From the NCBI GenBank assembly GCA_012961955.1, contig DTYH01000128.1, positions 1 through 39,619 on the forward strand: 39,619 nt of DNA, given 5' to 3'. The translations under genes and the position numbers were made by a program. The notes beneath the pieces are model-generated. The model did not search any database, was not told the DNA's origin, and saw nothing but the letters and a program-made list of their open reading frames with translations. Position 1 is the first letter of the stretch, and every line of letters begins with the position of its first letter. Below, piece after piece: positions 1-39,619 of this stretch. The stretch is from Desulfobacterales bacterium. Its GTDB lineage: Bacteria > Desulfobacterota > Desulfobacteria > Desulfobacterales > DTYH01.

Positions 1-609
1 AGGGGATGGGACCTTTTTTTCGCCATTTTTCACGGCTATTCCCCACTGCCAGTACTTAAAGAAGAATCTTCAAATGGTAAGCCGGTTTACCAGAAGGAGC
101 ACCCAAAGGTGCTCACGTTTAATGCAGGTTTTTCCACCACCTATAAAAAGTATGAATTCCACGGGGAGGGAATATTTCAGTACAGTTATGAGGGGAAAGA
201 TGACAACTATCTCGACTATGCCCTAGGCGGAATGTATAAGTTTTATGATTTAGCTCATAAGATTGGCCATGAACGTATCGATTTAATATTAGAATACGGA
301 GGGGAATACCTGGCATCCGAGCAGGACGCCCCTGACTATAAAAGAAGTTCAGAGGACTCACGTGCTGTTAGGAACAACGGTATCGGTCGAGTCAATTTTA
401 AGTACAATGAAGACCTGAAATGGCATTACGCAATCATTTACGAATTTCCCGAGGAGGGGTGGTCCCAGGAAATAGCGGTAGAATACAAGATAAGGGACGA
501 CCTGGTGATAAAGCTCGGAGCAGAATTATTTGACGGAAGGGAGAACACTTATTTTGAGCGATGGGAAGACAATGATCGCCTGATCTGTCAGTTTGAATAC
601 AGCTTTTAG
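1..609 (+). CDS. C-terminal part of an outer-membrane/beta-barrel-like protein, 5' truncated by window edge
   Basis: Frame 1 is open from base 1 to the stop at 607-609. Alternating hydrophobic/charged strands ending in an aromatic residue (..QFEYSF), as in outer-membrane proteins. Confidence 0.5.
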   Translation, partial: RGWDLFFAIFHGYSPLPVLKEESSNGKPVYQKEHPKVLTFNAGFSTTYKKYEFHGEGIFQYSYEGKDDNYLDYALGGMYKFYDLAHKIGHERIDLILEYGGEYLASEQDAPDYKRSSEDSRAVRNNGIGRVNFKYNEDLKWHYAIIYEFPEEGWSQEIAVEYKIRDDLVIKLGAELFDGRENTYFERWEDNDRLICQFEYSF

Positions 610-789
610 TCTAACATGCATCACCCTTAATTGGGGTCAACAGTTAGAAATCCTTCTTTCTTCATTTCACTTAGGAAGCTATTGTAGCTGGAAAAGGAGG
701 GCTTGGAGGAAACATCTAAGCAGAAAAAAGAGCCTCTATCCGTTCAAGGTCTCTGGTTACTGAAGCCCATGGCTTAATGCCTACGCTCT

Positions 790-838
790 GTAAAAAGTCT
801 AATTTTGCTCCCGAGGAGAGCAAAATTAGACTTTTTAC
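790..838. repeat. Perfect 21-bp-arm hairpin GTAAAAAGTCTAATTTTGCTC / GAGCAAAATTAGACTTTTTAC (dispersed hairpin family A)
   Basis: Arms 790-810 and 818-838, followed by ACGAAACCGTC. Related copies at ~1969-2034 and ~18662-18730. Confidence 0.85.
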
Positions 839-886
839 GAAACCGTCAATGTTAATTAATGCTTACTAAACTGAAAGGACTAGCTT

Positions 887-1657
887 ATGCCCAGCATTAC
901 CATAAACAAAAGAAGTATATACTATGAATCAGCCCCCAGGGTTCTCCGGGAGGATAGACCCAATTTGATATTGATCCATGGTGCAGGGGGAACCACATAT
1001 ACGTGGAGGTATCAGCTGGAGAGAATATCGGATTTGTGCAACGTTATCGCTATTGACCTTCCCGGTCATGGTAGGTCAGAAGGGCCCGGGGAAAAAGAGA
1101 TCGGGTCATATAGAGCCTGGGTTCAAAGATTGGTGAAGCAGTTGTCTCTAACGAATATAATCCTCGGAGGACATTCCATGGGAGGTGCAATCGTCCTTGA
1201 TTATGCCTTATCCAATCCTGAGGAGATAAAGGGATTAGTCCTTGTTGGGACAGGAGCACGGCTCAGGGTGCTACCGGAGATATTAGACAAGATATTGCGT
1301 GACTATTCTCAATTTGTTGAGATGATTGGCCAATATGCATTTTCTCCCCACACACCGCAAAGTATAAAGGATGAACATGCGGAGATGATGCTCAAAAACG
1401 ATCCTAGGACGGTTCATGGTAGCTTTATAGCATGTGACCGGTTTGACGTGATGACACGGCTGTCTGAGATAAAGATATCATCGCTGATCCTCTGTGGAGA
1501 GGACGACAGGCTGACCCCGTTGAAATATGCTAAGTATCTTGAACAGAACCTCGGAAGGGCAAAAATGGAGGCCATTCCAAAGGCAGGACACATGGTCATG
1601 TTTGAGCAGCCGGAAGAGTTTAACAGAAGAGTAAAGGCGTTTTTAACAGAGGAATAA
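887..1657 (+). CDS. Alpha/beta hydrolase
   Basis: LILIHGAGGTTYTWRYQ, GGHSMGGAIVLDYAL (nucleophile elbow GHSMGG), CGEDDRLTP and AGHMVMFEQPEEFN motifs. Confidence 0.9.
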   Translation: MPSITINKRSIYYESAPRVLREDRPNLILIHGAGGTTYTWRYQLERISDLCNVIAIDLPGHGRSEGPGEKEIGSYRAWVQRLVKQLSLTNIILGGHSMGGAIVLDYALSNPEEIKGLVLVGTGARLRVLPEILDKILRDYSQFVEMIGQYAFSPHTPQSIKDEHAEMMLKNDPRTVHGSFIACDRFDVMTRLSEIKISSLILCGEDDRLTPLKYAKYLEQNLGRAKMEAIPKAGHMVMFEQPEEFNRRVKAFLTEE

Positions 1658-1665
1658 TTAGCCTA

Positions 1666-1953
1666 CTATTTCTTGTTTTTGGATACGGAAACAGCCTTTA
1701 TCATATCATGGATACGTTTTTTTTCATACCAACGCTTAAAAAACCCTATTTGTCCTGACCTATAGGCTTGACCTATCCTTTCTTCCTGGAGTTTTAATCC
1801 TTCCGGTCCAGATATGGCCTCCTTTAGACAGTCCCTCACGTACAGGCATTCGAAACATGATTCCGGTATTTCCCGGACACCTCGCTCCCCCACAGGAAAG
1901 ATGGTGCTTAATCTGCCATAACAGTCCGGTCTATCTTTCTTACCCTTTTCCAT
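1666..1953 (-). CDS. Small cysteine-containing hypothetical protein
   Basis: 95-aa ORF with CYGRLSTIFPVGERGVREIPESCFECLYVRDCLKEA; directly follows the hydrolase in convergent orientation. Confidence 0.5.
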   Translation of the reverse strand: MEKGKKDRPDCYGRLSTIFPVGERGVREIPESCFECLYVRDCLKEAISGPEGLKLQEERIGQAYRSGQIGFFKRWYEKKRIHDMIKAVSVSKNKK

Positions 1954-1968
1954 ATTGAACCAATGGTG

Positions 1969-2034
1969 ATGGTTTCGTAAAGAGTCTAATTCTGCTCAAC
2001 GTCATTCGCAAAATGACTTTTTACCAAACCATCG
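1969..2034. repeat. Hairpin family A, imperfect copy
   Basis: GATGGTTTCGTAAAGAGTCTAATTCTGC ... GCAAAATGACTTTTTACCAAACCATC. Confidence 0.75.
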
Positions 2035-2103
2035 CTAGTAACCCTGATCGGAATCCCCGCCGAGGGGATGCATGTTCTATATTATCTCGAGATCCTAAGA
2101 AAT

Positions 2104-2553
2104 TTGTAACATTTTAGCATCTTGAAACAAGCCGGTTGCATCGGACCCAAGCTGAAGCTACGATACAGGATGCAAGATGAAGGATACATGATGCACTGGA
2201 TGGGAACACATTGTAAGTAAACTTCGTGCTTGCGCACGGGGTTTTTCTAACGGAGTACGTATGGTTATCCGCGCAACCCTTTTATGAGCCAGACCAAACG
2301 TAGGGTGGCATTTTATATGCCGCCGGAATTGCCGTGGATGTAAGATCTCCCTACAAATATTGTTAACTCACGAGGGTTATGGCTGTCTGCCCTGTATCGG
2401 GTTTTGCGTGTAGCCCATAATTATAATAACGACTTTTACCTGATACTACGTAGTCTTGCATCCTGCACCCTGTATCGCATAATTCAAGTATTCAGGTTCC
2501 CTTTCGATGCGGCCAGATTTGTTTCAAGAGGCTAAAGTGTTACAAAAATTTGG
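2104..2553. repeat. Non-coding inverted-repeat (MITE-like) element, copy 1
   Basis: Imperfect arms TTGTAACATTTTAGCATCTTGAAACAAGCCGG...ACGATACAGGATGCAAGATG versus CTTGCATCCTGCACCCTGTATCGCAT...TTTGTTTCAAGAGGCTAAAGTGTTAC. Second copy at 8889-9191. Confidence 0.7.
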
Positions 2554-2683
2554 GTTCTTCTCCGATTTAGTTGGTGACAAAGGATTCGGGGATTGGAGGA
2601 TTCAAGGGCATAAGTGTAATTATTCAATATTTCACTCAAGTACTTTAATCCTTGTATTTTACCAACTCATTAGGAGAAGAGCC

Positions 2684-3532
2684 CTACTCATTAATCCCCA
2701 AGATCCGTTTTATATTTTGTCCGCATATCTTAGAGCGTGTCTCTACTGAGATGCCAGACCTTTCCATTTCTATTAAATACCTCTGCGGCGGTATGAGAGG
2801 ATAGTCGCTTCCGAAGACTATCTTTTCTTCTCCACATATCTGAATAGCGATAGAATAGATATCTTCGCGATAAAGAAAGGGTGAAGCTGCAGTGTCGTAA
2901 TATACGTTTTTCAGAACATCCGGAGCCTCTTTCTTCAGAAGCTCGTAGAAGAGGAGGCCTCCCCCCCAGTGGGCTAAGATTACCGTAAGTGGTGATATAT
3001 TCTTCAGTAACATGTATATTTCTCTTAAATCCACATCTGACTTTCCAGGATATGTATGACCAACGGTTTCATTCGTATGGAGGAGCAGGGGTGCTCTTAG
3101 ATCTCTGCAAACCTCAACAATTGGGGCTATGGCCTCTGTCATCTGTTTTGCATCCATTCTTTCCAAGTAGAAGGCCAGCTCACCGACCCCTTTCATCCCT
3201 AGCTTAAGGCAACGTTCGATCTCTTTTTGGGCATCTTTTGCCTTAGGATGTACGCAGGCCAGCCCTATGATACGGCCTCGAAAACGGGCCATTGCCTCAA
3301 GGACATAGTCGTTCGCCCTCTTTGCCGTGGAGAGACTCTGCCAGGGAAACCCGGAGGTCACAGCTTGGTCCACGCGGTTTTCGTCCATAGCCTCGATAAG
3401 TTCCTCTGCTCCGACCATCGAGGCTTTTGGAGAATCGTAAAGCTTACGAAAGGCGGGCTCAAAAGAAAAGAACCGTGAGCGATCCTCACTGATAGAAGGG
3501 GGGAAGATATGGGTATGTGCATCTATAATCAT
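2684..3532 (-). CDS. Amidohydrolase (amidohydrolase family 2, metal-dependent hydrolase)
   Basis: MIIDAHTHIFPP, LLLHTNETVGH, VILAHWGGGLLFYELL, IVFGSDYPLIPP. Confidence 0.85.
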   Translation of the reverse strand: MIIDAHTHIFPPSISEDRSRFFSFEPAFRKLYDSPKASMVGAEELIEAMDENRVDQAVTSGFPWQSLSTAKRANDYVLEAMARFRGRIIGLACVHPKAKDAQKEIERCLKLGMKGVGELAFYLERMDAKQMTEAIAPIVEVCRDLRAPLLLHTNETVGHTYPGKSDVDLREIYMLLKNISPLTVILAHWGGGLLFYELLKKEAPDVLKNVYYDTAASPFLYREDIYSIAIQICGEEKIVFGSDYPLIPPQRYLIEMERSGISVETRSKICGQNIKRILGINE

Positions 3533-3560
3533 CTAAAAGGAGTAGCATAAGGATATGGAC

Positions 3561-4295
3561 CTATTTACCACCGAAAATTCCAGTCATGGCCATACGCCTT
3601 CTCACAAAAGCAAGCTGCATCTGAAGAGGAAGCTCCTGGGGACAATTATCATCGCATGCCATAAGACCCATACAACCAAAGACCCCTTCATCTGTGCCTA
3701 TTACCTCGAAAAAGTTCTGATCAGACCTTTTATCACGAGGGTCCACCATAAACCTGGCTATCTTGTTCAGGCCTGCTGCTCCTAAGAAATCGTCCCGAAT
3801 GTTGGCGGTAGCGCAACCAGCTACACAGCAACCGCATTCAATACATCTTTCTGCCTCATATATCTTCAGAGCTGTTTCATTGTCCATCCTCTCTTCGATT
3901 GCCTTGGGATCAAATGTTTTATCTGTGTGTATCCAGGCTTGTGTCTTGAGATTAAGGTGGCGAAACCACGTCCCCGTGTCCACCGATAGATCCCCTATCA
4001 GTTTAAATACGGGAAGGGGCAAAAGTTTAATGTGAGAAGGAAGGGTCTTGGTTAATGTCTTACAGGCCAGACGTGGCCGTCCATTTACTAACATGGCACA
4101 TGATCCACAGATCGCAGCCCGACAGACAAAATCGAACATAAGGGAGGGATCCTGCTCCTCCCGGATCGTGTTTAAGGCCACGAATAGGGTCATGTTAGGG
4201 ACCTCTTTCACGGTGTAAGTCTCCATATATGGTTTAATATCAGGGGTTTGAGGGTTGAATCTAAAGACTTCAATGGTTAGGGTTCGTCTTATCAT
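3561..4295 (-). CDS. sdhB: Fumarate reductase/succinate dehydrogenase iron-sulfur subunit
   Basis: CRAAICGSCAMLVNGRPRLACKT, CIECGCCVAGCATANIRDD and CMGLMACDDNCP cysteine motifs; adjacent to the flavoprotein subunit. Confidence 0.93.
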   Translation of the reverse strand: MIRRTLTIEVFRFNPQTPDIKPYMETYTVKEVPNMTLFVALNTIREEQDPSLMFDFVCRAAICGSCAMLVNGRPRLACKTLTKTLPSHIKLLPLPVFKLIGDLSVDTGTWFRHLNLKTQAWIHTDKTFDPKAIEERMDNETALKIYEAERCIECGCCVAGCATANIRDDFLGAAGLNKIARFMVDPRDKRSDQNFFEVIGTDEGVFGCMGLMACDDNCPQELPLQMQLAFVRRRMAMTGIFGGK

Positions 4296-4301
4296 ACTCT
4301 T

Positions 4302-6125
4302 CTACTCCTTGGACTTACCTGATTGGGATGCTTCTCCGTATCCTCTATCACCTGGCGGAAGTTCAGTAATGGTTACCGGTTCATAACTTAGCTCAGGCAA
4401 TTCGTTCCCCTCAGGCCATGTAGCCAGCGTACGCTTCAGCCAATTTACGTCATCGCGCTGAGGATAGTCTTCTCTCGCGTGGCTGCCCCTGCTTTCTGTT
4501 CGCATCAGGGCCCCGTAAGCAATACTCAAGGCCAGCCTGATCATGCCAGGAAGTCGTAAGGCACTTGCCAACTCAGGGTTGGCCCCCTTGCCGCTGGAGC
4601 GAAGGGAGATGTTTTGAGATCGTTTGAGTAGATCCTGAAGGGTGTGCACCGCCTCTTCCAGATCCTTCCCGTTTCTGAAGATACCCACCTTTTCCATAAG
4701 AGTCTCTTCCATCTTACGGCGCAACTCATAGACGTTTTCACCATTGTTACTTGCCTTAATAAGTTTGTCTATCCTCTCCTGCTGTTTTTTCATATGGTCT
4801 TGAACAAGTCTCTGAGGGAGGACAAATTCTGTTCCTTCTGTATATTCGGCCACCTTTTCGCCCACGATCAATCCCATGACAATGGTTTCTGCCAAGGAGT
4901 TTCCTCCCAGGCGATTGAAGCCATGAAGGTCCCAGCAACTTGCCTCTCCTGCCGCAAAGAGGCCTTTTAGTCCGTACGCATGCCCGTCAATATTGGTCCG
5001 AATTCCGCCCATGCTATAATGCTGGGTAGGCCGAACAGGGATAAGTTCTTTGACCGGATCGATACCGGCAAAATTCTTACATATATTATCAATCTCGCGC
5101 AAATTTGTGTGAATATGTTTGGCTCCAAGATGGCGAATATCCAGCCAGAGGTGGGTCCCCATATCAGTTTCCACGCCAAACCCTTTTCTCATATGCTGAA
5201 TCATGCACCTGGAGACAACGTCTCTGGATGCCAATTCCTTTTTAACCGGTTCGTAATCGGGCATAAACCGATGCTCGTTTTTGTCTAACAGATACCCTCC
5301 ATCCCCCCTAGCTCCTTCGGTTATAAGGATCCAGACAGGAAAGAGACCTGTCGGGTGGAACTGTACAGCTTCCATGTTTCCGAGGGGGACTACCCCTGTA
5401 TCCTGGGCTATGGCCATACCTGTTCCTTCATTGATTACTGCATTGGTGGATATCCCATATATACGACCGTAGCCTCCTGTAGCTATCACAGTAGCCTTCG
5501 AAACGTAAGCCCTGAGCTCACCTGTTCTTAAGTCCCTTGCAACAGCTCCATAACACCTTTCTCCATCGTGGATCAACGCCATCGCTTCTATGCGGTCGTG
5601 GACAGTAACGCCTAGCTTAACCACGATGCTATCCATGGTATATTGGACACTATGTCCGGTACCATCTGACGTGTAACATGTCCTCCATTTAGCGGTTCCC
5701 CCAAAGGCACGGGCGGTAATCAGCCCCTCCTTTTCCTTCAATTCCTCAATTATACTGCCGTCAGGGAGCTTTCTTTTTCCTGCTACCACTCGATTCCATG
5801 GCACACCCCAGAACGCGAGCTGCCTGATTGCTATTGGAGCAACGTTAACAAAGAGTCGTGCCACGTCCTGCTCACAGCCCCAGTCAGAACCTTTTACTGT
5901 ATCCTCAAAGTGTATATCGGGATTGTCCCCTAGGCCCTTGGCACAATTCCCTAAGGAGGCCTGCATGCCCCCCTGGGCTGCGGTGCTGTGGGATCGGCGT
6001 GGCGGGACCAGGCTTAGTATTGTTACGTCACAGCCGAAAGAGGCAGCCTCCACAGCGGCCCTTTCACCCGCTAGACCCGCTCCTATGACGAGGACATCAG
6101 TTAGATGAATATTAAACAAGCTCAT
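4302..6125 (-). CDS. sdhA: Fumarate reductase/succinate dehydrogenase flavoprotein subunit
   Basis: DVLVIGAGLAGERAAVEAA, RRSHSTAAQGGMQASL, QFHPTGLFP, GLFAAGEASCWDLHGFNRLGGNSLAE. Confidence 0.95.
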   Translation of the reverse strand: MSLFNIHLTDVLVIGAGLAGERAAVEAASFGCDVTILSLVPPRRSHSTAAQGGMQASLGNCAKGLGDNPDIHFEDTVKGSDWGCEQDVARLFVNVAPIAIRQLAFWGVPWNRVVAGKRKLPDGSIIEELKEKEGLITARAFGGTAKWRTCYTSDGTGHSVQYTMDSIVVKLGVTVHDRIEAMALIHDGERCYGAVARDLRTGELRAYVSKATVIATGGYGRIYGISTNAVINEGTGMAIAQDTGVVPLGNMEAVQFHPTGLFPVWILITEGARGDGGYLLDKNEHRFMPDYEPVKKELASRDVVSRCMIQHMRKGFGVETDMGTHLWLDIRHLGAKHIHTNLREIDNICKNFAGIDPVKELIPVRPTQHYSMGGIRTNIDGHAYGLKGLFAAGEASCWDLHGFNRLGGNSLAETIVMGLIVGEKVAEYTEGTEFVLPQRLVQDHMKKQQERIDKLIKASNNGENVYELRRKMEETLMEKVGIFRNGKDLEEAVHTLQDLLKRSQNISLRSSGKGANPELASALRLPGMIRLALSIAYGALMRTESRGSHAREDYPQRDDVNWLKRTLATWPEGNELPELSYEPVTITELPPGDRGYGEASQSGKSKE

Positions 6126-6769
6126 GGAGCACCTCCTGCTTTGATCACGAACCGGAAGATCAACAAAGCTGCCAAGCCGAGGATCACTATGCTACAAGTG
6201 ATTACAGTCAGCACTTTACCCACTTTCTGACGATGAATCCAGCCCCACTTTACGGCTATGCGGTATATCCCGATACCTGCGTGGTACTCACATACCACAA
6301 GAAAAAGCATGTAGAACCAGAAGAAGGTTTCTTGAACCCTACCTGCGCTGATCTGAGCATTGATTGGCCAGCCTGAAAGTATGGCCCATATGTGAATACT
6401 GGCCAGGATTAGAATAGAGATACCTGTTACTACCTGAAAGACCCAGGTCCAGGTGTCCTTTTGGCTGAGACGACGTGCGTGCCTCCAGATAATTAGCTGA
6501 TCTTGCAAGTTGGCCGGGATCTTTCGTCCTGCAACTAACATATGCAACAATATGACGATTATGACCATAAAAATGCCAACATACGAGATATACGTGGCAT
6601 CGAGTATAGCAGGAACCTTGTTAAATATTTTTGTACCAAATATAATAGTAGCCACAAAAAGCATGTGGGTCCACAGAAAACCAACAAGAAAAAGGCCGCT
6701 TAGAAATTCGGCAACATCGAGATAGGCATCAAGCCTTTGATTCCTTCCTATTAACTTTTGTAGTAACAA
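6122..6769 (-). CDS. sdhC: Fumarate reductase/succinate dehydrogenase cytochrome b subunit (single large subunit)
   Basis: 215 aa, about five TM segments with conserved His in hydrophobic segments (LWTHMLF, ILLHMLVAG, ASIHIWA, CEYHAGIGIYR). Its end overlaps the sdhA start (4-nt overlap). Confidence 0.88.
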   Translation of the reverse strand: MLLQKLIGRNQRLDAYLDVAEFLSGLFLVGFLWTHMLFVATIIFGTKIFNKVPAILDATYISYVGIFMVIIVILLHMLVAGRKIPANLQDQLIIWRHARRLSQKDTWTWVFQVVTGISILILASIHIWAILSGWPINAQISAGRVQETFFWFYMLFLVVCEYHAGIGIYRIAVKWGWIHRQKVGKVLTVITCSIVILGLAALLIFRFVIKAGGAP

Positions 6770-6796
6770 TTTGATAATCTCCTTTTTTGACCATTA

Positions 6797-7351
6797 CTAT
6801 ATTCTAAACCGTTCTTTTCCCTGTTCGTAAAGATCGTTTCCCATGGTATCATTCACAACAATAACCGGAAGGTCCACCACCTTGAAGCGCCAGATGGCCT
6901 CTGGCCCCAGATCTTCGTAGGCAATAATTCCTGCCTCCCTTATTGACTGGGATATGAGTGCCCCTGCGCCTCCTGTGGCGCCAAAATAGACCGCCTTGTG
7001 TTTAACCATTGCCTCTACCACCTCCTTTGACCTCTTCCCCTTACCTATCATCCCTCTGATTCCGTGAGCAATCAAGGTAGGAGCATAAGGGTCCATCCTA
7101 TAGCTAGTAGTAGGCCCTGCTGCACCAATCGGCCGTCCTGGGGGGGCTGGCGATGGACCAACGTAATATATAACCTGTCCCTCTAGTCCGATGGGGAGGG
7201 ACTCATTCTTTTCGATCAAGTCAATGAGCCGCTTGTGTGCCGCATCCCTGGCGGTATAGACAATCCCGCTTAGAAGCACCTTGTCTCCTATGCGAAGTTT
7301 AACGACATCTTCTTCCTTTAAAGGGGTTTCTAATCGATATATATTACCCAT
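6797..7351 (-). CDS. Class I fumarate hydratase, beta (C-terminal) subunit
   Basis: LRIGDKVLLSGIVYTARDAAHKRL, GPTTSYRMDPYAPTLIAHGIRGMIGKG, YFGATGGAGALIS. Confidence 0.92.
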   Translation of the reverse strand: MGNIYRLETPLKEEDVVKLRIGDKVLLSGIVYTARDAAHKRLIDLIEKNESLPIGLEGQVIYYVGPSPAPPGRPIGAAGPTTSYRMDPYAPTLIAHGIRGMIGKGKRSKEVVEAMVKHKAVYFGATGGAGALISQSIREAGIIAYEDLGPEAIWRFKVVDLPVIVVNDTMGNDLYEQGKERFRI

Positions 7352-7366
7352 AATACCTCTTCTTCG

Positions 7367-8206
7367 TTAAAGTACAGCGACTTTGTGCCTGTTCGCATGA
7401 CACTGAACATTGATGGCCACTGGGAGGCTGGCAATATGGCAAGGCAGGATATGGATGTGAACCGAGAGACTGGTTATTCTTCCTCCTAAACCCTGCGGCC
7501 CAATACCGAGCCTATTGATTTCTTCCAGCCACTCTCTTTCGAGACGATCTATCTCTGGATCAGGATTGGGCTCTCCAACCGGGCGCAATAGAGCTTTTTT
7601 TGCCTGCAGGGCTGCCTGTTCGAAAGTGCCTCCGATTCCCACCCCGATGATAGTAGGAGGGCAGGGGTTGGGGCCGGCCTCCCTGACGGTCTCTAAGACC
7701 TTCTCTTTTACGCCTTTAATACCCATTGCTGGCGAAAGCATATAGATCCTGCTCATATTTTCGCTGCCCCCCCCTTTAGGGACAGCAATGATCTTTACCT
7801 GTTCTCCGGGCACCACATCGATATATATAACTGCAGGGGTATTGTCTCCGGTGTTCTTTCGCGTAAAAGGATGACACGCCGATTTCCTGAGGTATCCTTC
7901 CCTGTATCCCTGTCGTACACCCTCTTCTATGGCATCCTTAAGCCCGCCGCCTACCACATGAACGTCTTGCCCCAACTCCACAAAGACGACAGCCAGCCCC
8001 GTATCCTGGCAGATAGGAACCTTTGTTTCTTTGGCGAGACGTGCATTTTCCATAAGCTGGTTAAGTATATCCTGGCCTACCGGAGACTCCTCCTTTGCTA
8101 ATGCCGATTTAAACGCATCTAGCATGTCCTGTCCCAACTCGGTATTCGCCTCTATAAACAGACGCTTTACCGTACTGATAATTTCCTGGCAATGAATATC
8201 TTTCAT
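7367..8206 (-). CDS. Class I fumarate hydratase, alpha (N-terminal) subunit
   Basis: VPICQDTGLAVVFVELGQDV, NTGDNTPAVIYIDVVPG, PKGGGSENMSRIYML, GIGIGGTFEQAALQAKKALLR-like. Confidence 0.93.
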   Translation of the reverse strand: MKDIHCQEIISTVKRLFIEANTELGQDMLDAFKSALAKEESPVGQDILNQLMENARLAKETKVPICQDTGLAVVFVELGQDVHVVGGGLKDAIEEGVRQGYREGYLRKSACHPFTRKNTGDNTPAVIYIDVVPGEQVKIIAVPKGGGSENMSRIYMLSPAMGIKGVKEKVLETVREAGPNPCPPTIIGVGIGGTFEQAALQAKKALLRPVGEPNPDPEIDRLEREWLEEINRLGIGPQGLGGRITSLSVHIHILPCHIASLPVAINVQCHANRHKVAVL

Positions 8207-8474
8207 AGTCTTTCCTGGATTCTATTTGGGTAAATGAAAAGATTTTTGCTAACAAATATTTTACAGCCTGTCAATAATTTTTCGCAAATTTTTTAAGTAT
8301 TGCCCGAACAAAACGACTGGTGCTTATTTAGCCGTTTCTTTTATTAGCGTAATGGTTTAGCGGAGTAAGAGTTTCATTACATTCCAGCATCCCCGCTGTC
8401 AACTCACTGGAAAAAATAAAGGTTGGAAACGTCGGGGTGTAAAGAAGAGGTTTTGCCCCATCAACACTTACGAA

Positions 8475-8705
8475 CCCAAGTTTCGCACCCCCTAAACAAA
8501 AGGGTATATTATAAATGTCGATCCCGGGCTTATTGATGAAATGGAACTTGTAAAATGGATTTCCTTGATGGTCTGAAAAAACTGCTTAAAGTGGTTCGCA
8601 CAATGGCCTTTCTCAAGACCATCAAGGTCTCAAATGAGTCATATTTTTTTTACAAAAGCATTTGTGGAAAAACGGCGTGTTCCATATTAAGATGCGAAAC
8701 TTGAG
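8475..8705. repeat. Small inverted-repeat element (MITE-like), ~230 bp
   Basis: Outer arms CCCAAGTTTCGCACC / GATGCGAAACTTGAG; nested 12-bp arms CCTTGATGGTCT (8563-8574) / AGACCATCAAGG (8616-8627). Confidence 0.6.
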
Positions 8706-8888
8706 CTACGGTTTGCGCCCTTAGGAGGCCACACCGTTTATTGCGGGGTGATATGAGATATGGGCGATGTATCCTGGTCGCTAGCCCTTCTAATTTGGCT
8801 TGCTTCGGTGGTTGCGGTCTCTCCGTTTCAAATCAAGAGACGGTTTAGGGGTTGCATTAATCTCCCGCCCATTATATATAAGCTTTTC

Positions 8889-9191
8889 TGTAAGATTTTA
8901 GTATTTATGAAAGAAGCTGGTTACATCAGACTAGAGCTGAGCTTACGATACAGATATAAAATACAGGATGAAAGATACAAGCTTGTAGCGATTTCGGCGG
9001 CACATAAAATGCCACCCTACCATATTTCTGGAAAAACGACTATCACAAATTTTTTGTGGAACACTATGTCTACGCGGAATATGCTCCGCCCAGTTCATTA
9101 TGTATCCTGCATCTTCCGTCCTGTATCGTACATCCGGTATCCGAGTTGTCATTTGATATGGGCGGGTTTGTTTCAAGAGGTAAAGTCTTAC
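8889..9191. repeat. Non-coding inverted-repeat (MITE-like) element, copy 2
   Basis: Left arm TGTAAGATTTTAGTATTTATGAAAGAAGCTGGTTACATC and right arm GTATCCTGCATCTTCCGTCCTGTATCGTAC...TTTGTTTCAAGAGGTAAAGTCTTAC, matching the 2104-2553 element. Confidence 0.7.
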
Positions 9192-9301
9192 CTTTTTTAT
9201 TTCTATCCTTCATGGGCAGAAACCCGCTCATAGCGTTAACCATGGCAGACATTGCCAAGAATTCAAAGTAACCGCTCATTGGGTTCAGGGTCAAAAGCCT
9301 A

Positions 9302-9480
9302 ATACTGAGCGCGTAGCGAAGTATCTCGTAAGCGAATCATCTGAAGAGATTCTTCACTCCGCCTTGGTCTGTTCAGTCCGTTCAGAATGACGGCGGAAGG
9401 CACAGCAACACAGAAAAAAACCTCATCGGTGGTCAGTGTCGGGCCTCGGTGCAGGTTAACCGACCACCGACAGTGTCTGT
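9302..9480. repeat. Dispersed repeat family B, copy 1
   Basis: ATACTGAGCG..GTAGC..GAGATTCTTCACTCCGC..GTTCAGAAT..TCATCGGTGG..TTAACCGACCAC..GTCTG; matching copy at ~35613-35771. Confidence 0.7.
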
Positions 9481-9578
9481 GATTTAACCCCCGTCCTTCT
9501 CCTGGCGCTTTCCTAACGGGGCAAATGTGAATATATTGGCTTACTTACGGTATAACCCATAACCTAAAGGAATGAGCA

Positions 9579-9980
9579 ATGAACAGAATGTCGTTGTTTG
9601 TGATTGGTCTCTTGTCTGCGTGTCTCTGCACATATGCATGCACAGTTGGACCAGCGAAGACTAAAGATATCTCGGTTGCTGTAACGGTCCCTGACCTGGG
9701 GTGGAGAATTAGGATTCAGGAGATTTACCAGGTTGGTGAGGAACTCTGGGTGATTTCCGTTTTGAGTAGAATCCCAGGGGTTGCAGCACAGATGGTTACA
9801 ACCGTATCAGATACCGTTTCAGCAACTGTTCCTGTTTTGCCTGTAAAACACGTGGTGTTAGGGAAGACGTGGGGATGGCGGAATAAGGAAGATTATGTCT
9901 TTGTGACAAATATACGTGAAATCGACGAGCACTTAAAGGCCGGGAAACTGCTATTCCAGAGGGACAAAAATGGAGAGTGA
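9579..9980 (+). CDS. Small predicted lipoprotein/secreted protein
   Basis: N-terminal signal peptide MNRMSLFVIGLLSACLCTYAC; 133 aa. Confidence 0.55.
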   Translation: MNRMSLFVIGLLSACLCTYACTVGPAKTKDISVAVTVPDLGWRIRIQEIYQVGEELWVISVLSRIPGVAAQMVTTVSDTVSATVPVLPVKHVVLGKTWGWRNKEDYVFVTNIREIDEHLKAGKLLFQRDKNGE

Positions 9981-10177
9981 TCATTCACGGAGTGAAATCC
10001 TTTTATGTGAATAGTGACAGAGGAAAACGTGGCTGTTCACGGGGTAAGGGCTTTCTTTTCACTCCGATGTATCCAACCTCTGTTTTTCCAGCGAGTTGAG
10101 GGTGGAGAGGGAAAAGTAAAGATTTCCATTAACTTGTTCCAAGAATAACCTCAGCCTGTGAACAGTTACTGAAAAAC

Positions 10178-11566
10178 ATGTCAGAGGAGATTGTGAGAAG
10201 GATACCTCGGATTTTTGCGATCTTTGTTGTTGTTATAATGACGCTCTCTTTTACCCTTTTGGGGCCAAGTAGTGTCAAGGCAAAGGAGGATAAAACAGTA
10301 GAAGAAGAGAAACTCGATATCCTAATGGACAGGGGTGCAATCCCGAGCAAAAAATATAACGAGTTGAAAAAGAGTCTAGAAAAAGAAAAGGAAAAGAATG
10401 GCATTGTTCTTTATCCTTACTACAAAGATGGTTTTTTCTTGGAAGCTCCTGAAAAGGAGTTTAGGATTAGAATAGGGGGCAGGGTCCAGCTGGATTACTA
10501 TTCTTTTGATCACAATGGCCAGGATGCCAGTTCTTCTTTTACCATGAAGAGGGCCAGGATGTTTCTGGCTGGAACCTTGTACAAGAAGCTCGACTTTAAG
10601 GTTGAGTTGAATTTTGGGGAGGGGAAGGATGCTTATCTGGCTGATGGATATATAAATCTTGATTATGTTCCGTACGCTCAGATCAAGATAGGTCAGTTTA
10701 AAGAACCCTTTGGCCTGGAAATCCTCACGTCTTTTAAATACGTGGACTTTGTGGAAAGATCTATCATCTCCACTCAGATTTCGCCTTCCAGAGATATTGG
10801 GATAATGGTCCACGCCGACCCTTTTAGGGGATTTATGGGATACGGCCTAGGGATCTTCAACGGAAACGGCCCCAACAAAGAATGGGATGAAAACAATGAC
10901 AAGGACATAGCGGGAAGGATTTATCTTCGGCCATTCTTAAACACCAAGGGCACCCTTCTTAAAGGGTTGCAGCTAGGAGGGAAATTTACCCTGGGAGAGC
11001 ATGAAGGGAGTGTCAAGAACATTATGGTTCCTACTTCTGAAAGAACCATTGTGGGATGGGCAGCAGGTGTCAAAAGCGATGACAACATATGGCGAGTAGG
11101 GGCTGAATTGGCCTGGGCACTCGGACCTTTTTCGCTAAAAGGGGAATGGATGGAGATGCACTGGGACGGTCTCGAACTTAATAACATGAGAGAAGACGCA
11201 GAGGTATATGGGTGGTATATAGGGGCTACATGCTTGGTCACAGGAGAGGAAAAGATCTTGAAAAAAGGGGTATTTAGAAGGGTTAACCCAGGGCGAAAGT
11301 TTGATCCTGTCAAAGGATCCTGGGGGGCCTGGGAGCTTGCAGCAAGATATGAATCTTTCACTGTAGCTAAGAATATATTTGACACGGGGTACGCCACAGG
11401 CACTGACGGTGTGCGTTCCTCAACCCTCGGTATCAACTGGTATCTTAATAACTTGTTTAGGATTAGCTTTAGCTACGTAAATAACCATTTCGAGGATGAG
11501 ATGGAAGAGCTAAGTGGCGAGGATGAAGAAGACCTTTTTCTTTTTAGGTGTCAGGTGGAGTTTTGA
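10178..11566 (+). CDS. Porin, phosphate-selective porin O/P-like outer-membrane protein
   Basis: Signal segment; IRIGGRVQLDYYSFDHN, FTMKRARMFLAGTLYKKLDFKVELNFG, IKIGQFKEPFGLE, WELAARYESFTV; ends ..FLFRCQVEF. Confidence 0.85.
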   Translation: MSEEIVRRIPRIFAIFVVVIMTLSFTLLGPSSVKAKEDKTVEEEKLDILMDRGAIPSKKYNELKKSLEKEKEKNGIVLYPYYKDGFFLEAPEKEFRIRIGGRVQLDYYSFDHNGQDASSSFTMKRARMFLAGTLYKKLDFKVELNFGEGKDAYLADGYINLDYVPYAQIKIGQFKEPFGLEILTSFKYVDFVERSIISTQISPSRDIGIMVHADPFRGFMGYGLGIFNGNGPNKEWDENNDKDIAGRIYLRPFLNTKGTLLKGLQLGGKFTLGEHEGSVKNIMVPTSERTIVGWAAGVKSDDNIWRVGAELAWALGPFSLKGEWMEMHWDGLELNNMREDAEVYGWYIGATCLVTGEEKILKKGVFRRVNPGRKFDPVKGSWGAWELAARYESFTVAKNIFDTGYATGTDGVRSSTLGINWYLNNLFRISFSYVNNHFEDEMEELSGEDEEDLFLFRCQVEF

Positions 11567-11796
11567 GCGTGAACACCGTTTAACCCCTGAAAGTCCTTTA
11601 CCAATTTCACTGTAGCTGTTCACCGAATAAAGCTTTTCTTTTCACTCCGATGTCTCCAGCCTTTGTTTTTCCACACCACGCGTAGGACTTGGGCTTGACA
11701 TATGATCGCATCCTCGATATTAAATTATCTGAAAAGACGAGTTATCGTGAACATCGAACATGAGACAGATCAAGTTACTCGCTATCCCCTCTTTCT

Positions 11797-12438
11797 ATGT
11801 CTTCTGAAAGTTTCTATGTAGCCGAAATATTCGCCAGCATCCAGGGCGAGGGCTGGTATGCTGGATACCCGCACATCCTGGTGAGATTTTCAGGTTGTAA
11901 CCTTGAATGCACGTATTGTGACACGTCCTACGCACGGAAAGGCGGGGTGCGCCTAGAGTTGGACGATATAATGCGAAACATAAAGAGCCTCCGTATAAAG
12001 AGGGTTCTTATTACAGGAGGTGAACCGATTCTCCAAACAGGTTTGATGATGCTTGTCAAAAGGCTCTTAGATGAGGGTCTTTTTGTAAGCGTTGAAACGA
12101 ATGGGACCCTTCCTATTAGAGATTTGACCCCCTTATCTCACATAATTATGGATATAAAAACACCTGGAAGCGGGATGAATAAATATAACCTGTATGAGAA
12201 CCTCAAGTTCCTTAAAGAAGGGGATGAGGTTAAGTTCGTCTTAACATCTCGAGCCGATTATGAGTGGAGTAAGGAGAAGCTTTATCTTATTCCAGACGGG
12301 ATTATAGTAGATTTTTCACCAGCCTATAATCTTATAAGCCCGAAAGAACTCGCAAAGTGGATATTAAGAGATAGGCTGGACGTAAAACTTCACCTTCAGT
12401 TGCATAAGATATTGTGGGGAGACGAGAGGGGAAGATGA
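11797..12438 (+). CDS. queE: 7-carboxy-7-deazaguanine synthase (radical SAM)
   Basis: IFASIQGEGWYAGYPHILVRFSGCNLECTYCDTSYA (CxxxCxxC), LITGGEPILQ. Confidence 0.94.
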   Translation: MSSESFYVAEIFASIQGEGWYAGYPHILVRFSGCNLECTYCDTSYARKGGVRLELDDIMRNIKSLRIKRVLITGGEPILQTGLMMLVKRLLDEGLFVSVETNGTLPIRDLTPLSHIIMDIKTPGSGMNKYNLYENLKFLKEGDEVKFVLTSRADYEWSKEKLYLIPDGIIVDFSPAYNLISPKELAKWILRDRLDVKLHLQLHKILWGDERGR

Positions 12439-13124
12439 GAAAGGCCGTCGTTCTTTTAAGCGGTGGTATTGACTCCACAGTAACCGCTCACTATGCAAAA
12501 AAACGAGAAAAATTTGATATATACCCTGTAACGTATGTCTATGCTCAGAGGCATAAAACAGAGATTGAGATGGCAAAAAGACAGGCTGAAACCCTTGGTG
12601 TGAAAAAGCATCTCATCTTTTCCCTTCAAGACTTTAAGCGAATAGGGGGGTCAGCACTCATAGATGAGGGTACGGATATCCCCATCGAAAGAGATGTTCG
12701 GGATATAACAGCTGTTGGTATCCCAATCACCTATGTACCAGCAAGGAACATAGTCTTTCTTTCGATAGCCTTAGCCTATGCTGAATCCCTAGAGGCCTTC
12801 GACATATTCATCGGGGTAAATGCTATTGACTATAGCGGCTATCCTGATTGTAGGCCTGAATTTATAGCCAGATTCGAGGCAATGGCAAATATAGGGACAA
12901 AAGCCGGGGTTGAGAACAAGGGAAGGTTTTGCATCCACACACCCCTTGTTGATCTGAGAAAACGCGAGATTATTAGGCTCGGTGCCTCCTTGGGTGTGGA
13001 TTTCTCTCTTACGTGGAGTTGTTATAATCCTCAGGAGGGCGGAAAGCCCTGTCGTGTGTGTGATAGCTGCCTTCTGAGAAAAAAGGGGTTTTCTGAGGCA
13101 GGGATCAAAGACCCTTTAGATTGA
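12435..13124 (+). CDS. queC: 7-cyano-7-deazaguanine synthase
   Basis: MRKAVVLLSGGIDSTVTAHYA, VPARNIVFLSIALAYAE, GVNAIDYSGYPDCRPEF, SCYNPQEGGKPCRVCDSCLLRKKGF. The ATG overlaps the queE stop (ATGA). Confidence 0.95.
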   Translation: MRKAVVLLSGGIDSTVTAHYAKKREKFDIYPVTYVYAQRHKTEIEMAKRQAETLGVKKHLIFSLQDFKRIGGSALIDEGTDIPIERDVRDITAVGIPITYVPARNIVFLSIALAYAESLEAFDIFIGVNAIDYSGYPDCRPEFIARFEAMANIGTKAGVENKGRFCIHTPLVDLRKREIIRLGASLGVDFSLTWSCYNPQEGGKPCRVCDSCLLRKKGFSEAGIKDPLD

Positions 13125-13126
13125 AA

Positions 13127-13374
13127 GTAATTGATCACTGGGTAAAACTTTTCTTTACACCGAGGTGTCTCCGGCCTTTGTTTTCCGGAGAGTTGAGAGC
13201 CGGGGATGCTCTGCCCCCTCTGCATTCTACCTTCGTTTCACCCTTGAGAGAAGGCGTGCCTTCTAGCCGGGTTTACTTCGGTGGTTGCGGTTTCCTCCCG
13301 CTTTCGACTCACCGGAAAAACTAAAGGTTTCCGCCAAGTCGTTCAAAGAAGATCTTTATCCGGTGATCAGTTAC
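13127..13374. repeat. ~250-bp imperfect palindrome with ~75-80-bp arms
   Basis: Left GTAATTGATCACTGGGTAAAACTTTTCTTTACACCGAGG..GCCTTTGTTTTCCGGAGAGTTGAGAGCCGGG; reverse complement of the right arm GTAACTGATCACCGGATAAAGATCTTCTTTGAACG..AACCTTTAGTTTTTCCGGTGAGTCGAAAGCGGG. Confidence 0.7.
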
Positions 13375-13520
13375 GATAAACTACTGATACCCTTTTTTGG
13401 TAACACTGCTGGAATTTGGTATCTCGAAGCTTGACTTTTTGGTCGTGGTTGTATAATAGTAACTCGCCGTAGGTAAGGAATTAGGGTTTTTATAACAGTT
13501 CACCCCCTCTCTTCGCTCTT

Positions 13521-13579
13521 AGCAGAAGCGGCTTCCAGCCGCGACCCAAAAGTGGTTTTTCAAAGAGCTAAACTGTTAC
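13521..13579. repeat. 59-bp direct repeat, copy 1
   Basis: AGCAGAAGCGGCTTCCAGCCGCGACCCAAAAGTGGTTTTTCAAAGAGCTAAACTGTTAC; 4 mismatches to 14283-14341. Confidence 0.85.
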
Positions 13580-13652
13580 AAGTTTTCTCGTTTTTCAGAG
13601 AGTCAAGGTGTTACAACACAATAAATTAATATTTGGATAATGGAGGAACGAT

Positions 13653-13907
13653 ATGGCAGATACTACGTACAAGATTATCGAATTAGTAGGAACAAGCGAG
13701 AAGTCGTGGGAGGATGCTGCAAGAAATGCTGTAGAGGCAGCTAGCGAGACTCTTAAAGACTTAAGGATCGCCGAGATTACAAGGCTCGATATGACCATTG
13801 AAAATGGAAAAGTGAAGAATTATAGAGCAAGAGTAAACCTTTCTTTTAGGGTCTTTCCTTCGCACACAATCGAAGATGGATTTTTGCCTAACGATAGTAA
13901 ACGATAG
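13653..13907 (+). CDS. Dodecin family protein
   Basis: YKIIELVGTSEKSWEDAARNAVEAASETLKDLRIAEITRLDMTIENGKVKNYRARVNLSFRV is a canonical dodecin pattern. Confidence 0.93.
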   Translation: MADTTYKIIELVGTSEKSWEDAARNAVEAASETLKDLRIAEITRLDMTIENGKVKNYRARVNLSFRVFPSHTIEDGFLPNDSKR

Positions 13908-14282
13908 AGGGGTGTGGCTTTAGCTTTCGGCTCGATATTTACAAGTTTCTTGCACAGGTTCGCCACTCCAAAAATGGTGGGCTAGACTCTGCAATTCAGG
14001 AATTATAGATATTCCTAGCCAGGTTTTTCCTTTCACGAAAAAATCCGACTCGGCTAAGGAGTTACAAAGGCTGAATTACAAGGCTAGGGATTGTGGAGAG
14101 CAAAAGGATTATATACCTAAGTCGGCAATCCCGAAGGGTTCCAAATCTTGATGTTCAAAACAATTTAGAGTTTTGAAAAAGACAGCCGCAGCAAGATGCT
14201 GCTTCTTCTGGGGTTTAGCATAGTGAAAAGTTAAAAGTGGATTCCTACACATAAATTCTTCAGTTTCCACTCTTCATTCTTT

Positions 14283-14341
14283 GGCAGGAGCGGCTTCCAG
14301 CCGCGTCCCAATAGTGGTTTTTCAAAGAGCTAAACTGTTAC
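14283..14341. repeat. 59-bp direct repeat, copy 2
   Basis: GGCAGGAGCGGCTTCCAGCCGCGTCCCAATAGTGGTTTTTCAAAGAGCTAAACTGTTAC. Confidence 0.85.
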
Positions 14342-14458
14342 CGTGACTCTTTTAGTTCGACAGTCCCCACCCAGTAGGTCACTCTAGCTAGCAAAACCGA
14401 GCAATGTAAGTGGGTGAAAGTACATCGGGTTGTTTACGATATCAAAAGTCGTAACGCT

Positions 14459-14605
14459 CGATATTGATCGTCTCGAAAAAAGTCGGAATTTGCCTTTTCG
14501 AGTCATTCCCGCTCAATCGGGAATCTCGTTATTACAGCATCTTATGGAATCCCGGTTTGATGGGAGTGACGGGTTAGAGGGCTTTTTACGAGACGATCAA
14601 TATCG
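14459..14605. repeat. Small element with 24-bp inverted ends
   Basis: CGATATTGATCGTCTCGAAAAAAG (14459-14482) versus CTTTTTACGAGACGATCAATATCG (14582-14605), one mismatch. Confidence 0.7.
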
Positions 14606-14669
14606 TCGTATTCGGAATGTGAGGTGTTGTCTTTCGCCTCTTTATGGGTGAAAGAACGGGGGGTCGATA

Positions 14670-15060
14670 GTGGAGGAAAGAAGACTTAAGCCACGAGAGA
14701 GGGAGCAACTAAGACATCGGAAGGAGATGGTTGATGCCGGTCTCGCCCTCTTCTCGAAAAAGGAATATCACGGTGTATCGACGCGTGAGATTGCCAGGGA
14801 GGCCGAGTTTGGGACCAGGACCCTGTACAGGTTTTTTTAAGAACGATGATGGCATGTACAAGGCCTTGGTGTTGGAGCAGGCAGAAAAGTTTCACAAGGG
14901 ATTGAGGAGGGCTATCGATTCACCTGGTGACGAGATCGACTAGATTCGAAGCTATGTAAGGCTCAAGGGTGAGGTATTTGCATCTAACGTTTCTATGATG
15001 CGTCTCAATTTTGCAGAAACCCGTGGCGCAAGCTTCAATATCAAAGCGGGGCTTGATTCA
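14670..15060 (+). pseudogene. TetR-family regulator remnant (frameshift, in-frame stop, truncated)
   Basis: VEERRLKPREREQLRHRKEMVDAGLALFSKKEYHGVSTREIAREAEFGTRTLYRFF, then a frameshift at a 7-T run, KNDDGMYKALVLEQAEKFHKGLRRAIDSPGDEID, TAG, IRSYVRLKGEVFASNVSMMRLNFAETRG. Confidence 0.8.
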
Positions 15061-15062
15061 GA

Positions 15063-16796
15063 CTATAGAAGAAACCACCAACCCAAAGATATCAATCCGG
15101 CAAAGACAAAGCTTGTCTCCACCAAGAACTCGAACTGAAGACCTGGAATCATCCATCCCTGTTCATAGATTAGTAAGGTTCCACCCATATAAAGCGTACA
15201 AGGGATAAGAGGATAAGATAAAGTTGTGGCTATATTCAGGGGATAAGCCAGTGGCAGGGCCACGAGGAAGACAAGAAGTAACACCTTTAAGATCGACATG
15301 GTCTTGTCCTCCCCGAATACAATGGGAAGGGTTTCCTGACCCACGATCCTGTCCCCTTGGATATCAAGGATGTCAAATAGCGCTGTTCGGACAAAGACCA
15401 TAATTATTGCCCATAGAGATACAAACATTAAAGAGAGAGTAATCTTGCCCAAAGCAATAATCCCAGGAAGGAATGCCGTAACGATTCCCCAGGCCGTGGC
15501 AATTAGAACGGTTTTTGAGCCTGGAATATCCTTTATCCTCTGAAAACTTCCTCTGATCCTTACCCTTCCCGGAGTAAGTTTTACATTGTAAAGCACCCCC
15601 AGAATACTCATGGTAAAGAGGATTAGGAACGGAATCAGTCCAAAAGAAAGGGCAATAACCAGTCCTGCCACTCCAGAAGATAAGGCTAGTGAAAGTAATA
15701 GTGTTTTGTTTCTTTCATAAAAGACGGCCTTATCAGGGTCGTTATATTGAATGGCCTCCCCAACGGTGAACTTGTTTAATATATGCATTGAAAGCACATA
15801 AAACGTAGCCGTCAGCGCCAGGGTAATGGAAGGCCTGATCCCCTGAAGTAACGCACATGTGAAGCTGAGACACCCTGCACCTAATGCGACATAAATATTG
15901 CTAAGGATGAGGCATCGTTGTATCTTGAAGATACTATTTCGCCAACCCCCTTTCTTCTGAAAGGGTAGACTCTCGAGAGTACGGTATACTTTCCTGATCA
16001 CCCAATTTGGTGTTGAGGCACCGGCAGTGATCCCTACGCTATTCATCTTTTCCAAATCTTTTGTGTCAAGATCGGACTCTGTTTCAACATGATAGGCGCG
16101 GACACCTGTATGCTCAGCAACCTGTACCAATCTTTTTGTATTCCCACTATTGCGGCCACCAACCACCACCATTGCATCTACCATTCGTGCCATCTCCTCG
16201 ACCTCAGCCTGTCGCTTCATGGTAGAGTCGCAAATGGTATTAAAAATCTTGTAGTGGGGCCAGAGCGAGGCTATTTCCTTGCTAATCTCATGAAAAAGCC
16301 ACGTATCCTGTGTGGTTTGAGCAACTACAATTGCCTTTTCAAAGGTGGGAAGCTTGGTCAGTTCGTCGAAAGTTCTGATCACATGGCCACGACCCTCAGC
16401 GTACCCAAGGAGTCCTATGGTTTCAGGATGGTCCGGGTCGCCTACTATTAACGTGTTATATCCGGATCTTGCGTACTTTTGAATGATCGTCTGGACCCGA
16501 ATCACTCGAGGGCACGTTGCATCAATCACCCTATGACCTGCATCATTCAGTCTCTTCTTGGTCTCGGGAGGGACTCCATGGGCTCGAATTAGAACTATAC
16601 CGGGTCTCTGACACGAATGGTCATCTAAGACAGTCACTCCTTTTTTCTTCAGAATATCAAGAACTTGAGGGTTGTGTATAAGAGGGCCAAACGTATACAC
16701 ATCCCCCTTGCTGGTATTGGCTGCGTCCAACACCATCTCCACGGCCCTTCTGACACCCATGCAGAAACCTGCGGTCCTGGCGAGTTTGATCTTCAA
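15063..16796 (-). CDS. ispH: 4-hydroxy-3-methylbut-2-enyl diphosphate reductase fused to a UbiA-type prenyltransferase-like membrane domain
   Basis: N-term MKIKLARTAGFCMGVRRAVEM, FGPLIHNPQV, IRAHGVPPETKKRL, DATCPRV, NTICDSTMKRQAEVEEMA, ITAGASTP. C-term multi-TM domain with FDILDIQGDRIVGQETLPIVFG (UbiA second Asp motif). Confidence 0.9.
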   Translation of the reverse strand: MKIKLARTAGFCMGVRRAVEMVLDAANTSKGDVYTFGPLIHNPQVLDILKKKGVTVLDDHSCQRPGIVLIRAHGVPPETKKRLNDAGHRVIDATCPRVIRVQTIIQKYARSGYNTLIVGDPDHPETIGLLGYAEGRGHVIRTFDELTKLPTFEKAIVVAQTTQDTWLFHEISKEIASLWPHYKIFNTICDSTMKRQAEVEEMARMVDAMVVVGGRNSGNTKRLVQVAEHTGVRAYHVETESDLDTKDLEKMNSVGITAGASTPNWVIRKVYRTLESLPFQKKGGWRNSIFKIQRCLILSNIYVALGAGCLSFTCALLQGIRPSITLALTATFYVLSMHILNKFTVGEAIQYNDPDKAVFYERNKTLLLSLALSSGVAGLVIALSFGLIPFLILFTMSILGVLYNVKLTPGRVRIRGSFQRIKDIPGSKTVLIATAWGIVTAFLPGIIALGKITLSLMFVSLWAIIMVFVRTALFDILDIQGDRIVGQETLPIVFGEDKTMSILKVLLLVFLVALPLAYPLNIATTLSYPLIPCTLYMGGTLLIYEQGWMIPGLQFEFLVETSFVFAGLISLGWWFLL

Positions 16797-16807
16797 TGGT
16801 ATCGACT

Positions 16808-16996
16808 CTATTCTTCTTCTAAGAACACTTTATGATCGACCAGAGAGAGAGACCGAATACGGGCCTTTACGAACTTTTGTTCACCAAATATACTTACAAT
16901 TTTTAGGCCGTCGTTCTCTGGTTCGATTGTGTCCACAGCTTCCATAACCAATTCTTCCCTGCCTTGTCGAATAATATAAGCATTTGCTTCACACAT
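16808..16996 (-). CDS. CooT family (small Ni-binding-like) protein
   Basis: 62 aa: MCEANAYIIRQGREELVMEAVDTIEPENDGLKIVSIFGEQKFVKARIRSLSLVDHKVFLEEE. Confidence 0.8.
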   Translation of the reverse strand: MCEANAYIIRQGREELVMEAVDTIEPENDGLKIVSIFGEQKFVKARIRSLSLVDHKVFLEEE

Positions 16997-17411
16997 CTTG
17001 AATTATCAACTCCTTTAGATAGTTTTCGATAAGTTCTTCGATAAGCCTTGGAAGGGGCATTGGAACTGATCCAACTATCGTTACATTCTCCTGGGTAAGG
17101 GGCAGAAGGAACTTCGGCGCCGGACTTGAGGAGACGGCTTCAACCATCTTGGGGGTTACTTCTCCCATCATGGAGTGGGCCAGAACAATCCCAATGGGAC
17201 CTATGATGATATCCACGTGCTTAACCGTCCGGATAATGGCATTTTCTCCTGAAGCACCCCTGTTTGCCCTCGCCTTTAGCATCTGGGCGGTAGCAATGGC
17301 GTTTGTGCCCAATGCTATTAATTCCACAGACTCATCATAAACGTCTTTCAGCTTTTTGATAATGGCACTCCCTATTCCACCACCCTGCCCGTCAATCACA
17401 CATATCTTCAT
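16989..17411 (-). CDS. DUF3842 family protein
   Basis: MKICVIDGQGGGIGSAIIKKLK..ELIALGTNAIATAQMLKARANRGASGENAI..; overlaps the CooT-like gene. Confidence 0.75.
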   Translation of the reverse strand: MKICVIDGQGGGIGSAIIKKLKDVYDESVELIALGTNAIATAQMLKARANRGASGENAIIRTVKHVDIIIGPIGIVLAHSMMGEVTPKMVEAVSSSPAPKFLLPLTQENVTIVGSVPMPLPRLIEELIENYLKELIIQDV

Positions 17412-17591
17412 TTGATCGATTCCATGTCCTCACTTAGAAAATTGCATAGACGCAAAAAGACACGGGCTTGCACCCTCAAACAGTTTGAAATTTTTAACGC
17501 CAGGTTCATTCTGAATCTTCTTCCAAAATTTACTCAATGCCGTCCGCAAAATGACTTTTTCCAAAAGATCAAAACCTTACTCGATACTAGA

Positions 17592-18266
17592 TCAAAACCC
17601 TTCCCAGATAACTACGTTATCCAACGGGTCGCGGTTGCTACGAAACTTATTCACTGTAGCATTTTCATCTATATATCCTATTGTGATAGCAATGATAATG
17701 TTTTTGTCTTCTGGGATTTGTGCATACTTTCTGATTATATCCGGATACTGCACCCCGCTATATATAATACATGTGCCAAGCCCTTTTGCTGCTGCCATCA
17801 GACAAATATTTTGTACCAAACACCCGCAATCGAAGAGCGAATAAACCCCGAGGGCCTTATCTATGCTGATAAATATAGTCTGGGGAGCATCAAAGAACTT
17901 GAACATGGAGAGCTGAAATTCCTTTCTTTTTTCCCTATCTTCACGGGGAATTCCAAGAAGACCAAAAAGCCTCTTTCCGTTTTCGCGCATTCTTTTGACA
18001 CAGGCCTCAGGCCATGAGCTGGCGTAAAGAACCATGTCTGCTCTGGGCTTTGCTCCACTCTTGGCCTCTTCAAAACACTCTTCAGCAAGCTTTTTCATTG
18101 CTTCGCCACCTACCACTGCAATCTCCCAGGGCTGTGTATTTATCGACGATGGCGCCCTGGTGGCTGCCTCAAGTATTTCAGCTATCACCTCTTTTGGTAC
18201 AGGATCAGGTTTGTAGGCCCTGATGCTCTTCCGTTCGTATATAGCTTCTTTAAGTTCCATCTGCAA
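17592..18266 (-). CDS. Nitroreductase family protein
   Basis: MELKEAIYERKSIRAYKPDPVPKEVIAEILEAATRAPSSINTQPWEIAVVGGEA; C-term GLGTCIIYSG..ITIGYIDENATVNKFRSNRDPLDNVVIWEGF. Confidence 0.92.
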   Translation of the reverse strand: MQMELKEAIYERKSIRAYKPDPVPKEVIAEILEAATRAPSSINTQPWEIAVVGGEAMKKLAEECFEEAKSGAKPRADMVLYASSWPEACVKRMRENGKRLFGLLGIPREDREKRKEFQLSMFKFFDAPQTIFISIDKALGVYSLFDCGCLVQNICLMAAAKGLGTCIIYSGVQYPDIIRKYAQIPEDKNIIIAITIGYIDENATVNKFRSNRDPLDNVVIWEGF

Positions 18267-18661
18267 CTCTCCTCATATTTTCTGTTTATCAATAACATTA
18301 AACCAAGGTGTACCTCAGAAGTTTTTATCCTTTGTGTGTGAGATAATGTATTACGCAAACCACTGGGAGTGCATAAATAGCTCATAAAATTTATATAAAA
18401 TATTACCTACGAAGAAACGTGTCAACAGATTTATTTCCCTTCGTTCCCGTATCGCTCGCGTGATAGATAAGTAAATGTTTTAGACAGAAAAGAAAGAACG
18501 ACATTTTTATTTGGGAAATACCATTTTGAATTCTGAATAAACATATTTAAAAAGGATTCGAATATCATAAAATTCTAATCGACTGAAGAAGAATCGGTCA
18601 TCCGGAATGTCAAGGCAGTATTTGATCTTGACCCATGATTGTGTTTTTGTCATACTTCCAA

Positions 18662-18730
18662 AGTGACAGTCTTGTAAAGAGTCTAATCTTGCTCGCTCTG
18701 CGAGCAAAATGAATTTTTACGAGACTCTCA
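18662..18730. repeat. Hairpin family A, third copy
   Basis: GACAGTCTTGTAAAGAGTCTAATCTTGCTCGC..GCGAGCAAAATGAATTTTTACGAGACTCTC. Confidence 0.75.
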
Positions 18731-18796
18731 AAAGAGGAGAGTAATTTTTTCAATTTTGTGAGTTGTGGAGTTAGATTTTCAAGGAGACAGGGTAAG

Positions 18797-19147
18797 ATGG
18801 AGATTATCGATTATAAGAAACTTCGGACAAAACGGCTTGATTCAGAGGGAGCAAAGGACGTTATTGGTCGATTGCTCATAGGAAAAGAGAATGGTGCCTC
18901 TAATTTTGTTATGCGACTTTTTGAGCTCGCACCTGGGGGATACACGCCACGCCATTCACACGAATGGGAACATGAAGTGTTTATCCATTCAGGGGAAGGA
19001 GAAATCTTTAAGGAAGCCGAGTGGGTGCCAGTTAGCGAGGGAAATGCCGTTTTTATACCCTCTCAAGAGGAACATCAGTTCAAGAATACAGGGACAGAAC
19101 CCTTCTTGTTTGTTTGCGTCATTCCTTCCGGCGTACCGGAACTTTGA
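18797..19147 (+). CDS. Cupin-domain protein
   Basis: MEIIDYKKLRTKRLDSEGAKDVIGRLLIGKENG..ELAPGGYTPRHSHEWEHEVFIHSGEGEIF..GNAVFIPSQEEHQFKNTGTEPF (both cupin motifs). Confidence 0.88.
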   Translation: MEIIDYKKLRTKRLDSEGAKDVIGRLLIGKENGASNFVMRLFELAPGGYTPRHSHEWEHEVFIHSGEGEIFKEAEWVPVSEGNAVFIPSQEEHQFKNTGTEPFLFVCVIPSGVPEL

Positions 19148-19339
19148 GCCCTAGGAATCTCTTGGTAATCTATTTCTTCGTATCGTCGGCTATATCTGAG
19201 ATCAACCAAAGCCGGCCCTCTTCCCTTTTACTACAGAATAGAGTCCTGGCATCCAAGGGAAAGGACCCGGTCGAAAATACGAAACTTATGTCGACCATTA
19301 AATAAAACGTTAAATAAGTAAATAATCTACCTCTCAAGC

Positions 19340-19510
19340 CTGTAGTCGTTATCCTTGGCTATCTACTCACCTCTTTTAACCGCATATCCCTCTGCAGGCA
19401 CACTCATACCCAACCTCCTTGCAATTGTGGTCGGCAATCGAGATTCCTACTCCCTCACCGTACAGCAACAATATAACCCCCTGACCTCCGTCCGCTTCCA
19501 CTCCTGCCTC
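19340..19510 (-). pseudogene. C-terminal remnant of a REP-associated/Y1-type transposase
   Basis: Nucleotide similarity to the minus-strand remnant at 26199-26399; stops in all frames. Confidence 0.5.
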
Positions 19511-19527
19511 CCCTACAATACCCTGTC

Positions 19528-19872
19528 TCATCTTTCAGGTTGGCCACCCGGGGGCACCCCCATAAGGGTGGAGATAGGATCGAACATGTCCGTCAAAAGA
19601 AGGGTGAATATTAAGCCGATAGGTTCATGTCTCAAGGTCCCCACGAGATCGAGGCGCAAAAAGATCTTGGTGAAGTCAGTGACCGTAAATAGGTTTCCGG
19701 GTGTCTTTACCACGTTTCCGTTTTTCGCAGGCGTCCATCCAATGCCCCAAGTAAGGAGTAAGGTGGTAAAGACCATACCTATAAGCAAGGCTCCCATGAC
19801 TCCTCTGTTTACTGAGATAAGGGTGAGCAGGTGGCGGGCAGAAATATTATTGCCCGGGGGTAAAGCGGCCAA
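19528..19872 (-). pseudogene. Fragment of NCS2/AzgA-like permease
   Basis: NRGVMGALLIGMVFTTLLLTWGIGW..IFLRLDLVGTLRHEPIGLIFTLLLTDMFDPISTLMGV resembles the internal part of AzgA-type permeases; both ends missing. Confidence 0.6.
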
Positions 19873-20059
19873 AGCTTGTGAGACTCGCCCGCGAGGCTAC
19901 GATAAATTCAATCCAATCAAACCTGGGAAGTGACCGATTCACGCCATTAAATTTCCCGAGGGAGACCTTATTTTAACGGGGTGAACTTCCCCGGCACGGG
20001 TATCCCCCAAAATTGCTCACAGAGAGAGGAAAATTTGACTTGTTACGAAACCGTCAAAC

Positions 20060-20310
20060 TTGGGAGCCTAAGCTTCTAGCTACTGATTTGATACTTGCTC
20101 TATTTGACAAAGAGCGAGAAAAGGTCCAAAGGGCGCATGAGAGTCTTCTACTATCATGGATAGGAAAAGAACCACCATGCAAGGACCTGAGGGGGGGAAG
20201 GTTCATCTTAGGCAAAAATAGCTTTACTCATAAAATAAAGAGATATTTAGATGAAAGAACATAAAACATAAAAGAAATACCAAGGATCGAGACGTTTGTT
20301 ATAATACAGG
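20060..20310 (+). pseudogene. REP-associated/Y1-type transposase fragment (left copy)
   Basis: SLLLSWIGKEPPCKDLRGGRFILGKNSFTHKIKRYLDERT; aligns at nucleotide level with 25518-25770. Confidence 0.65.
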
Positions 20311-20445
20311 GGCCTATGAGCCCCGAGATACAATTATCTTGACGTACAAGAGAAATTCTACTATATGTTCAACTTGGCATCGAAAAACCAGCTTTCTATC
20401 GTCTGTTGTATCATTTCATCCAGGGAGCGAGTAAGGAGAAAGACC

Positions 20446-23193
20446 ATGAAGCATCAGCTCCTCATCACCATTGACGACAGAATTGTATCGGTCCGGCCCG
20501 GTACCACCATCCTCGAGGCAGCGCATCTGGCGGGGATCCGTATCCCGACCCTCTGTCACCACCCTGCTGTCAGGCCCAGCGGCTCCTGCCGTTTGTGCGC
20601 AGTGGAAGTGGGAGACTACCGTGGACTCCCGGCCGCCTGCACAACCCCTGTTGAAGACGGGATGCGGGTGTGGACCGTTACTCCCAAGGTGAAGAGCTTC
20701 CGGAAAGAAATGCTCCGGTTGATCCTCGAAGATCTACCGCCTGACTATTTCGAGACGGCAGTCGTGGGAAGTTACGAGCTCCACGAGGTCGCGAAGATGA
20801 TCGGCCTAGACGGTGCGCTTCCGTCGGGCGGTCGTTCGAGACGTTCCTATCAACCGGGCGGGCCCTTCTTCCACCGTGATTATGAGCTTTGCGTTCGTTG
20901 TGGCCGTTGCGTCAGAATCTGTCACGAAGTTCGTGGAGCCAAGGCCATTGTTTTCCGAGAACTGGAAGGAAAACAAGAAGTGGGCACACCTTTCAATCGC
21001 CCCCTGGAGGACGCGGGATGCGAGTTTTGCGGGGCGTGCGTCGATGCGTGTCCCACTGGTGCCCTCAGAGACACCAAGGACCGGCGCCCTTCCAACGGCA
21101 ATGCCGTCCTGGTTAACCTTAGCGGACCCTCCCCGAGGACGCCGCCTCTGAAGCTTGCTTTGGAAAGCGGTAGCGAAATCAAGTTCACTATCTGCCCGTA
21201 TTGCGGGGTGGGTTGCCGTTTAGCGTGTGAAGTCAGAGACGGTAAGATGATCAGTACCAGGCCGGATCCTCTGGGCCCGGCCAACGAAGGGCAGGCCTGC
21301 GTGAAAGGGAGGTTCGGTGTCGTGCAGTTTGTCCATGACAACAGCCGGCTGATACAACCCCTTATCCGCAACGGTACCAGCCTGGAGCCGACCTCCTGGG
21401 ACCATGCCTTGGAAACCGTGGCGAACGCGTTCAAACGATATCGGCCCGATGAGATAGCGGTTCTTACATCAGCCAAATGCACCAACGAGGAGAACTATGT
21501 TATTCAGAAGTTCGTTCGAGCGGTCTTGAAAACCAACTCCGTCGATCACTGTGCCCGTCTCTGCCATTCCCCCACAGTGGCTGGTCTGGTCACGGCTTTC
21601 GGCAGTGGGGCGATGACGAACACCATAGAGGACATCGGGGAGGCTTCCGCGCTGTTGGTAATCGGGAGCAATACTTCCGCTACCCACCCGGTGATCGGTA
21701 CACGGGTGCGGCGTGCGGTGTTGAACGGGGCACGTCTGATTGTAGCGAATCCTTGCGCTATCCCCTTGACAAGGTTTGCGGACGTCCATCTGCAACATCG
21801 CCCCGGTACAGATCTGGCGCTGCTCATGGGGATGGCTAGGCTCATCGTTGATGATGATCTGGTGGACAAGGATTTCGTCGCCAAGCGGTGTGAGAACTTT
21901 GAAGCGTTCCGTGAAAGCCTGGAACCATATGACCTTGAGTTTGTATCCGAGACCACCGGTGTTCCTGGGAACCTGCTAGTTCGTGCCGCACACTTGTACG
22001 CCGGGCACAAGCCCGCGACCATACTTTACGGCATGGGTATCACCCAGCACTCCCATGGCACGGACAATGTCCTTGCCGTGGCCAACCTAGCTATGCTCAC
22101 TGGCAATATTGGAAAACCCGGTTCCGGCGTGAACCCACTCCGTGGTCAGAACAACGTCCAGGGCGCTTGTGATATGGGTGGGCTTCCAAATGTCTATCCA
22201 GGTTACCAGCCCGTTACAGAGGAGGAGGTGCGGAAAAAGTTCGAGCAGGCGTGGGGCACGGGTCTTCCGGCTGAAGAGGGGCTCACGTCGATAGAGATGT
22301 TTGAAGCTGTACGAGCCGGAAAAATCAGGGCGATGTATATTATTGGGGAGAATCCGGCGCTCAGCGAACCGGACCTGAATCGCGCACGTGAAGCCCTGGA
22401 GCGTTTGGAGTTCCTGGTGGTCCAGGATATCTTCCCCTCGGAAACCACTGCCTACGCCCACGTGGTCCTCCCGGCAGCTACATCACTGGAAAAGTCCGGC
22501 AGTTTTACCAACACGGAGCGGCGTGTCCAGTGGTTTGATCGTGTGGTGGCTCCGCCAGGAAATGCTCGTCCGGATTGGTGGATCGTGACCAAGTTGGCAA
22601 AAAAAATGGGGGCCTCAGGCTTCGACTATGCGGGCGAAGAAGAGATTCTCACCGAGATAAACGGACTTACACCGAGCTATGCCGGTATCACTCCTGAACG
22701 GTTGAAAACAACGACCCTTCAGTGGCCGTGTCCCACGACGGAACATCCGGGAACCCCCATTCTCCACGCTGAGCGTTTCACTCGGGGTTTGGGACGGTTC
22801 CAACCCATCTCTTACAAGGGACCAGTGGAGATGCCCGATGAAAGCTACCCATTTTATCTTACAACGGCCAGGAGTCTATTTCATTACCATACAGGTACCA
22901 TGACCAGGAAAGTTGAAGGTCTTACCCGGCTTCTGGGTGAAGAACTGGTCGTGATCCATCCCGAGGACGGCAGGATGCTCGGGGTCGGCGATGGCGATTG
23001 GGTCCGGGTCATCTCCCGTCGTGGAGAAGTGAAGGTGCGAGCCAAGATGTCCGAGGAATTTCCGCGAAGGGTTGTGGCCATGGACTTTCATTTCGGCGAA
23101 GGCCCTGTTAATGTACTCACAAATCCAGCCCATGACCCGATGAGCAGGATACCCGAGTACAAGGTCTGTGCCGTACGGGTGGAGAAGGTGTGA
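20446..23193 (+). CDS. fdhA: Formate dehydrogenase alpha subunit (molybdopterin enzyme with N-terminal 2Fe-2S/4Fe-4S domains), Cys at catalytic position
   Basis: CHHPAVRPSGSCRLCAVEV, CVRCGRCVRICHEVRG, CEFCGACVDACPTGAL, CPYCGVGCRLACEV, DHCARLCHSPTVAGLVTAFGSGAMTN, LRGQNNVQGACDMG. Confidence 0.93.
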   Translation: MKHQLLITIDDRIVSVRPGTTILEAAHLAGIRIPTLCHHPAVRPSGSCRLCAVEVGDYRGLPAACTTPVEDGMRVWTVTPKVKSFRKEMLRLILEDLPPDYFETAVVGSYELHEVAKMIGLDGALPSGGRSRRSYQPGGPFFHRDYELCVRCGRCVRICHEVRGAKAIVFRELEGKQEVGTPFNRPLEDAGCEFCGACVDACPTGALRDTKDRRPSNGNAVLVNLSGPSPRTPPLKLALESGSEIKFTICPYCGVGCRLACEVRDGKMISTRPDPLGPANEGQACVKGRFGVVQFVHDNSRLIQPLIRNGTSLEPTSWDHALETVANAFKRYRPDEIAVLTSAKCTNEENYVIQKFVRAVLKTNSVDHCARLCHSPTVAGLVTAFGSGAMTNTIEDIGEASALLVIGSNTSATHPVIGTRVRRAVLNGARLIVANPCAIPLTRFADVHLQHRPGTDLALLMGMARLIVDDDLVDKDFVAKRCENFEAFRESLEPYDLEFVSETTGVPGNLLVRAAHLYAGHKPATILYGMGITQHSHGTDNVLAVANLAMLTGNIGKPGSGVNPLRGQNNVQGACDMGGLPNVYPGYQPVTEEEVRKKFEQAWGTGLPAEEGLTSIEMFEAVRAGKIRAMYIIGENPALSEPDLNRAREALERLEFLVVQDIFPSETTAYAHVVLPAATSLEKSGSFTNTERRVQWFDRVVAPPGNARPDWWIVTKLAKKMGASGFDYAGEEEILTEINGLTPSYAGITPERLKTTTLQWPCPTTEHPGTPILHAERFTRGLGRFQPISYKGPVEMPDESYPFYLTTARSLFHYHTGTMTRKVEGLTRLLGEELVVIHPEDGRMLGVGDGDWVRVISRRGEVKVRAKMSEEFPRRVVAMDFHFGEGPVNVLTNPAHDPMSRIPEYKVCAVRVEKV

Positions 23194-23195
23194 TC

Positions 23196-24041
23196 ATGTT
23201 TCCTATTATAGCCAAAGAAGAACTAGGACCGAGTGTGTTCCGTTTGCGTGTCCGGGCTCCATTAATCGCCGCCAAAGCCCAGCCCGGACAATTCCTCATT
23301 GTAGTTCTGGATGAAAAAGGGGAAAGGGTTCCTTTCACTCTCAGCGATTGGGATGCTGAAGGCGGCACTGTGGATTTCGTCTTTCTGGTGGTAGGACCCA
23401 CCACCGAGAAAATGGCGCGGCTTCAGGTCGGAGACACGATTGCACACTGCGTCGGACCCCTGGGACGGCCGTCTCATGTAGATACATTCGGACACGTCGT
23501 CTGCCTGGTGAGCGGCTATGGTATCGCCGCCATGGTGCCTGTCTTGCGCGCTTTGAAAGGAAAAGACAATCAGATCACGACCATTGTCCAGGCCCCTGAC
23601 AAGAAACGTCTCTTTGGACTTGAGGCCCTCAAGGAGTGGAGCGACAAGGTTCTGGTTGCCACGAGTGACAACGGGAACGGTAAGGGCCCCCTTGCTTCCG
23701 ACCAGCTTCGTCATCTCCTTGCCGAGCATCCCAATCAACCTATCCACAGGGTAGTGGCCATGTGTTCCCTATGCCTCATGTGGGTGGTAACCGAACTTAC
23801 CCGTCCTCTCCGGATCCCCACCTTTCTGCACATGACCCCCATAATGGTCGACGGCACGGGGATGTGCGGCGCTTGCCGGCTTCAGGTGGAAGGGACAAAC
23901 CGTTTCGCCTGTGTCCACGGACCGGAATTCGACGGGCACAAGATTGGAAGCTGGGACGTGCTCCTGGCACGTCGTTGTTCGTATGCCGACGAAAACGTAC
24001 TACAACAGAGTTATAGCTGTCGCACTTGTTCGCAATGGTAA
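23196..24041 (+). CDS. nfnA: NfnA-like FAD/NAD-binding oxidoreductase (sulfide dehydrogenase/ferredoxin-NADP reductase alpha-like)
   Basis: FPIIAKEELGPSVFRLRVRAPLIAAKAQPGQFLIV..GERVPFTLSDWD; C-term MVDGTGMCGACRLQV, FACVHGPEFDGH. Confidence 0.88.
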   Translation: MFPIIAKEELGPSVFRLRVRAPLIAAKAQPGQFLIVVLDEKGERVPFTLSDWDAEGGTVDFVFLVVGPTTEKMARLQVGDTIAHCVGPLGRPSHVDTFGHVVCLVSGYGIAAMVPVLRALKGKDNQITTIVQAPDKKRLFGLEALKEWSDKVLVATSDNGNGKGPLASDQLRHLLAEHPNQPIHRVVAMCSLCLMWVVTELTRPLRIPTFLHMTPIMVDGTGMCGACRLQVEGTNRFACVHGPEFDGHKIGSWDVLLARRCSYADENVLQQSYSCRTCSQW

Positions 24042-24066
24042 GCCGGGAACGAGAGGAGATTTTGCC

Positions 24067-25524
24067 ATGAGCGGGAGCGAGAAGCCCCAAGAACGCGCCA
24101 AAAGTAAGAAGAAGGTTAACCTGAACCGGGTTCCCATGCCCAAGCAGGAACCCGAGGAACGGATTCACAACTTCAATGAGGTTGCCAGGGGCTACACGTT
24201 CGAAATGGCCGTGGAAGAAGCTCGAAGGTGCCTCAATTGTAAGAAACGGAATTGCGAGAGGGGCTGTCCTGTTAGTATCGACATCCCCGAGTTCATAGCG
24301 GCGATCCAGAAGGGCGACCTGGAAGTCGCCGCCAGTGTGTTGAAGCGAAAGACGTCCCTTCCAGGAATTTGCGGGCGGGTGTGCCCGCAGGAAGTGCAAT
24401 GTGAAAAAGCCTGCACGCTCAGCAAGAAGAAGGCCCCTGTTGCCATCGGCCGGTTGGAACGCTATGTGGCGGACTGGGAACGACTTCACAACATGACAAC
24501 GATTCCAGAACGGGGGGCACCCACCGGTAAGCGAGTGGCCGTGGTGGGTTCGGGACCGGCCGGCCTTACAGTGGCCGCCGATCTTGCCATCCTTGGTCAT
24601 GAAGTTACTATGTTCGAGGCACTGCATGTTGCCGGGGGTGTCCTTGCCTATGGCATCCCGGAATTCAGGCTGCCCAAGGAAATCGTGCAGCAAGAAGTGG
24701 AGTACGTGAAGAATCTCGGGGTGGAACTCCTTCCAGATACCGTGATCGGTATAAACTTCTCGATCGACGAGCTTCTCAACACCAGGTACGACGCATTGTT
24801 CCTGGGGACCGGAGCCGGGTTGCCTATGTTCCTTGGCGTTCCGGGGGAAGACCTCAACATGGTCTACTCAGCAAACGAATTCCTCACGCGCACGAATCTC
24901 ATGAAGGCATACCTGTATCCTGAATATGCCACGCCCATAAAAATGGGTCGCAAGGTGACCGTTATCGGCGGAGGCAACGTGGCTATGGATGCAGCCCGTT
25001 GCGCGGTTCGATTGGGTGCCGATTCGGTTACTGTTGTTTATCGGCGTTCCCGGCAGGAAATGCCAGCTCGCTTGGAAGAGATTGAGAATGCCGAAGAGGA
25101 AGGCATCGTGTTTTTCTTCCTCGCCACCCCGATCGCCATGCTCAGCGACGGCAGAGCCAATGTGGCCGCCTTGGAGTGTATCCGAATGGCCCTTACCGAA
25201 CCGGATGAGAGCGGGAGGCGACGGCCGGTACCGATTGAGGGGAGCGAGTTCATCATCGAGACTGACACGGTTATCGTGTCACTCGGAACCTCCCCGAACC
25301 CTCTTATCGCCTCCACCACTCCAGACCTCAAAACAAGCCGCTGGGGCACCGTGGTCGTCGACGAGAAGGGCAGGACTTCTAAAGCACGGGTGTGGGCCGG
25401 CGGCGACATCATATCCGGAGGCGCTACTGTGATCAGCGCCATGGGTGAAGCGAGACGGGCTGCAAGTGCCATGCACGAATATCTCACCAGCGGGTCAAAG
25501 AAAATCATCCCGCCGTCCGCTTGA
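24067..25524 (+). CDS. nfnB: NfnB-like glutamate synthase small-subunit-type flavoprotein
   Basis: RVPMPKQEPEERIHNFNEVARGYTFEMAVEEARRCLNCKKRNCERGCPVSIDIPEFI, VVGSGPAGLTVAADLA, VIGGGNVAMDAARCAVRLGA, ARVWAGGDIISGGATVISAMGEAR. Confidence 0.92.
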   Translation: MSGSEKPQERAKSKKKVNLNRVPMPKQEPEERIHNFNEVARGYTFEMAVEEARRCLNCKKRNCERGCPVSIDIPEFIAAIQKGDLEVAASVLKRKTSLPGICGRVCPQEVQCEKACTLSKKKAPVAIGRLERYVADWERLHNMTTIPERGAPTGKRVAVVGSGPAGLTVAADLAILGHEVTMFEALHVAGGVLAYGIPEFRLPKEIVQQEVEYVKNLGVELLPDTVIGINFSIDELLNTRYDALFLGTGAGLPMFLGVPGEDLNMVYSANEFLTRTNLMKAYLYPEYATPIKMGRKVTVIGGGNVAMDAARCAVRLGADSVTVVYRRSRQEMPARLEEIENAEEEGIVFFFLATPIAMLSDGRANVAALECIRMALTEPDESGRRRPVPIEGSEFIIETDTVIVSLGTSPNPLIASTTPDLKTSRWGTVVVDEKGRTSKARVWAGGDIISGGATVISAMGEARRAASAMHEYLTSGSKKIIPPSA

Positions 25525-25910
25525 CAAAAAGGGAGAGGAAGCCCAAAGGGTATTATGAGAGTTTTATTCTGGCAGGGATAGGAAAAGAAGCACCTTGGGA
25601 TGATCTAAGAGGAAGGTATATTCTGGACAAGAATAGCTTTGTTGAAAAAATAAAGGCATATCTAGATCGAAGGAAAAGGACAAAAGAAACACCGAGGATT
25701 GAGAGGTTTGCCACAAGGCCGCAACTTAGTCAGATATTTAGCAGAATAAGAGACAAGAAAGAGCTAATATGAGATATGCGTTGCCCAGATAGAGTACGAT
25801 TATACCCTTAAAGAAGTTGCAGATTACCTAGGAGTTCGTTACTCAACCGCAAGCACGGCGTTGAAAAGATTTACAGAAGAAGGGGAGGTGGTAAGTGAAC
25901 GAGAATACGA
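25518..25910 (+). pseudogene. REP-associated/Y1-type transposase C-terminal fragment (right copy)
   Basis: YYESFILAGIGKEAPWDDLRGRYILDKNSFVEKIKAYLDRRKRTKETPRIERFATRPQLSQIF, then VAQIEYDYTLKEVADYLGVRYSTASTALKRFTEEGEVV in another frame. Confidence 0.7.
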
Positions 25911-25915
25911 CTAAT

Positions 25916-26119
25916 CGGGCTGTTGCCCAAACAAAGATCCTTCTCTCTTTGTAAAGCGTTTTTTCTCATAAACCTAAGGCTCGTCCCAGGCGATTTGAAA
26001 ACTCGCCTTTCGGGCTCAAACAGTTCAAATCGCCGATCCTCCGGTTCGCCAAGATTTATCAGCAAGTAAAAAAACGTTTTAACCAGCTCTGAAGGGAGTT
26101 TCTCTTTGGGCAACAACCC
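25916..26119. repeat. ~200-bp element with inverted ends GGGCTGTTGCCCAAA..
   Basis: CGGGCTGTTGCCCAAACAAAGA (25916-25937) versus TCTCTTTGGGCAACAACCC (26101-26119), with inner pair GTAAAGCGTTTTTT / AAAAAAACGTTTTAAC. Confidence 0.65.
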
Positions 26120-26198
26120 ATCAATAACGGGTACATTACCCGGACGAAGACGTTGGGAAAGCAGCCGGAAAAGGGAGATCGTCAATTAACTAAACAAT

Positions 26199-26399
26199 TC
26201 ATTTCTCAGGCCTGTGGTCGTTATCCTTGGCTACCTGTCCACCTCTTATAACCCGTATGCCACCCCCGGATACACTAATACCCAAGCTCCTCGCAATTGC
26301 AGTCAACTCATATCCTGGCTTCCTCACGGCCCAGTAACAACATAATCCCCTGCCTTCCAGCTCCTTCCACACAGGACAAATATTCCTTCCTTCCATCAC
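26199..26399 (-). pseudogene. C-terminal remnant of a RAYT-like transposase
   Basis: RGLCCYWAVRKPGYELTAIARSLGISVSGGGIRVIRGGQVAKDNDHR resembles the C-terminal HTH of Y1/RAYT transposases. Confidence 0.6.
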
Positions 26400-26635
26400 T
26401 CACCCTGGCGCCAAAAAAGTACAATCTTTCCTGTCCTGCCACCCCCGTCCTTATAGTCCTTATATGATATCGAGTTCGTTTGTTGTTTAAGCACGTTATA
26501 TAATAAATTATCAAAGGGTTACATCCCCAAGGCGGCATAGGAAAAAATATTATCCCCTCGCAGAGAAGGGAATAACCTCCTGTCGGATTCTGTTAGGGAG
26601 AGATAAAACGTTACGGACAAAGGAGGTTATTTATT

Positions 26636-27139
26636 ATGGATGGGCGTGTCAGGTATGAGGCGCATTGTCAATTTAGAAAAGATATTCGGGGATCTAAAGG
26701 GTATCTCATGGTGTGAATTGATGTTGCTAAGGATAGAGATCATGCGATTATGGGCGCAGTCACCGGAAAGTCGGTTTTAAGAAGACTCATCTTTTTATCC
26801 CTTCGAAAGCGGTTAAAGAAAGAGGGGCACAGGGTGAGGATGCGGGTTCGCAACAATCTGCTAGCTAAATACTTTTCCCAGGACTCGATAGGTCTTATGG
26901 GCAATGCGAAACCGAAAACCTGGCGATCCTCTTTTGAAAGCAGAAAAAAAGTTTTCAAGACGGCCGGCTAAGATCTGAGTGCAGATACTCCACTAATCTA
27001 CCCTGCGGCAGAGAACGTGAGCGGGGTATTAGAACAAAGAATGAGAGTAAGGCTTGCAGCCAAGTTATTAATCATAGGCTGGACCTTGATGAAGAAAAAG
27101 GAGCCATTTAATCCTGAGTATCCAAAGAACACAGATTAG
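26636..27139 (+). pseudogene. IS110-type transposase remnant (N- and C-terminal pieces)
   Basis: GSKGYLMV-stop-IDVAKDRDHAIMGAVTGKSVLRRLIF (IS110 N-term) and later ENVSGVLEQRMRVRLAAKLLIIGWTLMKKKEPFNPEY (C-term). Confidence 0.6.
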
Positions 27140-27472
27140 AACATTTCAGGTTTTGGCGAGAGAGCCGTGTAAGGACGTGGAAGTGATTTTAGGACCTACG
27201 GGGGGCGGCAATAAAGGGCCTCTCACTGAGCTCTGGAATCTCGATAGGGGATACGATTGGTGACTACTTTAGTCTGGTATGCCGCATAGATGTAACGATC
27301 CGATCCGGGTTTCTCTGAGAGGCTCGCCAACACTGACTTAAAGTCTCCGAAGAGACGGGGAGGAGAGGTGTGTCTAGATCTCCCCAGCACTCATATCCTA
27401 CTGACCTTAAAAGGAATTTCACAACCCCAATTCCTTACTCGACAGGAGGAGCAGAGGGTGTCCCCTTGTCCC
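27032..27472 (+). repeat. IS110-type end fragment, left copy (inverted relative to 33430-33907)
   Basis: GAACAAAGAATGAGAGTAAGGCTTGCAGCCAAGTTATTAATC and ACACTGACTTAAAGTCTCCGAAGAGAC...TTACTCGACAGGAGGAG, all present in reverse complement at 33430-33907. Confidence 0.75.
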
Positions 27473-27774
27473 GCACGCCGTCGCTCTATCCAGGAATGAT
27501 TTGGCCAGGCCTTCGAATAAGAGATTCCCTATTCAGGCGAGAGTTCTGATGAGGTTCTTGTGATAAATGCGGCAGTCCCGGGTCGATAATGGCTAAACTC
27601 AGTGTGTATGCCGCGAACCCTGCGCCTCCTTCCTCCTCGAGGCATAAAGGATGCTCCGGTGAAAGGAACGATTCAGGTTTTTCCTTGAAATTTTGCTGTC
27701 TTCTTATTCTCTTGGCTTAAATAGCCTGTATTCAACAAGAACTTTGTCGTATCGACCCAGTCCTTGATAGACTT

Positions 27775-28983
27775 ATGGGATACGATCTAGCAAAACTTCT
27801 GGCAGAACGGGAGAATCTCCTGACGATTGTCGATAATCTAATGGAGGGGATTATCGCCCATGATAAGGATCGCCGAATCATTTACCTTAACAGGACCGCC
27901 GAGCAAATAACCCGGTTTAAGCTAGAAGGGGTCGCGGGAAGGGATTGCCATGAGGCATTCGGAGTCGCCTTTTGTGGGGGTGGCTCCTCTTTTTCTTAGG
28001 GAAGGAAACCCCAGAACTCGGCAAGACAAGGAATATCCCTTACCATCTTCACCAAGGAGGGCGAGCCCGAGCGGTTGGAGATGCGAATCACGGGGATGAA
28101 GGACTCGGAACAAAAATTTACTGGTGTGCTGGCCTTTTTGAGAGACGTAACCGATATTACATCCCTAAAGATCAAGGTGGGAACGATTAAGGAGTTCCGT
28201 GGTATCATAGGCCGGGACCTAAGATGTTGGAGATCTGCAGTCAGATTCGGTATGTGGCGGCCAATGATTATCCTGTACACGTCGGTGGAGAAACGCGTCC
28301 AGGAAAAGAATTGGTAGCCATGGCAATACACAAGGAAAGCCACCGGGGGGCGGTCCATGGTAGCTATGACTGTGATGCACTCGCGGAGGAGGTGTACTGG
28401 AAAGCGAGCTCATCGGCCTTGTTAAGGGGGCCCTTTCAGGCGCAATTCGCGACAACCAGGCCGATTTCAACTTGTCCACGGCGGCACCCTATTCTTGGGG
28501 AAAGTGAGCGAGGTGACCAAACAGGTCGAGGTAAAGCTCGTACGTGTGCTACAGGGCGGCAAGATTGAGCGTTTAGGAGACGAAAAGAGTATTTCTCCTG
28601 ACGTTCGCATAATAGGCGCAACCAAGCGCGATCTTGAAAAGGAGGTCAAAGAGGGACGTTTTAGACGGGATTTATACTGCCGGATAAATGTGGTGCCCAT
28701 CAAGCTCCTGCCTCTGCGGGAAAGGAAAGGGGATATAGGTCTTCCGGTTCAATATTTTGTTCAGGAGGCAGAGAGCCAGGGCAGGAAGTCTCGGAGTTTT
28801 CAAAGAGCGCCTTAGTCGTGAAAATCCAGCCCTGAAAGGGGCCGTTCTATAAAGCTGGACCCGGAAATGGTGTGCGAGGCACTTGGTGGGAGAGGAATCA
28901 ACTAGGCAAAGGCCGCCAACCTGCTTGGCGTAGGAAGGGCCACCGTGTACCGCTTCCTCGAGCAGTTTCCTGAGCTTTCATGA
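27775..28983 (+). pseudogene. Sigma-54-dependent regulator (PAS + AAA + Fis-type HTH), multiply frameshifted
   Basis: LLTIVDNLMEGIIAHDKDRRIIYLNRTAEQITRF..GRDCHEAFG; VEVKLVRVLQGGKIERLGDEKSISPDVRIIGATKRDLEKEVKEGRFRRDLYCRINVVPIKLLPLRERKGDI; NLLGVGRATVYRFLEQFPE. Confidence 0.85.
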
Positions 28984-29046
28984 TCTCCACTTATCCCTCA
29001 AATTATCCACACAGATAGAATGGACCATTTGTCATTACGCGAATTA

Positions 29047-29222
29047 TGTCTCATGGGCATGTTTGTCTCATTTTTTTTGTGAGACACTTCTTGTCACTCC
29101 ATCCGCTAGCCCAGTCCCCTTAAGTACCTCTCTTTCCTTCCAGTGTTGCCCTTTCCAAATGTATCTCAAGTGGGGGCTTGCACCTATCAATCCAGGATGT
29201 GCTGTGAGACAGATTGTCTCAC
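29047..29222. promoter_or_regulatory. Cluster of TGTCTCA/TGAGACA palindromic motifs (possible activator sites)
   Basis: TGTCTCA 29047-29053; TGTCTCA(29064-29070)-N9-TGAGACA(29080-29086); GTGAGACA-GAT-TGTCTCAC 29204-29222. Confidence 0.5.
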
Positions 29223-29587
29223 TTTTCTTCCGCCTGGAGTCATACTGAGATTTTCGCATAATAGCTAATTTGTTGATTTCTATTACTATTTCCGCATGAC
29301 TCGGTAGCGGCATAGATATTGATTAGGATAAGAATAGAGATAAACGATCGCAGGAGCATATCATGAAAGAATCTGGTCGAGTTATTGTAAAAACCCTGGA
29401 ACTTGTCCAGCAAATCATTCGGTTGGCTAATCATGAGGTGGGGTCAGGGAAGATGACGGATGTGGAATACCTTACTCCGTGATGAGGGATTCGGTCTTCG
29501 ATATAAAGAAGGTTGCCAAAGCAGAACCAAAGGCCCCTGTGAGAAAGGCTGTTGGAAGGAATCATAAGAGAAAAAGGAGGGATAAAA

Positions 29588-29961
29588 ATGACAAAGAAAC
29601 TTCAGGTTTACAAATGTGATCTTTGTGGAAACATACTTGAGGTGTTGCACGGAGGAAGGGGGAACTGATGTGCTGCAATCAACCCATGAAGTGCCTTGAG
29701 GAGAACACTGTTGACACAGCCAAAGAAAAGCACCTGCCTGTTGTAGAAAAGACTGCAGATGGCTTCAAGGTCAGTGTTCGTAGCGTGGCTCATCCAATGG
29801 AGGACAGACACTACATCGAATGGATCGAGTTCATTGTGGGAAGCAAGAGGTACATGCAGTTTTTTAACCCTGGTAATCCACCTGAGACAGTATTCAATGT
29901 GCCGGCTTATCAGCCCTCAGCCCGGGAGTTCTGCAACCTTCACGGTGTGTGGAAAGGATAA
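29588..29961 (+). pseudogene. dfx: Desulfoferrodoxin (superoxide reductase) with single-base frameshift
   Basis: [25 protein letters not shown], then (shifted frame) MCCNQPMKCLEENTVDTAKEKHLPVVEKTADGFKVSVRSVAHPMEDRHYIEWIEF..FCNLHGVWKG. One G short in the GGGGG run. Confidence 0.85.
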
Positions 29962-30147
29962 TGAGGTGGGCAGAACGAGAAGGTAGAAAAGGCACTCAGC
30001 GAACAACTGAATGATGAGAAGACCCTGAAGCCTGCCGCGTGTTGGTATGACTCAAGCCTTGCCGGATTAGGGGTATGATGATGGAATACTACGTTCTTCT
30101 ATATCTTGGCGGCCAAGAAAATTATTGAAAGGAAACGAGGATTTCCC

Positions 30148-31441
30148 ATGAAAGTCTTGTTCCTTTCGCGGTTGCAGTTTGCTGCTGCCGCCATGTTTCA
30201 TTTCCTGTTTGTACCACTCACGCTGGGACTTTCAGCAACGGTTGCCATAATGGAAACCAGGTACGCGCGCACCGAGGACGATGTCTATCTTAGGATGGCC
30301 AAATTCTGGGGTAAGCCCTTCTTAATTAACTTCGCCCTAGGCATTGTCACAGGCATCACGTTAGAGTTTCAGTTCGGAACCAACTGGTCTCGGTGTTCGG
30401 CATTTGCCGGTGATATCTTCGGCTCTCTTTTGGCAATTGAGGCTAGAGGAGCATTTTTCCTTGACTCCACTCTGATATGGGTGCGGATACTTGGTTGGAT
30501 GAAATTGTCGAAGAAGGCTCATGCTACGGTGATGTGGTTGGTGGCAGGGGCAACAACTCTTTCAGCCATTTGGATACTGACTCCTAATGCGTGGATGCAA
30601 CATCCAGTGGGCTATACTATTCGCAACGGTAGGGCCGAATTGGCCGACTTTGCAACCGTGGTTTTCCAGAAGCTCGCCATCTCGGAGTTCCTCCATACGA
30701 TTAGTGCAGCATATATCCTCAGTGCATTTTTTGTCATGGGTATCAGTGCATATCATCTCTTGAGAAAGCAGCAATTAGAATTCTTTGCTAAGTCCCTCCG
30801 GATTGCCTTTGCCCTTGGTCTCATCTTTTCCCTTTTTGAGGTGGTAGAAGGTCATCTTCATGCGTGATACCTGGCGGAAAAACAACCCGTAAAGTTGGCT
30901 GCTACGGAAACCCGCTGGGAAACATAGACTTGTGTACCCAAGTACCTCTTTACCATTCCCGATGAGGAAACTGAAAGAAACTCAGTCGAGATTCTTGCAA
31001 TTCCAGGCTTGTTGAGCCTGTTGGCAAAACACAGCCCAAGCGCAGAGGTAAAGGGGCTGAAGGAATTCCCACGCGATGAGCCCCCCTTTTTTTGTCGGTT
31101 ATGCATCATTCAATACCATGGTAGCCCTGGTTTTTTATTTTGCGATGATGACCATGAGCGGGTGGCTTAAGAGAAACAGATTGACAGAGAGCCCCGGCTA
31201 TCTGAAGCTTGTGCTATACTCTATTCCTTTGCCGTACGCGGCTGCTGAGTTGGGGTGGGTCTTGGCTGAGGTGGGTCGCCAACCACGGATCGTGTATGGG
31301 ATTATGAAAACCTCAGACGCTGTCTCTCCTGTAGGCACGTCGCAGGTTCTCACTACGTTTGTGGCATTCATTGTGGTTTACGGTTGTTGGGTGCGGTGGG
31401 TTTCCATCTCATTTTTAAGAACGCCAGGCGTGGCCCTGTAA
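30148..31441 (+). pseudogene. cydA: Cytochrome bd oxidase subunit I, with in-frame stops and a frameshift
   Basis: SRLQFAAAAMFHFLFVPLTLGLS, NFALGIVTGITLEFQFGTNWSRCSAFAGDIFGSLLAIEA; in-frame TGA (30865) and TAG; frameshift at CCCCCCTTTTTTT (31081). Confidence 0.88.
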
Positions 31442-31499
31442 CCACTTAGTGCCGAGCAACTTGCGGCGGTGCGTTTTATCACCTGTAAGGGAGAAAAAA

Positions 31500-32554
31500 A
31501 TGGCTATACAAAACATATGGTTTTTTCTCTGGGGGACTTCTTTAGGCTGTATATTTTGCTGCTGATGGCTTTGACCTTCGTATGGGAAGCCTGCTTCCAT
31601 TCTTGTCTTGGCAAAAAATGAAGAAGAAAGAAGGGTATTTTACATTGCGATGGGGCACCTGTGGGACGGCAACGAGGTATGGCTGATTACTGCAGGAGGA
31701 GTTACATTTTCCGCTTTTCCCAAGGTTTATGCTGTGATGTTTAGCTCGTTGTATTCGGCTCTGATGCTGATCCTGTTCGGCTTGATCTTGAGAGGGGTGT
31801 CTTTTGAGTTCAGGGGAAAGGTGGATAGCCCAGTGTGGAAGAAGATATGGGATGGGTGTATGTTTGTGGGCAGCCTTCTCACTGCTGTACTTTTTGGGGT
31901 ACCCTTTGCCAATATCTTCCGAGGGATACCTATTGATGGCCAGGGAATGTACCATGGGACCCCTTTACGCTCCTCAGCCACTGTGCTCTGGTGGGAGGCC
32001 TCTCTTCCTCTTTTTGTTCCTGGTCCATGGCTGCATATGGCTGACAATCAAGAGCGGAGGAGAGAGCAGCTAGGCGGCCAGGAAGTTATGGGGGGTTTTG
32101 CTAATACTGGCTGTAGTCTTCCTTTTAGCCTCTAAATTGGCAACAAGGCCCTATGACAATTATTTTGCCAATCCAGCTCTTTTCCTCGTTACATTGATAA
32201 CAGTGGTGGCCCTTGTTGGCAGAAGGGTTTTCATTACTAAAGGAAGTTATTGGAAGGCCTGGTTTTCTTACGCTTTGACCATTGCTGGGGCGGCGTTCTT
32301 TGGGGTGATAGGCTGTTTCCCAACATGTTTCCGTCAAGCCTCGACCCCTCGTACAGTCTTACTGCCGAAAATGCATCTTCTACTCCTCTAACGCTAAAGA
32401 TTTTGCCGATTGTGGCCTTGATATTTATCCCTATTGTAGTAGCCTATCAGACATGGGCCTATAATCTGTTCGAGGGAAAGATTCCAGTGAGGACCTGGCA
32501 TAGGAGGAGGGATAGTGATAGGGGGCAGGGCAAATTCACCAACACTATGGACTG
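31500..32554 (+). pseudogene. cydB: Cytochrome bd oxidase subunit II, multiply frameshifted
   Basis: MAIQNIWFFLWG, FYIAMGHLWDGNEVWLITAGGVTFSAFPKVYAVMFSSLYSALMLILFGLILRGVSFEFR, FPSSLDPSYSLTAENASSTPLTLKI in different frames. Confidence 0.88.
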
Positions 32555-32578
32555 AAATTGAAGAAAGGAGGTAATTTC

Positions 32579-33298
32579 ATGAAAGAACTCAAGGTAGGAT
32601 GCGGCAAGCCGATTGGCTCGACAGTCGGCTTGCTGGCGAATGAAAAAGAGACAAAAGAACAAGATACGAACAAGGAGGTGGTTGCTATGACGAGAGTGCG
32701 TGTAGGCAAAAAGGCACCGGATTTTGAGGCCCCGGCATATCAGGATGGAAAATTTGGACAGGTAAGCCTTTCCGACTATCTGGGCAAATGGGTGGTTCTG
32801 TGCTTTTATCCCGGAGACTTCACCTTTGTTTGAGCAACAGAGTTGGCAGCAGTTGCTGCCAAATTCAAAGTGCTCCAAGACATGGGCGTTGAGGTCCTCT
32901 CGGTGAGCGTGGACAGCCATTTTGTCCACAAAATGTGGCAGGACTATGAGCTTTCAAAGATGGCCGATGGCGGTGTTCCATTCCCAATGCTCTCGGATAG
33001 TTCGGGCAATATTGGTAAGGTCTATGGGGTCTATGATGAGGATGCAGGTGTTGAGATGAGAGGGCGCTTTATCATTGATCCAGATGGTGTGGTCCAGGCC
33101 ATTGAAATCCTGACCCCTCCTGTGGGTCGAAATGTCAATGAATTGATACGCCAGATAAAGGCCTTCCAACATGTACGTAAAACCAAGGGAGAAGAGGCCA
33201 CCCCTTCTGGCTGGCAACCTGGTAAACCGACTCTGAAACCTGGGCCGGACCTCGTCGGGAAGGTATGGGAAGAATGGAAGGTTGAGAGCGCCTTTTGA
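32579..33298 (+). CDS. Peroxiredoxin (AhpC/TSA) with in-frame UGA at the peroxidatic Cys position; candidate selenoprotein
   Basis: Two ORFs in the same frame joined by TGA at 32831-32833: ..[53 protein letters not shown]... RBS AAAGGAGG before 32579; an alternative start is the ATG of [13 protein letters not shown]. Confidence 0.82.
32843..32862 (+). promoter_or_regulatory. SECIS-like hairpin downstream of in-frame UGA
   Basis: TTGGCAGC-AGTT-GCTGCCAA: 8-bp perfect stem with a G in the first two loop bases; loop starts 18 nt after UGA. Confidence 0.65.
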
Positions 33299-33429
33299 GG
33301 TTTCTGCATCACAGACATGTCCTGATTCCTTGAAGTTCAGATGTGTGGTGAAACACGCTGCCCTGCGATAGAAAATGTTGCCAGGTCGATAGGATCTTCA
33401 AGCTGGGCAGCGGTTTCACCAGTCCACAA

Positions 33430-33907
33430 GGAAAGAGGGGACATGGTGTACTCCTCCTGTCGAGTAAAAAAATTGCGCTCGTGAAATTTCTTTTAAGATC
33501 AGCGGGATGTAAGTGCCGGAGAGATTTAAACATACTTCTCCTCTCAGTCTCTTCGGAGACTTTAAATCAGTGTCGGCGAGCGTGTCGCTACTCGATAACT
33601 CCGCACCTGATCCTTACCTCTATGCGGCATACCGCACGAAAGCGCTCACTAATGATTCCCTATTATCCAGATTGTGGAGGTCTGCGGGGGGCCTATTACT
33701 TTCCCTTCGGAGGTCGTATGCACCAATGTTGCTGCTCGGGATCTCTCGGTGAAAGCTAAGATATTGTAATGTGCGTCCTTTAGATATTTACGATTAAGCG
33801 GCTCCTTCCGCTTCACCAAGGCCCAGCTCCGCTGGAAAAAGCTTCACGTTTCACGTGGTAAAGTGTGATTAATAACTTGGCTGCAAGCTTTACTCTCATT
33901 TTTGTTT
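33430..33907 (-). repeat. IS110-type end fragment, right copy (inverted relative to 27032-27472)
   Basis: CTCCTCCTGTCGAGTAA...GTCTCTTCGGAGACTTTAAATCAGTGT...GATTAATAACTTGGCTGCAAGCTTTACTCTCAT. Confidence 0.75.
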
Positions 33908-34199
33908 AAATACGCCCCTCACGTTCTCTGTTGCGAAGTACCCCCTGTGTCAGGATGGTTGTTGCTTGCAATCGATCTCCGTATGCACGTGGGGGTACTG
34001 GCTCTTGAGGGCAAGATTCAGCCAGATCGATGATCCGCTGTTCCAGGCAAACCAAGATGGCCTCGTAGGCCTTGGACCTTATTGGCATGAACGCCCAACT
34101 GACTACCTTTGTCCAGTAGTTTGGTAAGCTGGTTTGTGATGTCTTTCCACTTTTATCTTCCGCTGTCTCATCGTATTCATCAATAAGGAGGTGAGTTAA

Positions 34200-34650
34200 G
34201 GCCTCCTCTCAAAGGCAAACCTTAGAAAAGAATCCTCTTTTGAATTTGTTCTGACAACCAAGGGCCTATTATCGCTCGAAATGAGACAGTAAACCACACT
34301 GTCGAGTGCCTTATGGTTTCGGCTGTCAAAAAGCACTCTTTAGTCCAAAGGTCTGGCATTCATCATCGTTGCAGAAACAACCTGACTCTTAACAGTATCG
34401 GGAGGCCCTGTTACGATACTGTTATCTTCAGTAAGGAGGGAGTCTACACCTTCACGCTGCTCACTATTGAGAGGACAAGTATCAATAACTAATCCTTGGC
34501 GGACCTTTCGGTTGTCGTCTGCAGTTTGGTACTGATTTCGATCCTCCTGGTTTTGTGCTGTGTCGTGACGTTTGAAAGTGAATTTCAAGAGAGTCTTATC
34601 AAGTTCCTCGTCACTGAAGGATAGAATATTGTTGAGTTCCGTGCTCGAGC
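34200..34650 (-). pseudogene. Superfamily I DNA/RNA helicase-like remnant
   Basis: CPLNSEQREGVDSLLTEDNSIVTGPPDTVKSQVVSATMMNA (degenerate Walker A), followed by RVLFDSRNHKALDSVVYCLISSDNRPLVVRTNSKEDSFLRFAFE. Confidence 0.65.
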
Positions 34651-35612
34651 CGGCTGGGATTCAAAAAAGAGAATCGGGATTCTCAAAGCCTATGGCCTGG
34701 CAATCGTGATCCGTAACAAGGCAGGAAGGCGGGTGGCACTATCGTAGGGAGGGGTCTTCTTCAAAAATCCCGGAGAGATCCTGGTAGCCATTTCAGCTCA
34801 GCCGATCATTCTTCATAAGGATTGCATGGCATGCCATAGCGTGGATTTTTACGGCACATGGCTGATACAGCTCAGGCGTTGCGTGGACTTTCCAAAGCTG
34901 GTGGTGACCGGGGATGCCTGGACAGATCCTTCCCTAGAAGGAATCATCGATATCGAGGTAGTGGATCTGCGCACTAAGACGAGTAGCGAAAAATACCAGC
35001 ACTCTTTTCTCCGAAGTTCGTCATAACGGCTGACGTGCGGAACGACTAATTGTTGAGGACATCCATTCCTACCCGCATATAGAGGTGTCCGTCAAACGGG
35101 TAGGCGAGGGGTTTTCACGGCAAAGGAAATTCAACGGCACGTATCTCAGGAAGATCCTTGAGGGTACGACCTCCTACTGGATCTGAATACCGTATTCTTG
35201 GTATCTGCCCCTGACGGCTACCGGTCCCTTTTTACCCTATGGGCAAGTCTCTCTGAAGCCCCCCTAGGTGAACGGATCAGGATACCTGTAGCAGTGCTGG
35301 TAAGCCTATCGAGAAACGAGGCAAGTTCATGCTAGTCTTGCCGGACGGTCTCATGGCAGACAAGTGGGTAAAGGCGGTTGAAAGGACCCAGGTGATTCGC
35401 TTAAACAAAGCTTCCCGCCTTTTCTTTACCTTTTTTCACGGAGGCCCTCTTGGGCCAAGACTCCTTCGGATTATACTCTGCGAGCATGGGTCTTATCCTT
35501 CTTCTAGGCTTGTCACACGAATAGGAAGAACAGGGTTTGATCCTTGTTTTCAGGTTCTTAAGTATATGCGGAATCCACTACTCAGTTTCTAAACTATTGA
35601 GATTGAAAGCGT

Positions 35613-35771
35613 TATACTGAGCGTAGCTCCCGTAAGGGAGCGCTCGAGAGATTCTTCATTCCGCTTTGCTCCGTTCAGAATCACCATGAGAAGCAGAGCA
35701 AGAGAGAACAAAAGCCGTCATCGGTGGGGAGTGGCAGTCGTCGGCGCTTAACCGACCACTGAGACCGTCTG
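35613..35771. repeat. Dispersed repeat family B, copy 2
   Basis: ATACTGAGCGTAGC..GAGATTCTTCATTCCGC..GTTCAGAATCA..TCATCGGTGG..TTAACCGACCACTGAGACCGTCTG. Confidence 0.7.
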
Positions 35772-36049
35772 ATCGCCCATTTAGGGTTGAACAGAGATGA
35801 CAAGGTTGAAAGATTTTATTGAATAGGTGTTCCCTATTTGTTAGATTCCGGGTATTAAGAAAATACAATCTAAATACAGGGCTTCAAATTTTTGGGAAAT
35901 TCAAAAGTTTTTGTTGGAAAAGCACCAAATCGGCGAAAATAATCATTGAGAAAAGATTAACTTACCATTTTATATACTCAATAAAAGGATTTTCCCAAGA
36001 TTTGAAACGCTCTATTTAGGTACGAATTGGCAACAGGGGTTCATGTCAA

Positions 36050-36985
36050 ATGCCGTCGATCGACTTTGATCTTCGCCAGCTGGAAATCTTTTGCAAGGTG
36101 GTCGAACTCAGGAGTTTTTCAAAGGCTGCTGAAGCGGTTTTCCTGGCTCAGGCTTCTGTGAGTGAAAGGATCTCCAACCTTGAGGAGGCTGTTGGCACTA
36201 GGCTCCTTGACCGGTTGGGAAGAACAGTGGTTCCCACAAAGGCCGGTGAGATCCTTTACCGACACGCCATCCGACTCCTGGAAATGAGGCAGAAGGCGCG
36301 TCTTGAACTGGAAGACTTTCTCGGGATGAAGAAGGGGGAGATACGGATAGGAGGGAGCACCATTCCTGGTGAATATATCCTTCCTGGATTAATAGCTCAG
36401 TTTCATAAAAAATACCCGATGGTCTCAGTAAACCTTATCATTGGGGATTCTAAAGATATAGTGCAACGGGTTCTGGATGGAGATATAGAACTGGGAATAG
36501 TCGGGTACAAGAAAAGCCATCCAAACCTGTTGTATCATGCGTTATGGGACGATGAGCTTGTACTTGCCATCCCTAATGACCATCGGTGGGCGCAGAGGCC
36601 TTCCGTTGCTCTCGATGAGCTTTTAAGAGAACGATTTATACTGAGAGAGACAGGATCCGGTACGCTAAAGATTACTGAAGAGTTTTTAGGGATACAGGGA
36701 ATAAATTCCCTGAACGTAGTGGCTCGACTTGGGACATCTACAGCTGTGAAGGAAGGAATAAAGGCAGGACTTGGCGTATCCCTCATCTCTCTATGGGCCG
36801 TTAAGGCAGAGGTGGAGAAGGGCATTCTAAAGGCCCTGAAGATAGACGGATTCCCCATGCACCGAAGTTTTTATCTGCTCAAACACAAAAAGAGATCAAC
36901 CTCTCCGCTATGCCAGGCCATGGTGGATTTTCTGCAGGCTACGTCAGAGGATAAGGAAGGATCAAGGGTGGGGACTAAGGAGTAA
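36050..36985 (+). CDS. LysR-family transcriptional regulator (resembles the selenium-metabolism-associated LysR subfamily)
   Basis: LRQLEIFCKVVELRSFSKAAEAVFLAQASVSERISNLEEAVGTRLLDRLGRTVVPTKAGEILY; IRIGGSTIPGEYILPGLIAQF. LysR call secure; subfamily from recall. Confidence 0.9.
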   Translation: MPSIDFDLRQLEIFCKVVELRSFSKAAEAVFLAQASVSERISNLEEAVGTRLLDRLGRTVVPTKAGEILYRHAIRLLEMRQKARLELEDFLGMKKGEIRIGGSTIPGEYILPGLIAQFHKKYPMVSVNLIIGDSKDIVQRVLDGDIELGIVGYKKSHPNLLYHALWDDELVLAIPNDHRWAQRPSVALDELLRERFILRETGSGTLKITEEFLGIQGINSLNVVARLGTSTAVKEGIKAGLGVSLISLWAVKAEVEKGILKALKIDGFPMHRSFYLLKHKKRSTSPLCQAMVDFLQATSEDKEGSRVGTKE

Positions 36986-37717
36986 GGCAGCCGCCAATAT
37001 GTTTTTTTTGCATGAGGACAAACTGTGGAAAGAGTGAAGAGGTATTCATTCCCTTTGACATTTTTGATGGTTCCAGGATGGCCCTGTGCCGTTCATCCTG
37101 GCTATTCAAGAGTTTTGACCTCACGTAAAAAAATATATTGACCCCTCCGTTTTACGGCCAGGATCGTCTGAGAAACGGAACTGGATAACCTAGTATTTAC
37201 GGCTGAGTGTTTCAAAAACACTTTTCTCCCAGAATGCTCAAGACCGTTCACAGAAGACTTTTTACGAGACCGTCAGTCTCTCCATGAGGCCAATACAATA
37301 AGTTCATGCCTTCCCGATATCGTTGACCTTTAATCGGTTTTCCCTATTAAAGACTGGTTTAAGGATCGGAAATTCCAGATTGACAAATCGGTATTCCCCC
37401 TACATTATTTGACAAAATCTTCCAATAACCTCGTCAAGGAGCCCATCGATGTATCGATTTTTCGGCTTTACCTGATCCGGCCTCAGGTTATCTACCCGGG
37501 TGCGGTAGGCACGGGGGCCAGGTCGAAGAATCGATGTCTTCCTACTACATCCAGTTGTCATTCTCGCCCAGACCGTTTTCAGCCGGGCTCACTTGTTTCA
37601 ATTGGTGCCAGGCGGAATTTGTCACTTCCGCATTGGTATATTCAGGATTCGGCTCTTATCGACATTAAGAGAAGCGGGTTTGGCCTGGTTCCCGATAGCT
37701 GTCCGCTCCATAAATCC

Positions 37718-37809
37718 GGGGGCAATGGTGCTGGGCGCCCCGCGGGCTGCAAACCCGTTGGCCCGGTCTAAAAAACCGGGAGGAGGTTCGATTCCCCTTG
37801 CCCCCTCCA
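37718..37809 (+). tRNA. Selenocysteine-tRNA-like tRNA with GCA (Cys) anticodon, 8/4-type acceptor/T branch, long variable arm, encoded CCA
   Basis: Acceptor GGGGGCAA(37718-37725)/TTGCCCCC(37798-37805); anticodon stem GCGGG/CCCGT with loop CTGCAAA; variable-arm stem CCCGGT/ACCGGG; T-arm GG(A)GG-TTCGATT-CCCC; T at 73; CCA at 37807-37809. Confidence 0.88.
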
Positions 37810-38004
37810 ACTACGAAACCATCAACTATAGGCGTAACAAAAAAAGCCATGTAATCTGATCTTCGTCTATGGCTTCTCAATTTGCCGAGACGTGCCGTGA
37901 TTTTACAGGGAGAACAGAAAGAATTGGGTTACGGATTGAGGGGGAAGCGAATAAGTTCGTGGCCGAGGGAGAAGGAGCACTAAGTTTCGGTAGAGAGGTA
38001 GAAT

Positions 38005-39324
38005 ATGGAAGCTACCAAGATTCAAAGGCTTAATGATGAGCTAAAGAACTATTTCAGCAAATACAACATGAACATCTGTTTCGCATGCGGCACTTGTGCT
38101 GGTGGGTGTCCGGCTACAGGTACTCCCGAACCGGAAGGGCTGGATGTCAGAAAAGTCATCAGAATGCTGGTTCTAGGGATGGTAGAAGATGTAACTGATT
38201 CCGATTTTCCCTGGGTTTGTACTGGCTGCGGTCGGTGTGTCTACGCTTGCCCGATGGGGGTGGACATTGTTTCCATCATGAAAAAGGTGAAGGGACTGAG
38301 ACCGCGTGACAAGGTTCCTGGGATACTCCATAAAGGCGTGGAGGCGGTTCTATCCACTGGCAACAATTTGAGCATACCTAAGGAAGATTATTTGTTCTTA
38401 ATGGCAGACCCTGGTAGGGAACTGTCTGAGGAGGAGTGCCCGGGCTTTTATGTACCGGTTGATAAGGAAGGGGCCGATATCGTGTTCTGGCCCAATTCCA
38501 AGGAGGTCTTTTCCGATAATGACGACATGAAGTGGTGGTGGAAGATCTTCTATGCGGCCACGGAGAACTGGACCATTCCATCTGAAAATTGGGAGGCGGT
38601 TGATTGGGGGCTGTTCACAGGAAATGACGAGGTGACGAAGATCCTGGCAAAACGGAAGATAGACTTCATGCAGAAATACGATATTAGAAGGATGATCATG
38701 CCCGACTGCGGCGGTGGCTCATTTGGGTGTCGTCTCGGAATGGAGGCATGCAAGGTAGAAGATCCATCGGCAGAGGTAGAATTCACCTATCTCTACGAAT
38801 ACCTTGTAGAGCTGATCAAGTCGGGCCGCATCAAGCTGGACAAGTCCGTGAACGCCGGCAAGATTTTTACCTGGCACGACTCATGTAAGCATGGCCGGGA
38901 GCTGGAGCGTGTCTTTGGGAGAGGATTTTTTGATGAGCCCCGCTGGATTATACAGCAGTGCGCAGACAATTTTGTGGAGATGTATCCCAATCGGGCCAAT
39001 AGCTACTGCTGCGGCGCTCGTGGCGGAAACTGGCCCATGCCTTTTGAAAAAGAATCAGCGTATCCTGGCCGAAGGAAGTTTGAATCTATAAAGAATAGTG
39101 GAGCCAATGTTGTTGTGGTGGGCTGCTCCAACTGCCGCGATCAGCTCATGAGACGACTTCCTAAATATTATCAAGAACTTAGGTGCGAAGTAAAGTATAT
39201 CTGGCAGCTGGTGGCTGAGTCTCTTATGATTGAACGCTGGAGTGATGAAGAGATCACCAGAGAAGAGGCAGCAGCTAAGGCTCAATGGGAGGCTCTAGGG
39301 ATCGATATTAATGAGGCGTGGTAG
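38005..39324 (+). CDS. Fe-S oxidoreductase, HdrC/HdrB (heterodisulfide reductase)-like with CCG domain
   Basis: CFACGTCAGGCPATGTPEP, CTGCGRCVYACPMGVDIV (two 4Fe-4S motifs); C-term TWHDSCKHGRE..NSYCCGARGGNWP..VVVVGCSNCRDQLMRRLPKYY. Confidence 0.85.
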   Translation: MEATKIQRLNDELKNYFSKYNMNICFACGTCAGGCPATGTPEPEGLDVRKVIRMLVLGMVEDVTDSDFPWVCTGCGRCVYACPMGVDIVSIMKKVKGLRPRDKVPGILHKGVEAVLSTGNNLSIPKEDYLFLMADPGRELSEEECPGFYVPVDKEGADIVFWPNSKEVFSDNDDMKWWWKIFYAATENWTIPSENWEAVDWGLFTGNDEVTKILAKRKIDFMQKYDIRRMIMPDCGGGSFGCRLGMEACKVEDPSAEVEFTYLYEYLVELIKSGRIKLDKSVNAGKIFTWHDSCKHGRELERVFGRGFFDEPRWIIQQCADNFVEMYPNRANSYCCGARGGNWPMPFEKESAYPGRRKFESIKNSGANVVVVGCSNCRDQLMRRLPKYYQELRCEVKYIWQLVAESLMIERWSDEEITREEAAAKAQWEALGIDINEAW

Positions 39325-39335
39325 GCGGATAGCCA

Positions 39336-39619
39336 ATGGAAAGGCATGTTACAATAGGGATAGCCGGGCATGTTGACCATGGTAAGACTGCCCTAGTTCG
39401 GTGTCTGACCGGTGTTGATACTGATCGGCACAAGGAGGAAAAACGGCGTGGTCTATCCATAGAATCGGGGATTGCCCCACTGGAGCTGACTTCCAGGGTG
39501 GAGATCGCTCTGGTAGATGTTCCAGGACATACCGATTTTCTCAAGAACACCATTCGAGGCCTGAGTAGCCTAGACATGGCTATTCTGGTAGTGGCTGCAG
39601 ACGATGGTGTCATGCCGCA
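39336..39619 (+). CDS. SelB-like selenocysteine-specific elongation factor-type GTPase, N-terminal part (runs off window)
   Basis: [96 protein letters not shown]1 and G3 motifs and SelB-like TGVDTDR..EEKRRG. Confidence 0.82.

Follow-up and report, generated by a model that had tools for sequence, protein, structure and literature searches.

A putative selC*/selB* module for cysteine-for-selenocysteine backup beside a LysR_Se-type regulator gene in a Desulfobacterales genome

The tRNA-Sec-like tRNA-Cys of Desulfotomaculum nigrificans reportedly received the name tRNA-ReC from Vargas-Rodriguez and colleagues in 2018. Systems that pair such a tRNA gene (selC*) with a gene for a SelB paralogue (selB*) are already in the literature (PMC7609411, PMC9437257, PMC11415595), and a bulged A51a in a 4-bp T stem is a defining feature of selC* (PMC7609411). 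As summarized in PMC11415595, SelB-dependent UGA-to-Cys recoding by tRNAs of this kind has been reported in relatives, and the CysRS*/selC* system may serve under selenium scarcity (PMC9437257). Both the recoding of Sec UGA with Cys by selC*/selB* (2017-2018) and the selenium-scarcity role have been published, the latter as a proposal. In Methanococcus, the LysR_Se regulator HrsM represses Cys isogenes when selenium is adequate (PMC5322559, PMC11097638).

The window analyzed here is a 39,619-nucleotide contig (C128) from a Desulfobacterales genome. A sequence-only reading of it had claimed four features in one block, and all four were confirmed on the + strand: a LysR gene (NF040786), a tRNA gene of Sec-tRNA shape (ARAGORN and Rfam), a CCG/Hdr-type Fe-S protein gene (Pfam), and the start of a gene for a SelB paralogue (TIGR00475). 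The features are listed below.

36050..36985, + strand: LysR_Se-type transcriptional regulator (NF040786; score 294.9 bits, cut-off 250)
37718..37809, + strand: selC* tRNA (tRNA-Cys with tRNA-Sec architecture), CCA encoded; identified by ARAGORN, Rfam RF01852, family model, and covariation
37749..37751, + strand: anticodon GCA (UCA in ten sampled selC*-bearing relatives of the same order)
37784..37784, + strand: bulged A in the 4-bp T stem (selC* position 51a), the defining feature according to PMC7609411
37806..37806, + strand: discriminator U73 (Cys identity)
38005..39324, + strand: CCG-domain/4Fe-4S Hdr-like oxidoreductase (Pfam CCG and Fer4; Cys-only clade)
38707..38709, + strand: Cys235 codon TGC, at a position that is TGA in paralogues
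39336..39619, + strand: selB*, first 94 codons (TIGR00475 match); the rest lies in contig C296 (L017:98-1730)

The CCG/Fe-S open reading frame starts 196 bases past the tRNA and ends 12 bases ahead of the SelB start codon at 39336, and the contig ends within selB. Contig C296 starts with an exact 97-bp overlap with the window contig, and the joined, uninterrupted open reading frame extends the gene past position 39619, as the sequence-only reading had called for, into a SelB of 638 aa with a C-terminal winged helix. The window part matched TIGR00475 positions 1-89 and the C296 part positions 59-580, each alone being below the curated cut-off. Downstream of selB* on C296, genes for a double-cubane anaerobic reductase, an acyl-CoA-dehydratase-type activase, and YedF were identified, each above its own NCBIfam cut-off. 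The same order (selB*, double-cubane reductase, activase, yedF) was found in G022, whose SelB is 64% identical, which supports the C128/C296 join, itself based on sequence overlap only. Further, selC* adjoined nearly every intact selB* copy. The genes of the block are thus grouped in a conserved order and not by chance.

Elsewhere in the window, a gene for formate dehydrogenase alpha (20365-23193, + strand; TIGR01591, 825 bits) was located 14.5 kb upstream of selC*. Its Sec position holds a Cys codon (TGC at 21562), which makes it another Sec enzyme encoded in Cys form on this contig. Models of defense systems gave no matches.

The tRNA was called tRNA-Cys (GCA) by ARAGORN and tRNA-Sec by Rfam (53 bits, cut-off 47). 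Its acceptor stem (GGGGGCAA/TTGCCCCC) is paired at 8/8 bp, its 4-bp T stem carries a bulged A (51a), and U73 is combined with the GCA anticodon, in line with the 8-bp acceptor stem, T-stem bulge, and U73 with GCA or UCA that characterize selC*. A long variable arm, G1:C72, and an encoded CCA were also present. Since the folding energy of the single sequence was unexceptional (z = -0.94), support for the tRNA comes from family models and covariation: among 28 distinct selC* family members, 97.8% of cloverleaf cells were paired and 11 pairs had changed on both sides (0/500 shuffles). Among other loci, a selC* match without the anticodon arm (71 nt) was seen at L099:502-572, beside an otherwise long selB*. 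At L129:8524-10867, a selC*-like tRNA (55.6 bits) has as its neighbor a SelB of the canonical group in which both pocket arginines are present; this pair may be an intermediate.

Ordinary Sec machinery, for which the sequence-only reading had proposed a search, was identified in the same genome, including SelA, a normal tRNA-Sec(UCA) seen at two contig ends, and a second SelB on contig C44. Only the last 85 residues of this SelB, with the canonical S-R-K-Y motif, are present at the contig end, the remainder being missing from the assembly. With the reservation that it is a fragment, this canonical-type copy speaks against SelB*, which is encoded downstream of selC* and lies outside the canonical clade, being the only SelB of the genome, the outcome that had been named as refuting the proposal. 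In addition, four MvhD-type homologues with one in-frame TGA each were found in this genome, and its two CysRS genes are located on contigs C160 and C101.

When 116 genomes of the same order were searched with the SelB query, copies of 39-64% identity were set apart from canonical ones (about 30-34%), and SelB* formed one clade apart from canonical SelB with support of 100/100. A scan of GTDB genomes yielded about 35 further loci, several of which represent the same genomes seen again. The selC* tRNA was detected in 42/395 genomes of the phylum sample, and at least two SelB proteins were found in 20/23 of the selC* genomes searched; as exceptions, G122 (66% complete) and G237 showed one, and G225 gave a weak match only. 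The separate clade, the adjacent selC*, and the second SelB argue for the earlier suggestion that the Sec-shaped tRNA-Cys has a SelB paralogue of its own.

The anticodons in 30 loci fetched from the phylum sample were GCA (17), UCA (12), and not called (1). Along the SelB tree, GCA and UCA alternate with at least five changes by parsimony, three of them forced by well-supported branches; the window tRNA carries GCA, though the ten selC*-bearing relatives sampled in its order carry UCA. Such repeated switching is as expected if both forms share one job, and the anticodon flips without visible change to the rest of the module, which fits both forms reading UGA.

We put the probability that a selC*/selB* module for Cys-for-Sec backup is encoded here at roughly two in three; most likely it belongs to a selenium-limitation response, because a LysR_Se-type gene and the Cys form of a selenoprotein family adjoin it. 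The tRNA-Cys of Sec-tRNA shape and the paralogous SelB would act together as one module. The selC* tRNA, with its GCA anticodon, G1:C72, and U73, would be charged by ordinary CysRS. Its carrier would be SelB*, rather than EF-Tu or canonical SelB, and delivery would take place on ribosomes at UGA codons that precede a SECIS-type hairpin. When Sec-tRNA is scarce, selenoprotein mRNAs would be read through with Cys and truncation avoided. SelB* would use the same SECIS elements as ordinary selenoprotein mRNAs, and expression of the locus would be under the control of selenium. GCA does not normally pair with UGA, which counts against this reading, but UGA decoding by GCA has been reported in a relative, as outlined in PMC11415595.

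The Hdr-like gene between the tRNA and selB* had been suggested to encode either a recoded substrate or a functional partner. Its Cys235 codon (TGC at 38707) corresponds to TGA in many paralogues; the window gene itself is not UGA-coded. No TGA was found in Hdr copies of at least 62% identity (26 genomes, phylum sample), and more distant copies (47-57% identity) mostly had one. A TGA paralogue was also present in 22/26 genomes with an Hdr orthologue; the window's own genome is one of the four among the 26 in which none was detected at the threshold used. In the Hdr orthologues that adjoin a UCA-type selC* (G125 and G196; L101, read codon by codon), no in-frame TGA was present, and no SECIS-like hairpin was evident after the window Hdr codon. 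On these grounds the gene was rejected as a recoded substrate; it is a linked Cys form, and a role of the protein as functional partner is still plausible. The Hdr orthologue and selC* co-occurred above expectation in the phylum sample (11/26 vs. 42/395; nominal p about 1e-5, the 11 genomes belonging to four families only), and selC* was undetected in the other 15/26.

These data also bear on a different mechanism, in which SelB* delivers Cys-tRNA(GCA) at UGC/UGU Cys codons of mRNAs marked by SECIS-like elements, for example that of the adjacent Hdr gene. GCA pairs with UGC/UGU, the TGC of Cys235 matches the UGA site of paralogues, and the gene sits between the tRNA and selB*; nevertheless, we regard this mechanism as very improbable, given the lack of an evident hairpin past the window codon, the absence of UGA also from orthologues by UCA-type selC*, and the 15 orthologue-bearing genomes without detected selC*. 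Moreover, SECIS elements do not appear to be maintained in Cys-FdhA genes near selB*, where retention equaled the gene-wide synonymous average for recent paralogues.

Turning to the neighborhood, the window LysR matched NF040786 ("selenium metabolism-associated LysR") above the cut-off in a genome that decodes Sec and was assigned to LysR_Se, a subfamily that the sequence-only reading had not recognized. LysR proteins of 64-65% identity were also encoded near selB* in L098 and L152. However, a LysR relative was nearby in only 5/41 surveyed loci, only three of them close, which counts against the reading as a selenium response. Families recurring around selB* included double-cubane reductase, activase, HdrA, MvhD, CCG-Hdr, FdhAB, a HesB-like protein, YedE, and YedF. 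In three genomes, FdhA encoded beside selB* had Cys at the Sec position, and a TGA-coded FdhA was present elsewhere in the same genomes. For FdhA, CCG-Hdr, and MvhD pooled, TGA was found in 0/11 copies near selB* vs. 42/55 elsewhere in selB* genomes (Fisher p 2e-6, nominal, from hand counts of related copies that are not phylogenetically independent, with limits of 190 bits for Hdr, 120 bits for MvhD, and distance chosen after the tables had been seen). None of these three families yielded a gene whose UGA was confined to selC*/selB* genomes. A cysS* gene, which would encode a CysRS without the anticodon domain (CysRS*), was absent beside the window selB*, which is followed by the double-cubane reductase gene.

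The window SelB* has the four-domain SelB layout with a C-terminal winged helix, including an aligned WH4. EF-Tu positions 67, 216, 217, and 274 align with SelB Tyr, Asp, Arg, and Arg (PMC4150793). The pocket Arg at EF-Tu position 217 was present in 19/19 canonical SelB proteins and absent from 29/33 selC*-linked SelB proteins of the window's wider group, 23 of which have Gln; the second pocket Arg (EF-Tu 274) was kept in all aligned SelB*. Most canonical SelB proteins of the group had a residue other than Tyr at the canonical Tyr position, from which no inference was drawn. Because the first pocket Arg is often kept where SelB is linked to selC* in other GCA lineages, among them the five of family f139, its loss marks some members of the family only and is not needed for the system.

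The last winged helix (domain IV) carries the signature G-R-[TSW] in SelB* vs. S-R-K-[YF] in canonical SelB, so that SelB* may read a different element. This conserved difference would suit a system in which selC*/selB* serve not as a backup under selenium shortage but constitutively, placing Cys at the UGA codons of a distinct gene set with its own SECIS type. We consider such a system unlikely, since no UGA gene limited to selC*/selB* genomes emerged from the three families and the neighborhood is of the selenium-metabolism type.

In six SelB* proteins (L106, L109, L110, L111, L115, and L120), switch I (RGxSIE) was degenerate, with the P-loop and the last winged helix kept. This is unexplained for a translational GTPase, and these proteins may not be normal GTPases. 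In some family members, SelB* carrying selC* could have lost the elongation-factor role and act mainly as a regulator through mRNA or tRNA binding, as the loss of the motif alongside a retained P-loop and C-terminal winged helix might suggest. This seems a poor prospect, as switch I of the window SelB* still reads RRGLSIE, its DVPGH and SKAD motifs are present, and the tRNA structure is under pairing constraint.

Several selB* loci showed other irregularities. L097:8819-13141 (Eth-SRB1) contained tandem selC*-selB* copies, the second selB* being split over two reading frames. At L128:1736-3504, what follows selC* is an Hdr remnant of 65 residues and then a selB* without internal parts, a state reflecting either decay or an assembly fault. 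Two group II intron copies were located at L053:2262-10178, one of which ends where selB* is cut short. No viral SelB* copies were confirmed.

Extending the backup reading, it is plausible, though less likely than not, that the locus supplies the translation side of a bacterial selenium-starvation programme. LysR_Se would switch on Cys isoforms together with the Cys-tRNA/SelB* pair, whose pocket would have drifted from Sec to Cys, and the remaining UGA-coded enzymes would be made full-length with Cys. A link among LysR_Se, Cys isoforms, and an altered pocket was not found in the literature covered. To the published systems, the present analysis adds three things, some of which the 2017-2018 papers may already report: a selenium-type neighborhood that includes Cys forms, an anticodon that changes readily, and a pocket that is altered in some family members. 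What had been a published guess, a backup role of Sec-shaped Cys tRNAs under selenium shortage, becomes a testable prediction, based on selB* loci that lie by Cys forms with UGA-coded copies elsewhere and, in some loci, with a LysR_Se-type regulator.

Among the known systems, the selC*/selB* of Deltaproteobacteria (Mukai et al., 2017, as described in PMC7609411) shares with the window the 8/4 branch, the A51a bulge, U73, GCA, and the long variable arm, in addition to the downstream SelB paralogue and the canonical Sec machinery in the genome. As far as that description goes, the window differs in the Hdr-like gene between the tRNA and selB*, in the lack of an adjacent cysS*, and in having GCA in an order where ten sampled relatives have UCA. 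The tRNA-Cys of D. nigrificans (Vargas-Rodriguez et al., 2018, as described in PMC11415595) shares GCA, Cys identity, and SelB-type delivery; it belongs to another phylum and, by the same account, is reported to recode UGA with Cys. The CysRS*-selB*-selC* operon of some Desulfobacterales (PMC7609411, PMC9437257) likewise has adjacent selC* and selB*, as in L119 and L125, where a CysRS-like gene directly follows selB*; the window differs in its G1:C72 and GCA tRNA and in having its CysRS genes on other contigs. With HrsM/LysR_Se (PMC5322559, PMC11097638), the window shares a LysR_Se-type regulator and Cys forms of the HdrA, MvhD/VhuD, and FdhA families; the known regulation is that of methanogens.
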